A stretch of DNA of 64,000 nt from Lachnospiraceae bacterium (GTDB lineage: Bacteria; Bacillota; Clostridia; Lachnospirales; Lachnospiraceae). The stretch's first letter is position 1. The number at the start of each line of letters is the position of its first letter. The position numbers were made by a program, and so were the translations under genes. The notes beneath the pieces are model-generated. The model ran no database searches, had not been told where the DNA came from, and saw only the letters and a list, made by a program, of their open reading frames with translations. The stretch covers positions 230,948 through 294,947 of the forward strand of contig JAGBBV010000020.1 of the NCBI GenBank assembly GCA_017938315.1. The letters run 5' to 3'. Shown in pieces: positions 1 to 64,000 of the stretch.

Positions 1-2713
1 CTGCTTCTCTTAACGATGTACAATTTTTAAATGTATACGGCTCTACCTCATTCACACCATTTAATACAATGGTTTGGATATCCGTATCCGGTATGGATTT
101 ATTTAGTGTCTCACTACCTGCTTCCGCATAGTTTTTTTCCTTATCCCAGTAGGCACTGTTATCACTATCATCTTCTCCATCTGTATCAACTACATAGCCT
201 GAAAACAAGCCGGGTTTAATGCGATCAACACTTGCCGGAACAACAACATGTAACGTAGAATTTACAATTGCCATTTCATTCTCGGTAGGTTGTTCCAAAT
301 GTTTCTTTTCATCGTCCGTTGCCTGATAATATTCTGTAGCTTTTAAAACCATATTTTTATATGCCGACATATTTTCTGATGTTACATATGGTAAATTTGC
401 AACCCACTTTTCTGCACTTGTTGTATCTTTGATCATCGCATACTTCGGATAACCCACAAGTTGTGCTTCACCGGTTCCTGTAATAGGGTCAAAATAATAC
501 TGGACTTCCAAGTTTGTAGGCCAACCACTATGGCACTTTATCCATATTTTCTTCTGGTCTGCATTATTAATATTGCTCACACCATTCATAGCATACATAA
601 ACGGAACTGTATCATTACCGGAATTATCCATCATTGCACCTACAAATGTAAGTGATGGTCCTTCGTCTACATTTGGTGTATCAGAATCATCTTCTTTTAA
701 TGTATGCCCGCAACTTGCTTCCTGTGTTTTAAACGCATCGGTTCCAATGCTTTGTATACTTGCTGCATTGGTAAAAATAACAGTTTCTAAATTATGACAT
801 CCTTTAAAAGCATTATCTCCTATCATTTTTACGGAAGCGGGAATCGTAATTTTAATCAAATCACAGTTGTTTGTAAAACTTCCCTGTCCTATTGATGCAA
901 TGCCGTAAGGCCCTATGGTCTCTGGAATTGTGACATTATCCGGATGGTCATCCGGCTCAATCCAGAATTTCACCAATTCATTGCTACTATTTACCTGATA
1001 TGTTACTTTTGCAGTTTTAGCATCTGCAGCGTCTTCAACATCATGTTCATATTCTATTTTTTCATATAAATCTTGTCCTAAGTATTTAAAGGCAATAGAT
1101 TGTGCAGTTGCTGTGTCATGAATATTGGAGTCAGCCGGTCCCTCAAAATAAAATGATGCCGGTACCGTTGCTTTAAAACTGTCCCAAGTATTATCCTTAC
1201 AATTTGGATATCCCGGGCTACTAGTATCATCCTTATGAAAAACATTAAAATTAACTACAGAATTATTAATTTTCACATATTGTAAAGAATTACATCCCTG
1301 GAACATGTCAATTTCCAAGTTGCTCTCTTCATAACTTTCAGGAAATTCAATGCCAGCCAATTTGTTACATCCTCTGAACAAATGATTTCCCAGTTCCTTT
1401 AATGCAACCTGTCCACCGCCTTCTGCTCCAAGATTGATTGAAGTCATGTTGCTACAGTTTTCGAAACAACTATCACCCAATGCCAAAAGACCCACGGGTA
1501 TAGTAAATGATTTTAAAGAACGGCAATTATAAAAAGCATCTTTTCCGATTGCCTTAATATTTGCATTGGATGCAATTTCGCAATTTTCCATATTGATACA
1601 TTCTGCAAATGCCCCATTTCCAATTGTTTGAAGACCATTTGCCAATGACACATTTTTCAGTGTAGCACAACTATAAAAGGCATAATCACTGATACCCAAA
1701 ATGTTATTTCCAATTGTTAAATTTGTTATATTATTTTGACCGGCAAAAACACCCTGATCAGGTGTTGTTATATCTCCTGCAACAACCCATCCACCTTGTC
1801 CATCATCAGAAATAACTTCAGAACCGATGTATGCAACATTTGCATTGATTTTCCAGTGATCACTTTCGTCTCCCGCTTGAATATAATTTCCACTGGTATC
1901 TTTATAATATAAATCTGTATCAGGAACATCTTCCCAATTACTTCTCTGTTCATAATAACACGGGTTATATTGTACAGTATTTATTGCCTCCACTTCATAA
2001 AATACATAATGAGGCGTTGTGGTGTCTTCACCTGTCTCAGGATCTTTTTCATAACCTCTCATAACACGATAGGCTATAGAACCATCTTCATAATAATACA
2101 GTTCACCTTCATGAATTTCTTTTTCTTCCGGCACACCTGTTTCATTCTCGTAATTCACTACGCGATATAACAGTCTGTCATTTTCATCTTTTTTATGTAC
2201 TAAAGTCTCGTAATGTAAAAATTCATCCAACTTACTAACAAGGCAATATCCTTCTCTGGTTGTATTATCCGTATATTTTTTATACGCCTCTAATTGTTCA
2301 GGTATTGTTAACGAACTTTCCATCAACACTCCTGAATTGTAACCAAGAATAACAGCCACTTTATTAGGATTATTTTGTGTAGGTTTCATAAATACAAACT
2401 GGAAGGTACCATCACCGGATGTATATACAATTTTTTCCTTTGCGGTAACCCATGAATCACCGGTTCTCGGAATTGTACTAACATATTTATCTGCAGATGC
2501 CGGTGCTTCGTTTCCCAATGTAGGTACCGTACTTTTAACAGCAACTTTTACCGCTTCCTTTTTTTCATCTGCTGCTCCTGTCAAAGGATATGCGGATACA
2601 TCCTGCACCGGAATAGCCGCAACCGCAACAGCAGATGCCATAAAAAGAGCACCGATTGTCTTCCTTATCTGTTTTCTTAATCTTCTGTTTTTCTTCTTGG
2701 TACTTTTAGCCAT
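1..2713 (-). CDS. BspA-type leucine-rich repeat surface protein (3' end outside window)
   Basis: An open frame of 904 codons runs from an ATG at 2713 to the left edge with no stop, so the C-terminus is missing. A GGAG ribosome site precedes the ATG. The N-terminus is a long cationic stretch (KSTKKKNRRLRKQIRK) followed by a hydrophobic core and an AxA-like end near residue 40, a Sec signal peptide. The first half holds tyrosine-rich segments. After about residue 320 come LRR_5/BspA-type repeats (patterns such as IGNGAFAEC, IGKDAFYNC, IGDNAFKGC). The family is secreted and often adhesive. It starts 18 bases after the sortase gene stop, so it may be that sortase's substrate; the sorting signal would lie outside the window, so this is inference. 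Confidence 0.85.
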   Translation of the reverse strand, partial: MAKSTKKKNRRLRKQIRKTIGALFMASAVAVAAIPVQDVSAYPLTGAADEKKEAVKVAVKSTVPTLGNEAPASADKYVSTIPRTGDSWVTAKEKIVYTSGDGTFQFVFMKPTQNNPNKVAVILGYNSGVLMESSLTIPEQLEAYKKYTDNTTREGYCLVSKLDEFLHYETLVHKKDENDRLLYRVVNYENETGVPEEKEIHEGELYYYEDGSIAYRVMRGYEKDPETGEDTTTPHYVFYEVEAINTVQYNPCYYEQRSNWEDVPDTDLYYKDTSGNYIQAGDESDHWKINANVAYIGSEVISDDGQGGWVVAGDITTPDQGVFAGQNNITNLTIGNNILGISDYAFYSCATLKNVSLANGLQTIGNGAFAECINMENCEIASNANIKAIGKDAFYNCRSLKSFTIPVGLLALGDSCFENCSNMTSINLGAEGGGQVALKELGNHLFRGCNKLAGIEFPESYEESNLEIDMFQGCNSLQYVKINNSVVNFNVFHKDDTSSPGYPNCKDNTWDSFKATVPASFYFEGPADSNIHDTATAQSIAFKYLGQDLYEKIEYEHDVEDAADAKTAKVTYQVNSSNELVKFWIEPDDHPDNVTIPETIGPYGIASIGQGSFTNNCDLIKITIPASVKMIGDNAFKGCHNLETVIFTNAASIQSIGTDAFKTQEASCGHTLKEDDSDTPNVDEGPSLTFVGAMMDNSGNDTVPFMYAMNGVSNINNADQKKIWIKCHSGWPTNLEVQYYFDPITGTGEAQLVGYPKYAMIKDTTSAEKWVANLPYVTSENMSAYKNMVLKATEYYQATDDEKKHLEQPTENEMAIVNSTLHVVVPASVDRIKPGLFSGYVVDTDGEDDSDNSAYWDKEKNYAEAGSETLNKSIPDTDIQTIVLNGVNEVEPYTFKNCTSLREA

Positions 2714-2731
2714 TTGTAACACTCCTTTTGG

Positions 2732-3934
2732 TTACCCAACTCTTTTAGCTACTACTACAAATCTGCCATCTTCCTGTGAATGATCACAGGTTGACAATGT
2801 AAGCAGGCTGTCACCATACTTTGCTGTGACACCTGTATCATACAAACTCATTTTTGACATTTCATTCATGTATGAATCAAACTCTGCTTCAGAATTTGCT
2901 TCTATAAACTGATAATATTTAAAAACAATATCATCTTCATTGTAAACCTGGGAACGGAACACATACATTACCTGATAAGTCGCCTTTTCATAAATGGTAT
3001 CAAACTGTATCAGGGCATGTTCTTTCCCATAGGACTCCTTTGCATATTTCTGCAGATTACCAAACATATTTCCGGATTTCATATGATGTCCGTATAAAAT
3101 GAGATTGGTAGACTTTGGATAAGCACTACACGCATAATCCATAAAGATGCTTCCATTCTTGTCATACTCCTGATTAAAATTATGATCAAGGTAATATTCA
3201 TTGTTAGAAGTCTGCATAACAGGGTAGTCTATATTTGTATCGTCAATTTTTAGCCATCCGATTAGTCTTTTATTCTTTTCATATAAAGTTTTATATTCAT
3301 CAAGCACATCAGGAAGCTTAATTCCTTCTTTATGTATGGCAAATTCGTTCTTTTTTTGTGCATTTGCCGACAGTGCATCGCTTCCTTTCAGTTCTGCCAA
3401 ATCCTCATAATCGACACTGGTTTTTTCTGCAAAAAAATAGTACCCGCCAAAATATCCAAAGCACAAAACCGCTATCAACGATGCCATTATTATAATAAAC
3501 TTACGTCTCTTTTCTCTTTTATCAAGTTCAAGTAAAATCTGAACCTGCATGTCCCTATCATAATCCTCAAGACGTATTTTTTTCTTTTTCGCCGAATTCT
3601 TTGAACTTTTCTTTGTTTTGTTTGATGTTTTCTTTTTATCAGTGCTTTTTTCTTTTATTTTAATCTTGTCTGTGGCATTTTCAGGTGTAATGCCGCTTGC
3701 ACGAAGTTTCTCAACTTTTGCATATATCTCATCATCAAAGTCTGTACCTAACGCTGATTCAAAACGATAAATACCACTCTGTAATTCATTGAACAACTCA
3801 TATATCTGTTTGGGGCTGTTTAAATCTGTTTCTGCCTTAATGCGCTCTATCTTCTTACTGTCACGCAAAGCAGCCTCATAATCTGACTGGGTTCTAAACC
3901 GTCTCCCCTCTACTGTCAGGTCATCTGCTGTCAT
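2732..3934 (-). CDS. srtB: class B sortase with long cytoplasmic N-terminal extension
   Basis: Transpeptidase that attaches surface proteins to the cell wall. The C-terminal half has the sortase fold signature: catalytic His in LYGHHMKSGNMFG, the active-site motif TLSTC (Cys about residue 383) and Arg in DGRFVVV. TLSTC followed by D-H and the late Arg is typical of class B. I place the start at 3934 (MTADDL), which has AAAGGAG at good spacing; the frame extends 21 codons further without a site. Unusually, a single membrane segment lies at residues 145-168, preceded by about 140 charged residues including a Lys/Ser-rich linker, whereas most sortases begin with their anchor. The gene directly precedes the LRR surface protein. 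Confidence 0.92.
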   Translation of the reverse strand: MTADDLTVEGRRFRTQSDYEAALRDSKKIERIKAETDLNSPKQIYELFNELQSGIYRFESALGTDFDDEIYAKVEKLRASGITPENATDKIKIKEKSTDKKKTSNKTKKSSKNSAKKKKIRLEDYDRDMQVQILLELDKREKRRKFIIIMASLIAVLCFGYFGGYYFFAEKTSVDYEDLAELKGSDALSANAQKKNEFAIHKEGIKLPDVLDEYKTLYEKNKRLIGWLKIDDTNIDYPVMQTSNNEYYLDHNFNQEYDKNGSIFMDYACSAYPKSTNLILYGHHMKSGNMFGNLQKYAKESYGKEHALIQFDTIYEKATYQVMYVFRSQVYNEDDIVFKYYQFIEANSEAEFDSYMNEMSKMSLYDTGVTAKYGDSLLTLSTCDHSQEDGRFVVVAKRVG

Positions 3935-3965
3935 GGCACACTTCTCCTTTATGACATATATATTT

Positions 3966-3993
3966 ATTTTACTATATATTGAAATTAATTCAA
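3966..3993 (-). promoter_or_regulatory. sigma-A type promoter for the sortase-LRR operon
   Basis: On the minus strand TTGAAT and TAAAAT are separated by 16 bases, about 30 bases upstream of the chosen sortase start. Confidence 0.5.
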
Positions 3994-4137
3994 GCACTTT
4001 ATCAAGATGTTGCGTATTTTTTTATGTTTTAATTGTTTCATTTACCATTTATATCCAAAAAGACATTTGCACGACCGGTATATCACCCATCATACAAATG
4101 CCCTTTCTTCTAACACATAATAAAAATCAACATATTC

Positions 4138-4374
4138 CTACTTTTTTTCACACTGCAAAGCTTGTATCTCATCTAGTGTAAGCGACGGCACATATTCCGC
4201 AATCTCTTCTATACTAAAGTTTCCTTTTTGCAGCATCGCCATAGCTGTTTCTTTTGCTGTTTTCTTTCCACCTTCTTCAATCCCTTGTTGTATTCCTTGT
4301 TGTATTCCTTGTTCAACGCCTTCTTCATACCTTACTTCCAGAGCATCTTCCATGTTAAACTGTGTAAATAACAT
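4138..4374 (-). CDS. candidate internal gene: C-terminal Rpn small protein (78 aa)
   Basis: An in-frame ATG at codon 223 of the Rpn gene is preceded by GGAGG at 4383-4387, an 8-base spacing that rivals the main start. Translation from here would give only the C-terminal domain with the GIQQ repeats. Enteric rpn genes are known to make short C-terminal proteins from internal starts that inhibit the full-length toxin. Whether this site is used here is inference; the GGAGG also encodes part of the residues S-E-A-V, so chance is possible. Confidence 0.4.
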   Translation of the reverse strand: MLFTQFNMEDALEVRYEEGVEQGIQQGIQQGIEEGGKKTAKETAMAMLQKGNFSIEEIAEYVPSLTLDEIQALQCEKK

Positions 4375-5040
4375 ATTAACCGCCTCCGAACCATTTTCTC
4401 TTATAAAACCTGTCATAATATCTTCCTTTTTGCAATCTTCAATAGAAAAACTAATTGCTTCAGAAAGTCCGCAGCCATTACTTTCATATTCTCTTATTCT
4501 CTGGATAAACCATGAATATTCATACAACGGTCTGCATTTTTGTAATATAGGATGATTGACAGGAAAATTAATGTTAATTATCTTTACTGTTAATTCTAAC
4601 ATAGGATTCTCTGTTTTTTCAATATATGCTTCAGATAATTTTAACGTTTTTTCGACAGGAAATTTCTCTTTTCCATTATAGAACACAAAGAATTCAGGCG
4701 TTGGAATCTTAATGAGTGATGTTTGGTATAGTTTTCTATCCTCTATCATTTTTTCCATTGTTCTGCCATAATAAATTGCATCTCTTAATGGCATATTAGC
4801 ATTAATCGTTGACTGATGCTCACTTATTACCAGCACTCTTCCTTTTACTTGAAACGCCATATCATTTTTGCGTGCCATAAAAAGTACTCCTGATAACGTC
4901 TCATAAGATATGTCCTCCGGTTTTATCCCTTCTTTCTCACTAAGTGCTTCATATAATTTTGCAGCATTTTCCGGCACACTAAAAAATGCTGTAAAAGCAC
5001 TTGACTTCCATTTCTTATTTGGATTTTTTGTTTCTTCCAT
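4138..5040 (-). CDS. Rpn family recombination-promoting nuclease (PD-(D/E)XK type)
   Basis: A 300-residue protein of the Rpn/YhgA-like family, DNases related to transposase-linked proteins and implicated in recombination and phage defence. The nuclease core is in the first 150 residues: an Asp in KNDMAFQV, then VLVISEHQST with the conserved E-x-Q, then the family's NANMPLRDAIYYGR segment. The middle is helical. The C-terminal part carries a short tandem repeat (EQGIQQGIQQGIEEGG), common in this family, then a helical tail. Start at 5040 has AGGAGG. It stands alone between unrelated genes, as is usual for these mobile accessory genes. An in-frame internal start lies at 4374 (separate entry). 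Confidence 0.85.
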   Translation of the reverse strand: MEETKNPNKKWKSSAFTAFFSVPENAAKLYEALSEKEGIKPEDISYETLSGVLFMARKNDMAFQVKGRVLVISEHQSTINANMPLRDAIYYGRTMEKMIEDRKLYQTSLIKIPTPEFFVFYNGKEKFPVEKTLKLSEAYIEKTENPMLELTVKIININFPVNHPILQKCRPLYEYSWFIQRIREYESNGCGLSEAISFSIEDCKKEDIMTGFIRENGSEAVNMLFTQFNMEDALEVRYEEGVEQGIQQGIQQGIEEGGKKTAKETAMAMLQKGNFSIEEIAEYVPSLTLDEIQALQCEKK

Positions 5041-5249
5041 TTACTTCCTCCTTTTGTTTATTATTCATACACTTATTGGAAATGTGGCAAATAATGCCGG
5101 ACGAAGAATATCCTCAAGAACCTGTAATTGATTTACAAGTATAAGAATTTCCAATATGCTTTCAGATATATTGAGAATAACACATACTGTCTTCTTTGAC
5201 AATCTGATAGTTTTATTTCTACTACTCTTTATCGCGATGCCGCACAATT

Positions 5250-5295
5250 AAAAAACACTTTAATTTATCATGTAAAAGATAAACTAAAGTGTTTT
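5250..5295 (-). terminator. intrinsic terminator after the DUF2752 gene
   Basis: A long A/T-rich inverted repeat (arms around AACACTTTA-GTTTATC) closes 10 bases after the stop and is followed on the minus strand by a T-rich run. Confidence 0.75.
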
Positions 5296-5304
5296 CCAAT
5301 CCTA

Positions 5305-5742
5305 TTAACCTAAATAATTAATATTATAACCAACTAATAAAACATTCTTTATAATGCACTGCAATATAATAATCACTATCATTACATAAAAGTAAATGGG
5401 TTTAAATTGCGGTGCTTTACATCTGCCTTTTGAGAATGTATGTATTGTATGTAAAATCAGATAACATCCAATTAATACAGCCGCATACAAAACAGCCGGA
5501 TGATATATAAAGCTTTTTATAAGTTTTCCTGTCAAAAGAAAATGAACCGCACGTGTTCCGCCACACCCGGGACAATACAGTCCCATCACACGATACAGCA
5601 TACATGTTTCCGGATATATTTCCGTAATTGCAATATCAAAATAGCTAAGTGCTAAATAACATACAAATAATATAAAACAAACCAGTAAACATATATAATA
5701 AATTATTCGTGACAAACGGTATTCATAATCCTTTTCGTCCAT
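5305..5742 (-). CDS. DUF2752 membrane protein
   Basis: A 145-residue protein with three or four hydrophobic segments. It carries the family hallmark YCPGCGGTRAVHFLLTGK, a CxxCGxTRA motif followed by an amphipathic stretch, near residues 50-68. The function of DUF2752 is not established; the paired cysteines suggest metal or redox binding. The ATG is 5 bases after the stop of the DUF4190 gene, so the two are co-transcribed. The only SD-like sequence before it is a weak GGTGG, so translation probably depends on coupling. Confidence 0.85.
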   Translation of the reverse strand: MDEKDYEYRLSRIIYYICLLVCFILFVCYLALSYFDIAITEIYPETCMLYRVMGLYCPGCGGTRAVHFLLTGKLIKSFIYHPAVLYAAVLIGCYLILHTIHTFSKGRCKAPQFKPIYFYVMIVIIILQCIIKNVLLVGYNINYLG

Positions 5743-5747
5743 TTATC

Positions 5748-6032
5748 TTACATTCCACCAAGTAAGGATGTAAGTTCAGCCATTAATGCAGCTCCACTGA
5801 TAATAACGATTACAGAGGGAACTAAACCGATAACACCACAAACAAGACCAGCAACTGCCATTCCTTTTCCGCCCATTTTCTTAGCGATAGAAACACCACC
5901 AAAAATAACAGCCAGTAATGCTAATAAAGCAGGTACATAAGGTACACAGCAAGAAAGAACAAGTGCTACGATACCAAGTACCATTGATGTGATTGCCAAT
6001 CCTTTTGATTGGTTCTGAATATTTGTATCCAT
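5748..6032 (-). CDS. DUF4190 domain small membrane protein
   Basis: A 94-residue protein with two membrane helices in the DUF4190 pattern: SKGLAITSMVLGIVAL, then IFGGVSIAKKMGGKGMAVAG and a second helix. The family is widespread in Gram-positives and has no known function. AGGAGG precedes the start. It is the first gene of a two-gene unit with the DUF2752 protein. Confidence 0.85.
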   Translation of the reverse strand: MDTNIQNQSKGLAITSMVLGIVALVLSCCVPYVPALLALLAVIFGGVSIAKKMGGKGMAVAGLVCGVIGLVPSVIVIISGAALMAELTSLLGGM

Positions 6033-6061
6033 TGCATAATCCTCCTACATAAGTTTTCTTT

Positions 6062-6090
6062 ATATTACAATTTTTTACACAATTTGTCAA
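6062..6090 (-). promoter_or_regulatory. sigma-A promoter for DUF4190-DUF2752
   Basis: TTGACA and TAATAT with a 17-base spacer on the minus strand, 30 bases before the DUF4190 start. Confidence 0.7.
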
Positions 6091-6160
6091 TATTACAGCA
6101 ATTATAACACTATTATAATTTATATATTTTGATCCTTGAAATTTATTTTTAATTTCAGAA

Positions 6161-6188
6161 ACACTTACAAGCTATGCTACATATGATA
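6161..6188 (+). promoter_or_regulatory. candidate sporulation sigma-K-like promoter
   Basis: The element AC, 17 bases, then CATATGATA fits the sigma-K consensus (AC-N16/17-CATAnnnTA) and ends 36 bases before the Cys-rich gene. No TTGACA-like -35 is evident. The match is short and the region is A/T-rich. Confidence 0.4.
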
Positions 6189-6224
6189 AACCATAAAACA
6201 TAAAACCTTTTGGAGGTAACTATA

Positions 6225-6464
6225 ATGAGTGATTTAACAGCTACAGGATGTGGATGCGGAACATCTAATTATTCAAACAACGGATGCAGTTCATGGATTT
6301 GGATTATCCTTTTACTTTGTTGCTGCGGTGGATGCGGAAATAACGGCGGCGGATTCTTCGGCGGAAACGGTTCTGATTGCGGATGCGATATTATTATCAT
6401 CCTTTTACTCTTATCCTGCTGTGGTAACGGATCTTTTGGATTCGGAAACGGATGCGGATGCTAA
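6225..6464 (+). CDS. small Cys/Gly-rich protein (chorion class high-cysteine type)
   Basis: A 79-residue protein beginning MSDLTATGCGCG. It alternates two very hydrophobic blocks (SSWIWIILLLCCC and IIIILLLLSCC) with Gly/Cys/Asn-rich blocks ending GNGCGC. It matches the short high-cysteine proteins annotated in Lachnospiraceae; they have no proven role, but the composition resembles disulfide-linked coat material. I chose the ATG at 6225 because GGAGG lies 8 bases upstream; a TTG 15 bases earlier lies at the ribosome site itself. It has its own terminator. Confidence 0.8.
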   Translation: MSDLTATGCGCGTSNYSNNGCSSWIWIILLLCCCGGCGNNGGGFFGGNGSDCGCDIIIILLLLSCCGNGSFGFGNGCGC

Positions 6465-6510
6465 TTGCATAGCCTGATTTCTTTTTTCATCATATCTTAA
6501 TGCTACTCGT

Positions 6511-6545
6511 AAAATAGGCTCTTTATAAGAGCCTATTTTTCTTCA
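6511..6545 (+). terminator. intrinsic terminator after the Cys-rich gene
   Basis: AAAATAGGCTC and GAGCCTATTTT flank a 7-base loop and run into TTTTT. Confidence 0.85.
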
Positions 6546-6571
6546 TATATTCGCATTTATTATCATAAAAT
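6545..6571 (+). promoter_or_regulatory. candidate sigma-E-like promoter
   Basis: ATA, 16 bases, then CATAAAAT resembles the mother-cell sigma-E consensus (ATA-N16-CATACAAT), 28 bases before the next start. The A/T-rich setting makes chance matches likely. Confidence 0.3.
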
Positions 6572-6598
6572 GTTATGAAATCAAAAGAAGGAACTGCC

Positions 6599-7075
6599 AT
6601 GGAAAATCATCAATGCAATAAAGCAAGTGCATTTGATACTCTTTACACTAACAACCAAATTCAAATGCTCAAAATCATTCTCACGTACATGGATAAAAAA
6701 ACGCAAAAATCCATGGCTGTATATATTAAATTTCTGGAATTAACATATACCATTAATCTCTTGAAAGAAACACCATGCTGTACTTGTTTTTGGTCGGAAG
6801 CAGAGTCGGACTTTGATATTACCAAAATGTGCACCGAAATATTACCTTATTGTTCAGAAGCGCAGCGTACTCAAATCAGTCAGATGATAAATATGTTTAA
6901 AGCAATGGAAATGTATAAAGAAGTGTCAAAGACAATGGAGCTTATGAAGGAATTTATGCCTGATTCTTCCGATGGCGCACAATCAAACGACAACGGAAAT
7001 TCCGATATGATGAATATGCTCATGAATATGCTCTCCCCAGAGCAACAAGAAATGTTTCAAATGTTTAATAATTAG
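6599..7075 (+). CDS. hypothetical protein, Met-rich C-terminus
   Basis: A 158-residue soluble protein I do not recognise. It begins MENHQCNKASAF, has a helical N-terminal region (LKIILTYMDKKTQKSMAVYI), a small Cys cluster (ETPCCTCFW) near residue 65, two more cysteines (MCTEILPYC), and a Met/Gln-rich tail (MMNMLMNMLSPEQQEMFQMF). The ATG at 6599 has AGAAGGA 6 bases upstream and is preferred to one at 6575. The next gene starts 12 bases after its stop, so the two form an operon. Confidence 0.75.
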   Translation: MENHQCNKASAFDTLYTNNQIQMLKIILTYMDKKTQKSMAVYIKFLELTYTINLLKETPCCTCFWSEAESDFDITKMCTEILPYCSEAQRTQISQMINMFKAMEMYKEVSKTMELMKEFMPDSSDGAQSNDNGNSDMMNMLMNMLSPEQQEMFQMFNN

Positions 7076-7087
7076 GAGGTAACAGTC

Positions 7088-7360
7088 ATGAATACAGAGT
7101 GGATGAATGATGAGTCACTAAAAGAAATTGACAAAAACAAATTAGAATTTTTACAGGCACTTGTTTTTGAAAGTAGCAAATTAAAGAAAGAACAACTACT
7201 CCCCTTTCTTATGAATATTGCCAAACGTGGGCAGGAGAAAAATATCAATTTTTCCAACGAAGAAATCGAGGCAATCATTGCCGTATTAAGAAAACATGCC
7301 ACAGCTGAAGAAATTACTAAGATGGAAAAGATTTTAGCTATGAGAAATAAAAATAAATAA
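7088..7360 (+). CDS. hypothetical small helical protein
   Basis: A 90-residue all-helical charged protein beginning MNTEWMNDESLKEIDK. It has AGGAGG 8 bases upstream. The second half (LMNIAKRG, NEEIEAIIAVLRKHATAEEITKMEKIL) faintly resembles the length and layout of SpoVIF, but I would not assign it on that. It is co-transcribed with the Met-rich protein upstream. Confidence 0.75.
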   Translation: MNTEWMNDESLKEIDKNKLEFLQALVFESSKLKKEQLLPFLMNIAKRGQEKNINFSNEEIEAIIAVLRKHATAEEITKMEKILAMRNKNK

Positions 7361-7364
7361 TTTC

Positions 7365-7412
7365 AAAAAGTGCAAAACATTTCCTGCCAGCAGGATGTTT
7401 TGCACTTTTTTC
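7365..7412. terminator. bidirectional terminator between the small-protein operon and leuS
   Basis: AAAAAGTGCAAAACAT and ATGTTTTGCACTTTTTT form a long stem that serves the plus-strand genes ending at 7360 and leuS ending at 7424. Confidence 0.85.
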
Positions 7413-7423
7413 ATTCGCACTGC

Positions 7424-9835
7424 CTATTTTTGAACAATGTTTACGATTCTTCCGGGAACATAAATTTCCTTTACTATCGTACCTGTAAGTTTATCGCCCA
7501 ATGCTTCCTTTGCCTTTGCGATAACAACGTCTTTCTCTTCTGCTTTATCTACATTAATAGTCACTTTAATTTTACCATTAATCTGTACTGCAATTTCAAC
7601 CGTTGCTTCCTGTGTCTTTGCTTCATCATAGGAAGGCCATGTTGCCTGATACACTCTTCCTTCGAATCCGTTTGCATTCCAGAGTTCCTCTGTAATATGA
7701 GGTGCTACAGGGTTAAGTAAAGTAATTAATGTTTTAAATTCACCCTTTGTCACTGCATTTTTCTTATAGAAATCATTAATCAGTGCCATCATTGCTGCAA
7801 TTGCAGTATTGTATTTCAGGCTTTCAAAGTCATTGCTCACTTTCTTAATGGTTTGATGCATCTTTACTTCCAAATCTGAAGAGTAGCCGTCACCATCTAC
7901 TAAGATATCCTGAAGTTTCCATACTCTTTCAAGGAATCTGCGGCATCCCTTTACACCGTCTTCAGACCAAGATGCGCTAAGGTCGAATGCACCGATAAAC
8001 ATTTCGTAAGTACGGAGGGTATCTGCTCCGTAATCTCTTACAATATCATCCGGGTTTACAACATTACCACGGGATTTACTCATCTTCTCACCGTTAGATC
8101 CTAAAATCATACCATGGGAAGTTCTCTTCTGATAAGGTTCCTTGCAAGGAACTACACCTTCATCATAAAGGAATCTGTGCCAGAATCTGGAATATAACAA
8201 ATGCAGTGTTGTGTGTTCCATACCGCCATTGTACCAGTCTACAGGCATCCAGTATTCCAGTGCTTCTTTACTTGCCAATGCATTCTCATTAAGCGGATCG
8301 GTATATCTAAGGAAATACCATGAAGAACCTGCCCACTGGGGCATAGTATCTGTTTCTCTCTTTGCAGGACCGCCACAGCAAGGACATGTAGTATTTACCC
8401 AATCTGTCATCTTTGCAAGCGGTGATTCTCCGTTATCAGTAGGCATGTAACTTTCTACCTCAGGAAGTTCCAACGGAAGTGCGCTTTCAGGAAGTGCTAC
8501 ATAACCACATTTTTCACAATGTACAACAGGAATCGGTTCTCCCCAATAACGCTGTCTGGAAAATACCCAGTCACGTAATTTAAAGTTTGTCTTGGCATGA
8601 CCAATGCCTTTTTCTGTCAAAAATTCTGTAATCTTTGCCTTCGCATCAGCTACAGAAAGACCATTTAAGAAATCAGAGTTTACAAGGGTTCCTGTTTCCA
8701 CATCAGTAAATACCGCTTCATTTACATCCACAGGACTACCTGCAACTACTTCAATGATCGGCATGTTAAATTTCTTTGCAAATTCCCAGTCTCTTTCATC
8801 ATGGGCAGGCACCGCCATAATCGCACCTGTTCCGTATGTCATAAGTACATAATCAGAAATCCATACCGGAATTTCCTTGCCATTTACAGGATTTACTGCA
8901 GTAAGACCATCAAGCATTACACCTGTCTTATCTTTCGCAAGTTCTGTACGTTCAAAATCAGATTTTTTGGATGCCAGTTCTCTGTAGGCAATAACATCAT
9001 CCCAGTTTTTGATATCTGCTTTATACTTATCAATAAAAGGATGTTCCGGACTCATTACCATATATGTAACACCGAATAAGGTGTCCGGTCTGGTAGTATA
9101 TACAGTAAGTTTATCTTCTTTATCTTTCAAAACAAAATCAACTTCTGCACCGGTAGACTTGCCAATCCAGTTCTTCTGTGAAACCTTAACTCTTTCCACA
9201 TAATCAACAGAGTCAAGTCCTTCAATTAATTTATCTGCATATTCGGTAATCTTAAGCATCCACTGGCTCTTAACCTTACGGACAACTTCAGCACCACAAC
9301 GCTCACAAACGCCGTTTACCACTTCTTCATTCGCAAGGCCAACCTTACAGGATGTACACCAGTTGATAGGCATTTCTGTCTTATATGCTAATCCCGCATT
9401 AAATAATTTTAAGAAAATCCACTGTGTCCATTTATAATAGTTCACATCTGTTGTATTTACTTCTCTATCCCAGTCAAAGGAATATCCAAGGGCATGGAGC
9501 TGTCCTTTAAAACGGTCCACATTGTTTTTGGTAACAATTCTGGGATGGATGTGATTCTGGATTGCATAGTTTTCTGTAGGAAGACCAAATGCATCCCAGC
9601 CCATAGGATAAAGAACATTATATCCCTGCATCCTTCTCTTTCTTGCAACGATATCAAGCGCTGTATAGGGTCTTGGATGTCCTACATGAAGTCCCTGTCC
9701 TGAAGGATACGGGAATTCTACAAGTGCATAATATTTCGGCTTGGAAAAATCATCAGAAGTCTTGAATGCTTTTTCATCATCCCATACTTTCTGCCATTTA
9801 CTTTCCACTTCTCTGTGATTATATAATTCAGCCAT
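7424..9835 (-). CDS. leuS: leucyl-tRNA synthetase
   Basis: Charges tRNA-Leu with leucine. The 803-residue length is normal. Class I signatures are present: the HIGH motif as HVGH in [17 protein letters not shown] (about residue 40) and KMSKS in [12 protein letters not shown] (about residue 570). The CP1 editing domain lies between them, along with zinc-type cysteine pairs (CTSCKVG...CERCG and CEKCG...CPCCGG). I place the start at 9835 ([10 protein letters not shown]), 15 codons inside the longest frame, because GGAAAGG precedes it. No T-box was seen in its short leader. Confidence 0.97.
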
Positions 9836-9885
9836 TTTTATAAACCTTTCCTTTCCACATATGATGGCATAATAAACCATTCCTA

Positions 9886-9914
9886 ATTTTACCCATTCTC
9901 ATAGTAATTGTCAA
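9886..9914 (-). promoter_or_regulatory. sigma-A promoter for leuS
   Basis: TTGACA, 17 bases, TAAAAT on the minus strand, about 50 bases before the leuS start. Confidence 0.75.
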
Positions 9915-9955
9915 GGAAATGCGCGGATTTACCTTTTTAATCTATTACCTAAAAC

Positions 9956-9991
9956 AAGAGTGCCGCATACCCCCATATGCGACACTCTTTT
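9956..9991 (-). terminator. terminator after the EF-G paralogue
   Basis: AAGAGTGTCGCATA and TATGCGGCACTCTT (one mismatch) flank a short loop. It lies 39 bases after the stop. The T-run is weak. Confidence 0.6.
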
Positions 9992-10029
9992 CCTTCTGCT
10001 AAAAAGAACTTTTATAAAGTCTATTTATT

Positions 10030-12120
10030 TTATTCTTCATTACCCTCTGCTACCTTAGCAGCTCTTGCAGCAACTTCCTTCTCCTGTACATCGGAAGGTG
10101 CCTGTTCATAACGTGCGAATTCATATTCATACACACCACGTCCGCCTGTCATGGAACGGAGATCTGTACAATATCCAAACAGCGACATCATCGGAACATC
10201 AGCTTCTACTATCTGCTTTCCGCCTGCAACAGGTGTCATACCAAGTACACGCCCACGACGCTTATTAAGATCACCCATGACATCTCCGGTATAGGAATCC
10301 GGCACTGTAACCTTTAAAGATACAATGGGCTCAAGGAGAATGGGCTGTGCTTCCATAAAGCCTTTCTTAAATGCTTGGATCGTAGCCATCTTGAAGGCCA
10401 TTTCGGAAGAGTCAACAGGATGATAAGAACCATCATATAATACAGCTTTAACGCCAACTACAGGATATGCTGCCAAAGGTCCTTTAAGGACTGATTCCTG
10501 GATACCTTTTTCAACTGCAGGGAAGTAGTTCTTCGGAACTGCACCTCCTACTACAATCTGTTCGAATTCATAGGCTTCTTCCTGATTTCCAGAAGGTTCA
10601 AATTTCATCTTAACGTGACCATACTGTCCATGTCCGCCGGACTGTTTTTTATACTTATATTCTACATCAGAAGTCTTCTTAATCGTTTCTCTGAATGCTA
10701 CCTTAGGTTTGGATAATTCTATTTCAACCTTGTATTCATTCAACAATTTGCTTGCAATCACTTCTAAGTGTAAATCGCCCATTCCGTAAAGGAGCATCTG
10801 GCGGTTTTCAGCATCATTCACATATTTCATAGTAATATCTTCATGTGAAATCTTCTGGAGAGCCTGAGATAATTTGTCAACATCACCTTTATTCTTAGGG
10901 TTATATCTCATGTAGGTATAAGGCACCGGCATCTCCCATTTTCCAAACTTGATGGTCGTAGCCTTAGTAGATAAACTATTACCTGTACGTGCTCCTGTAA
11001 GTTTCGCCAATGCACCGATATCTCCTGCATGAAGTTCTTTTACTTCAATGGGTTTATTACCCTGAAGAACGTAAAGCTTACCAACTTTTTCTTCAATATC
11101 TTTATCAACATTGTAAATCATGTCATCTGACTTAAGTACACCGGAGTTTACCTTAATCAAGGAATACTTGCCAATGAACGGATCCACAATTGTCTTCCAA
11201 ACATATGCAGATTTTGCTTTGGAGAAATCATAATCTGCATGATAAATTTCGTTTGTTTTCATGTTGATACCGGCAACTTCTCTGTTTTCCGGGCTGGGGA
11301 AGTATTTAATAATATCATCCATCAGTGTATAAATACCCTGACATAATGTGTTTGAGCCCATAGTCATGGGAACAATACTGCCGTCACAAACATTGGTACG
11401 CATAGCTGCTCTGATTTCCGCCTCTGAGAATGTTTCTCCGCCGAAGTAGCGTTCCATCATCTCTTCACTTGTTTCCGCAACTGCTTCCATTAATGTATCA
11501 CGGCAAATCTGCAGGTTTGCTTTGTTATATTCAGGCACCTCACATTCAACGACTTCCTTACCCTGCCATCTGTTACCTGTTTCTGTTATAACATTAACAT
11601 AACCAACAAATTTTTCATTTTCACGGATAGGCAAATGGAATGGTGCCATTTTCTTTCCGTAACTTTCAGTCATATCTTCTACAACCTGCCTGAAAGAGGC
11701 ATTATCCACGTCCATGTTGCTGACATAAATCATACGGGGTAATTTATACTTTTCACATAATTCCCAAGCTTTCTGTGTACCTACTTCCACACCGGCTTTA
11801 CCGTTTACTACAATAATCGCCGCACCGGCTGCACTGATTGCTTCTTCCACTTCACCGGAAAAATCAAAAAAGCCGGGAGCATCTAAAATATTTATTTTGT
11901 AATCGCCCCATTCAATCGGAATAACGGAAGTACTAATGGATATTTTTCTCTTCTGCTCTTCCTTTCCGAAATCGCTCACGGTATTTCCGTCTTCTACTTT
12001 ACCCATACGGGATGTAATACCGGATAAGTATGCCATTGCTTCTGCCAGACTGGTCTTTCCGCATCCGCCATGTCCTAACAGAACAACGTTTCGAATCTTG
12101 TCAGTTGTGTAAATATTCAT
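10030..12120 (-). CDS. elongation factor G-like GTPase paralogue
   Basis: A 696-residue protein with the full EF-G domain order: GTPase domain (P-loop GHGGCGKTSL near residue 17), domain II, and the EF-G IV and V domains (GGHGQYGHVKMKF, YPVVGVKAVLYDGSYH). It differs from canonical EF-G: the switch II motif is DAPGFFDF rather than DTPGH, the G4 motif is SNMD rather than NKMD, and the RGIT segment reads RKISI. It is therefore a divergent paralogue of the type seen in Clostridia, not the main translocase, whose usual rpsL-rpsG-tuf context is absent. The start at 12120 has GGAGG 7 bases upstream; the frame extends 14 codons further. Confidence 0.85.
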   Translation of the reverse strand: MNIYTTDKIRNVVLLGHGGCGKTSLAEAMAYLSGITSRMGKVEDGNTVSDFGKEEQKRKISISTSVIPIEWGDYKINILDAPGFFDFSGEVEEAISAAGAAIIVVNGKAGVEVGTQKAWELCEKYKLPRMIYVSNMDVDNASFRQVVEDMTESYGKKMAPFHLPIRENEKFVGYVNVITETGNRWQGKEVVECEVPEYNKANLQICRDTLMEAVAETSEEMMERYFGGETFSEAEIRAAMRTNVCDGSIVPMTMGSNTLCQGIYTLMDDIIKYFPSPENREVAGINMKTNEIYHADYDFSKAKSAYVWKTIVDPFIGKYSLIKVNSGVLKSDDMIYNVDKDIEEKVGKLYVLQGNKPIEVKELHAGDIGALAKLTGARTGNSLSTKATTIKFGKWEMPVPYTYMRYNPKNKGDVDKLSQALQKISHEDITMKYVNDAENRQMLLYGMGDLHLEVIASKLLNEYKVEIELSKPKVAFRETIKKTSDVEYKYKKQSGGHGQYGHVKMKFEPSGNQEEAYEFEQIVVGGAVPKNYFPAVEKGIQESVLKGPLAAYPVVGVKAVLYDGSYHPVDSSEMAFKMATIQAFKKGFMEAQPILLEPIVSLKVTVPDSYTGDVMGDLNKRRGRVLGMTPVAGGKQIVEADVPMMSLFGYCTDLRSMTGGRGVYEYEFARYEQAPSDVQEKEVAARAAKVAEGNEE

Positions 12121-12207
12121 ATAAGTCCCTCCAGTTTTTTGCATTTTTGGGCATTTTGACACATTGTAAACAGAAAATATATTCCCACATCAAATTCCCA
12201 TGCATAC

Positions 12208-12236
12208 ATTTTACTAAATTTTCAGATAATATACAA
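12208..12236 (-). promoter_or_regulatory. sigma-A promoter for the EF-G paralogue
   Basis: TTGTAT, 17 bases, TAAAAT on the minus strand, leaving a leader of about 80 bases. Confidence 0.6.
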
Positions 12237-12291
12237 GTAAAATCATGCAATTTATACATAAAAATACGTTTGGCATATCTTTTTTGCCTTG

Positions 12292-12320
12292 TTGACTTTC
12301 GCACGTTGAAGTGATATACT
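12292..12320 (+). promoter_or_regulatory. sigma-A promoter for tyrA
   Basis: TTGACT, 17 bases, TATACT, 51 bases before the tyrA ATG. Confidence 0.75.
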
Positions 12321-12371
12321 CTTTAAAGAATTAAAGTATTTTGTCATGCGTACGAAAGGTGGATAAATACT

Positions 12372-13478
12372 ATGTTAAAAAAAGACCTTACATACGGGTT
12401 TATCGGATTAGGACTTATTGGTGGTTCCATAGCCAAGGCTTTGCGGAACACTTATCCGGAATGCAACATTATAGCATATGACATCAAAAAAGAGACCTTG
12501 GATCTTGCTCTTAATGATGGTGTAGTAACGATTACCACTACTTCTATTGACAACACTTTTCATGATTGTGACTATATTTTCTTATGCGCGCCGGTCTCAC
12601 ATAATGATGAAAACTTATTAAAAATAAAAGAATTTTTGTCAACAGATTGTCTCTTAACAGATGTCGGCAGTGTCAAGTCTGACATCCACAGACACATTGA
12701 AGCATTAGGACTTAATCACTGCTTTATTGGGGGACACCCTATGGCAGGCAGTGAACGCACCGGGTATGTGAATTCCAAAGCACTTTTATTGGAAAACGCA
12801 TATTATGTACTCACCCCAACAAATGAAGTTCCCGCTGAAAAAGTGGATCAATACAAAGAACTGGTAACCTCTTTAGGAGCCATTCCATTAATTTTAAGTT
12901 GCCAGCAACATGACTATGTTACCGCTGCTGTGAGTCATCTTCCCCACGTAATTGCTTCCTCTTTGGTTAATTTAATTAAAAAAACGGATTCTGACGACGG
13001 AATCATGAAATTAATTGCTGCAGGCGGTTTTAAGGATATTACCAGAATTGCATCCTCCTCACCTTCCATGTGGCAGCAAATATGTATGACAAATACAGAA
13101 AATATAGACACGCTTTTAGATGATTATATTGAATCCCTGCAAGCAATAAAAAAAGAGATTGCAGCTCGCAGGGAAACGGATATTTATAATTTCTTTGACA
13201 GTGCAAGGACCTATCGGGATTCCTTTATTGATGCCTCCAGCGGTCCCATCAAAAAATCTTATTCCATCAATATTGAAATTGCTGACGAGCCGGGAGCCCT
13301 TGCTTCCATTGCAACCATTTTGGCACTAAATAATATCAGTATTAAAAACATCGGCATTGTACATAACAGAGAACAGGAAGACGGTGTTCTGCGAATAGAA
13401 TTTTATGCGCCGGAAAGTATTGATAATGCAAGCCGCATATTAAGCGGAAAAGGATATATTGTTCATCAAAAAAACTAA
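12372..13478 (+). CDS. tyrA: prephenate dehydrogenase with C-terminal ACT domain
   Basis: Converts prephenate to 4-hydroxyphenylpyruvate for tyrosine synthesis, using NAD(P). The N-terminus has a Rossmann motif (GFIGLGLIGGSIAKAL). The catalytic region carries GGHPMAGSERTG and SHLPHVIASSL. The last 80 residues form an ACT domain (NIEIADEPGALASIATIL), the usual site of feedback control by tyrosine. At 368 residues it matches the Firmicutes length. It is transcribed alone from its own promoter and ends in a shared terminator; no other aromatic-pathway gene is nearby. Confidence 0.93.
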   Translation: MLKKDLTYGFIGLGLIGGSIAKALRNTYPECNIIAYDIKKETLDLALNDGVVTITTTSIDNTFHDCDYIFLCAPVSHNDENLLKIKEFLSTDCLLTDVGSVKSDIHRHIEALGLNHCFIGGHPMAGSERTGYVNSKALLLENAYYVLTPTNEVPAEKVDQYKELVTSLGAIPLILSCQQHDYVTAAVSHLPHVIASSLVNLIKKTDSDDGIMKLIAAGGFKDITRIASSSPSMWQQICMTNTENIDTLLDDYIESLQAIKKEIAARRETDIYNFFDSARTYRDSFIDASSGPIKKSYSINIEIADEPGALASIATILALNNISIKNIGIVHNREQEDGVLRIEFYAPESIDNASRILSGKGYIVHQKN

Positions 13479-13505
13479 ACGGCGTGCCTACAAGGCACGC
13501 CGTTT
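13477..13505. terminator. bidirectional terminator overlapping the VanZ stop codon
   Basis: ACGGCGTGCCT and AGGCACGCCGT form an 11-base stem with a 3-base loop. It serves tyrA; the VanZ stop codon (13488-13490) sits in it, so the stem also encodes the last VanZ residues. Confidence 0.85.
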
Positions 13506-14015
13506 TCTTCTGCTTACGCACTTACCAATCTTATATAAAATAAACAAAAAAATAATCCCAACAGTTCCGCCGCATACATCCAGCAAAACATCTCTAACAG
13601 ACGCGCTTCTTCCCGGCACAAAATATTGGTGTAGCTCATCTAATCCTGCCGAAATAAACAGCTGGAGCATCAGTATCGCAAACATAATTTTCATCCTGTG
13701 CATCCACATTACGGCTATCCCACAAGATAAAAACCCGATTGACATATACTCAATAAAATGTGCTGCCTTCCGGACAATCCCCTCCCACTCATAGGCCACC
13801 GGAGTAATTGCTTCACCGGTTCCTTCTACCGGAAAAATCTTATAGTATACACCAACTAACCATTTCGTCACTTTTTCACTGATAGCCGAAGAATCTTCGC
13901 CTGTATCAGATGAAAACATAAAAATCATAACATAAATGATAACCAGGAATACCCCTGCAATAATCGTCAGTACTATTTTCCTTGTTTGCACACTTTCCTG
14001 CTTATGAATTTTCAT
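13488..14015 (-). CDS. VanZ family membrane protein
   Basis: A 175-residue membrane protein with the VanZ pattern: KAAHFIEYMSIGFLSCG, then LDELHQYFVPGRSASVRDVLLDVCGG followed by a last helix. VanZ-like proteins have been linked to low-level teicoplanin resistance and envelope traits, but the biochemical role is unknown. The start overlaps the end of the PilZ gene by 14 bases, so translation is probably coupled. It is the last gene of the pheS operon, and its 3' end lies inside the terminator stem. Confidence 0.88.
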   Translation of the reverse strand: MKIHKQESVQTRKIVLTIIAGVFLVIIYVMIFMFSSDTGEDSSAISEKVTKWLVGVYYKIFPVEGTGEAITPVAYEWEGIVRKAAHFIEYMSIGFLSCGIAVMWMHRMKIMFAILMLQLFISAGLDELHQYFVPGRSASVRDVLLDVCGGTVGIIFLFILYKIGKCVSRRKRRAL

Positions 14016-14349
14016 GCAGACTTTCTACCATATCATATACTTCAATTTTGGCAGCGTCTATTTCCGGCATTCCGATAAAAATAGCTCCATAGGAATACGT
14101 ACTTGCATCTTTCTTTTCAATACGTACAATCTCAAGGAATGCATGTAATACTTCCTGTGTCCAAATTCTCAAGTATGCTTCGTACACAGCACCTATTTCA
14201 AGCACTTTCGCACTGGTAAAACCAATGCCGGTCTTTGAAACATCAGCAATATCAATATTTACCTCTTCATCGGCGGAATTACCACCCAATCTTTTCACAA
14301 TCAGTTTTGAAGATAATTCTCTACGGTTACTTCTTCTCTTTTCGTCCAT
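14002..14349 (-). CDS. PilZ domain protein, probable c-di-GMP receptor
   Basis: A 115-residue stand-alone PilZ domain. The binding signatures are present: an RxxxR-type segment at the N-terminus (KRRSNRRE) and DVSKTGIGF (D/NxSxxG) near residue 35. Such proteins bind cyclic di-GMP and alter motility or envelope functions. GGGAGG precedes the start. It sits between queA and VanZ in the same operon, so its expression may follow phenylalanine-tRNA charging if the T-box transcript extends this far. Confidence 0.88.
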   Translation of the reverse strand: MDEKRRSNRRELSSKLIVKRLGGNSADEEVNIDIADVSKTGIGFTSAKVLEIGAVYEAYLRIWTQEVLHAFLEIVRIEKKDASTYSYGAIFIGMPEIDAAKIEVYDMVESLHENS

Positions 14350-14395
14350 AAATACCTCCCATAATATGGTTCATACCAACTGTTTTCATCATAAA

Positions 14396-15445
14396 CTATC
14401 TGCCACTTTTTGTAAAGTCGTCTGTTAAAAAGCAGGCATCCCCAAAGGAAAAGAAACGATATTTTTCCTTCACTGCTTCCTCATATGCAGCAAGAACATT
14501 TTCTCTACCTGCAAGTGCGGACACAAGCATTACAAGCGTAGATTCCGGCAAATGGAAGTTTGTAATCAGGCAGTCCAAAACTTTAAATTGATATCCCGGA
14601 TAAATAAAAATTTCTGTATTGTCACAGCATTCTTTTAATTTGCCGTTTTCATCTGCTGCACTTTCTATGGTACGACAACTGGTCGTCCCTACACAGATGA
14701 CTCTTTTGCCTTCTTCTTTTGTTTTATTAATGATTTCAGCAGCCTCTTTGGAAATCTGGTAATATTCCGAATGCATATGATGTTCTAAGATATTATCTGC
14801 CTTCACCGGTCTGAATGTTCCAAGCCCCACGTGAAGGGTTACATACGCGATATTTACACCTTTTGCTTCAATTTCAGCAAGTAATTCATTGGTAAAATGA
14901 AGTCCTGCTGTAGGTGCTGCCGCAGAACCGTCATATTTGGCATAAACGGTCTGATACCGGTTTTTATCCTGTAATTTATGGGTAATATATGGAGGTAGTG
15001 GCATTTCTCCAAGGCTGTCAAGGACTTCTTCAAAAATCCCTTCATAGGAAAACTGTATTAAACGGTTTCCCTCTTCCACTACATCCAAAACCTCTGCCTT
15101 AAGAAGCCCATCCCCAAATACAATTTTCGCTCCGGGCCTTGCTTTTTTTCCCGGTTTTACAAGCGTCTCCCAGATATCATTTTCTCTTCGTTTTAAGAGT
15201 AATACTTCAATGGTTGCACCGGTATCTTCTTTAACGCCCATTAGCCTTGCAGGGAGAACTCTGGTGTTGTTAAGCACCAGGCAATCTCCCGGCTTTAAAT
15301 ATTCTGTAATATTTTTAAATACTTCATGCCTTGTTTCGCCGGTTTCTTTATCAATCATAAGTAATCTTGAAGAACTTCTGTCCTCAAGAGGATCTTGTGC
15401 GATTAATTCTTCCGGTAAATCAAAGTAAAAATCTGATGTTTTCAT
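14396..15445 (-). CDS. queA: tRNA preQ1(34) S-adenosylmethionine ribosyltransferase-isomerase
   Basis: Adds the epoxycyclopentanediol group from S-adenosylmethionine to preQ1 at tRNA position 34, making epoxyqueuosine. The 349 residues match QueA throughout: start [19 protein letters not shown], the block [23 protein letters not shown], and the C-terminal [11 protein letters not shown]. Its ATG overlaps the aminopeptidase stop codon by one base (TAATG), so the two are translationally coupled. No other queuosine gene is in the window. Confidence 0.96.
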
Positions 15446-16875
15446 TACATTTCTGCTCCCTTTAAGAAAGCTGCATAACCTCTTTTTGCTTCATAGACAT
15501 CTGCCTTGCTGGTTGCCTCCCAAGGTGCATGCATATTAAGTACGGCAACACCGCTGTCAATTACATTCATACCATAAAGAGCAAGAATATAGGCAATGGT
15601 TCCACCGCCGCCAAGGTCTACTCTTCCCAGCTCAGCTGTCTGGAAATTAATGTTTTCTTTTTCATAAATTTTTCTTAAATGTGCCAGATATTCTGCATTT
15701 GCATCATTGGAACCGGATTTACCTCTTGCACCGGTAAACTTATTAAATACCATGCCGCCGCCTAAATATGCCACATTCTTTTTATCAAAGCTGGAGGCAA
15801 ATGTGGGGTCATAACCACTGCTTACATCGGAGGAAAGCATACAGGATGAAGAGAGGCATCTTCTCAGTGCAAGTTCACTGTACTCACCAAGTAGATTCAT
15901 CACTTCTGCAACTGTATTTTCAAAAAATTTAGACTGCATACCTGTTGCACCCACGCTACCGATTTCTTCTTTGTCTGTAAGCAGACAGCATGCCGTTCTT
16001 TCCGTGTCTTCCACCTCAAGCATAGCTTTTAATGAAGAAAAAGCGCACACTCTGTCATCTTGTCCGTAGGCCAAGATCATACTGCGGTCAAAGCCTGCTT
16101 CTCTTGCCCGTCCTGCCGGAACAATTTCCAATTCTGCGGAGATAAAATCCTCTTCCTCTACGTCGTATTTTTCTTTTAAAATGCCCAGAATTCCCTGCTT
16201 AACAGCATCTTTGGCCGCTTTCTTTTCCTCTTCCTGATCATTTTTCGCTTTTTTCTTTTTGTCGATCAAAAGAGGCTTATTTCCCACAATGAGGTCAAGT
16301 GCTTCCCCTTCAATTACCTTTGCCGCTTTCTTTTCCAGCTGTTCCTGGGCAAGATGAATGAGCAAATCAGAAATAAAGAATACAGGGTCATCTTCATTTT
16401 CACCAACGGAAAGTTCTACAGTTGTACCGTCCTTCTTTACAATCACACCATGGAGGGCAAGGGGAATGGTTACCCACTGATATTTTTTCACGCCGCCATA
16501 ATAATGTGTATCAAGGTAAGCAAATCCGCCATCCTCATAAAGCGGGTTCTGCTTTACATCAAGTCTCGGAGAATCAATATGGGCACCCAAAATATTCATG
16601 CCGCTTTCCATGGGCTTCTTGCCAATACGGAACATCGCAATCGCCTTATTCATACATACCGCATAAACCTTATCACCGCAGTTAAGTTTTCCACCCTCTT
16701 TGATGACAGTCTGAAGTTCCCGATAACCTTCTTTTTCTATCATATTGACAATGGTATCTACACATTCACGTTCCGTCTTTCCCATGTCAAGAAACTTCAT
16801 ATATTCTTTTGCAAATACATCAACTTCTTTGAGTTGTGTCTTATTGTAAGTTTCCCATGTGTTTTTCTTTTCCAT
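15445..16875 (-). CDS. M18 family aminopeptidase
   Basis: A 476-residue zinc aminopeptidase that removes N-terminal residues from peptides in the cytoplasm. M18 metal ligands are visible: [10 protein letters not shown] (His-x-Asp) near residue 98, TDKEEIGS (Glu-Glu) near residue 300, GYDPTF, and a C-terminal His in LNMHAPWE. A Lys-rich insert near residue 215 ([14 protein letters not shown]) is linker-like. CGGAGG precedes the start. It follows pheT by 26 bases and overlaps queA. Confidence 0.93.
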
Positions 16876-16901
16876 AATAACCTCCGTTTTATGAATTCAC
16901 A

Positions 16902-19322
16902 TTAACTTCTCAGTTCTGCTCCACAATTTTTATTTAACTGTTTTAATATCTTCTTTACAAAAGCATCCACGGACTCTGTGGTAAATGCTTCTTCCTTAGG
17001 AGTAAATACTACAGTAAATGCCATACTCTTCTTATCAGCTGCCACCTGCTCACCTTCATAAATATCGAACAGGGAAATCTTTGTGATATACTTACAGGCT
17101 TCTTTCATCACCGCTTCAATTTCGCCGCAGGTAGTTTCCTTAGATACCACAAGTGCCAAGTCTCTCTGTTCTTCAGGAAACTTGGGAAGAGGTGTAAATA
17201 CCGGTTTCTTTCCATACCACTTAGAGAGTACTTTTAAATCAAGTTCCATTAAATATACAGGTACACGAAGGTCACAATCATCAGCAATATCATATGCCAG
17301 TTTGCCAAAATAACCTACTTCAATCCCTTCGCAAAGCACACGTGCTGTCTGATAAGGATGTAAGAATGTATTGCTCATTGCTTCATAAGTAAAGCTTATC
17401 TGTAGTGTTTCCGCAACCTTTTCGGCAATTCCTTTCATAGTATAGAAGGATTCCTTTTCACCGAAAATACCCACGCAAAGTCTTGCTTTTTCATCAGGAT
17501 ATCGGGTGAGCGGCAGTTCATAAGGTAAAAATACATTACCGATTTCAAAGATTCTGCCTTCCATATTTCCTTTCTTCTGATTACGCACAATTGCATTTAT
17601 CATAGAAGCCGCAAGCGTTGTTCTCATCAGGGAAAGTTCTTCACTGATAGGATTCATAATTCTGATTGCTTTTCGCTCCGGTGCATCCTCAGGCAAACGG
17701 AGTAAATCAAGGTCTGAAGGTGAGAAGAAGGAGTAATGAATACCTTCATAAGCACCTACACTGCAAAGGGCATTCTTTAATCTAAGTTCACTCTTCTGTT
17801 CCAAGTTAAGTCCGCCGATAGTCACCTGGGCTGACGGCATAAATGCAGGCACTACATGTTCATAACCATACATACGGATTACTTCTTCTGCCACATCCTG
17901 ATAGGTCACAATATCTTCACGGTAAGCAGGCACTGATAATGTCAGTACATCTCCGTCGATGGACGGATTCAGTGCCAGATTCTTCATAATCTTCACGATT
18001 TCATCATTGGGCACCACAATGCCAAGACAATTATTTACTTTTTCTATACTAACCTTTACTTCTCTTGGCTCCACACTATTTCCTGTATTTACATCCGCAT
18101 GGGTGCATCCAACTTTACCACAACCCAACTCCTCAATTAAGTGAAGGGCACGTTTTAATGCCATAACGGTGGCATATTCATCCACACCTTTTTCATAACG
18201 GGCGCTGGAATCAGAACGTTTTCCTAATGCTCTTGATGTTCTTCTGATATTATCACGGGCAAATTTTGCTGATTCAAACAATACCGCACTTGTAGTTTCG
18301 CGTATTTCAGAGTTCAGTCCGCCCATAACACCGGCAAGGGCAACAGGTTTTACACCGTCACAAATCACCATATTGGCATCCGTAAGAGTCAGTTCCTGTT
18401 CATCCAGTGTCGTAATCTTTTCTCCATTTGCTGCACGTCTTACATGAATAGCATTTCCTTCTAATGTAGAAAGATCAAACGCATGCATAGGCTGTCCCAA
18501 TTCTTTTAAAATATAATTGGTAATATCTACCACATTGGAAATTGCATCAATTCCCACAAGTGCAAGTCTTCTTTTCATCCACAAAGGAGACTCTCCGATG
18601 GTAACATCTGTCACATAGTGTGCACTGTATCTGGGACATAAATCAGGACAGTCTACAGTTACTTTAAATCCGGGGATTTCTGCATCTGTTTCTGTATAAC
18701 TTAAATCAGGCATCTTCAATTCTTTTTCAAGAACTGCCGCAACTTCTCTTGCAATACCGAAAATGCTCTGACAATCAGGACGGTTTGCTGTGATTGCAAT
18801 ATCAAAAATCCAATCATCCAGTCCCAGCATGGGTTTTACATCTGCACCCTCCTGTGCATCTTCAGGAAGAACAAGCAGTCCGTTATAGCCTGCACCGGGA
18901 TACATATTTTCACTGACACCAAGCTCCACTCCTGAACAGAGCATACCATGAGACTCGTATCCGCGGAGTTTTCCTTTTCCAATAGTCATAACACCTTCTA
19001 CTGTCTTATGATCTTTTGCAGTAGCATAAACTGTTGCACCAACCAATGCCACGGGAAATTTTCCGCCTGCCGCCACATTATCGGCACCGCAACAAATCTG
19101 GAACTGTCCATGCTCGCCACAGTCTACCTGGCAAACATGTAAGTGTGTCTCAGGAATGGCCTCGCATGTAAGCACCTTTCCAACTACCACCTTGCTAATA
19201 TCTTTCCCAACTTCATACAATTCTTCCACTTCAAAACCACAAGAGAATAATTTATCCTGTAGTTCCTGTGGTGTTACATCTATATCCACATATTCTTTTA
19301 ACCAACTAAGGGGTGTAATCAT
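16902..19322 (-). CDS. pheT: phenylalanyl-tRNA synthetase beta subunit
   Basis: Beta chain of the alpha2-beta2 enzyme that charges tRNA-Phe. The 806 residues have the bacterial domain order: EMAP-like tRNA-binding domain (about 40-150, with VCQVDCGEHG), B3/B4 editing domain, B5, the catalytic-like core (GRIFEIGNVFLPYE) and a C-terminal anticodon-binding FDX-ACB domain (KFPEEQRDLALVV). It begins 22 bases after the pheS stop, in the same T-box-controlled transcript. Confidence 0.97.
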   Translation of the reverse strand: MITPLSWLKEYVDIDVTPQELQDKLFSCGFEVEELYEVGKDISKVVVGKVLTCEAIPETHLHVCQVDCGEHGQFQICCGADNVAAGGKFPVALVGATVYATAKDHKTVEGVMTIGKGKLRGYESHGMLCSGVELGVSENMYPGAGYNGLLVLPEDAQEGADVKPMLGLDDWIFDIAITANRPDCQSIFGIAREVAAVLEKELKMPDLSYTETDAEIPGFKVTVDCPDLCPRYSAHYVTDVTIGESPLWMKRRLALVGIDAISNVVDITNYILKELGQPMHAFDLSTLEGNAIHVRRAANGEKITTLDEQELTLTDANMVICDGVKPVALAGVMGGLNSEIRETTSAVLFESAKFARDNIRRTSRALGKRSDSSARYEKGVDEYATVMALKRALHLIEELGCGKVGCTHADVNTGNSVEPREVKVSIEKVNNCLGIVVPNDEIVKIMKNLALNPSIDGDVLTLSVPAYREDIVTYQDVAEEVIRMYGYEHVVPAFMPSAQVTIGGLNLEQKSELRLKNALCSVGAYEGIHYSFFSPSDLDLLRLPEDAPERKAIRIMNPISEELSLMRTTLAASMINAIVRNQKKGNMEGRIFEIGNVFLPYELPLTRYPDEKARLCVGIFGEKESFYTMKGIAEKVAETLQISFTYEAMSNTFLHPYQTARVLCEGIEVGYFGKLAYDIADDCDLRVPVYLMELDLKVLSKWYGKKPVFTPLPKFPEEQRDLALVVSKETTCGEIEAVMKEACKYITKISLFDIYEGEQVAADKKSMAFTVVFTPKEEAFTTESVDAFVKKILKQLNKNCGAELRS

Positions 19323-19344
19323 ATCTATTTACCTTACCTTTCCT

Positions 19345-20370
19345 TTAATCATTTAACTGCTTCAATACACGAAGGTCAGATTCAAACAAAAGTTTAATAT
19401 TATTAATACCGTATTTTAACATTGCTGTACGTTCGATACCGATACCGAATGCAAATCCACTGTATTCATTAGGGTCAATACCGCAGTTTTCGAGAACCTT
19501 ATTGTTTACAACGCCTGCTCCCAAAATCTCTATCCAGCCTGTTCCTTTACAAAGTTTACAGCCTTTACCACCACATTCAAAGCAACTGCAGTCTACTTCT
19601 ACAGAAGGCTCTGTAAACGGGAAGTAAGAAGGGCGAAGTCTTGTTTTTGTGTTTTCTCCGTAAATCTTCTTAACAAAAACATCAAGCATACCCTGTAAGT
19701 CACACAATGTAATTCCTTTATCTACAACAAGACCTTCCATCTGTGTAAACATGGGTGAATGTGTGGCATCATCATCAGAACGGAAAACCTTACCGGGAGA
19801 TAAAATCTTAATCGGAGGTTTCTTATTTTCCATTACATGAATCTGACCTGCTGATGTCTGTGTGCGAAGCAAAAACTCAGGTGACAGATAAAAAGTATCT
19901 TGCATATCTCTTGCCGGATGGTCCTGGGGCGTATTTAGTGCCGTAAAATTATAGTAATCTGTCTCTATTTCTGTTCCTTCATAGATTTCAAAACCCATAC
20001 CTGCAAAAATATCAATCAACTGGTTTCTGATTAAAGTAATTGGATGCAAATTTCCCTGTTCACTGCCCTGCGGCGGGAGAGAAATATCAATCTTCTCTGC
20101 TTCATATCTTTCCTGCAATTCTTTCGCTTTCATCTTGGTATCAAGTTCACTGATAATGCCCATTGCCCATTCCTTCAGTTCATTGACACCTTTTCCGTAA
20201 TCAGCTCTCTGCTCCGGGGGAATGTTTTTCATTTCCCTCATCAAAAGACCGATTTTACCTGTTTTTCCATCCAAAAATTTCTTTCTGAACTCATATGCTT
20301 CCTTTGAGGACTTAATTTCTTCTGCACCGGATAAAATTTCCTGTTTAATTTGCTCTAATGCTGCGTTCAT
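19345..20370 (-). CDS. pheS: phenylalanyl-tRNA synthetase alpha subunit
   Basis: Catalytic alpha chain, 341 residues. An N-terminal coiled coil (about 1-90) is followed by the class II core with [12 protein letters not shown] (motif 2 region), [11 protein letters not shown] and [10 protein letters not shown] (motif 3). A cysteine cluster ([19 protein letters not shown]) near residue 280 is a normal feature of this subunit in related bacteria. AAAGGAG precedes the start. A T-box leader lies upstream. Confidence 0.97.
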
Positions 20371-20398
20371 TTCTATCTCCTTTCTCTTGTCACGGGAT

Positions 20399-20469
20399 GT
20401 TCGCTTGCGAACTCTCTGCGCCCGAGCAGAATGCGAAGCATTATTTTCCGCTCTGCGCGGTGCGCATAA
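20399..20469 (-). repeat. GC-rich palindromic stretch between T-box terminator and pheS
   Basis: Three small dyads stand in otherwise A/T-rich DNA: GTTCGC-TT-GCGAAC (20399-20412), AATGC-GAA-GCATT (20430-20442) and a GCGC-rich palindrome near 20453-20466. They are not part of the conserved T-box. They could be a small inserted palindromic element or structured leader RNA. Confidence 0.4.
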
Positions 20470-20470
20470 T

Positions 20471-20750
20471 AAAAAATCCCTTGTTACATATCCTGTAACA
20501 AGGGACGAATATTTTCCGCGGTACCACCCTGGTTCCTATCATCTGATAGGCTCTCATTTACGCTTAACGTGCGCTATCCGGCTCAAACTACTGTGATGGA
20601 CTCATCTGTTCCCTTGAGCAGCTCCGGTGGGAAATTCGCCTATCGGTAATCGATCTATTATTTGAACTTAAGGAAGCTTCCAGCCGATGACTTCCTCTCT
20701 CTGTAAGAAAATAATATGCTACTTAACACCTTCATCGCTTTATTTATACT
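20471..20750 (-). promoter_or_regulatory. T-box riboswitch controlling the pheS operon
   Basis: A transcribed leader of about 280 bases. It contains the T-box sequence AGGGTGGTACCGCGG (minus strand, 20516-20530), the antiterminator core that binds the tRNA acceptor end. It is followed by a terminator stem (CCCTTGTTACA and TGTAACAAGGG, 20476-20505) running into TTTTTT. Upstream are stem I features (GATGAAGG, AGAGAGG, GGCTG). A TTC at 20664-20666 is positioned as the likely phenylalanine specifier codon. Uncharged tRNA-Phe would promote read-through. The T-box and terminator are seen; the specifier is inference. Confidence 0.93.
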
Positions 20751-20756
20751 TTAATT

Positions 20757-20785
20757 ATTTTAGTTGAGGTTTTCCTAAATGTCAA
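20757..20785 (-). promoter_or_regulatory. sigma-A promoter for the pheS T-box transcript
   Basis: TTGACA, 17 bases, TAAAAT on the minus strand, directly upstream of the T-box leader. Confidence 0.75.
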
Positions 20786-20796
20786 TACTTATGCCG

Positions 20797-21621
20797 TTAT
20801 TTTCCTTTTATAAGTCGCTTTGCACGATCAAGATAACGATTGAGAAGTGCACCTGCCATCACCATATACATACATGCGTAAAGCCATAGCATCAAAATAA
20901 TAATGGTCGTAAGACTACCATAGGTATCAAAACCATCAAAATGATTCACATACGCAGAAAATCCCCATGTTATGAAACTCCATCCCACAGCTGCTACCAT
21001 TGCACCCGGAATCTGTTTTTTAAAAACCATTCTCTTTCCCGGCACATAGGCATATATCGTAGATATTACAACAGTAATCATCAGCCAAACAAATAAGATT
21101 CTGAAATGAAAAAGCAAATCAAACAAATATGAAGTTTGGGGCACATGATTTTGTAATAAAATAATAAGCAAATTCCCAAACACAAGTATCAATAAAGAAA
21201 GCAGCATTAGGACTAAAATCAGTATTGTATAAAAGCTTGCAACAAATCTAAGTACAAAATAATTTCTCTTTTCTTCCACATCGTTCACAGCATTAAGACC
21301 TCTTAGCAGAGCCAAAATTCCTTTGCCTGCCGACCATAATGTAATCACTGCCGTCACGGAAATAACACCCACAGACTTATCATATACATCTGCAATCATG
21401 CGGATGATAAGTGAGTCTACCGTATCGGGTGCAATCCCCGTCATCACACTCATAAGATTTGCCTCCGTAAGCGGTGTATATGGAAGTAACGCACAAAGAA
21501 GCATCAACATGGGAATCAAAGACAAAAACAGAAAGAACGCTGTACTGGCAGCGTACGCACTGATATTTTTTTTATTCATAAATTTAACATACTCACGCCC
21601 TATATCCACGAACCTTTCCAT
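20797..21621 (-). CDS. YihY/BrkB family membrane protein
   Basis: A 274-residue inner membrane protein with six hydrophobic segments and the family patterns SAYAASTAFFLFLSLIPML and LWSAGKGILALLRGLN, ending RYLDRAKRLIKGK. The family was once called ribonuclease BN in error; its transport role is unproven. I chose the ATG at 21621 (GGAGG 8 bases upstream) rather than a TTG five codons earlier that overlaps the ribosome site. It starts 15 bases after the SpoIID-like gene, suggesting co-transcription. Confidence 0.88.
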   Translation of the reverse strand: MERFVDIGREYVKFMNKKNISAYAASTAFFLFLSLIPMLMLLCALLPYTPLTEANLMSVMTGIAPDTVDSLIIRMIADVYDKSVGVISVTAVITLWSAGKGILALLRGLNAVNDVEEKRNYFVLRFVASFYTILILVLMLLSLLILVFGNLLIILLQNHVPQTSYLFDLLFHFRILFVWLMITVVISTIYAYVPGKRMVFKKQIPGAMVAAVGWSFITWGFSAYVNHFDGFDTYGSLTTIIILMLWLYACMYMVMAGALLNRYLDRAKRLIKGK

Positions 21622-21636
21622 CAAATACGCCTCCAA

Positions 21637-23979
21637 TTAATATACTTCACTAAGTTCACAGGATGGATAAAAAAAACGAATAATTTCACCACTATCCATC
21701 CCTTTAGCGGCCATGGCTTTTGCACCATTTTGACTCATCCCTACACCATGCCCATAACCACCGCCTAGGATTTGATATCCTTCCACTTTTCCGTCTTCTT
21801 TTATCAAATCTATCACCAAATAAGCACTGGGTAAAAGCTGCCCATTTTGAACGTTACTGTCATCCTGCCTGATTACCTCTCCGCCTTGGTTCAAAATATA
21901 TCTTACATTGTATTCAGAAATAATTTTATATTTTCCACTGCCTGTATCAATTAATAACTCATCTATCACACCACCTTCTCTTCTTTTGATCACTTCAATC
22001 TCATATATTTCGTCAAAGGGTTCCGGTGTTATGCTTTCATATTCTTCCGTACTTTCCACAAAAGTAAGCACCTTACTTTCATCTGCCATGTAACGTTCTT
22101 TCATCCGTTCATACAAATAAGGTATATCTGCAACTTCCACTTCGTATCTCCAGCGGTACCATGGTTCTGCACTCTCATAGTCCATGTCGTTTATTTCATT
22201 TAAATATTGTCTCATACCGGACTCGGCTTGCATATCATAACTCAATTCCTTTTCTGCTGTTATATCTATATCAGTTTCTGCAATATTTCTGGCCATCAAG
22301 TAAGGAAACTTTTCTTTATTACTTTCCTGCCATACTCCTGCATCCGTGCCAAACCCACAGGATGTAGAATAATAGTATGTATTTACTATCTCATCTCCAT
22401 AGAACAAAATCTGACCTGTTGTTTCTTTTACAGCCTTCGTCGAATTACTGTTCTCAGTAATATTATTATATACCTGATATCCTACACTATCATCTACGTT
22501 TGCACCTAATGACGACAGTCCCGGCATTGTTAAATACTGATATGCATACGTCCTTGCACAAATTGCTTGTGCTTTTAATGCCTCCATAGGATAAGATGCC
22601 GGCATTTCACTTGGCACCACAGAATATAAATATTCTTCCAATAAAAGTTCATTCACAAGAATGAATCCGTCTTCTGATTCAGTAATTTCCATATTCCCCC
22701 GATATGACGGTATTCCCTGGCTTCTTTCTATCGACAAAACATCTATTTTCCCGGATTTGATAACCGGCCTTAAAATGATCCTATCCCCCTCTAAATAGTT
22801 ACTTCCCTTAGTAATGCAAATTTCATCGCCTTGTTTGATTACGTCTTTTTTTCTATCCTCATATCCTCCATAATAAATTTCTATATCACAATTCCCCCGC
22901 ACCCGTATCTCGTCATGATACAACGAACCAAATCCACTGTTTCTTATTGCAACTCTAATATTCTCCATATTTTCTTTTCTTATAATTAATGCCGCACATA
23001 TTTTTCCATCTTCCAAAACAAAATCCGTAAAATCATATCCTATCATGATTTCTTCTAATGTTACTTCCTGTAACTGTTCGTACAAACGATACACTTTGAC
23101 ATCTTCTGCAAACTTATAATTTCCATGGTCTTCAATTTCTATTTCATCTTCTGTAAGTCTTAGAATCTTACCATTCACTCTGTCCTGTTTTGTTTTCGTT
23201 TCAACAAGAATACCCTCTCTGAAAGTCAAATCTGCAACGCTTTCTCTGACAACATCTTCCATCTTACTTCCTTCTGAAAACTGAAATAATATTTCATAAT
23301 TTTTATATAAGAATAACAGTCCCGAATCATTCTTTTCCATAACCCATACATTGTTTAGTTCAAATTTTTCTGCTTCTCCTTTTACAACTGATAATATTGT
23401 ATTTTCTGCTGTATATGCAGTTATTTTATGAAATTTATACTGTAAAACCTCAGTTTGAAGATACTGATATCTTTCTCCCGTATCCGTCAAAACGCATTTT
23501 TCGCCCACTTTTTGTGCCTGCAAATTTGTATCATCAGCTATTATACCAATTTCTTCTTCCTGAATTACTTTTTCCAACTGATATAATGACACAACATTTT
23601 TATAAAAGTTGTACCAATCCTCTTTCAACAGAAAAAATCCTTCTTTATAGGTATTTTTTGGCAAATATGCTTCCGGCTTTGTAACATCCAGCAATTTTGC
23701 AATTTCTATGTACCCATCAAAAGAGAGATTGTCCGTTGTCCACCTATCTTTCATCTCCCCTAATTTATTCCTCTTTTGTACCGTCAAATCGTTATCCCAC
23801 ACTTTCTGGTAGTTTAAGATTGCTTCTGTTAAATAATATACACTCTCTGTATTTATTTGTTCTCCTACCGGTTGCTTTAGTTGAAATTCCGTTTCATCTT
23901 TATGAATCAGGAAAATCAAACAAAACACGCCTAAAAAAATTGCAATTATTTTTAGTAAAATCTGTTCTTTTTTTTTCAT
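21637..23979 (-). CDS. SpoIID/LytB domain protein, membrane anchored
   Basis: A 780-residue protein with an N-terminal anchor (residues 8-24), a long unassigned extracellular region, and a C-terminal SpoIID/LytB domain from about residue 440. This contains VVPSEMPASYPMEALKAQA, RTYAYQYL, YYYSTSCGFGTDAGVW and GGYGHGVGMSQNGAKAMA. SpoIID is a lytic transglycosylase used in engulfment; LytB-type relatives modify amidases. The N-terminal 400 residues make it far larger than SpoIID itself (about 340), so I do not call it spoIID. The start follows the structured RNA and its terminator closely. Confidence 0.85.
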   Translation of the reverse strand: MKKKEQILLKIIAIFLGVFCLIFLIHKDETEFQLKQPVGEQINTESVYYLTEAILNYQKVWDNDLTVQKRNKLGEMKDRWTTDNLSFDGYIEIAKLLDVTKPEAYLPKNTYKEGFFLLKEDWYNFYKNVVSLYQLEKVIQEEEIGIIADDTNLQAQKVGEKCVLTDTGERYQYLQTEVLQYKFHKITAYTAENTILSVVKGEAEKFELNNVWVMEKNDSGLLFLYKNYEILFQFSEGSKMEDVVRESVADLTFREGILVETKTKQDRVNGKILRLTEDEIEIEDHGNYKFAEDVKVYRLYEQLQEVTLEEIMIGYDFTDFVLEDGKICAALIIRKENMENIRVAIRNSGFGSLYHDEIRVRGNCDIEIYYGGYEDRKKDVIKQGDEICITKGSNYLEGDRIILRPVIKSGKIDVLSIERSQGIPSYRGNMEITESEDGFILVNELLLEEYLYSVVPSEMPASYPMEALKAQAICARTYAYQYLTMPGLSSLGANVDDSVGYQVYNNITENSNSTKAVKETTGQILFYGDEIVNTYYYSTSCGFGTDAGVWQESNKEKFPYLMARNIAETDIDITAEKELSYDMQAESGMRQYLNEINDMDYESAEPWYRWRYEVEVADIPYLYERMKERYMADESKVLTFVESTEEYESITPEPFDEIYEIEVIKRREGGVIDELLIDTGSGKYKIISEYNVRYILNQGGEVIRQDDSNVQNGQLLPSAYLVIDLIKEDGKVEGYQILGGGYGHGVGMSQNGAKAMAAKGMDSGEIIRFFYPSCELSEVY

Positions 23980-24001
23980 ATAATTCCCCTTTTCAAAACA
24001 A

Positions 24002-24259
24002 AAGAAAAAGCAGCCACTTAAGGCTGCTTTTCTTTTGTTAAATAGTGGCAGTCACCTACCACATTATGTAATCCCCAAAATGCCGGTTCCTGTCTTTTGA
24101 CTCCTAGCTATGCTAGGTGGGTAACCGCAACCTATGCTTTTGCCTTCCCTTCCAATCCTTCCTATGAAGTGAGGGCTTGACAGCCACAAGGCAATATAGG
24201 AATCCCGTTTAAAGTATCTGTAGGTTCAAAATAACAGGAGTTGTCGCACATTCCAGGTT
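24002..24259 (-). ncRNA. structured small RNA, possibly 6S RNA
   Basis: A stretch of about 255 bases with no ORF, a good promoter upstream and a strong terminator at its end (AAAGCAGCC-TTAAG-TGGCTGCTTTTTC, 24003-24033). Inside are paired segments: GTGGTAG-GTGA-CTGCCAC with a GNRA loop, CCTAGC-ATA-GCTAGG, a TTCCTAT/ATAGGAA stem around AAGCCCTCAC, and a long-range CCTGTT/GACAGG pair. Size and long-hairpin layout suggest 6S RNA, the RNA polymerase-binding RNA. Alternatively it could be a regulatory leader of the SpoIID-like gene, which starts about 20 bases further on. The identity is inference. Confidence 0.6.
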
Positions 24260-24265
24260 AATTTT

Positions 24266-24294
24266 ATTATATCCAATATGCATCAAAAATACAA
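24266..24294 (-). promoter_or_regulatory. sigma-A promoter of the structured RNA
   Basis: TTGTAT, 17 bases, TATAAT on the minus strand, ending 7 bases before the proposed RNA 5' end. Confidence 0.65.
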
Positions 24295-24328
24295 CTGTAA
24301 GTTTATGGATTAAAAACATATAAACTGT

Positions 24329-24363
24329 CAAAAAAGAGGATATGCCGATTGGCATATCCTCCG
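24329..24363 (-). terminator. intrinsic terminator after pckA
   Basis: GAGGATATGCC-AATC-GGCATATCCTC followed by TTTTTT on the minus strand, 22 bases after the pckA stop. Confidence 0.88.
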
Positions 24364-24385
24364 TATTCCTCATGGAATTATTTAC

Positions 24386-26092
24386 TTATGATAAAGCATC
24401 TACTAACTTCTGAACAGCTGCAAGTGCTTCATCAGGAAGCTTATCATATCCTTCCTTCTTTTCAGCAAATCCCTTAACAGCATCTACACGGTTCTGCATA
24501 GCTGCCTTAAGAGCTGCCTTGTATTCAGCATTGTTTAAATCAGGTGTGAAGTCAGCTGTCTTGCCGGACCAATCATACATGATTTCAACATCATCGAAGT
24601 TACCCCACTTCTCAAATTTAGCCTTTCCTTCAACGATAGTTTCAAGAATGCCAAGAGTATCAGCAGGTTTACACTTAGTTCCCATGAAGTCACCTGTGTT
24701 AACGATGTAGCAATCTACATTCTTTTCTTCTACTAACTTTTTGAACTTCTCATAGTCATTAACAAGAGGATATGTTCTGAAAGGGTTAGCATAAGGAACG
24801 ATACGAAGAGCGTTCATATCTGTACCTGCCGCAACACGTTCTGCTGTAGAAGTCTTTGTAGCAAGTGTAGCACCCATAACGGAAGCAAGTGCTGCACCTT
24901 TTAACTTAATTACAGGCGGAATGGTAGGGTCTTTCATAATCCAGAAGATAGCATTAACAGGAGCGTCAATCTTATCTACTCTGTTAGGAGACCATAATTT
25001 GGACTTGATAGCACGTCCGTTACCATTTCTGATATCTTCAGTTACTAACTGGATCTTACCGTTCTCATCAAGTGTTGCAGAACAGTTCTGAGCGGATAAC
25101 AGATACTCATTGTCAGGACATCCTGTAGGATAGTCTGCTGTCTTATCAAAATATGTAGGCTCTAAAGCTACGGAAGCACATGTATCTGTGTTGATAATGA
25201 AAGCATCATCATGAAGAACAGTGATAGGATACTTTCCACCATGCTTAGCATGAGTTAATGTAGACTTACCTGAACCTGATAATCCGTATACAGATGCAAC
25301 GAACTTAGATCCATCGGGTAATGTATATTCTTTCTGTCCACCATGGCAAGCTGCATAACCATTTCTGTTAGCAAGTGCCCAAGCCATTGTAAGTGTACCT
25401 TTCTTGTGTTCACCAAAATACTTCATACCAAGAATTGCTGCACAGTTCTGGTTTGTATCGAAGTAGCAAAGTGTTAAAGGATCGCTTAAGCAGCTGTAAT
25501 CAACGTCAGGTGCTTCATGAGGAGCCCACTGAGGATCAGAGAAGATGTAGATGTCAGGTTCATTTCCACCACCAACAGGCTGGGAGTTCTTGTACATCTT
25601 AACATATTCGTCAGACATGTACTGGAAGTTAATCATCCAGTTATAAAGTAAGTTTTCTTCTCCTTCGGGAATAAGAAGGTGAGCCTTTACCATAAATTCA
25701 GGGTCAAGACCTACGAAACATTCTGCATGATACATAGTTTTCCAACGTGTTTCATATACAGCGTCCATAACTACTTTATCAAGTTTAGCTTCATCAACAC
25801 CGGGTTCGCCTTTGATACGGCGAGCTGCTGCGTAACGTCCTGTTACAGCACCATCGTTGAATAACAGAACCTTAGCGTCTTTTTCAAGACCAAAAGTTTC
25901 GCCATCTTTGATAGGCATGTCTGTTACGATAGTTCCGGGTGAATTTTTTGCTAATTCATAAGCTTCTTTTAAGGTGTTAACCTTAACTACGTTATTTCCG
26001 TAGAAAGCTGCTTCGATGATGGAACGGGTTTTAGAAAAACCAACTTTTCCTGCACCGATTTCAGAAATCGGATAATAAGCTTTTGTTGACAT
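24386..26092 (-). CDS. pckA: phosphoenolpyruvate carboxykinase (ATP)
   Basis: Interconverts oxaloacetate + ATP and phosphoenolpyruvate + CO2 + ADP. The 568 residues contain the kinase-specific P-loop GLSGSGKSTLTH near residue 270, the metal/ATP site LHDDAFII, and NGRAIKSKLWSPNRVDKIDAP. It is the ATP-dependent type. Gut anaerobes often run it towards oxaloacetate to conserve energy, which would feed the decarboxylase operon and citrate synthase seen here; that direction is inference. AGGAGG precedes the start. Confidence 0.95.
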   Translation of the reverse strand: MSTKAYYPISEIGAGKVGFSKTRSIIEAAFYGNNVVKVNTLKEAYELAKNSPGTIVTDMPIKDGETFGLEKDAKVLLFNDGAVTGRYAAARRIKGEPGVDEAKLDKVVMDAVYETRWKTMYHAECFVGLDPEFMVKAHLLIPEGEENLLYNWMINFQYMSDEYVKMYKNSQPVGGGNEPDIYIFSDPQWAPHEAPDVDYSCLSDPLTLCYFDTNQNCAAILGMKYFGEHKKGTLTMAWALANRNGYAACHGGQKEYTLPDGSKFVASVYGLSGSGKSTLTHAKHGGKYPITVLHDDAFIINTDTCASVALEPTYFDKTADYPTGCPDNEYLLSAQNCSATLDENGKIQLVTEDIRNGNGRAIKSKLWSPNRVDKIDAPVNAIFWIMKDPTIPPVIKLKGAALASVMGATLATKTSTAERVAAGTDMNALRIVPYANPFRTYPLVNDYEKFKKLVEEKNVDCYIVNTGDFMGTKCKPADTLGILETIVEGKAKFEKWGNFDDVEIMYDWSGKTADFTPDLNNAEYKAALKAAMQNRVDAVKGFAEKKEGYDKLPDEALAAVQKLVDALS

Positions 26093-26181
26093 ATCATGTC
26101 CTCCTTAAATTATTATGTATTATCACCGCAATGTGCGGTTTCTAACCTTATATGTGCTGATTTACCCAGCACATCTATTGT

Positions 26182-26210
26182 ATTATCTCAAACCTCAAAA
26201 TAAAAGTCAA
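26182..26210 (-). promoter_or_regulatory. sigma-A promoter for pckA
   Basis: TTGACT, 17 bases, GATAAT on the minus strand, giving a leader of about 80 bases. Confidence 0.65.
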
Positions 26211-26260
26211 TAAAATAATATTTATAAATATTAAATATTTCTGAATCAGCAAATTTTCTC

Positions 26261-26289
26261 TTGTCTGATATTCTTTGCCATGATATTAT
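26261..26289 (+). promoter_or_regulatory. candidate sigma-A promoter for citrate synthase
   Basis: TTGTCT, 17 bases, TATTAT, leaving a leader of about 105 bases. The 310-base divergent gap between pckA and this gene holds only these promoters and A/T-rich sequence; I see no riboswitch. Confidence 0.45.
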
Positions 26290-26402
26290 AATTACATCAA
26301 ATTTTCTGACACATTCTATTACTTGTCTGAAATTTATTCACATTAGACGGTCAGTTTATTTTGCATTCACGATAGATATCAATGTTTGAAAGGGGGCACT
26401 TT

Positions 26403-27770
26403 ATGGATCACAATGTTTTTTCCGAAATCACACCAGATATTGTCCGTCTCGCTGCCATGGCAGAGCGCGAGGACATTATTGACACTGAGCTTTTTACCCG
26501 ATATGAGGTGAAAAGGGGCCTGCGCGACTTGAACGGTAAGGGCGTTTTAGCCGGACTTACCCATATTTCCGATGTCCGTGCCACAGAGATTGTTGACGGC
26601 ATCTCCCAGCCTGCCCACGGCCAGTTATTTTACAGAGGATATAATGTCAAGGATTTGGTAGATGGCTTTACTGCTGATAACCGATTTGGTTTTGAGGAAA
26701 TCACTTACCTCCTACTTTTCTCCAAATTACCTAATGAAAAGGAACTTGCCGACTTCACGAAATTGCTCGCCGGCTATCGTTCTCTTCCTACCAGTTTCGT
26801 CCGCGATATTATTATGAAAGCACCCAGCAGCGATATGATGAACACACTGGCAAGAAGCGTACTTACACTCTACTCTTATGATGACCGTGCAGATGATGTT
26901 TCTCTTCCTAACGTTCTGCGTCAGTGCTTACAGCTTATCAGTCTGTTTCCGTTGCTGTCCATTTACGGCTATCAGGCTTATTGCCATTATCATGATGGAA
27001 AGAGCTTATTCATTCATAAGCCTGATCCTAATTTATCCACCGCAGAAAATATTCTTCATATTCTGCGTCCGGATAGCAAATATACACCGCTTGAAGCAAA
27101 ACTTCTTGACATTGCACTGGTTCTCCATATGGAACATGGTGGCGGTAACAATTCCTCTTTTACTACTCATGTAGTAACTTCATCTCTCACCGACACTTAT
27201 TCGGTTATCGCAGCTGCTATCGGTTCCTTGAAAGGCCCCCGTCACGGCGGTGCAAATATTAAAGTTGTTCAGATGTTTGAGGAAATGAAATTACGGATTA
27301 AAGATTGGACTGACGAGGAAGAAGTCGCTGATTATCTCCGTAAGCTTCTTCATAAAGAAGCCTTTGATCACGCGGGACTTATATACGGTGTAGGTCATGC
27401 TATCTATTCTAAGTCTGATCCACGTGCTGTTATTTTTAAATCCTTCGTGGAAAAATTATCTGTAGAAAAAGGACTTCAAAAAGAATTTGCGCTCTATTCA
27501 TTGGTTGAAAAGCTTGCGCCGCAGATTATATCTGCTGAACGTCAAATGTATAAAGGTGTCAGCATCAATGTTGACTTTTATTCCGGCTTTGTTTACCACA
27601 TGCTAGGGCTCCCCTTGGAACTCTACACTCCCATTTTTGCAATTGCAAGAATTTCCGGTTGGAGTGCACACCGCATGGAAGAACTTGCCAACAACGGAAA
27701 AATTATCCGTCCGGCATACAAGCCCATAGGCGATGACAAAGAATATATTTCTATGCTTCATCGTTCCTAA
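26403..27770 (+). CDS. gltA: citrate synthase
   Basis: Condenses acetyl-CoA with oxaloacetate. The 455 residues carry the family signatures: YRGYNVKDLV, the His-containing HMEHGGGNNSSFT, GPRHGGANIKVV and GVGHAIYSKSDPRA with its catalytic Asp in a variant setting, ending near AHRMEELANNGKIIRPAYK. This is the long clostridial form. The ATG at 26403 has GGGGG 6 bases upstream and is preferred to an in-frame start seven codons earlier. It could also act on propionyl-CoA (methylcitrate synthase); no prp genes are nearby. Confidence 0.9.
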   Translation: MDHNVFSEITPDIVRLAAMAEREDIIDTELFTRYEVKRGLRDLNGKGVLAGLTHISDVRATEIVDGISQPAHGQLFYRGYNVKDLVDGFTADNRFGFEEITYLLLFSKLPNEKELADFTKLLAGYRSLPTSFVRDIIMKAPSSDMMNTLARSVLTLYSYDDRADDVSLPNVLRQCLQLISLFPLLSIYGYQAYCHYHDGKSLFIHKPDPNLSTAENILHILRPDSKYTPLEAKLLDIALVLHMEHGGGNNSSFTTHVVTSSLTDTYSVIAAAIGSLKGPRHGGANIKVVQMFEEMKLRIKDWTDEEEVADYLRKLLHKEAFDHAGLIYGVGHAIYSKSDPRAVIFKSFVEKLSVEKGLQKEFALYSLVEKLAPQIISAERQMYKGVSINVDFYSGFVYHMLGLPLELYTPIFAIARISGWSAHRMEELANNGKIIRPAYKPIGDDKEYISMLHRS

Positions 27771-27775
27771 CACAA

Positions 27776-27819
27776 AAAATTAGAGGTAATATGCATCACT
27801 TGCATACTACCTCTTTTTT
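27776..27819. terminator. bidirectional terminator between citrate synthase and thrC
   Basis: AGAGGTA-ATATGCA and TGCATAC-TACCTCT pair around a short loop, with A-run before and T-run after, 10 bases from each gene end. Confidence 0.82.
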
Positions 27820-27829
27820 ATCTTATGAT

Positions 27830-29317
27830 TTAAATTCCAAGAAATTTCATTACGGTTTGCTTCATCTCTGTCTTATCACAGATATTATCATGTAATACTG
27901 GTGCCGTCCTAATTTCTTCAATTGCTTTCGGAACCTCGACCTTTGAAATTTCAGAAAGCTTATCAACCAGTTCAAAATCACCCATAGTATCATATTTTTC
28001 ATCAACAGCCTTCATAACGCTTCTCGTAAACTTATAGGGACTTGCTGTAGATGCGATGACTGTGGTTTTATTATCGCCTGTTGCCTTTTTATATTTTTCA
28101 TATACGCAGGCAGCTACGGCTGTATGTGTATCGATTAAATATCCTGTCTTTTCATATAATTTACTGATGGTCTGCGCCGTTTCTTCTTCACTTGCGTAAT
28201 TTCCATAAAAATCTGCAAGCTGAGTCTTCATTTCATCAGTAATAACATAACTTCCATTGTCCTTAAGACTTTCCATTAAGGCTTTGTTCTTATCTGCATC
28301 ATTGCCTGCAATACGATAAATTAATCTTTCTAAGTTACTGGAAATTAAAATATCCATGGAAGGTGATGTGGTAAGCACAAACTCTCTGTTTCTGTCATAT
28401 GTACCGCTTTCAAAGAAATCAAATAACACCTTATTTTCATTGGAAGCACATATTAATTTGTCAATGGGAAGTCCCATCTGTTTCGCGTAAAATGCTGCTA
28501 AAATATTACCAAAGTTACCTGTAGGAACAACTACATTAATCTTCTCTCCATCAGATACACGTCCCTCTTCAAGAAGTTTAACATAAGAATAAACATAATA
28601 AACAATCTGAGGTACCAAACGGCCGATGTTAATGGAGTTTGCGGAAGAAAATTGGAATCCTTTTTCATCCATATATGCTGCAAGTTCTTTATCTCCAAAT
28701 ATTTGCTTCACGCCTGTCTGCGCATCATCAAAATTACCGTGAATTCCTACAACAAAAGTATTATCTCCCTTTTGGGTAACCATCTGCTTTTCCTGGATAG
28801 GACTCACGCCATTCTTCGGGTAAAAAACAATAATCCTGGTACCTTCTACATCTGCAAAACCTGCAAGGGCAGCTTTTCCTGTATCTCCGGAAGTAGCTGT
28901 CAAAATAACAATTTCGTTCTTAACATTATTTTTCTTAGCGGATGTTGTGAGCAAATGCGGCAAAATAGATAATGCCATATCTTTAAATGCAATCGTAGCG
29001 CCATGGAACAGTTCCAAATAAAAAGCACCGTCTGCTTCCACCAGTGGAGCAATTACCTCTGTATCAAATTTGGAATCATATGCTTTGGCAATACAATTCT
29101 TAAGCTCTTCTTCCGTAAAATCAGTCAAATACAGTTTCATTACTTCATAGGCTACCTGTCCGTATGACATATGGGAAAGTTCTTCCAACGTTTTATCAAA
29201 TGCCGGAATTCTATCCGGAACAAACAATCCGCCATCATCGGAAAGTCCTTTTAATATCGCTTCTGATGCTTTTACGGGATTTCCTTTTGTCCTTGTGCTG
29301 TTATATAATATTTCCAT
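27830..29317 (-). CDS. thrC: threonine synthase
   Basis: PLP enzyme making threonine from O-phosphohomoserine. The 495 residues show the N-terminal YNSTRTKGN, the PLP lysine in GATIAFKDMALS near residue 111, TATSGDTGKAALAGF (phosphate loop) and PTGNFGNILAAFYAK. This is the long class typical of Clostridia. I place the start at 29317 with AGGAG 7 bases upstream, ten codons inside the longest frame. Confidence 0.95.
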   Translation of the reverse strand: MEILYNSTRTKGNPVKASEAILKGLSDDGGLFVPDRIPAFDKTLEELSHMSYGQVAYEVMKLYLTDFTEEELKNCIAKAYDSKFDTEVIAPLVEADGAFYLELFHGATIAFKDMALSILPHLLTTSAKKNNVKNEIVILTATSGDTGKAALAGFADVEGTRIIVFYPKNGVSPIQEKQMVTQKGDNTFVVGIHGNFDDAQTGVKQIFGDKELAAYMDEKGFQFSSANSINIGRLVPQIVYYVYSYVKLLEEGRVSDGEKINVVVPTGNFGNILAAFYAKQMGLPIDKLICASNENKVLFDFFESGTYDRNREFVLTTSPSMDILISSNLERLIYRIAGNDADKNKALMESLKDNGSYVITDEMKTQLADFYGNYASEEETAQTISKLYEKTGYLIDTHTAVAACVYEKYKKATGDNKTTVIASTASPYKFTRSVMKAVDEKYDTMGDFELVDKLSEISKVEVPKAIEEIRTAPVLHDNICDKTEMKQTVMKFLGI

Positions 29318-29369
29318 GTTTCTGCTCCTCTTTATATAAAAAATCATTTGTAAATCATAATTGCATCTT

Positions 29370-29398
29370 ATTGTATCACAATAAAAAAAACATTACAA
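29370..29398 (-). promoter_or_regulatory. sigma-A promoter for thrC
   Basis: TTGTAA, 17 bases, TACAAT on the minus strand, about 50 bases before the thrC start. Confidence 0.65.
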
Positions 29399-29408
29399 CG
29401 TCCTAAAT

Positions 29409-30056
29409 TTATTTAAAAAACTCGTGACCACCATGGCAAAATAATTTTTCTAAAGATGCATCAAACCATTCTACGTTTTCCTCATCCGCAAATTCCCGTG
29501 CTACAAAATAAAGTGCTCCCTGGGTAATGTCCTCTCCTTCAAGAACCTTGTCCACTGCCGCCACAGTCTCTTCTGTTACAGCAACGGAGTAATAAGTTCC
29601 ATTGGCGATAGGGGAAAATTGATATTTACCATCCACATTTTGAAACACCACTTCCGTTACAGAATCAGGAAACCGCTTATTTTCCACTCTGTTCATTACT
29701 ACACCGGCCACGAGCATTTTGCCCTTTTCATCCTCGCAGCCCGCTTCTGCTTGTACAATTCTAAGTAACACTTCATAATCTTCATTACTCATTCCATATC
29801 TGTTATTTTTCTCAAGCACATCATAGTCAACAACCCTTTGCCCGGACGATGCTTGTCTGACAAAACCTACATGTTTATCTGCGCGGGGCTCCACTGCATT
29901 ATCTGTTAATCTTAATTGAAAAGCCGGTTTTGCAGTCATATGATTGGTCCGGATTCCCTGTAAACTAAACCATGCTGTTCCTATTAACAAGTTACATAAA
30001 AACAATTGAATTGCAAATCTTTTATACATACTTACAAATTTTACCTCACTTAACAT
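29409..30056 (-). CDS. cell wall hydrolase, SleB-like (Hydrolase_2)
   Basis: A 215-residue secreted or anchored protein. A hydrophobic segment lies at about 11-30. The C-terminal domain (about 80-215) matches the SleB/Hydrolase_2 fold: LLRIVQAEAGCEDEKGKMLVAGVVMNRV with the catalytic-type Glu, FSPIANG, ALYFVA and a late Cys-His-Gly-Gly-His. SleB is a spore cortex lytic transglycosylase, but this one lacks the peptidoglycan-binding domain, so a vegetative role is also possible. AGGGA is close to the start at 30056. Confidence 0.85.
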   Translation of the reverse strand: MLSEVKFVSMYKRFAIQLFLCNLLIGTAWFSLQGIRTNHMTAKPAFQLRLTDNAVEPRADKHVGFVRQASSGQRVVDYDVLEKNNRYGMSNEDYEVLLRIVQAEAGCEDEKGKMLVAGVVMNRVENKRFPDSVTEVVFQNVDGKYQFSPIANGTYYSVAVTEETVAAVDKVLEGEDITQGALYFVAREFADEENVEWFDASLEKLFCHGGHEFFK

Positions 30057-30070
30057 TTATTCCCTAAACA

Positions 30071-30099
30071 GTTATACTCACATTGTTACATTTTTGCAA
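30071..30099 (-). promoter_or_regulatory. sigma-A promoter for the SleB-like gene
   Basis: TTGCAA, 17 bases, TATAAC on the minus strand, 15 bases before the start codon, so the leader is very short. Confidence 0.5.
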
Positions 30100-30226
30100 C
30101 ACTTATTTAATATTTTATACAAAAGCGTCTAAAAATATTTCTAAAATTTGCAATTTAGGGGAAAATATTTCAAAAACACCTTATTTTATGGTAAAATAAT
30201 ATGTACAAAAAGAAAGGATTTCTGGC

Positions 30227-31024
30227 ATGGAGAAAAAGTTACCGGGTGTATATCCTACAACAAAAAAAGACGGCACTGTGTATTACCGTTCATCGATTAC
30301 ATATAAAAGAAAGCATATCAGTCTCGGTAGTTACTCCACATCTGCCATGGCTTGCGGTGCATATCTGGAAGCAACAGAAGTGTTAAAAGATGTGTCACTT
30401 ACTCTGCACAGTTATACCTCTCTGCGCATTCTTCCCTTTGACAAATGGGTATCTCTTATTAATTTCCGTGATAACAATATTTATTTTGCAACACCAATTT
30501 ATTTATATAAAAAATATTTTGAATATTTGTTATCTCCAAAAGAAATTTTAAAATTTGACATGGATGATTTGTTTTATTATTCTACCCGTAAAATCATGCG
30601 CCGCGGACGTCATTTTTTTGTGGCAGATTATGGTATGCAGGTCAATATTGCCAATCGTTACGGCATAAAAAATTATGCTGTAGAGGGAAAAGATTTCCGA
30701 TTTGTAAATGGCGACAGTCTGGATTTCAGATATGAAAATATTGAAATACTTAATATCTATCATGGTGTGTCCTGCCAACATACAAAAAAAGGCATTATGT
30801 ATGTTGCAAAAATACATATTAACGGAAACTATACTATAGGAAAATATACAACTGATACCGAAGCTGCCATTGCATATAATAAAGCCATAGATATCTTAAA
30901 AAAAGCCGGCGTAACAAAGAATTATTCCCCCAATTACATGGAAGGGCTTTCTCCTTCTGCATACGCCGACATTTATTCAAAAATAAAAATTTCAGACAAA
31001 ATACTTAATTACCGCTTGGTATAA
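30227..31024 (+). CDS. AP2-like / degenerate HNH-like / AP2-like protein
   Basis: A 265-residue protein with two AP2-type DNA-binding repeats: residues 5-50 (GVYPTTKKDGTVYYRSSI...ISLGSY) and 179-225 (GVSCQHTKKG...YTIGKYTTDTEAAIAYNKA). Between them, residues 110-177 follow the layout of the HNH domain of AP2-type homing endonucleases (KDFRFVNGDSLDFRYENIEIL against the usual DHIDGN-LDNR-NL pattern), but the expected histidines are absent. It may be a domesticated DNA-binding protein that has lost cleavage. AAGGA lies 8 bases before the ATG. Its 3' end overlaps the convergent GH25-like gene by 16 bases. The domain reading is from patterns only. Confidence 0.7.
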   Translation: MEKKLPGVYPTTKKDGTVYYRSSITYKRKHISLGSYSTSAMACGAYLEATEVLKDVSLTLHSYTSLRILPFDKWVSLINFRDNNIYFATPIYLYKKYFEYLLSPKEILKFDMDDLFYYSTRKIMRRGRHFFVADYGMQVNIANRYGIKNYAVEGKDFRFVNGDSLDFRYENIEILNIYHGVSCQHTKKGIMYVAKIHINGNYTIGKYTTDTEAAIAYNKAIDILKKAGVTKNYSPNYMEGLSPSAYADIYSKIKISDKILNYRLV

Positions 31025-32142
31025 TCCACAAAACTGATGGTATAACTGACCTCTTCCTCTACACCGAAGAGGTTTTCTCCTTCTGTATACTCCCACATCT
31101 TAAAATCATAAGGATAATCCGGCACCGGTTTTTGGTCTGTAAGCCACACTTCATAATCTGTAAGCAAACCTTCCGGTATAATTTCAGTTAACAGAAAGTC
31201 TCTGCTTCCGTATAATATGGGCGAGTATCCTTCCTGTTCAATGCCCGACATAAAGGTCTCAATGATCTGTGTCTTTTTTTCCTTATCCAGTATATCTGTA
31301 CGAGGTATATCATGCATAATTGTTTCCATGCAAACCGCAACAGGATATTCAATTTCATAAGGCCTTAGCATACCTGCAACAAATGCCGCTTCTTCTGCTG
31401 CTTCTTCAATAGTTACTGCCTGAGAATAAAAAATAATTCCAAGATGCAGACCTGCCTCCTTCGCCTTTAGGGCAAAATCCTCAAAAGATGTATCCGGTGT
31501 AATTAGTCCTGTTTCATAGCCCCGGGCGCCAACCGTAAGCATCACAAAATCAACACCGCCGGCTTTTATCTGCTCAAAGTCAATATTTCCGCTATCCTTT
31601 GAAATCACAATCCCCAGTCTTGATATTTTTTTATTTCCCTCGTAGTATATCATTTGATTCTTTTCCGCTTTAAGCTTTGTAAAGTCATATTCATGAAGGG
31701 GAAGATTATCATCAATTTCAATCCATTCCTGTGTTCCGTCTTTATACGTCACTTGCAAATGCTTGCCATCTAAGGCTTTCTGCTCATCGGTCAGCTCCGG
31801 CGTCGCTGTTGGCGAAGGAGTTACGGCCGGAGTCTCTAACACAACCGCATCTTCCCTTTCATACATATCCCAAAAATCTAAATCTTCTGCCCTTAGTTTA
31901 TTTTCTTTATATAATGTTTCAATGTCTTTGTCACCATCCGCGAAAATAGGGCTTTCTGCATCAGGAGAAGTCACCGGTGATGCCGTAGCAACGGCATTGG
32001 ATAAATTCCTGTTCCCACTTTTTTTATGATTGCTTGAATATACTATTGCCAATATAATAAGAACCAACACGGACACCGTTACAATGGTATACATAACCGG
32101 TGCACTAAATCCACGTTCATCCTGTTCGTCGGGTAATCGCAT
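31009..32142 (-). CDS. membrane-anchored GH25-like protein, catalytic residues altered
   Basis: A 377-residue protein: cytoplasmic tail, membrane segment about 17-37, a Ser/Thr/Pro-rich linker (TPAVTPSPTATPE), then a GH25 lysozyme-like domain from about residue 175. The fold pattern is clear (GNIDFEQIKAGGVDFVMLTVG, ARGYETGLITPD, AGLHLGIIFYSQAV). However, the usual GxDxS reads GIVIS, and the D-x-E pair reads CMET, so two of the three acidic residues are missing. It may bind rather than cleave peptidoglycan. AGAGAGG precedes the start. Confidence 0.78.
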   Translation of the reverse strand: MRLPDEQDERGFSAPVMYTIVTVSVLVLIILAIVYSSNHKKSGNRNLSNAVATASPVTSPDAESPIFADGDKDIETLYKENKLRAEDLDFWDMYEREDAVVLETPAVTPSPTATPELTDEQKALDGKHLQVTYKDGTQEWIEIDDNLPLHEYDFTKLKAEKNQMIYYEGNKKISRLGIVISKDSGNIDFEQIKAGGVDFVMLTVGARGYETGLITPDTSFEDFALKAKEAGLHLGIIFYSQAVTIEEAAEEAAFVAGMLRPYEIEYPVAVCMETIMHDIPRTDILDKEKKTQIIETFMSGIEQEGYSPILYGSRDFLLTEIIPEGLLTDYEVWLTDQKPVPDYPYDFKMWEYTEGENLFGVEEEVSYTISFVDYTKR

Positions 32143-32163
32143 AAATACCTCTCTGCTTTCTTT

Positions 32164-32192
32164 TTGATTTTTTTGCGTAATAAAAGTATACT
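32164..32192 (+). promoter_or_regulatory. sigma-A promoter for apbE
   Basis: TTGATT, 17 bases, TATACT, about 50 bases before the apbE start. Confidence 0.7.
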
Positions 32193-32241
32193 ATAATTGC
32201 TACATTATTTACAACCACATTCACAAAAGGAAATAAAAAAC

Positions 32242-33234
32242 ATGCCAGGTTTAAAAAAAATAATCATATGTGTTTTTTCAATAATACTACTTATACAAGG
32301 TTGCGGTAATCCATCTTCTGCAAAAGTGACAATGACCGATTTTTATTTAAATACGGTTGTTTCTGTCACTGTTTATGAACCTATGGGAACTACTGCCATA
32401 TACTCTGCCGAAGAACTTTGCAAAAAATGTCTGGAAATGACGGCAGGTTATGAAAAAATTTTCAGTAAGACCATCGAAGGCAGCGATATCTGGAACATTA
32501 ACCATAGTAACGGCAACCCTGTCACTGTATCTGCTGATACTATAGAACTTTTAAAAGCAGCTATTTTTTATGCGGAAATGTCTGATGGTTTGGTGGACCC
32601 CACTATCGGTCCCCTCTCCTCGTTATGGAATTTTAGCGAAAACAAAAAAACAGTGCCTTCTGACGAAGAAATCCGAAAAGCACTGTCTCATGTTAATTAT
32701 AAAAACATTACAATAAACGATTGTCAGGTTACCTTGACAGATCCTGATGCCCGTATTGATCTTGGCTTTATTGCCAAGGGCTATATTGCCGATTGTCTGA
32801 AAGAATATTTATGCTCGCAAAATGTTTCCGGTGCTATTATCAACCTGGGTGGCAACGTACAAACCATCGGAAACAAACCTGATAATACCCCATATAAAGT
32901 AGGTATTCAAAAGCCTTTTTCCGAAACAGGAACTGCACTCCTTTCAATTCCCGTTACCGATAAATCAGTAGTTTCATCCGGTAATTATGAACGTTTTTTT
33001 CAAGTAAATGACACTTTATATCATCATATACTTTCAACCAGGGATGGTTATCCTGTTAAAAGTGATGTTTCACAAGTCACCATTATCAATGATTCTTCCG
33101 TAGACGGAGATGCCCTCTCCACACTTTGTTTTATTTTAGGTTATGAAGATGGTCTTTCATTAATTGAGAGTCTTCCGGATACTGAAGCTATTTTTGTAAT
33201 GAAGGACGGAACCATCCAAAAGACATTCCCCTAA
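32242..33234 (+). CDS. apbE: FAD:protein FMN transferase, lipoprotein
   Basis: Transfers FMN from FAD to a threonine in target proteins such as RnfG and RnfD. The 330 residues begin with a lipoprotein signal peptide (lipobox LIQGC). The ApbE core follows: DLGFIAKGYIAD, INLGGNVQTIG, VSSGNYERFF and the metal-binding DGDALSTLCFILG. The ATG at 32242 has AAGGA upstream and gives a proper signal peptide; an earlier in-frame start would not. The Rnf operon with two acceptor motifs lies 2 kb away. Confidence 0.93.
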   Translation: MPGLKKIIICVFSIILLIQGCGNPSSAKVTMTDFYLNTVVSVTVYEPMGTTAIYSAEELCKKCLEMTAGYEKIFSKTIEGSDIWNINHSNGNPVTVSADTIELLKAAIFYAEMSDGLVDPTIGPLSSLWNFSENKKTVPSDEEIRKALSHVNYKNITINDCQVTLTDPDARIDLGFIAKGYIADCLKEYLCSQNVSGAIINLGGNVQTIGNKPDNTPYKVGIQKPFSETGTALLSIPVTDKSVVSSGNYERFFQVNDTLYHHILSTRDGYPVKSDVSQVTIINDSSVDGDALSTLCFILGYEDGLSLIESLPDTEAIFVMKDGTIQKTFP

Positions 33235-33245
33235 GTCCTGCCACC

Positions 33246-34274
33246 TTAGACAACAGAAGTTTTTCCTGCAAGCACATTTTGGTAATCTTCGAGATTTTTC
33301 TTAAGCAGTGATGGTGTATCAAGACCGTAAGGGCACTTATTCTTGCACTGATTACAATGCAGACATTTTTCGATTAATTTCATTTTATCCTGCACTTCCT
33401 TCGTAAGCTGCACTTGGGACGGTGATCTTCTCAGTAACAATGACATTCTCGCCGCATTGTTAATTTCTATTCCCACCGGACATGGCATGCAGTAGCCGCA
33501 CCCTCTACAAAATTCTCCTGCCAGTTCTTCTTTATCTTTCTTTATAATATCTGCAATTTCTTCTGTCATTGCCGGAGGATTGTCGATATAAGATAAAAAC
33601 TCGTCCAACTCCTTTTCTCTTTGTACTCCCCAAATTGGAAGCACATTGTCATGCCCTGCAGCATGGGCATAGGCAGCCGCAGAATTTGTGATAAGTCCGC
33701 CAGACAATGCCTTCATGGCGATAAAACCCATATCTGCCTTTTTACAAGCCTCTACCAATTCTTCTTCCTTTTCCGTTGCCAAATAACAAAAGGGAAACTG
33801 CAAAGTTTCATAAAGTCCACTGTTAATAGCTTCCCATGCCACATTAAGCCGATGATTAGTAATGCCGATATGCCTGATTTTACCTGCTTTTTTTGCCGCA
33901 AGTGCAGCATCATATAATCCACTGTCATCTCCCGGTTTCGGGCAAAATGCCGGATTGTGAAACTGATAAACATCAATGTAATCTGTCTTTAAATTTTCAA
34001 GGCTTATGGCAAGATCTTTTTCTAAATCTTCTCCTCTGGAAGCACCGGTTTTTGTTGCAATATATAAATTTTCCCTGACACCTTCAAATGCAAGCCCTAC
34101 TTTATGCTCACTGTCGCTATAATATCTGGCCGTATCAAAAAAACGGATACCACCTTCATAAGCCTTTCTTAAAAGATATACTGCGTCCTCATCACTAATA
34201 CGCTGTATTGGTAAGGCTCCAAACCCATTTTTGTTTACCACTATTTCTGTTTTTCCCAAACGCACCTGTTCCAT
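33246..34274 (-). CDS. aldo/keto reductase with C-terminal 4Fe-4S domain
   Basis: A 342-residue fusion. The N-terminal 230 residues form an aldo/keto reductase barrel (GFGALPIQRIS, FFDTARYYSDSEHKVGLAF with catalytic Asp and Tyr, YIDVYQFHNP). The C-terminus holds two Cys clusters, CRGCGYCMPCPVGIEI and CLHCNQCKNKCPYGLD, for iron-sulfur clusters. Such proteins are common in anaerobes; the physiological substrate is unknown. GGAG precedes the ATG at 34274. Convergent with apbE, separated by 11 bases. Confidence 0.9.
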   Translation of the reverse strand: MEQVRLGKTEIVVNKNGFGALPIQRISDEDAVYLLRKAYEGGIRFFDTARYYSDSEHKVGLAFEGVRENLYIATKTGASRGEDLEKDLAISLENLKTDYIDVYQFHNPAFCPKPGDDSGLYDAALAAKKAGKIRHIGITNHRLNVAWEAINSGLYETLQFPFCYLATEKEEELVEACKKADMGFIAMKALSGGLITNSAAAYAHAAGHDNVLPIWGVQREKELDEFLSYIDNPPAMTEEIADIIKKDKEELAGEFCRGCGYCMPCPVGIEINNAARMSLLLRRSPSQVQLTKEVQDKMKLIEKCLHCNQCKNKCPYGLDTPSLLKKNLEDYQNVLAGKTSVV

Positions 34275-34291
34275 AACTATTTCTCCTATAA

Positions 34292-34320
34292 ATTCAGCCA
34301 TGCAGTTTGCATGGCTGAAT
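34292..34320 (-). terminator. hairpin after rnfB, possible weak terminator
   Basis: ATTCAGCCATGCA-AAC-TGCATGGCTGAAT is a perfect 13-base stem 10 bases after the rnfB stop. The following bases TTATA are a poor T-run, so some read-through into the reductase is possible. Confidence 0.6.
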
Positions 34321-34329
34321 GATTATCTT

Positions 34330-35130
34330 TTATATATGCTCAATAATTGATTTTCTTGGGCATTTTTCTACACAAACGCCACAACCTTTGCACTTGTCCT
34401 GATCAATCGTTGCATTAAAGTTTTCTACTGTAATTGCATCCTCCGGACAGTTTTTCTTGCAAAGCTGGCATCCGATACAACTTACCGTACATCCTTTCAT
34501 GGCAACAGGTCCTTTGTCCTGTGATGCACATGCCACTACATACTTCGCATCATACGGAATTAAACTTATTAAATTTTTGGGACAAACAGCTATACATTTT
34601 CCGCAGGCCTTGCATGCATTTTTATCAACTACTGCCACACCATTTTCAATATGGATTGCATCAAATGGACACGCCTTTACACAGCTTCCATATCCAAGAC
34701 ATCCATAATTGCAAGTTTTTGCTCCACCATTTGGCACAAAAGAAAGCATTTGACAATCTTCTATTCCATGATATTCATAATCCACTGTGGTTTTGTCGCA
34801 GTCGCCCTGACACTGTACAAATGCAACCATTTTTACAGAATCACCGGCTTCCACGCCCATAATTTCAGCAATTTTCTTTCCTACAGACTCTCCGCCCACG
34901 GGGCAGGCATTTACCGGTGCCTCTCCTTTTGCGATAGCCGCTGCAAGACCGCTACAGCCGGGGAACCCGCATCCTCCACAGTTATTACCGGGAAGAGCGG
35001 CTAATACTGCCTCTTCTTTTTCATCTACTTCTACTTTAAATACGATTGCTGCTATACCTAAGAACAGACCGATAAATAGTCCGACACCGCCTACTACAGC
35101 AACAGCAAACAAAATTCCTGTCATATTCAC
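34330..35130 (-). CDS. rnfB: Rnf complex subunit B
   Basis: Iron-sulfur subunit that takes electrons from ferredoxin on the cytoplasmic side. It has an N-terminal membrane helix, the Fe-S domain CGGCGFPGCSGLA near residue 48, and three further four-Cys ferredoxin motifs (CLGYGSCVKACPF with its partner, CKACGKCIAVCP, CIGCQLCKKNCP, CKGCGVCVEKCP). A GTG at 35130 sits 8 bases after AGGAGG and is the likely start; an ATG two codons later is the alternative. It is the last gene of rnfCDGEAB. Confidence 0.93.
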   Translation of the reverse strand: MNMTGILFAVAVVGGVGLFIGLFLGIAAIVFKVEVDEKEEAVLAALPGNNCGGCGFPGCSGLAAAIAKGEAPVNACPVGGESVGKKIAEIMGVEAGDSVKMVAFVQCQGDCDKTTVDYEYHGIEDCQMLSFVPNGGAKTCNYGCLGYGSCVKACPFDAIHIENGVAVVDKNACKACGKCIAVCPKNLISLIPYDAKYVVACASQDKGPVAMKGCTVSCIGCQLCKKNCPEDAITVENFNATIDQDKCKGCGVCVEKCPRKSIIEHI

Positions 35131-35142
35131 GTCTTGCACCTC

Positions 35143-35721
35143 CTACAGAAGTCCTGAAAAGCCACAAAAAGCAATCGCCATAAGCCCTGCTGTGATGAGA
35201 ACTATCGGCATGCCCTTAAATGACTCCGGAATATCATTATATTCCATTTTTTCTCTGATACCTGCAAGGATTACAATGGAAATGGTAAAACCTACCGCTG
35301 TCGCAAATCCATTGACAACACCTGTCAAAATACCATAATTTTTCTGTACATTTGTAAGTGCAACACCAAGCACTGCACAGTTCGTTGTAATGAGTGGCAA
35401 ATATACTCCCAGTGCCTGATAAAGAGACTTCATAAATTTTTTCAAAAACATTTCTACAAACTGCACAAGTGCTGCAATTACCAGAATGAATACAATTGTT
35501 TGCAGGTATGTTAAGTCAAAAGGCACTAAAATATATTTATAAATTGCACCTGCCACTGCCGATGCTAATGTAATAACAAATATTACCGCGGTTCCCATTC
35601 CTGCAGCCGTATTCGTTTTCTTGGAAACTCCAAGGAAGGGACACAATCCCAAAAACTGGCTAAGTACCACATTGCTGACCAGGGAGGATGAAATCATTAT
35701 AATCAAAAGTTCTTTAATCAT
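35143..35721 (-). CDS. rnfA: Rnf complex subunit A
   Basis: A 192-residue integral membrane subunit with six helices, matching RnfA (SNVVLSQFLGLCPFLGVSK at the N-terminus, ITTNCAVLGVALTN in the middle, each with a conserved Cys). In this fold the two half-repeats are related to RnfE and bind an iron-sulfur centre in the membrane. Its ATG overlaps the rnfE stop by 8 bases, which couples translation; AGGAGG lies inside the rnfE tail. Confidence 0.95.
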   Translation of the reverse strand: MIKELLIIMISSSLVSNVVLSQFLGLCPFLGVSKKTNTAAGMGTAVIFVITLASAVAGAIYKYILVPFDLTYLQTIVFILVIAALVQFVEMFLKKFMKSLYQALGVYLPLITTNCAVLGVALTNVQKNYGILTGVVNGFATAVGFTISIVILAGIREKMEYNDIPESFKGMPIVLITAGLMAIAFCGFSGLL

Positions 35722-36985
35722 TCTTTGTTTCCTCCTTCTCTGTTTCTGTCTGCATTACTTCCTCTTTGGGCGTTTCAGCCTTTGCTTTGGGTGGTCTGCC
35801 ACGTCTGGGTTTCGGTTTCTCTTCCGTTTCCTCTGTGGCTTTCTCTTCCCCATTTGCAGGCTCTGCTGCTTTTACTTCTGCTTTTTCAGCCTCCGTCTTT
35901 GCTTTGGGCGGTCTTCCACGCCTGGGCTTTGGTTTTTCTTCTGTTTCCTCTGTGGCTTTCTCTTCCACATTTGCAGGCTCTGCTGCTTTCACTTCTGCTT
36001 TTTCAGCCTCCGTTTTTGCTTTGGGCGGTCTTCCACGCCTGGGCTTCGGTTTCTCTTCCGTTTCCTCTGTGGCTTTCTCTTCCGCATTTGCAGGTTCTGC
36101 TGCTTTTACTTCTGCTTTTTCAGCCTCGATCTTTGCCTTAGGCGGTCTTCCACGTTTTGGTTTCGGCTTCTCTTCCGTCTTTTCTTCTGCTTTTTCTAAA
36201 GTTTCAGTCTTAGGCTCTTCTTTCTCTGTTACAATGGGTGTAAGTTCTTCTGAAACTTCTGTTTTTGCAGTATCAGTCTTTAAGCCTGCAGTGTCATAGA
36301 AGCGCCTTGCACACCCCAAATCGCCGCAGTTCATACAATCTTCACTACAACCGGAACCAATCTTAGACATATCTTTGCCCTTCTTTTCTCCGGTAATTTT
36401 TATTTTGTTTTGAATCGCTGTAAGTGCTGCAAGTACAAAAAATGCACCGGGTGCCAACACAAAAATACTACAAGGCACATAGCTTTCGGGCATAACCGCA
36501 TAGCCGAAAACTTCTCCTGCACCAAGGATTTCCCTGACTGCACCAATAATGGTCAGCGCTAATGTAAATCCAAGCCCCATTCCTATTCCGTCAAACAAGG
36601 AATTAATTACATTATTTTTAGATGCATATGCTTCTGCACGGCCTAAAATAATACAGTTAACTACAATAAGCGGTATGTACAGTCCTAACGCGTCATAAAG
36701 GAACGGTATATAGGCTTTCAGTAAAAGTTCTACAACTGTTACGAAGGAAGCAATCACTACAATAAATGCCGGAATTCTTACTTTATCAGGAATCACCTTC
36801 CTGAGAAGGGAAATAAACATGTTGCTCATTGCAAGTACCACCATGGTAGTAAGTCCCATTCCAAGTCCGTTTACCGCTGATGTTGTCACAGCTAATGTAG
36901 GACACATACCAAGCATAAGTACAAAGGTAGGATTTTCACTGAGAATACCGTTTTTTAAACGTTCCAAGATATTATTTTGTTTCAT
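35714..36985 (-). CDS. rnfE: Rnf complex subunit E with repeated AT-hook-like C-terminal tail
   Basis: The first 198 residues are a normal RnfE: six helices with PTFVLMLGMCPTLAVT and VNCIILGRAEA. The protein then continues for about 225 residues, while standard RnfE ends near residue 200-235. The tail starts with a Cys motif (CSEDCMNCGDLGC) and is followed by a 39-residue unit with the basic core KPKRGRPPKAK or KPRRGRPPKAK, four copies at exact 39-residue spacing, separated by Glu/Ala/Lys-rich linkers. The ATG at 36985 has AGGAGG 8 bases upstream; a GTG two codons earlier is too close. It overlaps both neighbours. Confidence 0.92.
   Translation of the reverse strand: MKQNNILERLKNGILSENPTFVLMLGMCPTLAVTTSAVNGLGMGLTTMVVLAMSNMFISLLRKVIPDKVRIPAFIVVIASFVTVVELLLKAYIPFLYDALGLYIPLIVVNCIILGRAEAYASKNNVINSLFDGIGMGLGFTLALTIIGAVREILGAGEVFGYAVMPESYVPCSIFVLAPGAFFVLAALTAIQNKIKITGEKKGKDMSKIGSGCSEDCMNCGDLGCARRFYDTAGLKTDTAKTEVSEELTPIVTEKEEPKTETLEKAEEKTEEKPKPKRGRPPKAKIEAEKAEVKAAEPANAEEKATEETEEKPKPRRGRPPKAKTEAEKAEVKAAEPANVEEKATEETEEKPKPRRGRPPKAKTEAEKAEVKAAEPANGEEKATEETEEKPKPRRGRPPKAKAETPKEEVMQTETEKEETKND
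35780..36175 (-). repeat. 117-base tandem repeat array within rnfE
   Basis: Three full units and a partial fourth of 117 bases encode the KPRRGRPPKAK repeats. The units are nearly identical at the DNA level; the RGRPP cores lie 117 bases apart (first codons near 36154, 36037, 35920 and 35803). The skewed composition also opens long false frames on the plus strand. Confidence 0.9.
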
Positions 36986-37601
36986 TTCCACTACCTCCTA
37001 ACTGCATTTGGAAATAGTAAAGTCCACCATTTACCGCTGTTGTAAGTGCATCTGTGGTAATCGTTGCTCCACTGATTGCATCAATTTCACTATCCATGGT
37101 TGAACCGGACTTTGTATAGGTAAAACTTGCAACCTGCTTATTGGCAAACTGCGGTTTTAGTACATCTTCTGCCTTCATTCCAAGACCTGCTGTTTCTGCA
37201 ATACTTAAAATAGAAATACCGTTTAATGTACCGTCATTCTTAAGGCCCATGGTAATGGTAATATTACCGCCATAACCGGCACTTGTGGTTACCGTAAGTA
37301 CATTTCCAAGTACATTTCCGCCCTCGTCCACCGCCTCTAATACATTATCAACGGTAATGGTTTCATAGCCTGCCTTTATCCAGCCTTCCATGAATTCACC
37401 TTCAGGCATTCCTTCCTTCACCATAACAAAATCTGTAGCACCCGGAAAGACTTCTGCATAAGCTTCTTTTGCAGCTTTTTCTTCTGCAAGTGCAATAGGT
37501 TCTTTGGTAATCTGATAAACAAATCCCAGGATCAGTCCTGCAAATAGTGTTATTACAAGTATAATCATCGCATCTTTTAACATACCGGTTATATTTTTCA
37601 T
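36972..37601 (-). CDS. rnfG: Rnf complex subunit G (flavoprotein)
   Basis: A 209-residue subunit with one N-terminal membrane helix and an extracytoplasmic FMN-binding domain. The acceptor motif DAISGATITTDAL near residue 183 carries the threonine that ApbE flavinylates. Its ATG overlaps the rnfD stop by 4 bases and its end overlaps rnfE by 14 bases from the chosen start. Confidence 0.95.
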   Translation of the reverse strand: MKNITGMLKDAMIILVITLFAGLILGFVYQITKEPIALAEEKAAKEAYAEVFPGATDFVMVKEGMPEGEFMEGWIKAGYETITVDNVLEAVDEGGNVLGNVLTVTTSAGYGGNITITMGLKNDGTLNGISILSIAETAGLGMKAEDVLKPQFANKQVASFTYTKSGSTMDSEIDAISGATITTDALTTAVNGGLYYFQMQLGGSGNETK

Positions 37602-38530
37602 ACTTTTTCCCCTCCTTTTCCAAAGGCTTTGGGAAGGGTAATCTTCTCAATCAACGGAACAAGCAAGTTGCCGATAATAATTGCATAGGATACACCTTCC
37701 GCAGAGGGACCGAAAACCCTGAAAATACCGGTCATTATTCCAAGGAAAATACCATACAGGTATTGTCCCTTTTTTGTAATTGGTCTCGTCACATAATCTG
37801 TTGCCATAAAGAATGCTCCAAGCATCAGACCGCCACCTGCAAGATGCGCGCTGATAAAATTAAAATCAAGACCATGTCCACCAAATAAAATCAAGAAGAT
37901 TACAAAGCTCACAATGTAACTTCCCGGAATCTTAAGATCAATAATTCCAAGCAGAATTAAGAAACATGCCCCAATGACAATGGCAATCATGGATGTTTCT
38001 CCAATGGTTCCTGCCGTACGTCCGATTACCATATCAAATACATTTACACTTTCGCCTGCCTTTAAAGCTGCAAGCGGTGTCGCCCCTGTATAGGTATCAC
38101 ATTCAAAATTGCACATAATGGAAGTATATGAAATGAGCAGAAAACATCTTGCCCCAAGTGCAGGATTCATAAAATTCTGTCCCAAACCCCCAAAAAGCAT
38201 TTTCACTACTAATATTGCAAACACACCACCTATGACACCAATCCACCAAGGTGCTGCCGGAGGCAGATTAAGTGCCAGCAAAAGCCCTGTTACAACCGCA
38301 GAAAAATCTCCCACCGTCACTTTTTTATGTAATAATTTTTCAAATAAAAACTCTGTAAGTACCGTAGTGGCTACGGTTACACATACAAGCATAAGTGCAT
38401 TCAATCCAAAATTGTAAATACCAAATCCCATCGCCGGTAATAGTGCAATTACTACGGCAATCATAATATTACTGGTAGTAAGCTTTGATCTGATATGCGG
38501 ATTAGATGACACTTTCATCAAATCACTCAT
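37598..38530 (-). CDS. rnfD: Rnf complex subunit D (flavoprotein)
   Basis: A 310-residue multi-span membrane subunit. The motif TYTGATPLAALKAG near residue 155 matches the covalent FMN-threonine site. Typical RnfD segments include SSNPHIRSKLTTSNIM at the N-terminus and NPALGARCFLLISY. AGGAGG precedes the start. It follows rnfC by 12 bases. Confidence 0.95.
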   Translation of the reverse strand: MSDLMKVSSNPHIRSKLTTSNIMIAVVIALLPAMGFGIYNFGLNALMLVCVTVATTVLTEFLFEKLLHKKVTVGDFSAVVTGLLLALNLPPAAPWWIGVIGGVFAILVVKMLFGGLGQNFMNPALGARCFLLISYTSIMCNFECDTYTGATPLAALKAGESVNVFDMVIGRTAGTIGETSMIAIVIGACFLILLGIIDLKIPGSYIVSFVIFLILFGGHGLDFNFISAHLAGGGLMLGAFFMATDYVTRPITKKGQYLYGIFLGIMTGIFRVFGPSAEGVSYAIIIGNLLVPLIEKITLPKAFGKGGEKV

Positions 38531-38542
38531 TACTGTTTCCTC

Positions 38543-39859
38543 CTACTTTTTCTTCTTGGCAAGTTGCATCTTACGCATAGATTTAATCACCTGGGTAAGG
38601 GGTCTCTTGGCCGGGCATATATAACTGCAACAGCCACATTCACAGCATTCCATACCATTATTTTTCACGAACGCATCTTCATCATAATGCTCTGCATAGT
38701 CTGCCAGCCTGCTGGGAACCACTCTTCCCGGGCAAACCTCTACGCATTTACCACAATTAATACATGCGCTTGGTTCCATAGCAGAAACTTCATCCTTCGT
38801 CAGACAAAGTAATGCTGAAGATGTTTTTGTAGCAGGAACATCTAAATCAAAAATACCAAATCCCATCATGGGACCGCCGGATACGATTTTCACAGGTTTC
38901 TTTTTAAAGCCGCCGGCTTCTTCCACCAATTCATGATAATTTGTACCGATTCTCACTTTAAAATTGCGCGGGTCTGCAATCGCGTCTCCTGTAACAGTCA
39001 CAATTCGATACATTAAAGGCTTTCCTTCAATAACCGCATTATGAATAGCTATCACGGTATCCACATTGTTAACCACACATCCAGCATCTGCCGGTAACAT
39101 AGAAGAATTAATCGCTCTTCCCGTCGTGGCAAATATCAAATGACGTTCAGAACCTTGCGGGTACTTGGTTTTCAACGCTTTAACAGCAATTTTCGGTTCA
39201 TCCTTCGTCAAATTTTTTAATAACTCTATACAATCAGGCTTGTTATCTTCTACTGCTAAAATACCTCTGGCATTTTCAAACAAGCTCAGTGAAACCTTAA
39301 GACCACTGATTAGTTTTTCAGGCTCCTCTAACATTTTTCTGTAATCGGAAGTCAAATAAGGCTCACATTCCGCACAGTTTACAATCACATATTCAATCTT
39401 TTCCGGTTCCTTTGGAGAAAGTTTAATAAAAGTAGGAAATCCGGCACCACCCATACCTACAATACCGGCTTCCTTAATCATTGATATTTTTTCTTCTGCG
39501 GTTAATTCTTCAAAAGGTTTTACTGCCGGCCAATCTACTTCCTTATATTCGCCGTCGTTTTCAACAACAATGCTCATTACATTGTCTCCTGTCACTACAC
39601 GCCTAGGCTCTACAGCCTTTACTGTTCCCGAAACAGTCGCATAGATAGGGGAAGAAACAAAGCCGGTTGCTTCTGCTATCTTCTGTCCTACAAGAACTTT
39701 ATCTCCTTTAGCAACAATAGCCGTGGCCGGTGCTCCGATGTGCTGCGAAAGCGGATATACCAAATCACCCTTAGGCAGAACCTCTTTGATTGGCTTATCC
39801 TTAGACAAGTCCTTACCGTCGTAGGGATGAATTCCTCCTACAAAAGTTAATTTTGCCAT
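38543..39859 (-). CDS. rnfC: Rnf complex subunit C
   Basis: A 438-residue peripheral subunit that handles NADH. It has the N-terminal barrel-sandwich region (HIGAPATAIVAKGDKVLVGQ), the flavin/NADH-binding segment GIVGMGGAGFPTF and VNCAECEPYLTSDYR, and two 4Fe-4S motifs near the C-terminus (CINCGKCVEVCPG, CCECGCCSYICPAKRPL). GGAGG precedes the start. First gene of the operon, so the promoter should lie in the 128 bases shared with the divergent exonuclease gene. Confidence 0.95.
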   Translation of the reverse strand: MAKLTFVGGIHPYDGKDLSKDKPIKEVLPKGDLVYPLSQHIGAPATAIVAKGDKVLVGQKIAEATGFVSSPIYATVSGTVKAVEPRRVVTGDNVMSIVVENDGEYKEVDWPAVKPFEELTAEEKISMIKEAGIVGMGGAGFPTFIKLSPKEPEKIEYVIVNCAECEPYLTSDYRKMLEEPEKLISGLKVSLSLFENARGILAVEDNKPDCIELLKNLTKDEPKIAVKALKTKYPQGSERHLIFATTGRAINSSMLPADAGCVVNNVDTVIAIHNAVIEGKPLMYRIVTVTGDAIADPRNFKVRIGTNYHELVEEAGGFKKKPVKIVSGGPMMGFGIFDLDVPATKTSSALLCLTKDEVSAMEPSACINCGKCVEVCPGRVVPSRLADYAEHYDEDAFVKNNGMECCECGCCSYICPAKRPLTQVIKSMRKMQLAKKKK

Positions 39860-39987
39860 CTTAATCCTCCGTTGTAAAAAAAATGCTAATCTTCTTCTAT
39901 AAATATACTATTTTTTTGTCGAAAATACTACTGTTAAATCTAAAAATGTGCTAAACTAAATTCAGAATTTGTAAGAAGGAGGTATCT

Positions 39988-41091
39988 ATGAAAACAGAAG
40001 AAATCATTTTAAATAATTTTACTCTGAATTATCCCTTAGAACGTTTGGTTCCTTTAAACGAAGTTCTTTTTATAGATATAGAAACAACCGGTTTTACAGC
40101 TGCAAGATCCCAATTGTATTTAATAGGCTGTGCATTTTATCAGGAAGGAAATTGGCAAATTAAACAATGGTTTGCCCAGTCTCCTGAAGAGGAGCCGGAA
40201 TTATTAAAAGTTTTTTTTACTTTTGCAGAAAAGTTTTCTTACCTCATGCATTACAATGGTAATAATTTTGACTTGCCATACTTAAAGCAAAAAATAAAAC
40301 AATACGATTTACCCTATAGTTTCAACAATTTTGAAGGCATTGATATTTACAGACGTATTTATCCCTACAAGAACTTTTTAAAGTTGCCCAACTGCAAGCA
40401 AAAAACGATTGAATATTTTCTGAATATTTCACGCGAGGATACTTTTACAGGGGGGGAATTAATCAATTTATACAATGATTATATCACCTCCCATGATTAC
40501 AATTTATATCATGCCCTGCTGTTACATAATACCGATGATATCAAAGGCATGTTGGAAATCCTGCCAATCTTGTCCTATTATGATTTATTCAACTGTAACA
40601 TAAAGGCACGGAAAGTACAGGCAAATTACTACAATGACATACACGGAATTCCACGCAAAGAGCTTCTCATGAAAATCGTCTTTGCCTCTCCCCTTCCGGT
40701 ATCCATTTCTGCAATGGCAAAAGGCTGCCATTTCAAGGGTGAAGGACACGAAGGAACATTAATCATTCCGATTTATGAAGAAGAAATGAAATATTACTAT
40801 GCAAATTACAAAGATTATTATTATCTTCCTACAGAGGATGCCGCTATGCATAAATCCATTGCTTCTTTTGTGGACAAAGATTACCGCAAGCAGGCAACTG
40901 CAGAAACATGCTACACCCGTAAATTTTCCAGCTATCTGCCTCAATGGGATATTCTGGCAGAGCCTTTCTTCAAACGGGAATATAAAACAAACGATTTATT
41001 CTTTGAGTTAACTGATGAAATTAAAAAAGACAGACAATTATTTTCCGATTACGCAAGCCATGTATTGAACATTATGGCTGTGCAACCATAA
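39988..41091 (+). CDS. YprB-like RNase H-fold 3'-5' exonuclease
   Basis: A 367-residue protein whose N-terminal 200 residues match the YprB family: FIDIETTGF (Asp-x-Glu), MHYNGNNFDLPYL (Asp) and LLHNTDDIKGML (Asp), the DEDD-type metal ligands. The rest has no clear domain. Family members act as nucleases, with unknown cellular targets. AGGAGG precedes the ATG. Transcribed alone, divergent from rnfC, ending in a strong shared terminator. Confidence 0.85.
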   Translation: MKTEEIILNNFTLNYPLERLVPLNEVLFIDIETTGFTAARSQLYLIGCAFYQEGNWQIKQWFAQSPEEEPELLKVFFTFAEKFSYLMHYNGNNFDLPYLKQKIKQYDLPYSFNNFEGIDIYRRIYPYKNFLKLPNCKQKTIEYFLNISREDTFTGGELINLYNDYITSHDYNLYHALLLHNTDDIKGMLEILPILSYYDLFNCNIKARKVQANYYNDIHGIPRKELLMKIVFASPLPVSISAMAKGCHFKGEGHEGTLIIPIYEEEMKYYYANYKDYYYLPTEDAAMHKSIASFVDKDYRKQATAETCYTRKFSSYLPQWDILAEPFFKREYKTNDLFFELTDEIKKDRQLFSDYASHVLNIMAVQP

Positions 41092-41120
41092 AAAAATGAC
41101 CGCCTTTGCGGTCATTTTTT
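41091..41120. terminator. bidirectional terminator between the exonuclease gene and sstT
   Basis: AAAAAATGACCGC-CTTT-GCGGTCATTTTTT: 13-base stem with A- and T-runs, adjacent to both stop codons. Confidence 0.9.
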
Positions 41121-41121
41121 A

Positions 41122-42345
41122 TTAAAATTTTATTTCTTTTCCCTGTTTTTTCCATTCCATAAATTCTGCTGTCGCTGCAAACATAACATCACCGGATGAA
41201 TTAATTGCTGTTTCCAAGGAATCCTGTACTACTCCAATGATAAATCCTACCGCTACCGCCTGCATGGCTATGTCATTACCGATTCCAAACAAGGAACATG
41301 CCATGGGAATCAGAAGAAGGGAACCACCTGCCACGCCGGATGCACCACATGCACCAAGTGTAGCAATAACAGCCAGAATAAATGCTGTGGGAATATCTAC
41401 GTAAATACCCATAGTATTTGCAACTGTCAATGCCATTACTGTAATGGTTATTGCTGCCCCATCCATGTTAATGGTTGCGCCAAGGGGAATGGACACTGAA
41501 TAGAAGTCTTTTTCCAGTCCAAGTTTCTCACATAAATTCATATTGATGGGAATGTTAGCTGCAGAACTTCTTGTAAAGAATGCAGTCAATCCACTTTCCT
41601 TAAAGCATTTAAACACAAGTGGATACGGATTTCTTCTAAGGCATATAAATACAACCAACGGGTCAACCACTAATGCAACCACAAGCATACAACCCACTAA
41701 TAAAAGTAACAGTTTTCCATACTCAGTAAAGATTTCTAATCCGTTAGTAGACACGGAAGAAAAAACAAGTCCAAAAATTCCGAAAGGTGCCAAATTTATA
41801 ATCCAACGCACGGTCTGGGACACTGCATCCGAAAAATCAATGATTGTTTTCTTTGTATTTTCAGAGGCAAGCTGCTTCATTGCCAAACCAAAAATAACCG
41901 CCCATGTTAAAATGCCAATATAATTTCCGTTTGCAACAGCACTAACCGGATTAGCAACCATATTATTTAACAGTGTATTAAGCACTTCTCCGATTCCCCC
42001 CGGTGCCGTACTTTCTGTCGCATCGGCAAGCTGAATGGTAACCGGAAATAAGAAGCTGGCTATAACCGCAGTAAAGGCTGCCAGACAAGTACTTAACAGA
42101 TATAAAATAATGACTGTTCTGAATCTTTTTCCAACGCCGCCTTTCGCATTTGCAACCGAACTAAGCACTAAAACAAAAACAAGTACAGGTGCAATTGCTT
42201 TAAGTGCTCCTACAAATACATTTCCCAGCACGGAAATAACCGTTGCTTTCGGTATCAGTATACCTAAAACAGCTCCCAGTACAAGTCCAATCAAAATTCT
42301 CACAATTAAACTGATAGAATTCCATTTCTTTATTACTTTACCCAT
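41122..42345 (-). CDS. sstT: serine/threonine:Na+ symporter
   Basis: A 407-residue DAACS-family transporter with about eight helices and two re-entrant loops. Hallmarks include the serine-rich hairpin [28 protein letters not shown] and [10 protein letters not shown]. It imports serine and threonine with Na+, so it would draw on a sodium gradient made by the decarboxylase pump or Rnf. GGAGAT precedes the start. Transcribed alone. Confidence 0.93.
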
Positions 42346-42372
42346 TTGTATATCTCCTACATCTCTTTTTTA

Positions 42373-42405
42373 AAAAGGGATATCCTGTTTGGATATCCCT
42401 TTTCC
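42373..42405 (-). terminator. intrinsic terminator after cheR
   Basis: AAAAGGGATATCC-AAACA-GGATATCCCTTTTT on the minus strand, 15 bases after the cheR stop. Confidence 0.87.
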
Positions 42406-42419
42406 ATTGTAATCATTGA

Positions 42420-43202
42420 TTATTTTATAGGTTTTTCATAGTAGAATGAATTTTTACGTTCATATCCCATATCCCTATGGTTAATAATCTGCTCTGTACT
42501 TCCTATAAAGAGTACGCCTCCGGTTGCTAATGATGTATAGAATTTTCTAAACACATCGTCTTTTGCCTCTTCGGTAAAATAGATTAGTACATTTCTACAG
42601 ACAATCATGTGATATCCGGTAGCATAATTATTTTCAAGCAAATTATGTTCTCTAAACTCTACCCGTGACTTAATCTCATCAGATATCTGATAAGAAAGTC
42701 CAACCTTAGTAAAATATTTTTCCTTTAAATCTTTTGGCACAGCTGCAATACTTTTCTCGCTGTATAGTCCAACTTTTGCCTTTGCAATTACCTGTTTATC
42801 CAAATCCGTTGCTGTAATATGTATCATATTAAGCGGTATGTGTCTGGACAGTGCCATAACAAGCGAATATGGTTCATCACCGGTTGAACATGCTGCACTC
42901 CAAATTTTTAAATTCTTACCAAATTTACCAATCAGTTCCGGAATTATCTCCTTGTCCATAAGATCCCATTGCTCGGGATTCCTGTAAAATTCCGATACAT
43001 TAATGGTTAGATATGTTACAAATTCTTCAAACATTGCACGGTCTGTCTTTAATGCTCCGACATAGCCTTCATATCCTTCGTAACCATGTTTCGCTATCAA
43101 AGAATCAATCCTTCTCTTCATCTGACGCTCTTTATAAGCGTTTAAATCAATTTTGGTTAATTGAAAGACTGCTTCCTTAAACTTCTCGTAATCGTATGCC
43201 AT
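42420..43202 (-). CDS. cheR: CheR-type protein glutamate methyltransferase
   Basis: Methylates chemoreceptor glutamates with S-adenosylmethionine. The 260 residues show an N-terminal helical CheR_N domain and a Rossmann methyltransferase core (IWSAACSTGDEPYSLVMAL, ITATDLDKQVI, MIVCRNVLIYFT). I use the ATG at 43202; a TTG two codons earlier is less likely. It sits 27 bases after rpsA, so it is probably transcribed with a translation gene set; no other chemotaxis genes are in the window. Confidence 0.92.
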   Translation of the reverse strand: MAYDYEKFKEAVFQLTKIDLNAYKERQMKRRIDSLIAKHGYEGYEGYVGALKTDRAMFEEFVTYLTINVSEFYRNPEQWDLMDKEIIPELIGKFGKNLKIWSAACSTGDEPYSLVMALSRHIPLNMIHITATDLDKQVIAKAKVGLYSEKSIAAVPKDLKEKYFTKVGLSYQISDEIKSRVEFREHNLLENNYATGYHMIVCRNVLIYFTEEAKDDVFRKFYTSLATGGVLFIGSTEQIINHRDMGYERKNSFYYEKPIK

Positions 43203-43229
43203 AGACAATCACCCGGACCTTTATTGTAT

Positions 43230-44405
43230 TTATTCTTCAGTTGTTGCCTCTTCTGCAGCTGCTTCTTCTGCAATTACTGCTTCAATATCAACGGATACTA
43301 CATCTGCATCATCGTCTTCTGCCTTTTCCTGTGCAGGTGCTTCTTCCGGTTCAGGAGCAAACATTGCTTTTACACTTAAGCTGATTTTCTTATCATCTTC
43401 ATTGAAATCTACAACCTTTGCTGTCACTTCATCACCTACTTTAAGTACATCAGCAGGCTTTTCAATATGCTCTTTAGAAATCTGTGAGACATGAAGAAGT
43501 GCATCTACACCTGTTTCTAATTCAATGAATGCACCAAAATCTGTCATTCTTGCAACCTTACCGGTCACTACATTTCCTACAGCATATTTGGTTGTTGCAT
43601 CCTTCCAAGGATTTGCATCTTCAAACTTAAGGCTAAGTGCAATCTTGGTTCCTGTAATTTCTTTTACGAATACTTTAACTGCATCGCCAACCTTAAATAC
43701 TTTCTTAGGATTTTCAACACGTCCCCAAGACATTTCAGAAATATGAAGAAGTCCATCTGCACCACCGATATCGATAAATGCACCGAAATCTGTCACATTC
43801 TTAACTGTACCTTCCACAACATCTCCTACCTTGATGCTTTCAAGGAGTTTTTTCTGCATTTCTGCCTTTTCTGCAGAAAGGAGCTGTCTGCGGTCACCGA
43901 TATATCTTCTTCTCTTAGGATTGTATTCACTGATTACAAACTGGATTTCCTGTCCTGCGTACTTAGATAAATCTTTTTCATATACGTCAGATACAAGGCT
44001 TGCAGGAATAAAGATTCTAACTTCATCCACTATAACACTTAATCCGCCATCTAAAACCTGAGATACTTTTGCTGTAAGCACTTCTTTATTATTGAACGCT
44101 TCTTCAATCTTCTTATTACCTCTGTCAGCAGCAAGTCTCTTATAGGTTAAGAGTACCTGGCCTTCACCGTCGTTTACTTTGAGAACTTTTACTTCCATAG
44201 TATCGCCGGGCTTAGCTACTGTAGTTAAGTCTACATTAGGTTCATTGGTATATTCGTTTCTTGTTAATATACCGTCTGACTTGTAGCCGATATTAAGAAT
44301 GATTTCTTCAGGCTTAACATCAATGACTGTACCTTCTACTACCTCTCCTGTATGTATTGTCTTTAATGATTCTTCCAACATTTGTTCAAAAGTTAACTCT
44401 GACAT
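43230..44405 (-). CDS. rpsA: S1 RNA-binding domain protein, ribosomal protein S1
   Basis: A 391-residue protein with four S1 motifs at about 15-85, 100-165, 185-255 and 270-340 (for example VVEGTVKNVTDFGAFIDIGG and VVTGKVARMTDFGAFIELET), ending in an acidic Glu/Ala-rich tail. This is the short Gram-positive S1. The start at 44405 uses GAGGAGG, which lies inside ispH codons for E-E-V. The ispH end and this start overlap by 20 bases; in many Clostridia the two are fused in one protein. Confidence 0.93.
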   Translation of the reverse strand: MSELTFEQMLEESLKTIHTGEVVEGTVIDVKPEEIILNIGYKSDGILTRNEYTNEPNVDLTTVAKPGDTMEVKVLKVNDGEGQVLLTYKRLAADRGNKKIEEAFNNKEVLTAKVSQVLDGGLSVIVDEVRIFIPASLVSDVYEKDLSKYAGQEIQFVISEYNPKRRRYIGDRRQLLSAEKAEMQKKLLESIKVGDVVEGTVKNVTDFGAFIDIGGADGLLHISEMSWGRVENPKKVFKVGDAVKVFVKEITGTKIALSLKFEDANPWKDATTKYAVGNVVTGKVARMTDFGAFIELETGVDALLHVSQISKEHIEKPADVLKVGDEVTAKVVDFNEDDKKISLSVKAMFAPEPEEAPAQEKAEDDDADVVSVDIEAVIAEEAAAEEATTEE

Positions 44406-45234
44406 AATTTTGAACCTCCTCAATAATATTGTTGGGGGTGGAAGCCCCCGCTGTAATTCCCACCAGAGAAGCAGTTTTAGGCAGATCTAAATGCAAATCT
44501 TCCAGTGTTTGTATAAAATATGTGGATGCACACTTCTCGCTGCATATTTCATAAAGCTTACGGGTGTTCGAACTGTGCTTACCACCTATTATTATCATAG
44601 CGTCGACTTTAGCCGCTATCTCTCCGGCCTCTGTCTGTCTTTCTTCTGTTGCATTACAGATAGTATTTACAACATTAATATTGTAACCTTTTTTTTCAAA
44701 TATTTCAACTAATTCTTTAAATTTGTTGTAGTTAAATGTCGTTTGAGATACCACACAAACAGATTGCCCCTCAGGTACCGTAAATTTCTCTGCTTCTGTC
44801 ACAGACTCAAGGACTGTTGCAGGAGTACATGACCAGCCCTTAATTCCTTCCACTTCAGGATGTCCCGGATTACCAACAATCACAATTTCGCTCCCTTGTG
44901 CACTTTCTTTTTCCACAATTTTATGAATTCTTTTTACAAAGGGACAGGTTGCATCCACACATTCAAGTCCTTTTTCTTCTATTAAGTCATATATTCTTTT
45001 CGGCACACCATGAGATCTAATGACCACAGTTCCTTCTTTTAGTGCTTTTAACTCCTCTTCCGTTTCCAATACGGAAACACCCTTTTCTTCTAAATCCTTT
45101 ACCACTTCTTCGTTGTGAATAATAGGTCCAAAGGTATATATCTTTTTACCAGCGCCGGTTTGTTCATAAACCCGTTCTACGGCTCTTTTTACACCAAAGC
45201 AAAAGCCTGCACTTTTTGCAAGAATAACTTCCAT
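44386..45234 (-). CDS. ispH: 4-hydroxy-3-methylbut-2-enyl diphosphate reductase
   Basis: Last step of the MEP isoprenoid pathway, an iron-sulfur enzyme making isopentenyl and dimethylallyl diphosphate. The 282 residues contain the three cluster cysteines: SAGFCFGVKRAV (residue 12), DATCPFVKRI (about 96) and VNTICNATEERQ (about 193). It ends within the start region of rpsA. Confidence 0.96.
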   Translation of the reverse strand: MEVILAKSAGFCFGVKRAVERVYEQTGAGKKIYTFGPIIHNEEVVKDLEEKGVSVLETEEELKALKEGTVVIRSHGVPKRIYDLIEEKGLECVDATCPFVKRIHKIVEKESAQGSEIVIVGNPGHPEVEGIKGWSCTPATVLESVTEAEKFTVPEGQSVCVVSQTTFNYNKFKELVEIFEKKGYNINVVNTICNATEERQTEAGEIAAKVDAMIIIGGKHSSNTRKLYEICSEKCASTYFIQTLEDLHLDLPKTASLVGITAGASTPNNIIEEVQNYVRVNF

Positions 45235-45277
45235 TCAAATTCTCCCTGATCTTTCAATATAATTTTCAAAATAAATG

Positions 45278-45934
45278 CTACTTACAAAGGCTCATAATCT
45301 TATCAGCCACTTCGTCAATTGTCATATCAGACGAATCTACTAAGATCGCATCTTCTGCCTGACGCAATGGCGCGATTGGACGGTTCATGTCCTGCTCATC
45401 ACGTGCAATAATATCTTCTTCAATTTTTTGAATATCACAGATTTCTCCCTTTGCCGTAAGTTCATCGTAACGGCGCTTTGCACGCACCGCCGCAGAGGCT
45501 GTCAAGTATACTTTAACATCGGCCCCCGGCAAAACACAGGTTCCGATATCCCTTCCGTCCATCACCACGTCAGAGGTGTTTGCAAGTTCCTTTTGGAGTG
45601 CAGTAAGACGCTCTCTTACCTTAGGATTTTTACTGGTTACAGAAGCCATTTTTCCTACTTCCTCTGTTCTGATTACACCATTTACATTTTTTCCGTTTAG
45701 CAATACTACCTGCTCACCGTCTTCATATCGGATGGTAATATCCGCGCCCACACATTTTTCTGCAATCATTTCTGCATCCTGTGGGTCAACGCCTTCGGAA
45801 AGCAGATAAAATGCCATTGCACGATACATGGCACCTGTATCCACATAAATAAAACCTTTTTCTTTTGCCACTTTCTTTGCTATGGTACTTTTTCCTGCTC
45901 CGGCAGGACCGTCTATTGCTATCTGATAACTCAT
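45278..45934 (-). CDS. cmk: cytidylate kinase
   Basis: Phosphorylates CMP and dCMP. The 218 residues start MSYQIAIDGPAGAGKST (P-loop) and contain YVDTGAMYRA, VMDGRDIGTCVLP and RRYDELTAKG, all typical of Cmk. The start at 45934 has AAGGA 6 bases upstream; the longest frame overlaps the upstream gene and is less likely. Part of the baiN-cmk-ispH-rpsA cluster. Confidence 0.96.
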   Translation of the reverse strand: MSYQIAIDGPAGAGKSTIAKKVAKEKGFIYVDTGAMYRAMAFYLLSEGVDPQDAEMIAEKCVGADITIRYEDGEQVVLLNGKNVNGVIRTEEVGKMASVTSKNPKVRERLTALQKELANTSDVVMDGRDIGTCVLPGADVKVYLTASAAVRAKRRYDELTAKGEICDIQKIEEDIIARDEQDMNRPIAPLRQAEDAILVDSSDMTIDEVADKIMSLCK

Positions 45935-45954
45935 TAAAATTCCTTCTTTCTGTT

Positions 45955-47202
45955 TTAACTTTCTGCAGCAGATACACCTGCCAAATATCCGGTTGACCAT
46001 GCGATTTGTAAATTAAAACCACCGGTAACAGCATCAAGGTCAAGAACCTCTCCTGCAAAATATAAATTTTTGATTATTTTTGATTCCATAGTGGAGGGAT
46101 TGATTTCCTTTACATTGATACCGCCCTGGGTAATAATTGCTTCTTTAAAGTCACGTGTCCCGTTAATATGCATGGTTAAATTTTTAAGTAAATCAACCAA
46201 TCCTGCTCTTTCTTCTTTCGTAATTTCATTAACCTTCTTTTCCGGCAATATTCCGGACAATTTTATAATCACCGGAACCATTTTTGCAGGCAAAAGACCA
46301 TCCAAACTGTTTTTAAACTGTTTGTTCTTATTTTTCTCAAAATCCCGGAGTATCCGTTTATCAAGCTGTTCTTTGGTTAATGCCGGTTTTAAATCTATGG
46401 ATAGCGTAACCGGTTGTCCCAAATATTTTTTTACATAATGGCTGCTTGCACTTAATATAAGTGGTCCACTTACGCCAAAATGGGTAAAAAGCATTTCTCC
46501 GAAACCTTCATATATCTTCTTTTTACCACTTTGTAAAAGAATCCCTACATTTTTCAGGGCAAGTCCTTGCATTGCCATGCACCAGGTTTCTTCAACAGTA
46601 AATGGAACCAGTGCCGGCTTTATCTCTTTAATGGAATGACCGGCATCTATCGCAAACCGGTAACCATCACCGGTAGATCCTGTCGCTTCATAGGATTTCC
46701 CCCCGGTAGCAACTATCACTTTATCCGCACACAATTTTTGCCCGGATGAAAGGATGACTCCGACTACTTCTTTTCGCTCTTCTGTTTCCTCAAAAAGAAG
46801 TTCTTTTACCTTTGTGTGCAGACGTACATCTACTTTATTTTGTGTCATTTTTCGATTAAGTGCTGCAATCACATCCGAGGAATGATCTGAAACAGGAAAA
46901 ATGCGTTCTCCCCGTTCTTCTTTACATTTACAACCCGCTTCCTCAAAAAAACGGATCACTGCCTGATTATCTAACCTGTAAAAAGCACTGTACAAAAATT
47001 TACCATTACTGATTACATGGTCAAAAAACTTCTCTGTTTCACAGGCATTGGTAATATTGCATCTGCCTTTTCCCGTAATAAAAACCTTTTTCCCGGTTTT
47101 CTCATTGTGCTCAAGCAAAGTTACCTTTGCACCATTTTCTGATGCAGCAATCGCTGCCATCATCCCGGCAGCACCGGCACCTATTACAATCACGCTATTC
47201 AT
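45955..47202 (-). CDS. BaiN/HI0933-family FAD-dependent oxidoreductase
   Basis: A 415-residue flavoprotein. It has the FAD-binding GxGxxG (VIVIGAGAAGMMAAIAA), GKKVFITGKGRCNITNA, VIVATGGKSYEATGSTGDGY and the C-terminal GEVLDLDAVTGGFNLQIAWSTG signature of the HI0933/YhiN group. Named relatives include a bile acid reductase, but the family as a whole is not assigned. It lies 20 bases before cmk, an order often seen in Clostridia. Confidence 0.9.
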   Translation of the reverse strand: MNSVIVIGAGAAGMMAAIAASENGAKVTLLEHNEKTGKKVFITGKGRCNITNACETEKFFDHVISNGKFLYSAFYRLDNQAVIRFFEEAGCKCKEERGERIFPVSDHSSDVIAALNRKMTQNKVDVRLHTKVKELLFEETEERKEVVGVILSSGQKLCADKVIVATGGKSYEATGSTGDGYRFAIDAGHSIKEIKPALVPFTVEETWCMAMQGLALKNVGILLQSGKKKIYEGFGEMLFTHFGVSGPLILSASSHYVKKYLGQPVTLSIDLKPALTKEQLDKRILRDFEKNKNKQFKNSLDGLLPAKMVPVIIKLSGILPEKKVNEITKEERAGLVDLLKNLTMHINGTRDFKEAIITQGGINVKEINPSTMESKIIKNLYFAGEVLDLDAVTGGFNLQIAWSTGYLAGVSAAES

Positions 47203-47229
47203 CTGTCCGAACGCTGCCTTCCTAATGTT

Positions 47230-48162
47230 TTATACATCATCCTCTGCTTTCATAAGTGAATAATCCAGCATGGGTTCTTCGTCAATAAAGTTAATTTCAT
47301 CGTTTAAATAAACCTGATAATTATTCCATACTTCTTCCAGTGTCTCTAAATTGCGCTTTACATCCTCCGGCTTTTTAAGGCATAATGCAACCACCAGTGC
47401 ATTGATTACACTAAGGGGCGCAACCAGGGAATCTACGATGGAAACCATGTCACTTCTTGCAAGTAAATTACAGGAGGAATACAAATTCATAGGAGAATGA
47501 ATGCTGTCTGTTATTGTAATCACCTTTGCATTTCTGTCATTTGCAAACTCCATCGCCTTTAATGTTCGCATGGAATATCTGGGAAAACTGATTCCGATAA
47601 TGGCATCTCTTTCACCAATGCGGATCATCTGTTCAAACATTTCCGTCACACTGGTTGTCTTTACCAATACAATATTTCCCCGGATCATATTTAAATAAAA
47701 ATGCAGAAAATCTGCCAGAGGCTCACAGCTTCTTACCCCTACAAGATAAACTGTTTCTGCTTCCAGTATAATGTCTACCGCAGCTTCAAATGCCACTGCA
47801 TCCAAATTTACAATCGTATCCTTGATTTTCTCAATGTCCGCTGTAAGTACGGAATTTAAAATTTCGGACTGTGTACTTTTTCCGTATTTTGCATCAATTT
47901 TCTCTACGGAATTTAATTTATTTTTTACCCATTCTTCCAGTGCTTTTTGAAACTCAGGATATCCGTCATATCCGAGTCCCGATGCAAAACGCACTACTGT
48001 GGATTCACTGACTCCCACTGTTTCCCCAAGCTTTGCTGCAGTCATAAAAACAGCCTGGTCATAATTGTCGGAAATATAAGTAGCAATCGCTTTATGCCCC
48101 TTACTCATCTTCATATATTTATCATTCATCCGGGTAATGATATCGTGTTGCCGTTGTTCCAT
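47230..48162 (-). CDS. MurR/RpiR family transcriptional regulator
   Basis: A 310-residue regulator: N-terminal winged HTH (about 25-80, KLGETVGVSESTVVRFASGLG) and a C-terminal SIS sugar-phosphate domain (ADFLHFYLNM, IIGISFPRYSMRTLKAMEF). The family usually controls sugar or amino-sugar catabolism, yet no such genes are adjacent. AAAGGA precedes the start. It sits 29 bases after tetR. Confidence 0.9.
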   Translation of the reverse strand: MEQRQHDIITRMNDKYMKMSKGHKAIATYISDNYDQAVFMTAAKLGETVGVSESTVVRFASGLGYDGYPEFQKALEEWVKNKLNSVEKIDAKYGKSTQSEILNSVLTADIEKIKDTIVNLDAVAFEAAVDIILEAETVYLVGVRSCEPLADFLHFYLNMIRGNIVLVKTTSVTEMFEQMIRIGERDAIIGISFPRYSMRTLKAMEFANDRNAKVITITDSIHSPMNLYSSCNLLARSDMVSIVDSLVAPLSVINALVVALCLKKPEDVKRNLETLEEVWNNYQVYLNDEINFIDEEPMLDYSLMKAEDDV

Positions 48163-48191
48163 TTTTTAATCCTTTCTTTCAAGCAATCGTT

Positions 48192-48737
48192 CTATCTAAA
48201 TGAATGATAACATTCTTTGATCATTTGGACAGTTTCATCTTCTGATAAATCATAGTCCCCTGTAAGGGTCATACATGCTGCACCATGAATAAAAATCCAC
48301 ATTTTCATAAAGAGTTCACTAGGGTTCTGGCATCCATGCAAAGCTGCACTTTGGATTTCTTTCCCCACATATCCCTCACTGCCGTTTACCAAATCATACA
48401 TGCTTCTTCCAAATCTTTCCGTGGATAAGAAAATAAACTCAAACAGATTTTTATGCTCTGCAGCAAACCGGATATAAATATTTCCAAGATGTACAAAAGG
48501 TGCAACCGTTTTTTTCTCAAACCGGCCACAATACTCCTGAAAAAAATCACATGCCTTCGCAAACAATTCCTCCAACAGTTCATCCATATTTTTATAGATA
48601 CGGAAAATAGGTTGCGTTGAACAGTTTGCTTTAGCTGCTAATTTTCTCGCAGTCACCTGTTCAGCCCCCTCTTCACATAACAATGTAAAAGCTGCATTTA
48701 TTAACATATCCTTTGTAATTGATTCTTTTCTTGCCAT
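48192..48737 (-). CDS. TetR/AcrR family transcriptional regulator
   Basis: A 181-residue repressor-type protein with an N-terminal HTH (LINAAFTLLCEEGAEQVTARKLAAKANCSTQPIFRIYKN) and a helical ligand domain. The start at 48737 (MARKES) has GAAGGATG upstream. An inverted repeat at its promoter suggests autoregulation. The ligand and other targets are unknown; the divergent GNAT gene is one candidate. Confidence 0.9.
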   Translation of the reverse strand: MARKESITKDMLINAAFTLLCEEGAEQVTARKLAAKANCSTQPIFRIYKNMDELLEELFAKACDFFQEYCGRFEKKTVAPFVHLGNIYIRFAAEHKNLFEFIFLSTERFGRSMYDLVNGSEGYVGKEIQSAALHGCQNPSELFMKMWIFIHGAACMTLTGDYDLSEDETVQMIKECYHSFR

Positions 48738-48763
48738 ATTTTCCCATCCTTCTTTGGTTAGTG

Positions 48764-48777
48764 ATAACATACGTTAT
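48764..48777. promoter_or_regulatory. candidate TetR operator
   Basis: ATAAC-ATAC-GTTAT lies across the expected transcription start of tetR. Five-base arms with a four-base centre fit a small TetR-type site, but the match is short. Confidence 0.45.
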
Positions 48778-48778
48778 T

Positions 48779-48807
48779 ATTTTACAATGAAAAAAAAGTC
48801 ATGTCAA
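48779..48807 (-). promoter_or_regulatory. sigma-A promoter for tetR
   Basis: TTGACA, 17 bases, TAAAAT on the minus strand. Confidence 0.72.
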
Positions 48808-48827
48808 CGGAATTTGTACGTTCCTCA

Positions 48828-48856
48828 TTGACATAACTTCCCTATTTTTTTATACT
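48828..48856 (+). promoter_or_regulatory. sigma-A promoter for the GNAT gene
   Basis: TTGACA, 17 bases, TATACT, about 44 bases before the start; divergent from the tetR promoter. Confidence 0.75.
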
Positions 48857-48899
48857 CAATAAGAATATAATCTATTTACCTGTTTACGTGGAGGTTTTT

Positions 48900-49415
48900 A
48901 TGGAATTCATCATTCAAAAAGCAAACAAATCACAATATGATATTATCGTTGACTTAATCCGCAATACCTGCAATACCATTGAACCCAAGGAGTGGTTTGC
49001 CGCTGATGCCGACGAATATACTCATCGCATGCTTACTGAAGGAAAAGCAACAGGTTATATGGCAATAGAATCAGAAAGTCAAAATCTGGCTGCTATTTTT
49101 ATGACCCTTGCTCCCGGCAAGTCTCCTGAAAACCTTGGATATGATATTGGATTATCCGATGATAAAATTCCTTATGTTGCCCACATGGAATCTGTGGTAG
49201 TACATCCCGATTACCGCGGACACAAGCTCCAAAGACGCCTTATGGAGGCAGCGGAAAAGGATTTAAAGGCCGCAGGTTACCGCTATCTTCTCGCTACCAT
49301 CCATCCTGAAAATCCATACAGTATGAACAATGCCCTCTCTCTTGGTTATCAGGTTATGAGGGTTTGTGAAAAGTATGGAGGTTATTTGAGGGCTGTATTA
49401 ATGAAAAAAATATAG
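48900..49415 (+). CDS. GNAT family N-acetyltransferase
   Basis: A 171-residue acetyltransferase with the GNAT core: VAHMESVVVHPDYRGHKLQRRLMEAAEKDL (acetyl-CoA loop near residues 97-125) and LATIHPENPYSMNNALSLGYQ. The substrate is unknown. GGAGG lies 5 bases before the ATG at 48900; a GTG four codons earlier coincides with the ribosome site. Its 3' end is followed at once by the IS200-like element. Confidence 0.9.
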   Translation: MEFIIQKANKSQYDIIVDLIRNTCNTIEPKEWFAADADEYTHRMLTEGKATGYMAIESESQNLAAIFMTLAPGKSPENLGYDIGLSDDKIPYVAHMESVVVHPDYRGHKLQRRLMEAAEKDLKAAGYRYLLATIHPENPYSMNNALSLGYQVMRVCEKYGGYLRAVLMKKI

Positions 49416-49424
49416 CAAGCCCAG

Positions 49425-50150
49425 AATCATGACCACCAGCTAAGCTGGTGGTTTGCTCTGCGGCTATAAGCCGCTGTTACCTGCTTGCCTCTAAAGAGGC
49501 TCTGAAAAGTTCGCCTTCCGCACTGCGGTCACAGGCAGGCTCTAAAGAGCCTTTTTATTTGCCCTTCGTTACCGGCTCACCCGTAAACGGGTCGATATAC
49601 TCTTTCAATGACATTTGGTCATATTCCAAATCTTCTTTTAGTTGATTTCGTATATACTCTTCGATTTTCTTTGCGTTTTTACCTACGGTATCGACATAAT
49701 ATCCTCTACACCAGAAATGACGATTCCCATATTTATACTTTAGGTTTGCATGTCGTTCGAAAATCATTAACGAACTTTTTCCTTTTAGATAGCCCATAAC
49801 TTCTGACACACTATATTTGGGTGGAATTCTTACAAACATATGAATGTGATCTGGGCATGCCTCTGCCGCTATTATCTCTATTCCTTTTCTTTAACATAGT
49901 TCACTCAGAATACGGGCAATATCTGCTTTTACTTGTTGGTAGATAACTTTTCTTCTATATTTTGGTGCAAACACAATATGGTACTTACATTCCCACTGCG
50001 TATGTGCTAAACTATTTTTATCCATTTGGATACCTCCTTGGTTATATTAGTGCGGTTGGCGAACCTGCACTTATTATACCATTGGAGGTTTTTTTACTTG
50101 AAGCTAAAGCTATCTGAGAACTCACCTGCATAGCAGGTGGTTTATTTTTA
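49425..50150 (-). mobile_element. IS200/IS605-family element (tnpA only), decayed
   Basis: The element is bounded by subterminal hairpins typical of these single-strand transposons: ACCACCAGC-TAA-GCTGGTGGT at 49432-49452 (right end) and CACCTGC-ATA-GCAGGTG at 50123-50139 (left end). Further small hairpins follow tnpA, including AGGCTC-TAAA-GAGCCT near 49536-49551. No tnpB is present. The exact ends are not defined; the limits given are estimates. Confidence 0.8.
49555..50025 (-). pseudogene. tnpA: IS200/IS605 Y1 transposase, interrupted by an in-frame stop
   Basis: The 157-codon frame from ATG 50025 (GGAGG upstream) reads as a complete HUH transposase except for TAA at codon 45 (49891-49893), after SELC. 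The expected codon is a lysine, so a single AAA to TAA change explains it. Downstream are intact HUH (DHIHMFV) and catalytic tyrosine (EEYIRNQL) motifs. A 94-codon open frame starts inside, at 49839, but lacks the first domain. The element is probably immobile unless helped in trans. Confidence 0.85.
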
Positions 50151-50163
50151 TTGCTAATACAAC

Positions 50164-50186
50164 AAAAACCCTTATGCAAATTGATA
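50164..50186 (-). terminator. left half of a terminator palindrome split by the IS3 element
   Basis: AAAAACCCTTATGCAAATTGATA here is the inverted match of 51644-51666 (TATCAAATGCATAAGGG plus TTTTTT). Joined, the two would form a stem after the decarboxylase operon with a T-run on the minus strand. The IS now separates them by 1457 bases. Confidence 0.75.
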
Positions 50187-50220
50187 TGTACCCAGAATTC
50201 TGGACACATTCATTTATGAA

Positions 50221-51021
50221 CTAGGCGGAACGTATGGATGCTTCCCTGTATTTTGCAGGAGGCATCCATTTTGTTTTGGCCTGAATTCTTTCGTTGTTAT
50301 AATAATCTACATATTCACTAACTGCGTTTGCAAATCCTTCAAAAGAATCGTATTCGTTTTCATATCCATAATACATTTCATTCTTGAGCCTTCCAAAAAA
50401 TGTTTCCATGATACAATTATCATAACAATTACCTTTTCTGGACATGGATTGAATGATTCCGTGCTCTTTTAGCGTATTTCTAAAGTAAGCATGTTGATAT
50501 TGCCAACCTTGGTCTGAGTGAAATATTAAACCGCTAACAGATGGAAATTTTTCAAAGGCTCTGTTAAGCATACGATGAATCTGTTCCATGTTTGGACTTA
50601 AAGATAAATCGTATGAAATAATCTCATTTGTATTCATATCTAAAATTGGAGAAATATAACATTTACCCCACGAAAAACTAAACTGCGACACATCAGTAGT
50701 CCATTTTTGCAATGGTCCGGTTGTGCTGAAATCTCTATCTATGATGTTATCCGCAATCTTTCCAATTTCGCCTTTATAAGAATGATACTTTTCCTTCGGG
50801 CGCTTTCCAAACAATTCCAGCTCATGCATAAGGCGCTGAACTCGCTTGTGATTCACTTGATAACCACGATTTAGAAGTTCTCTATGAACTCTGCGAACTC
50901 CATATCTGCCCTTGTTTTGTTCAAAGATTTCCTTTATAAGCACCATCACTTCTTTATTTCTCTCTGCTATAACATCCGTCTTATTAAGTTCAAAATAATA
51001 CGTGGATTTTGCCATTTTCAT
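50221..51021 (-). CDS. IS3-family transposase OrfB (DDE integrase core)
   Basis: The 266 residues contain the HTH_21 region (NKGRYGVRRVHRELLNRGY) and an rve integrase domain with the DDE residues: WTTDVSQF (Asp), LIFHSDQGWQYQ (Asp) and NCIMETFFGRLKNE (Glu). The same frame continues upstream to at least 51087 as EKAAIIKELREKGYQLKHLLKAM, overlapping orfA in the -1 frame. It is therefore likely made mainly as an OrfAB fusion by frameshifting at GAAAAAG (51081-51087). The frame appears intact. Confidence 0.92.
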   Translation of the reverse strand: MKMAKSTYYFELNKTDVIAERNKEVMVLIKEIFEQNKGRYGVRRVHRELLNRGYQVNHKRVQRLMHELELFGKRPKEKYHSYKGEIGKIADNIIDRDFSTTGPLQKWTTDVSQFSFSWGKCYISPILDMNTNEIISYDLSLSPNMEQIHRMLNRAFEKFPSVSGLIFHSDQGWQYQHAYFRNTLKEHGIIQSMSRKGNCYDNCIMETFFGRLKNEMYYGYENEYDSFEGFANAVSEYVDYYNNERIQAKTKWMPPAKYREASIRSA

Positions 51022-51038
51022 TGCTTTTAAAAGATGCT

Positions 51039-51602
51039 TTAATTGATATCCTTTTTCACGGAGTTCTTTGATGATCGCTGCTTTTTCACCTTGAGTCGTG
51101 CAGCTTCCTTTTCTTGCCTCAAGGCGATCCGTTTTTTTATTACTTCATTCTCCGCCTTTATATATTCATTTTCTGCTCTTAATCGGATAAGTTCTTCACG
51201 TTCAGATTCTGTAAGTGGCAATGGACTGCTTTTCTTTTTCATGGGATTCCCTTTTCTTGGTCTACCTTTTTTCATTTCTGCAAGACCATTATACCCATTT
51301 GTCTTATATTTTGTAACCCATTTTCGCAAAACAGAGTGTTCAATGCCTACTGAATATGCAACGGATTTGAAGGACTCTCCGGCTAACACACGTGAAATTA
51401 ATTGTAACTTTTCTTCTACAGTCCATTCTTTAATAAAATTAGAATGTTTCAGAGCATCTACTCCTAAAGAATCTTCTATCCGAGCCCATTTTCTTATTGT
51501 TTGGTGAAAATTTTCTTCTTTAATTCCTTCTGGAGTGATAGGCCATGAGCCTTGGCGATACTTATCGATGCACTCCACTTTAAATTCAAAAGAATAACGC
51601 AT
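51039..51602 (-). CDS. IS3-family transposase OrfA (HTH protein)
   Basis: A 187-residue DNA-binding partner with two HTH segments (ITPEGIKEENFHQTIRKWARIE and FKSVAYSVGIEHSVLRKWVTKYK) and a C-terminal coiled coil (ERLRAENEYIKAENEVIKK-like). The start at 51602 has GGAGGG 7 bases upstream. The slippery sequence for the -1 shift lies 15 codons before its stop. Intact. Confidence 0.9.
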   Translation of the reverse strand: MRYSFEFKVECIDKYRQGSWPITPEGIKEENFHQTIRKWARIEDSLGVDALKHSNFIKEWTVEEKLQLISRVLAGESFKSVAYSVGIEHSVLRKWVTKYKTNGYNGLAEMKKGRPRKGNPMKKKSSPLPLTESEREELIRLRAENEYIKAENEVIKKRIALRQEKEAARLKVKKQRSSKNSVKKDIN

Positions 51603-51691
51603 AAAAATACCCTCCTTACTGGGTGTCCAGTAAAGAGGGTACATATCAAATGCATAAGGGTTTTTTATTGAATCTCACTTATATATCTGTA

Positions 51692-53119
51692 TTAAACAGG
51701 ATATGCTGCGTTCTTTGTATCAGCTTGTGTCATATCCACTTTTTCCTGCTGTGCCTGACGATATTTGAAGAAGTCAGTTGCTACCTGAGGGAACAATGCA
51801 TAAGATAATACGTCTTCATCCTGCTGCTTCCATTCTTTCATTTCTGCTTCTAACTTATCCATTTCGTTTTCAATAAGGTCTGCAGGACGGCATGTGATTC
51901 TTTCTTCACCGGGAATAACCTTATCAATTACTTCCTGGCTCATAGGCTTAACTGTCTGGCCGTATTCACCACGAAGAACTGCCTTGGTTTCCTTTGTTGC
52001 CATCTTATATCTTTCTCCCATAAGAACGTTAAATACAGCCTGTGTACCAACGATCTGGGAAGAAGGAGTAACAAGAGGGGGCTCACCCAAATCTTTACGA
52101 ACTTCAGGAATTTCCTTAAGCACGTCATAGTATCTGTCTTCTGCATTCTGTTCCTTAAGCTGGCTTACCATGTTGGAAAGCATACCACCGGGAACCTGAT
52201 ATAACAGAGTCTTAATATCAACACCCATAACCTTGGGATTAAGGAGTCCGCTTGCAAGACACTCGTCTCTGTAAGGTCTGAAGTAATCAGCGATTTCAGC
52301 AAGTACGTTCTGGTCATAACCTGTATCATAAGGAGTACCCTTAAAGGTTTCAACCATAACTTCTGTAGCGGGCTGTGATGTTCCCAGTGCAAAAGGTGAA
52401 ATTGCACAGTCGATAACGTCAACACCTGCTTCTACTGCTTTAAGGTATGTCATACTAGCTACACCTGATGTATAGTGTGTATGAAGCTGGATAGGAAGCT
52501 TTGTTGCTTCTTTCATAGCTTTAATAAGTTCAGCAGCCTTGTAAGGAACAAGGAGACCTGCCATATCTTTGATACAGATAGAGTCTGCACCCATCTCTTC
52601 AATCTTCTTAGCCATGTTTACCCAATATTCAAGAGTATACGCATCACCAAGTGTATAGGAAAGAGCAATCTGAGCATGACCTCTTCCTTCTCTTGCTTTA
52701 ATCTTATTTGTTGCATCAACTGTTGCCTGTAAGTTTCTAAGGTCATTTAAACAGTCGAAGATACGAATGATATCGATACCGTTTGCAACAGATTTTTCTA
52801 CAAAGTTTTCTACTACGTCATCTGCATAAGGTCTGTAACCTAAAATGTTCTGACCTCTAAAGAGCATCTGTAACTTTGTATTCTTAAATCCATCTCTTAA
52901 TTTTCTAAGTCTTTCCCACGGATCTTCTTTTAAGAAACGAAGGGAAGCATCAAATGTTGCACCACCCCAGCACTCTACTGCGTGATATCCAACTTTATCC
53001 ATTTTTTCAACGATTGGAAGCATCATATCGGTAGGCATTCTTGTTGCAATCAAAGACTGATGTGCGTCACGAAGAACGGTTTCCATAATTCCAACCGGTT
53101 TTTTAACCTGTTCTGACAT
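51692..53119 (-). CDS. oadA: oxaloacetate decarboxylase alpha-type carboxyltransferase (PycB-like)
   Basis: Moves CO2 from oxaloacetate to the biotin carrier, releasing pyruvate. The 475 residues show the carboxyltransferase barrel: METVLRDAHQSLIATRM at the N-terminus, ECWGGATFDASLRFL, IRIFDCLNDL, ICIKDMAGLL with the metal-binding lysine, and LHTHYTSGVAS with paired histidines. The C-terminal biotin domain found in enteric OadA is absent; biotin is on a separate protein in this operon. Last gene of the operon; its terminator has been split by the IS3 element. Confidence 0.93.
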   Translation of the reverse strand: MSEQVKKPVGIMETVLRDAHQSLIATRMPTDMMLPIVEKMDKVGYHAVECWGGATFDASLRFLKEDPWERLRKLRDGFKNTKLQMLFRGQNILGYRPYADDVVENFVEKSVANGIDIIRIFDCLNDLRNLQATVDATNKIKAREGRGHAQIALSYTLGDAYTLEYWVNMAKKIEEMGADSICIKDMAGLLVPYKAAELIKAMKEATKLPIQLHTHYTSGVASMTYLKAVEAGVDVIDCAISPFALGTSQPATEVMVETFKGTPYDTGYDQNVLAEIADYFRPYRDECLASGLLNPKVMGVDIKTLLYQVPGGMLSNMVSQLKEQNAEDRYYDVLKEIPEVRKDLGEPPLVTPSSQIVGTQAVFNVLMGERYKMATKETKAVLRGEYGQTVKPMSQEVIDKVIPGEERITCRPADLIENEMDKLEAEMKEWKQQDEDVLSYALFPQVATDFFKYRQAQQEKVDMTQADTKNAAYPV

Positions 53120-53138
53120 AATAATTTCCTCCTAATTT

Positions 53139-54290
53139 TTAGAATACGCCGAATACAGCCATAAATGTACCGGCTGCAACCGCTGTACCAATAACACCTG
53201 CTACGTTAGGTCCCATAGCATGCATAAGCAGGAAGTTTGTGGGGTCTGCTTCTGCACCAACCTTCTGGGATACTCTCGCCGCCATAGGAACTGCGGATAC
53301 ACCTGCAGAACCGATAAGCGGGTTAACTTTACCTTTAGTAGCAATACACATCAATTTACCGAATAATACACCTGCGGCAGTACCGAATGCGAACGCAATC
53401 AAACCAAGTGCCACAATCTTAAGTGTATCCAAGTTCAGGAATGCTTCTGCACTTGTTGTTGCACCTACAGATGTACCAAGTAAGATAACAACGATGTACA
53501 TAAGAGCGTTAGAAGCTGTATCTGTAAGCTGTCTTACAACACCTGATTCTCTGAACAGGTTACCTAACATCAGCATACCAACAAGGGGAGCTGTGGTAGG
53601 AAGAATCATACATACAACAATAGTAACAACTATAGGGAATAAGATTTTTTCAAGTTTCGATACCGGACGAAGCTGTCCCATTTTAATCTTTCTTTCCTTT
53701 TCAGTTGTAAGCAACTTCATAATAGGCGGCTGGATAATGGGTACCAATGACATATAGGAATATGCCGCTACCGCAATAGGTCCGAGCAACGCAGTCTGCC
53801 CAAGTTTTCCTGCAAGGAAAATGGATGTAGGACCATCTGCACCACCAATAATTGAAATTGCTGCGGCAGCCTTATCATTAAATCCAAATGCAATTGCGCC
53901 AAAATATGCTGCAAAAATACCAAACTGTGCTGCAGCACCAAGCAAGAAACTCTTAGGGTTAGCAATCAAGGGACCAAAGTCTGTCATTGCACCTACACCC
54001 ATGAAAATAAGGGAAGGTAAGATTGCCCATTCATCTAAGAGATAAAAATAATACAGTAAGCCGCCCACTCCGTTCGGTGAGTCATGAATACTCATCATAA
54101 TATCAGGATAAATGTTAACCAGCAGCATACCAAATGCGATAGGTGTCAAAAGCAACGGTTCAAAGCCTTTGGCAATCGCAAGATAAAGAAACACACAAGC
54201 AACTACAATCATCAGATAATTTCCCCAAGTCAAATTGAAGAATGCTGTCTGATGGATTAAGTTGTCAAGTGTAGTTACAATATAATCCAT
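53139..54290 (-). CDS. oadB: sodium ion-translocating decarboxylase beta subunit
   Basis: A 383-residue membrane pump that decarboxylates carboxybiotin and exports Na+. Diagnostic segments include [16 protein letters not shown] near residue 150, [19 protein letters not shown] and the C-terminal [18 protein letters not shown]. About nine to eleven helices. AGGAGG precedes the start. A hairpin lies in the 70-base gap between the biotin carrier and this gene. Confidence 0.96.
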
Positions 54291-54317
54291 TTCTTTTACC
54301 TCCTGTTGTTTTCTGGG

Positions 54318-54352
54318 GTACTCATGCGGCAGAAATGTTTCCGCATGTACCT
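54318..54352 (-). other. intra-operon hairpin between biotin carrier and oadB
   Basis: GGTACATGCGG and CCGCATGAGTACC pair with a small bulge around a 10-base loop. There is no T-run, so it is more likely an RNA-stability or processing element than a terminator. Confidence 0.55.
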
Positions 54353-54360
54353 ACACTGTC

Positions 54361-54732
54361 TTAGTTCAGAGTTGCCAGTACAGCACCTGCTTCGACAGGA
54401 TCACCAACAGCTACATCAATACTTGCAACAGTACCATCTTCGGGTGCAACAACAGGAATTTCCATCTTCATTGCTTCCAGAATGATAACTGCATCACCCT
54501 TCTTAACAGCCTGACCAACTTTCGCTTCAATCTTAAAGATCTTACCTGCTGCACCTGCTTCTACCTTAACGCTACCTGCACCTGCTGCAGCCTTAGGTGC
54601 TGCTGCGGGAGCTGCTTTAGGAGCTGCCTTGGGAGCTACGGGAGCTGCTGCTACGGGAGCGCCTGTGCTAACGCCTTCTTCTACTACTACATCGTATACG
54701 TTTCCATTAACGGTAATTGTATAATTTTTCAT
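54361..54732 (-). CDS. biotin carboxyl carrier protein of the decarboxylase
   Basis: A 123-residue carrier: short N-terminal strand region, an Ala/Pro/Lys-rich flexible linker (residues 25-55, repeats of APKAAP), and a C-terminal biotinyl domain with the attachment site ILEAMKMEIPV (Lys about residue 89). It carries carboxyl groups between the carboxyltransferases and OadB. A 1.3S or MmdC-type protein. Confidence 0.94.
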   Translation of the reverse strand: MKNYTITVNGNVYDVVVEEGVSTGAPVAAAPVAPKAAPKAAPAAAPKAAAGAGSVKVEAGAAGKIFKIEAKVGQAVKKGDAVIILEAMKMEIPVVAPEDGTVASIDVAVGDPVEAGAVLATLN

Positions 54733-54771
54733 TACTTAATTCCTCCTGTAAATACTATTTACTTTCAATTT

Positions 54772-55542
54772 TTATGCACGCGCTTTTCTGCGCTTGATAC
54801 TTCTTACTACAAATCCGTCCGTAGAAGCTGCGCCTTCGCTTGCGGCAATCGCTGCAGCAATAACAGCAACCAGTTCCAGATCATCTGCTAATTCTTCTTT
54901 TTCAATAATTTGAGCAATTGTATTGTCAACTGCCTCTGCTTTGATATCTTCCTTTGCTTTCTTTTTAAACATACCCTGAATTTTGGGAATAAAATTAAAG
55001 CAAGCAATAATTACACTGATTAAAATCAGCACTACAAATACAGTACCCATACCGAGCAACGTATTTAATGCAGCTTTTTCCATACTTTCCCCGAACGTAT
55101 AAATCACATTGGTGGTAATGCTGGTAGGCAAGCCTTCTTCGTAGATGATTTCCACGGAAGCTTCACGCACATCACCTTTGATTTTGGCTGTAACTACACC
55201 CTCGTCCGGATATTTCATACCCTGATATTCCATAACCGTCATGGTATTACCGGTAATTTCAATCACTTCTACATAATTACCCATATCTTCAGAAGCACTT
55301 TTCCAGCTTGCGAATGCATTCTCAAATATTGCACCATCAATGCCGCTTTGTTCCATCACCATAACATAATCAGCTTCAGCCTGTTGTGCCACTACATCAT
55401 TTATAACACTGATAAGATCAGTAGCAAATGCCTGTGCTTCTTGTGCCGGCATATAAGAATCTGCTTCTTCAGCTTTCTGTCCACATGCTGTCAGACCTGC
55501 CATACAGGTAATCATACCTAATACTAATAACCATTTTTTCAT
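54772..55542 (-). CDS. lipoprotein fused to OadG-type gamma subunit
   Basis: A 256-residue protein. It begins with a lipoprotein signal (lipobox LTAC, Cys near residue 20), then an extracytoplasmic domain of about 125 residues that I cannot firmly assign. Next comes a membrane helix (LGMGTVFVVLILISVIIACFNFI) and a cytoplasmic tail ending LVAVIAAAIAASEG...RRKARA, the usual OadG/MmdD ending. OadG normally has about 80-120 residues with no lipoprotein part. The ATG at 55542 is preferred; the first ATG touches its ribosome site. Confidence 0.85.
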   Translation of the reverse strand: MKKWLLVLGMITCMAGLTACGQKAEEADSYMPAQEAQAFATDLISVINDVVAQQAEADYVMVMEQSGIDGAIFENAFASWKSASEDMGNYVEVIEITGNTMTVMEYQGMKYPDEGVVTAKIKGDVREASVEIIYEEGLPTSITTNVIYTFGESMEKAALNTLLGMGTVFVVLILISVIIACFNFIPKIQGMFKKKAKEDIKAEAVDNTIAQIIEKEELADDLELVAVIAAAIAASEGAASTDGFVVRSIKRRKARA

Positions 55543-55559
55543 ATTAAGTATCATCCTTT

Positions 55560-56990
55560 CTAAACAGTACCGTGTTTTTTAGCAGGGCGGTCTTCCCTCT
55601 TGGTGTACAGCATTTCAAAAGCACCGATTACATATTTTCTGGTATCGGCGGGTTCTACAATCTGATCCACGTATCCTCTCTTAGCTGCACTTACCGCACT
55701 AAGCTGTAATGCTTCATATTCCTTTGCACATTCTGCAATAGCATCTGCGCCCTGTCCGTCACATATAATCTTTGCTGCAAGTTTTGCATCCATTGTACCA
55801 ATCTGCGCATCAGGCCAAGCAATTGTAATATCAGCACCGATAGCCTTGGAGTTCATTGCAACGTATGCACTTCCGTATGCCTGTCCGATTACTACATTTA
55901 CTTTGGGAACGGTTGCTTCTGCAAATGCGTATGTAAGCTTAGCTGCTGCTTTTGCAATCTTCTTTTCATTGCACTTATCAGCCTTGAATCCCTTAACATT
56001 AGTAAGAGATAAAACAGGGATGTTAAATGCATCACAGAAATTAATGAAGTCTGCTGCTTTTTCACAACCTTTTGCTGTGAGAACTGCATCATACTTTTCT
56101 GCTACTGCTCCGTCTTCTCCATAAACTTCAGTGCGGTTTGCAACAGCACCAACTGTAACACCGTTTAATTTAATAAATGCTGTTACCATTTCTTTTGCAT
56201 ATTCACGTTTTACTTCAAAAACAACACCATTGTCTGAAAGCTGTGAAAGTGCAATAGATGTATCTCCCACACAGTTTGCGATTTCTGCACATGCTCTGTT
56301 TAAATCATCTGTACATTCTTCAAAAGACATATCATCTTCATTGTTTGCAGGAAGCATAGCCACAAGGCTTCTGATTTCTGCAAGAACGCTTGCCTCGTCT
56401 GCTACTACATCAACGATGCCTGCTTCTTCACTCTGGAATTTTGCAGCAGATGTGTCACACTTGCTGATTTCATTTCCATCTAACGCATTAGGTGCGTTAA
56501 CAAATAATTTAGCTTTGGAACCTTCCATAAATGTAAAGTCTGTCAGGGTAGGAATTAATGCAAGTCCACCGCCGCATGTTCCAAAGATAGCTGTAATCTG
56601 AGGGATTACACCTGAACTCTTAACCTGCTTTAAGTAGATTTCTCCAAACCCGTTCAAAGCGTCTGTCGCTTCCTGTAATCTAAGACCTGCAGAATCGATA
56701 AGACCGATAACAGGTGCACCTGTCTTAATTGCAAGGTCATAGAGGTTTGCAATTTTCTTTGCATGCATTTCACCAACGGAACCGTTTAAAACGGATGCAT
56801 CCTGGCTGTAAACATACACAAGATTGTCATCAATTACTCCGTAGCCGGTCACAACGCCGTCAGAAGGAGTTTCTGTCTGTTTCAAATTAAAATCAGTGCT
56901 TCTAGCTGTTACCATTGCACCAATTTCAACGAAACTGTTTTCATCGAGCAAAGCTGCTATTCTTTGACTCGCCTGTGAAGTAGTACTCAT
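55560..56990 (-). CDS. acyl-CoA carboxyltransferase (MmdA/12S-like)
   Basis: A 476-residue carboxyltransferase of the propionyl/methylmalonyl-CoA type. It has two crotonase-like halves: N-half with IGLIDSAGLRLQE and FGTCGGGLALIP, C-half with GQAYGSAYVAMNSKAIGADITIAWPDAQIG. It would transfer CO2 between an acyl-CoA and biotin. It is shorter than MmdA (about 510) and lacks the usual N-terminal start of that family, so the acyl-CoA is unknown (methylmalonyl-, glutaconyl- or malonyl-CoA are possible). First gene of the operon. Confidence 0.88.
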   Translation of the reverse strand: MSTTSQASQRIAALLDENSFVEIGAMVTARSTDFNLKQTETPSDGVVTGYGVIDDNLVYVYSQDASVLNGSVGEMHAKKIANLYDLAIKTGAPVIGLIDSAGLRLQEATDALNGFGEIYLKQVKSSGVIPQITAIFGTCGGGLALIPTLTDFTFMEGSKAKLFVNAPNALDGNEISKCDTSAAKFQSEEAGIVDVVADEASVLAEIRSLVAMLPANNEDDMSFEECTDDLNRACAEIANCVGDTSIALSQLSDNGVVFEVKREYAKEMVTAFIKLNGVTVGAVANRTEVYGEDGAVAEKYDAVLTAKGCEKAADFINFCDAFNIPVLSLTNVKGFKADKCNEKKIAKAAAKLTYAFAEATVPKVNVVIGQAYGSAYVAMNSKAIGADITIAWPDAQIGTMDAKLAAKIICDGQGADAIAECAKEYEALQLSAVSAAKRGYVDQIVEPADTRKYVIGAFEMLYTKREDRPAKKHGTV

Positions 56991-57069
56991 TTTTAGCCCT
57001 CCATTTTATATTAAAAAAATTATAACTTTTTTCGCATGGGCATACTTCTCCCATGATTACGTCTATAGC

Positions 57070-57097
57070 AGTATAACACAAAAGCAGAATTTCGCAA
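57070..57097 (-). promoter_or_regulatory. candidate sigma-A promoter for the decarboxylase operon
   Basis: TTGCGA, 16 bases, TATACT on the minus strand, with an 80-base leader that contains the hairpin CATGGG-N9-CCCATG (57036-57056). Confidence 0.5.
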
Positions 57098-57116
57098 AGC
57101 ACGAATTTAGAAAATT

Positions 57117-58166
57117 TCATAAATTTAACATATTTTTTGCGCCTACTGTTTCGAAATAAATATCTTTTTGTAATTTTCCCCCGATAACCTTATTTTTCTG
57201 ATGATAACCAAGCACTATTTTTGCATATGCAGCCTCAAAAGAAATATTGTAAAGTGGTGTCACCCCGGCCTTCAAAAGTGCATCTCCCGTCACATATCGG
57301 TTCCCTTCCGGACTTTTATGTGACGCTGTGTAAAAATCTATTCCGGATTCTTTACATTTCTCTGCAAAAGAAAGCATTTCATATCCCTTATTTTCGCTGT
57401 TTGCACATGCCGTTGCTGAATGATACAGATAATGAAGCACAGCTGCAGGTTTTTTGCTCAAGTCAAACATGGAATAATCCAAGCCCGGATAAGGACGGAT
57501 TGCCAGCACATTCCCAGAAAGTTCACAAGGAATCTCAAATTCTTTTCCGCATCTTTCATTCACTTGGGACAACGTTGGCAAGAATTCACTCTCATTAATC
57601 TTTAAATGTCCGTTTTCCATTCTTCCGAATGGAATTTTCGCAAAATCTCCAAACTGATCACATAATGGATCCGCTTCGGTTATTCTTGTTGCCAGATATA
57701 CCTGATTAATTCCTGCATTATCTTGATACACCACAAATACACCTCTTACAATATGTTCCCTGATAAGACATACGGCATTAGCAAAATTGGAAAGACCATT
57801 ACTTCCCTTTTGTCCAAGAGGATAATTGCTTGCAACCAGAACAACCGGAACCGGCATATCATGAAACAACATTCCCATAAAAGCCGCAGTATACGACAAA
57901 GTATCCGAACCATGGGTCACTATAATACCGTCATAATTATTTACATCTATTTTCTTGATTGCCCGAAACAATTGCAGCCACAAGTCCGGTGTCATATTTT
58001 CACTGAGTACATTTATGGGCTGTATGACATCAAAATTCTCCACACCATATTCTTCTTCGTACATTGCAAGTAATTGATAAGGAGATTTATCACTTACATT
58101 AATGATATGTTCTTCTATTCTGCTTCCAATGGTACCGCCTGTTAATATTACTAATATTTTTTTCAT
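57117..58166 (-). CDS. L-asparaginase (type I-like)
   Basis: Hydrolyses asparagine to aspartate and ammonia. The 349 residues contain both catalytic threonine motifs: LTGGTIGSRI (residue 10 region) and VTHGSDTLSYTA (about residue 86). No signal peptide, so it should be cytoplasmic. Product aspartate could feed oxaloacetate. AAAGGAG precedes the start. GatD-type amidotransferases share these motifs, but no gatE is present. Confidence 0.88.
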   Translation of the reverse strand: MKKILVILTGGTIGSRIEEHIINVSDKSPYQLLAMYEEEYGVENFDVIQPINVLSENMTPDLWLQLFRAIKKIDVNNYDGIIVTHGSDTLSYTAAFMGMLFHDMPVPVVLVASNYPLGQKGSNGLSNFANAVCLIREHIVRGVFVVYQDNAGINQVYLATRITEADPLCDQFGDFAKIPFGRMENGHLKINESEFLPTLSQVNERCGKEFEIPCELSGNVLAIRPYPGLDYSMFDLSKKPAAVLHYLYHSATACANSENKGYEMLSFAEKCKESGIDFYTASHKSPEGNRYVTGDALLKAGVTPLYNISFEAAYAKIVLGYHQKNKVIGGKLQKDIYFETVGAKNMLNL

Positions 58167-58194
58167 TTGAGACTCCTTTTCACTTATATACCTA

Positions 58195-59466
58195 TCATCT
58201 ATTATACCCTGTATATCGGTGTAAAATCTGCCTTATACACCATGACAAATCTATTTCATCCATATTCTCTGCCGCTACCAGATAATCCACACGATACACT
58301 TCATCTCCGAGCGTATATCTGATACTTCCGATTTCTTCTCCTTTTTCTACCGGTGCTTTAAGATACTCCTTGCGCTCACAACTCACTTCAAACTGTTCCT
58401 CTTCACGCATAAGAACACCTATCTCATCCTTTTGCTTTTCCTGATGCACAACCTCAACCGGCATGTAGGCAACCTCTCCCAAACTGCTTGTTTGCCCATT
58501 TTCAACTTTTATCGGCAAGAAACTTTCCTCTTTTGCCGCAACCTCTGAAAGAAAACGAAGATCATAATGTTCAAGTCCATATGCCATCAATTCCTTTGTA
58601 TCACTCCACTTATAGCTTTTATTGTTTGGCCAGCCACAGGCTAGAAGTGCAACCACATAAGTTTTCCCCTCTCTTTCAAGGGCTCCCACATAGCAGTAAC
58701 CGGCATTTCCTGTAAATCCGGTTTTCCCGGACAAAGCCCCGTCCATCATGGTTAAAAATGCATTGTGATTGTTGCAGGCAAAACTTCGGCCCGTTGACTT
58801 ATATTCACTTTCCTTTTCCTTATAACTGTTAAGTTGATACGACGCAGTTCTTGTTATTTCAAGAAACTCTTCTTTTTTCGGTGAATCCATAATACAATAT
58901 GACATGATTCTTGCCAAATCTGCCGCAGTTGTGGAATGTATTTTCGTTTCACCGCTCTCTACGGTTGCCGATGCATCAAGACCATTGGGTGTAATGAAAT
59001 AGGTATCGTAGCATCCAATGTCCCTTGCCTTTTGGTTCATCATTTCAGCGAACCCTTCCACACTTCCTCCAATATGCTCTGCAATAGCCACTGCCGCATC
59101 GTTATGGGATTCAAGCATTAAGGAATACAGCAAATCCTCCATCTTAAAATATTCCCCCGTCTGCATACCGAGTTTTACTTTCGGCATACTTGCAGCATAG
59201 GATGATACCTGCACATAGTCTTCCAAGTTTCCGTACTCAAGTGCAAGAATACAGGTCATGATTTTCGTGGTACTTGCCATAGGTTTGCACTCGTAACCAT
59301 TTTTCTCATATAAAATACGCCCGGAACCGGCATCCATAAGAACTGCCGATTGGGCGTATAACTGCAAGTTTGTACTACTTCTTTCTTCGGCATATACATT
59401 CATTGCCGTTTTGATACTCAGTATCACAATCAATATAATTGCTGTTAATCTTCGTAAATAAGGCAT
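58195..59466 (-). CDS. D-alanyl-D-alanine carboxypeptidase (serine type)
   Basis: A 423-residue penicillin-binding protein of the DacA/DacF group. Signal peptide about residues 1-27. Active-site motifs: MASTTKIMT (S-x-x-K, about residue 65), ESHNDAAV (S-x-N, here S-H-N, about residue 118) and LSGKTGFTGNAG (K-T-G, about residue 238). A C-terminal beta domain and a Tyr/Arg-rich end follow. It trims peptidoglycan stem peptides. A second paralogue lies at 62502-63677; this one is not clearly the sporulation type. Confidence 0.92.
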   Translation of the reverse strand: MPYLRRLTAIILIVILSIKTAMNVYAEERSSTNLQLYAQSAVLMDAGSGRILYEKNGYECKPMASTTKIMTCILALEYGNLEDYVQVSSYAASMPKVKLGMQTGEYFKMEDLLYSLMLESHNDAAVAIAEHIGGSVEGFAEMMNQKARDIGCYDTYFITPNGLDASATVESGETKIHSTTAADLARIMSYCIMDSPKKEEFLEITRTASYQLNSYKEKESEYKSTGRSFACNNHNAFLTMMDGALSGKTGFTGNAGYCYVGALEREGKTYVVALLACGWPNNKSYKWSDTKELMAYGLEHYDLRFLSEVAAKEESFLPIKVENGQTSSLGEVAYMPVEVVHQEKQKDEIGVLMREEEQFEVSCERKEYLKAPVEKGEEIGSIRYTLGDEVYRVDYLVAAENMDEIDLSWCIRQILHRYTGYNR

Positions 59467-59534
59467 TTTCTAACATCCGGTTTCATTTCTTTATAAATTT
59501 ATATGTACACCGCTATCAAAATATCCATCTGCCT

Positions 59535-60104
59535 TTATACATTTACGGAAACACTGATTTCCTGCTCCGCCTGCTCCTTAAATTCCTCTATCTGTACAGC
59601 AGAAAGTTCAGGAAGTTCCTCAAGGGATTTCACTCCAAAACTTCGCAAAAATTCTTCGGTTGTTCCAAACAGAAGCGGTCTTCCCGGTGCATCCAGTCTT
59701 CCCACCTCTGTAATAAGTCCGAATTCCACCAGTCTGTTTACTGCATGGTCACAGCTTACACCTCTTATTTTTTCGATTTCTACCCTTGTTATGGGCTGTT
59801 TATATGCAATAATAGATAAGGTTTCCAATATGGTATCTGTAAGAACATATTTGCGCGGGGTCTTTGCAATTTTAATCAGATATTCGTACATGTCTCCCTT
59901 TGTACACATCTGAAATGCTCCATCAAGTTCGATGATCGTTAATCCCCCATCAGCATTATCATATTCTTCCTTCATTTCTGCAAGAATCTCTGCTGTAACT
60001 TTCTTATCTTCTTCAATGACAGTAGCAAGTCTTTCCACTTCTACCGATTCACCCATGGTAAATAGGATGGCTTCCAATACTGCCTTTGCCTTTTGTCTTT
60101 CCAA
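59535..60104 (-). CDS. scpB: segregation and condensation protein B
   Basis: Winged-helix partner of ScpA in the SMC-ScpAB condensin that compacts and segregates chromosomes. The 189 residues contain AVLEAILFTMGE, LSIIAYKQPITRVEIEKIRG and RPLLFGTTEEFLRSFG. The start codon is TTG at 60104 with GGGAGG 8 bases upstream; no better ATG exists. It follows scpA by 24 bases. Confidence 0.95.
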   Translation of the reverse strand: MERQKAKAVLEAILFTMGESVEVERLATVIEEDKKVTAEILAEMKEEYDNADGGLTIIELDGAFQMCTKGDMYEYLIKIAKTPRKYVLTDTILETLSIIAYKQPITRVEIEKIRGVSCDHAVNRLVEFGLITEVGRLDAPGRPLLFGTTEEFLRSFGVKSLEELPELSAVQIEEFKEQAEQEISVSVNV

Positions 60105-60128
60105 AATTGTTTCCTCCCGGGATTATTT

Positions 60129-60878
60129 CTATTCTGCTTCATTTGATGTAATCATGATATCATCAAACGTATTCTCCTGTTCAATAGAAATCTTGCCCAC
60201 TTTCATCATTTCTAAAATAATCAGAAATGTCACAATAATTTCCATTTTGCTCCGTTGCTTTTCAAGCAACTGACGGAAACTGAAAGTTTTATGCGCCTTT
60301 ACATACTCTTCCACGTATCCTGCTTTTGCCTCTATGTCTATTTCGTCTCTCTCAATTTTACCGAAGGTACTTCTGACAGGGTCAATCTTGTCCTCCTGTC
60401 TTTTCATCACGCTTTTAAACAGATTCTGAAGTTTATTTAAATCCGCATCTCCCAAAAGTTCTTCAAAATCAATGGGTGGCTTGTAATCTTCAATTTCTTT
60501 TGGAAGTGTTTTATCTTTAAACAACGTCCTTCCTGCGTCAACCTGCCTGTCCTTTAATTCATAAGACATATACTTATACATCTTATATTCAAGCAACTTC
60601 TGAACAAGCTCAGCCCTGGGATCTTCCTCTTCCCCTTCTTCATTGACTTCTTTCGGAAGAAGCATACGGCATTTGATATCAATGAGTGTGGCTGCCATAA
60701 CCAAAAACTCACTCATGACATTCATATCTTCTGTTTCCATGTTCTGTATGTACTCCAGATACTGTGCCGTAATTTCCACAATGGGTATATCATAAATATC
60801 TACTTTATTTTTTTCTATCAGGTGCAGAAGTAAATCAAGGGGACCCTCAAACACCTCCAGCTTTACCGGTATTGCCAT
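60129..60878 (-). CDS. scpA: segregation and condensation protein A
   Basis: Kleisin of the SMC condensin, 249 residues. The N-terminal VFEGPLDLLLHLIEKNKVDIYDIPI is the family signature; the acidic middle and the C-terminal helix-turn (TFLIILEMMKVGKISIEQ) bind SMC. It begins 15 bases after deoC. Confidence 0.95.
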   Translation of the reverse strand: MAIPVKLEVFEGPLDLLLHLIEKNKVDIYDIPIVEITAQYLEYIQNMETEDMNVMSEFLVMAATLIDIKCRMLLPKEVNEEGEEEDPRAELVQKLLEYKMYKYMSYELKDRQVDAGRTLFKDKTLPKEIEDYKPPIDFEELLGDADLNKLQNLFKSVMKRQEDKIDPVRSTFGKIERDEIDIEAKAGYVEEYVKAHKTFSFRQLLEKQRSKMEIIVTFLIILEMMKVGKISIEQENTFDDIMITSNEAE

Positions 60879-60893
60879 ACCTCATTATCCTCT

Positions 60894-61529
60894 CTACTCA
60901 CAAATAGCTATGGTTGCACTGGTTCCCAGTCTGTTTGCACCTGCTTTGATCATTTCTTCAGCGGTTTCTTTATTTCTGATTCCGCCGGAAGCTTTTACTC
61001 CCATTTCTTCGCCAACACATGCTCTCATAAGGGCAACGTCTTCTGCTTTTGCTCCTCCTGTAGAAAACCCGGTAGACGTTTTCACAAAGTCTGCGCCTGC
61101 TTCCTTGGAAAGTTCACAGGCTTTTTTCTTTTCCTCTTCTGTCAAAAGGCATGTCTCAATAATCACTTTAAGAAGCGCCTGTCCACACGCTTTCTTGACT
61201 GCCTTAATATCTTCCAACACAACTTCGTAATCCTGATCTTTCAGTGCACCAACATTGATAACCATATCGATTTCATCGGCGCCATCCTTAACCGCTAATT
61301 CTGTTTCTGATGCCTTTGCCGCTGTACTCATCTGTCCCAAAGGAAATCCTACAACAGTGCATGTCTTTACATCACTTCCCTGCAGTTCTTTTGCGACAAG
61401 TTTTGTGTAGTAGCTATTCACACAAACAGACATAAAGTTATATTTTTTTGCTTCTTCACAAATTTTTATTACCTCTGCCTTAGTTGCATCTGCCTTTAAA
61501 ATTGTATGGTCAAATAATTTTGTATTCAT
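60894..61529 (-). CDS. deoC: deoxyribose-phosphate aldolase
   Basis: Cleaves 2-deoxyribose 5-phosphate to acetaldehyde and glyceraldehyde 3-phosphate, for use of deoxynucleosides. The 211 residues have [34 protein letters not shown] (Schiff-base lysine) and [13 protein letters not shown] (second lysine). The start at 61529 has GGAG upstream; the longest frame adds 19 codons without a site. No other deo genes nearby. Confidence 0.95.
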
Positions 61530-61597
61530 TATTTTTCTCCTTCCAAGTCCTTTTTTTAAGACTTTTGAACTGTTGTATTTTACCATGTGGAAATTTT

Positions 61598-62479
61598 TCA
61601 GTCAACCTTCTTGCGTAGGTTTACCACCACTAATTCGCCCGGATTAAAGATCCTGATGGGTAATGTATGTGTTCCCAATCCTCTTCCGAGAATCATGGTA
61701 CTTTTCCCTTCCTTAAATTCTCCCCCGTCATATTTAGGAAACAGTCGGAGTTTCGGTGAAATTACTCCCCCAAAAAATGGAAGTTTCATCAGTCCGCCAT
61801 GTACATGTCCTGAGAGTACAAGATCTGCCCCCCACTTGGCATAGGTTTTAAAATAATCCGGGTTATGTGCGATTAGCATTACAAATTTGTCTTCCGGCGG
61901 GCACCCTATTTCTTTACACAAATACTCCTTTTCCATAACCGGTGTCACAAATTTGCCATAGAACTTCCTCTCCATTTCAAGTCCATAAACATCCATATTA
62001 TACAACGGCAATGTTGCTTTTTCGTTCTCAAGCAAAACTACATCGGCCTTCTTGATTGTTTCTGCATAATCCCTATATACGGTTCCGAAAATTTCCGGAT
62101 ATAACTTGGTTTTATGCTCGTGGTTGCCGTTCCCATAATAAACCGGATATTCCTTCGCCAGACTGCTTAGAAATCCGGAAACCAAATCGGTACATACATT
62201 TTCTTTTGCCGTATACATATCTCCTGCAATTACTATAAAATCCGGTTTTATTTTTTCAATTGCATTTCTCAGTTTTTCATTATGATCACCAAAAGACTTC
62301 CCGTGTAAATCCGACAGAAGGACGAACCTGCCGTCCTTCTTAAGTTTATCGGAAATGCACGTGTATTCCTTCACCACAAAACGGTGGCAATCTATAATCA
62401 TTACAATCACAAAAAAGAGGATTACAAATAGTAATGCCGTTATCATCATTTCTGCCATGATATTCCCATCCATTTTCAT
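61598..62479 (-). CDS. membrane-anchored metallophosphoesterase (YkuE/YaeI type)
   Basis: A 293-residue protein with an N-terminal membrane helix (about 12-30) and a calcineurin-type domain with all metal-binding blocks: [26 protein letters not shown] and a C-terminal [11 protein letters not shown]. Substrate unknown. Ribosome binding is unclear: starts at 62479, 62473 or 62458 (MAEMMI) are possible, the last having GGATGGGA upstream. Confidence 0.87.
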
Positions 62480-62501
62480 TTATCTAATAGTTTACCACAT
62501 C

Positions 62502-63677
62502 TTATGAAAAACTACAAAATAGTTTCATTACCTTTCCCACATAATCTAAATATTTTGCTTTTTCGATTGTTACGTCTGATAGGATGGAAACACTTCCTAT
62601 CCTCTGTCCGTTTAATTTATAAACTGCCTCCCCTATGGCATCTCCTCTTTGAATGGGTGCTTCTATTTCTTCCGGAACTACAATATCCTTTTGTATTTCA
62701 CTTAAATTATTTCCTTCTGTATCCAGATAATGAAAAGGTTCTTTATAGATAAGCTGTGCTTTATCTTCTACTCCGCCTTTTACCGGAATTGCCGGTAAGA
62801 TATCCTCATTCTTATCCTCATACATGGCACTAATACTATATCCATAATTTAACAGTGCCATGGCATCCTGAAACCTTATCTTATTACTTGGAGACCCCAT
62901 CACCACAGCTATCATATCAATATTATCTTTACTTGCAGTTGCTGAAAGACAATATAAAGCTTTGCTAGTGGACCCTGTTTTTAATCCGGTGGTCCACTCA
63001 TACATCTTTAACAATTTATTCGTACTGGATAATGTAAAGCTGGTACTTCCCTGAGAGGTGGTATGTGTAATGTCTTCCATCCATATCTGCGTATAATCAA
63101 GAACCTGCGGATATTTTGTAATTAGTTCCCGGGACATAATCGCCACATCTTTCGCTGATGAATAATGCTCATCAGAATCGCTCAGTCCACAGCAATCTAT
63201 AAAATGGGTATCCTGCATCCCAAGTTCCTGCGCCTTTTCATTCATCATCTTTACAAATTCCTCTTCGCTTCCGGCAATAAACTCTGCAGCCGCTACACTG
63301 GCGTCGTTCCCTGAGGCAACAGCAATACACTTAATGATTGTTTCCAGACTTTGAATTTCTCCCTCTTCCAAAAACACCTGTGAACCACCCATTGACTTGG
63401 CATATGCACTGGTCATCACATCACTGTCAAGGCGGATTCTGCCTGTATTTAAATGCTCAAAAATTAACAGCAATGTCATTATTTTCGTAATACTTGCCGG
63501 GCTTCTTCTCTGCGTGGCATTCTCCTCACAAATCACTTTTCCTGTAGATGCCTCAATTAATATGTAAGAAGGTGCTTGCACCTCCGGTGCTGCCTTTACG
63601 TTGATAAAGGCTGACATAAACATTGTAATACTTATCACATAGCATAAGGTTATTTTTAAAATTCTGCTCACTGGCAA
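62502..63677 (-). CDS. D-alanyl-D-alanine carboxypeptidase (DacF-like)
   Basis: A 391-residue penicillin-binding protein with an N-terminal signal peptide (about 1-28). Active-site motifs: SPASITKIMT (about residue 58), ASGNDASV (about 118) and LKTGSTSKAL (about 225). In Firmicutes two classes exist, one vegetative (DacA) and one sporulation (DacF); I cannot tell them apart here. It follows rpsU and its terminator. Confidence 0.92.
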   Translation of the reverse strand: MPVSRILKITLCYVISITMFMSAFINVKAAPEVQAPSYILIEASTGKVICEENATQRRSPASITKIMTLLLIFEHLNTGRIRLDSDVMTSAYAKSMGGSQVFLEEGEIQSLETIIKCIAVASGNDASVAAAEFIAGSEEEFVKMMNEKAQELGMQDTHFIDCCGLSDSDEHYSSAKDVAIMSRELITKYPQVLDYTQIWMEDITHTTSQGSTSFTLSSTNKLLKMYEWTTGLKTGSTSKALYCLSATASKDNIDMIAVVMGSPSNKIRFQDAMALLNYGYSISAMYEDKNEDILPAIPVKGGVEDKAQLIYKEPFHYLDTEGNNLSEIQKDIVVPEEIEAPIQRGDAIGEAVYKLNGQRIGSVSILSDVTIEKAKYLDYVGKVMKLFCSFS

Positions 63678-63757
63678 ACACTCCCCATCACTTATCTATT
63701 ACCATGAATATGTTGCAATTTTCTTTATAATGTCTGTCCCACTCCTTTTTTAGACGC

Positions 63758-63789
63758 AAAAAGTCCTTGGCGGCTCCGCCAAGGACTTT
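63758..63789 (-). terminator. intrinsic terminator after rpsU
   Basis: AAAGTCCTTGGCGG-AG-CCGCCAAGGACTTTTT on the minus strand, 13 bases after the stop: a 14-base GC-rich stem. Confidence 0.9.
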
Positions 63790-63801
63790 GCATACATATA
63801 A

Positions 63802-63978
63802 TTAGTTGTATTTACGTTTTCTTGCAGCTTCAGATTTCTTTTTACGTCTTACGCTGGGTTTCTCGTAATGTTCTCTCTTACGAATTTCCTGCTGAATACC
63901 AGCCTTTGCGCAACTTCTCTTAAAACGACGTAAAGCGCTATCTAAAGTCTCGTTCTCTTTTACGATTACGTTTGACAT
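63802..63978 (-). CDS. rpsU: 30S ribosomal protein S21
   Basis: A 58-residue protein translating as [19 protein letters not shown] followed by [20 protein letters not shown] and a Lys/Arg-rich tail ending RKRKYN. This is S21 in full, and the length is normal. GGGAGG lies 12 bases upstream of the ATG at 63978, with an AGGTG closer; the promoter is beyond the window edge. Confidence 0.96.
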
Positions 63979-64000
63979 TCTTACACCTGACCTCCCTTCA

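Follow-up and report, generated by a model that had tools for sequence, protein, structure and literature searches.

An Rpn-family nuclease gene of a Lachnospiraceae bacterium with a conserved intragenic start for a predicted antitoxin

The closest described counterparts of the gene analyzed here are the rpn genes of Escherichia coli. The available parts of Zhong et al. (2023, PMC10327210) report that E. coli RpnS inhibits the toxicity and DNA cleavage of RpnL and forms a 2:2 complex with it, and that the specificity of RpnL/RpnS is tuned by repeats. They also describe freestanding rpnS copies and a short protein that was seen when a Clostridioides difficile gene was expressed in E. coli. Among the matches listed in the mostly open-access literature searched, neither Rpn internal starts in Lachnospiraceae nor the exchange of Rpn terminal modules was the subject of a paper. 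The intragenic antitoxin arrangement is, thus, known from E. coli; the conservation of its signals across 139 relatives is measured in the present study.

Gene layout and membership in the Rpn family

The gene lies in a 64-kb stretch of Lachnospiraceae DNA that was analyzed as a whole (hereafter, the window), and its features are listed in Table 1. An earlier note on this DNA placed a GGAGG 8 nt before an in-frame ATG at codon 223 and proposed a 78-residue C-terminal product containing the repeats. The coordinates were correct, and the ORF translation agreed with the proposed product, which consists of a short front part, the five four-residue repeats, and a terminal module. The repeats start 15 residues past the internal Met, and a 12-bp DNA repeat was detected within the repeat region at 4283-4313 (TRF). 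Among the adjacent ORFs, the downstream neighbor (2732-3997, minus strand) appears to resemble a class B sortase; the upstream neighbor (5305-5742, minus strand) is a small membrane protein with a CPGCGGTRA motif that we take to resemble DUF2752.

Table 1. Features of the rpn gene and their positions in the window
Feature	Position	Strand	Basis
rpnL, full-length Rpn-family PD-(D/E)XK nuclease, 300 aa	4138..5040	-	ORF and profile match to RpnA-like proteins
Full-length start: SD GGAGG 5051-5047 and 6-nt spacer (GGAGG-N6-ATG, 5051-5038)	5041..5051	-	
Active-site stretch D60, E74-H-Q76, R86	4783..4863	-	Aligned with RpnA D63, E82, Q84, R94
Promoter-like element, intragenic: -35 TTGAAA 4622-4617, 18-nt spacer, TG 4601-4600, -10 TAGAAT 4598-4593	4593..4622	-	Subclade conservation
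Intragenic Shine-Dalgarno (SD) of rpnS, GGAGG	4383..4387	-	
Internal ATG of rpnS (codon 223 of rpnL)	4372..4374	-	
rpnS, 78-aa C-terminal protein, predicted antitoxin	4138..4374	-	ORF and conservation
Five four-residue repeats, YEEG VEQG IQQG IQQG IEEG	4270..4329	-	Sequence and TRF
Terminal module downstream of the repeats, tail class 6	4138..4269	-	Tail clustering

The window protein did not reach the cut-offs of the family libraries, scoring 15.8 bits for PF04754 (Pfam; cut-off, 21 bits) and 22.5 bits for TIGR01784 (NCBIfam; cut-off, 52.1 bits). Its membership in the Rpn family, therefore, rests on the comparison of profiles. From 124 prepared references, 64 relatives were combined with the window protein into one profile, which was aligned using hhalign with RpnA, RpnB, and six RpnA-like proteins of Bacillota (98.2%, E 3.1e-14, 274 columns) and with RpnA and RpnB alone (71.9%, E 3.5e-5, 132 columns). 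The earlier identification as an Rpn nuclease was, thus, supported despite the library scores. The alignment with RpnA, at 18% identity, continues through the tail, and the internal Met residues of RpnA and the window protein are two alignment columns apart. With its scores below the library cut-offs, the window protein represents a divergent Rpn subfamily. The matches of the tail to FliH (NCBIfam) and to Yae1_N and DUF433 (Pfam) were judged to be chance matches of repeats or short helices. A sequence search of solved structures matched designed repeat proteins only, and PADLOC gave one weak match (E 0.0012) in the repeat region. The search of viral contigs used a single-protein query, which detects only close relatives, and yielded 9 pattern matches and 0 relatives.

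The RpnA residues D63, E82, Q84, and R94 align with D60, E74, Q76, and R86 of the window protein, which were conserved in 65, 65, 63, and 64 of the 65 rows, respectively. The equivalent of RpnA D11 is S13 in the window protein (codon 5002-5004). In this column, Asp was present in 37 of the 65 rows and Ser, Ala, or Asn in the other 28, including the window, and, since the residue varies among relatives, it does not define the family. RpnA-D11A lost three phenotypes according to the available text of PMC5350276; therefore, the nuclease activity of the window copy is not assured. The substitution raises the possibility that the internal start works, while the window copy is a silent or inactive remnant without the acidic residue that RpnA needs. 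We consider this to be unlikely because Ser, Ala, or Asn is common at this position among the closest relatives, which keep D60, E74, Q76, and R86. Furthermore, the ORF is intact, and the subclade of the window gene retains both the SD and the promoter-like element described below.

The bare SD-start motif is weak evidence for a start when taken alone. GGAGG-N5-10-ATG was found at 28 sites in the window against 10.4 expected from shuffles, and a second, out-of-frame instance occurs inside rpnL at 4918-4902. A single site of this type may be due to chance, and, thus, its conservation was examined. RNA structure around the internal start was not unusual (z -1.04).

Conservation of the internal ribosome site and start

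Relatives were drawn from the genus, where 37 of 37 genomes had a match (own genome included), from the family, where 150 of 299 did, and from GTDB contigs, which contributed 33 loci. The resulting 183 loci gave 164 ORFs, 158 of which scored at least 90 bits. Deduplication, which removed rows sharing more than 60% of their five-residue words, left 140 genes, and 139 were tested after L053_1, with no letter at the hinge column, had been dropped.

The earlier note had proposed, as a check, that GGAGG-N8-ATG be conserved beyond what the protein needs, and this was strongly the case. GGAGG was present at exactly -13 to -9 in 101 of the 139 homologues, whereas 11.6 were expected from the codon usage of each gene outside the hinge (13.9 when the hinge codons enter the codon usage). 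GAGG was found at this position in 133 genes against 52.4 expected; homologues that keep the protein while losing the SD, which the note regarded as counterevidence, were correspondingly rare (6/139 without GAGG at its place). The Glu of the SD column was encoded by GAG in 135 of 135 cases versus 39.5% elsewhere in the same genes. Six further columns contained 90 or more Glu, and the share of GAG at these was 29-53%. The preceding codon ended in CG in 96/139, even though its residue varies (Ser, Thr, Ala, and others). The start column contained ATG in 101 genes and GTG in 29, and Val at this column was encoded by GTG in 29 of 32 cases. In the remaining nine genes, ATG or GTG occurred in frame no more than two codons away, such that a start was available in 139/139.

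In the column-by-column codon test, columns 219 and 218, which hold the SD codons, were the most constrained of 285 (z 8.1 and 7.6, respectively), and the codon immediately following the internal start ranked third. The SD codons remained the top two among 74 representatives with less than 60% identity and among 13 with less than 45% identity. In a set of 3 representatives below 38% identity, which is too small to rank columns, they were outside the top five. Among the 29 subclade genes alone, column 218 ranked second and the Glu codon was GAG in 28/28; column 219 fell outside the top five because the columns of the promoter-like element take the lead there. As a separate observation, codon column 136 showed a mild additional codon bias in the wider family (TCG, 48 vs. 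18.6 expected). An alternative internal start, AAGGA-N7-ATG at 4416 (codon 209), was rejected since its columns did not show unusual codon constraint.

These results bear directly on the explanation that the SD arises through chance or protein constraint alone, as a by-product of the codons for a conserved Ser/Thr/Ala-Glu-Ala/Val peptide. The peptide is indeed conserved, and the bare motif is common in the window (28 sites). However, alternative codons for the same residues are rare, with the CG ending in 96/139 and Glu always encoded by GAG, and the excess of GGAGG over expectation (101/139 vs. 11.6) persists among the 13 divergent representatives (9 vs. 1.0). We regard this explanation as so improbable that it merits next to no weight. 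Because of its conservation across homologues, we conclude that the internal start of rpnS is almost certainly real.

The exceptions were few. Under a wider definition of the SD (three four-base words at 4-12 nt), it was absent in 3/139. One gene (L068) lost the SD together with the ExQ and R residues of the active site, as would be expected if an inactive toxin had no need of an antitoxin, and another exception (L064) is a fragment. Conversely, L084 and L098 are without standard SD words, yet have apparently active nuclease residues, whereas L080 (D60V) and L109 (Q76L) keep the SD with an altered active-site residue. Therefore, in this small set, the loss of activity and the loss of the SD are not closely coupled.

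The signal extends to other lineages. In a second Rpn clade (36 ORFs, 33 kept), an SD codon before the hinge Met was the most codon-biased of 275 columns (z about 3.6). A phylum-wide search with TIGR01784 gave 43 loci, 13 of which were hand-picked; 39 were tested after three without a central rpn ORF and one from the window's own genome (L175) had been dropped, and a start with a five-base SD in the expected zone was present in 28 of these 39 against 9.9 expected. It was also observed that, in paralogues in the window's genome (L184 and L186/L204; contigs C25 and C38), the hinge Met lies 14 nt downstream of a strong SD (AAGGAGG or AAAGGAG); several related genes have a codon such as ATA, ATT, CTG, or GTG 5 nt after an SD of this type.

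Freestanding and partial copies of rpnS were found. In another Bacillota genome, one of those from the TIGR01784 search (L201, 4411-5209), a full rpn gene is followed by two freestanding tandem rpnS copies. Their match to the full gene starts approximately 37-40 nt before the internal start, and GAGGTG and ATG are kept. The two copies are nearly identical, and the number of IKEG repeats differs (2, 6, and 3 across the full gene and the copies). Partial copies were hand-picked (12 in total), and 11 had the SD and start, while L240 did not. Four of them (L236-L239) retain GGAGG-N8-ATG and 72-98 open codons, although short ORFs may stay open by chance; a significant front part was not detected on the coding strand in roughly 500 nt upstream of these four.

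In principle, ribosomes could be slowed where an SD-like site falls on a domain boundary. Accordingly, GGAGG may be a translational pause between the nuclease and tail that allows co-translational folding, with no second protein being made. This appears very improbable because a start codon at a fixed distance survives the change between Met and Val, mainly as GTG, the promoter-like element is conserved upstream in the subclade, and the freestanding copies begin near the internal start.

The internal product may also be real, but serve as a structural subunit needed by the nuclease complex rather than as an inhibitor, similar to Cas11d for Cas10d, a case named in the available parts of Zhong et al. 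(PMC10327210). The conservation of the start cannot separate a helper from an inhibitor. However, E. coli RpnS blocks cleavage and toxicity and forms a 2:2 complex according to the same source, and the rpnS part is kept in freestanding copies and in copies with no recognizable front part, a pattern more in keeping with an antitoxin than with a helper. We, thus, find a purely structural role distinctly improbable and favor an antitoxin.

A promoter-like element within the coding sequence

In the codon test of the subclade, columns 140, 148, and 146 were prominent. Read together on the coding strand, they form a promoter-like element that is additional to the earlier note. The element, TTGAAA-18-TGnTAGAAT, has the extended -10 form and matches the consensus at 10 of 12 positions plus the TG. 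A plain consensus scan detected it as one of 11 sites against 8.4 expected; therefore, the match in the scan means little alone.

Conservation in the subclade was more informative. The best promoter-like site was located at the same codon in 26 of the 27 usable genes (27/29 rows usable) and exceeded synonymous shuffles at the 5% level in 23 of the 27. TAGAAT was present in 26 of 26 usable genes (26/29 usable) versus 1.5 expected, and was spelled via Leu and Val codons alike, while xTTGA was present in 24/26 versus 4.7 expected. Only 42% of the third positions were identical in the subclade at shared residues with at least four codons. A promoter-like element kept inside a coding sequence amid strongly diverged synonymous sites represents an unusually clear case of overlapping information. 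Outside the subclade, the family did not show an excess of sigma-70-like internal promoters (1/110 genes at 5%) or of TAGAAT (9/111).

In the subclade of the window gene, rpnS probably has its own intragenic promoter, with a transcript predicted to begin near 4586, and this would make rpnS a nested transcription unit. The idea of an internal rpn promoter is already known since the available parts of Zhong et al. (2023, PMC10327210) report such promoters, together with transcripts, for E. coli rpn genes.

Terminal modules, proposed mechanism, and comparison with known systems

The first clustering of tails merged 134 of 166 via the repeats; therefore, clustering was repeated on the part after the repeats. 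The 166 terminal modules from the two clades (133 and 33) then formed 41 classes, nine of which had at least three members, with the numbers depending on single linkage at E < 1e-4. Six classes were common to both nuclease clades, five of these having at least three members, and BLAST of the window's nuclease domain against the second clade gave nothing significant (best E 0.097). For the first clade, a quick nuclease tree was made (129 rows, 24 without a class of at least three members); on it, the tail class changed at least 45 times among the 105 labelled genes, whereas 200 label shuffles gave a mean of 60.75 changes and never fewer than 56. As judged from these sequences, tail classes are partly inherited and often exchanged. 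Two genes (L065 and L046) have nucleases that are 84% identical and tails of different classes. The break between them lies in the repeats, approximately 20 residues past the internal Met, so that the nuclease retains the front part of RpnS. The window's genome contains at least seven rpn genes, and the seven examined carry five tail classes.

Based on the five classes in seven genes, the classes shared across clades, and the differing tails of L065 and L046, we speculate that the gene consists of a chassis, in which the promoter, SD, start, and first helix are fixed, and an exchangeable specificity cassette. Modules would be swapped via the 12-bp repeats, the toxin and antitoxin would change specificity together through a single event, and one genome would keep several mutually blind pairs. 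We give this proposal an even chance of being correct. Close nucleases with unlike tails make it possible to test directly how toxin-antitoxin specificity can change without a lethal mismatch.

The homology of the profiles, the aligned residues, and the nearly coincident internal starts point to an Rpn gene in which an rpnS unit is nested, and we consider it highly probable that the gene works as an RpnL/RpnS-type toxin with an intragenic antitoxin. RpnL, an endonuclease of 300 aa, and RpnS, its C-terminal 78 residues, would be produced from the same DNA. The SD of RpnS would direct initiation at ATG 4374, and, in the subclade, RpnS would probably also be transcribed from the intragenic promoter. 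With its own SD and probably its own promoter, RpnS may be made independently of RpnL, probably in excess. It would pair with RpnL through the C-terminal helix and repeats, which are identical in both proteins, and keep the nuclease inactive, and infection or stress may free RpnL from RpnS. Toxicity, inhibition, complex formation, and phage defense are attributed to the window gene by analogy with the described systems. The internal start is kept in nearly all 139 deduplicated relatives by codon-level selection; therefore, many genes that appear to encode a single nuclease very probably make two proteins.

The known systems differ in how closely they resemble this locus. In Cas10d/Cas11d, as described in the available parts of PMC10327210, the same gene likewise yields a short protein through an internal start; however, Cas11d helps its complex, whereas RpnS inhibits. 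The window protein shares with RpnA (YhgA) of E. coli K-12 the EHQST motif and the equivalents of D63, E82, Q84, and R94 (available text of PMC5350276), but differs from it in the low identity of the profile alignment (18%) and in the replacement of D11 by S13. Similar to E. coli RpnL/RpnS, as far as the available parts of Zhong et al. describe it, the window gene encodes a PD-(D/E)XK nuclease with C-terminal four-residue repeats, and its internal SD and start precede the repeats by 15 residues, within the range of 8-20 residues of that system. The internal promoter and transcript of the E. coli rpn genes may have a counterpart in the promoter-like element, which is confined to the window's subclade. 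In contrast to the E. coli pair as described there, the window nuclease is divergent, with Ser as the equivalent of Asp11, and close nucleases bear terminal modules of different classes.
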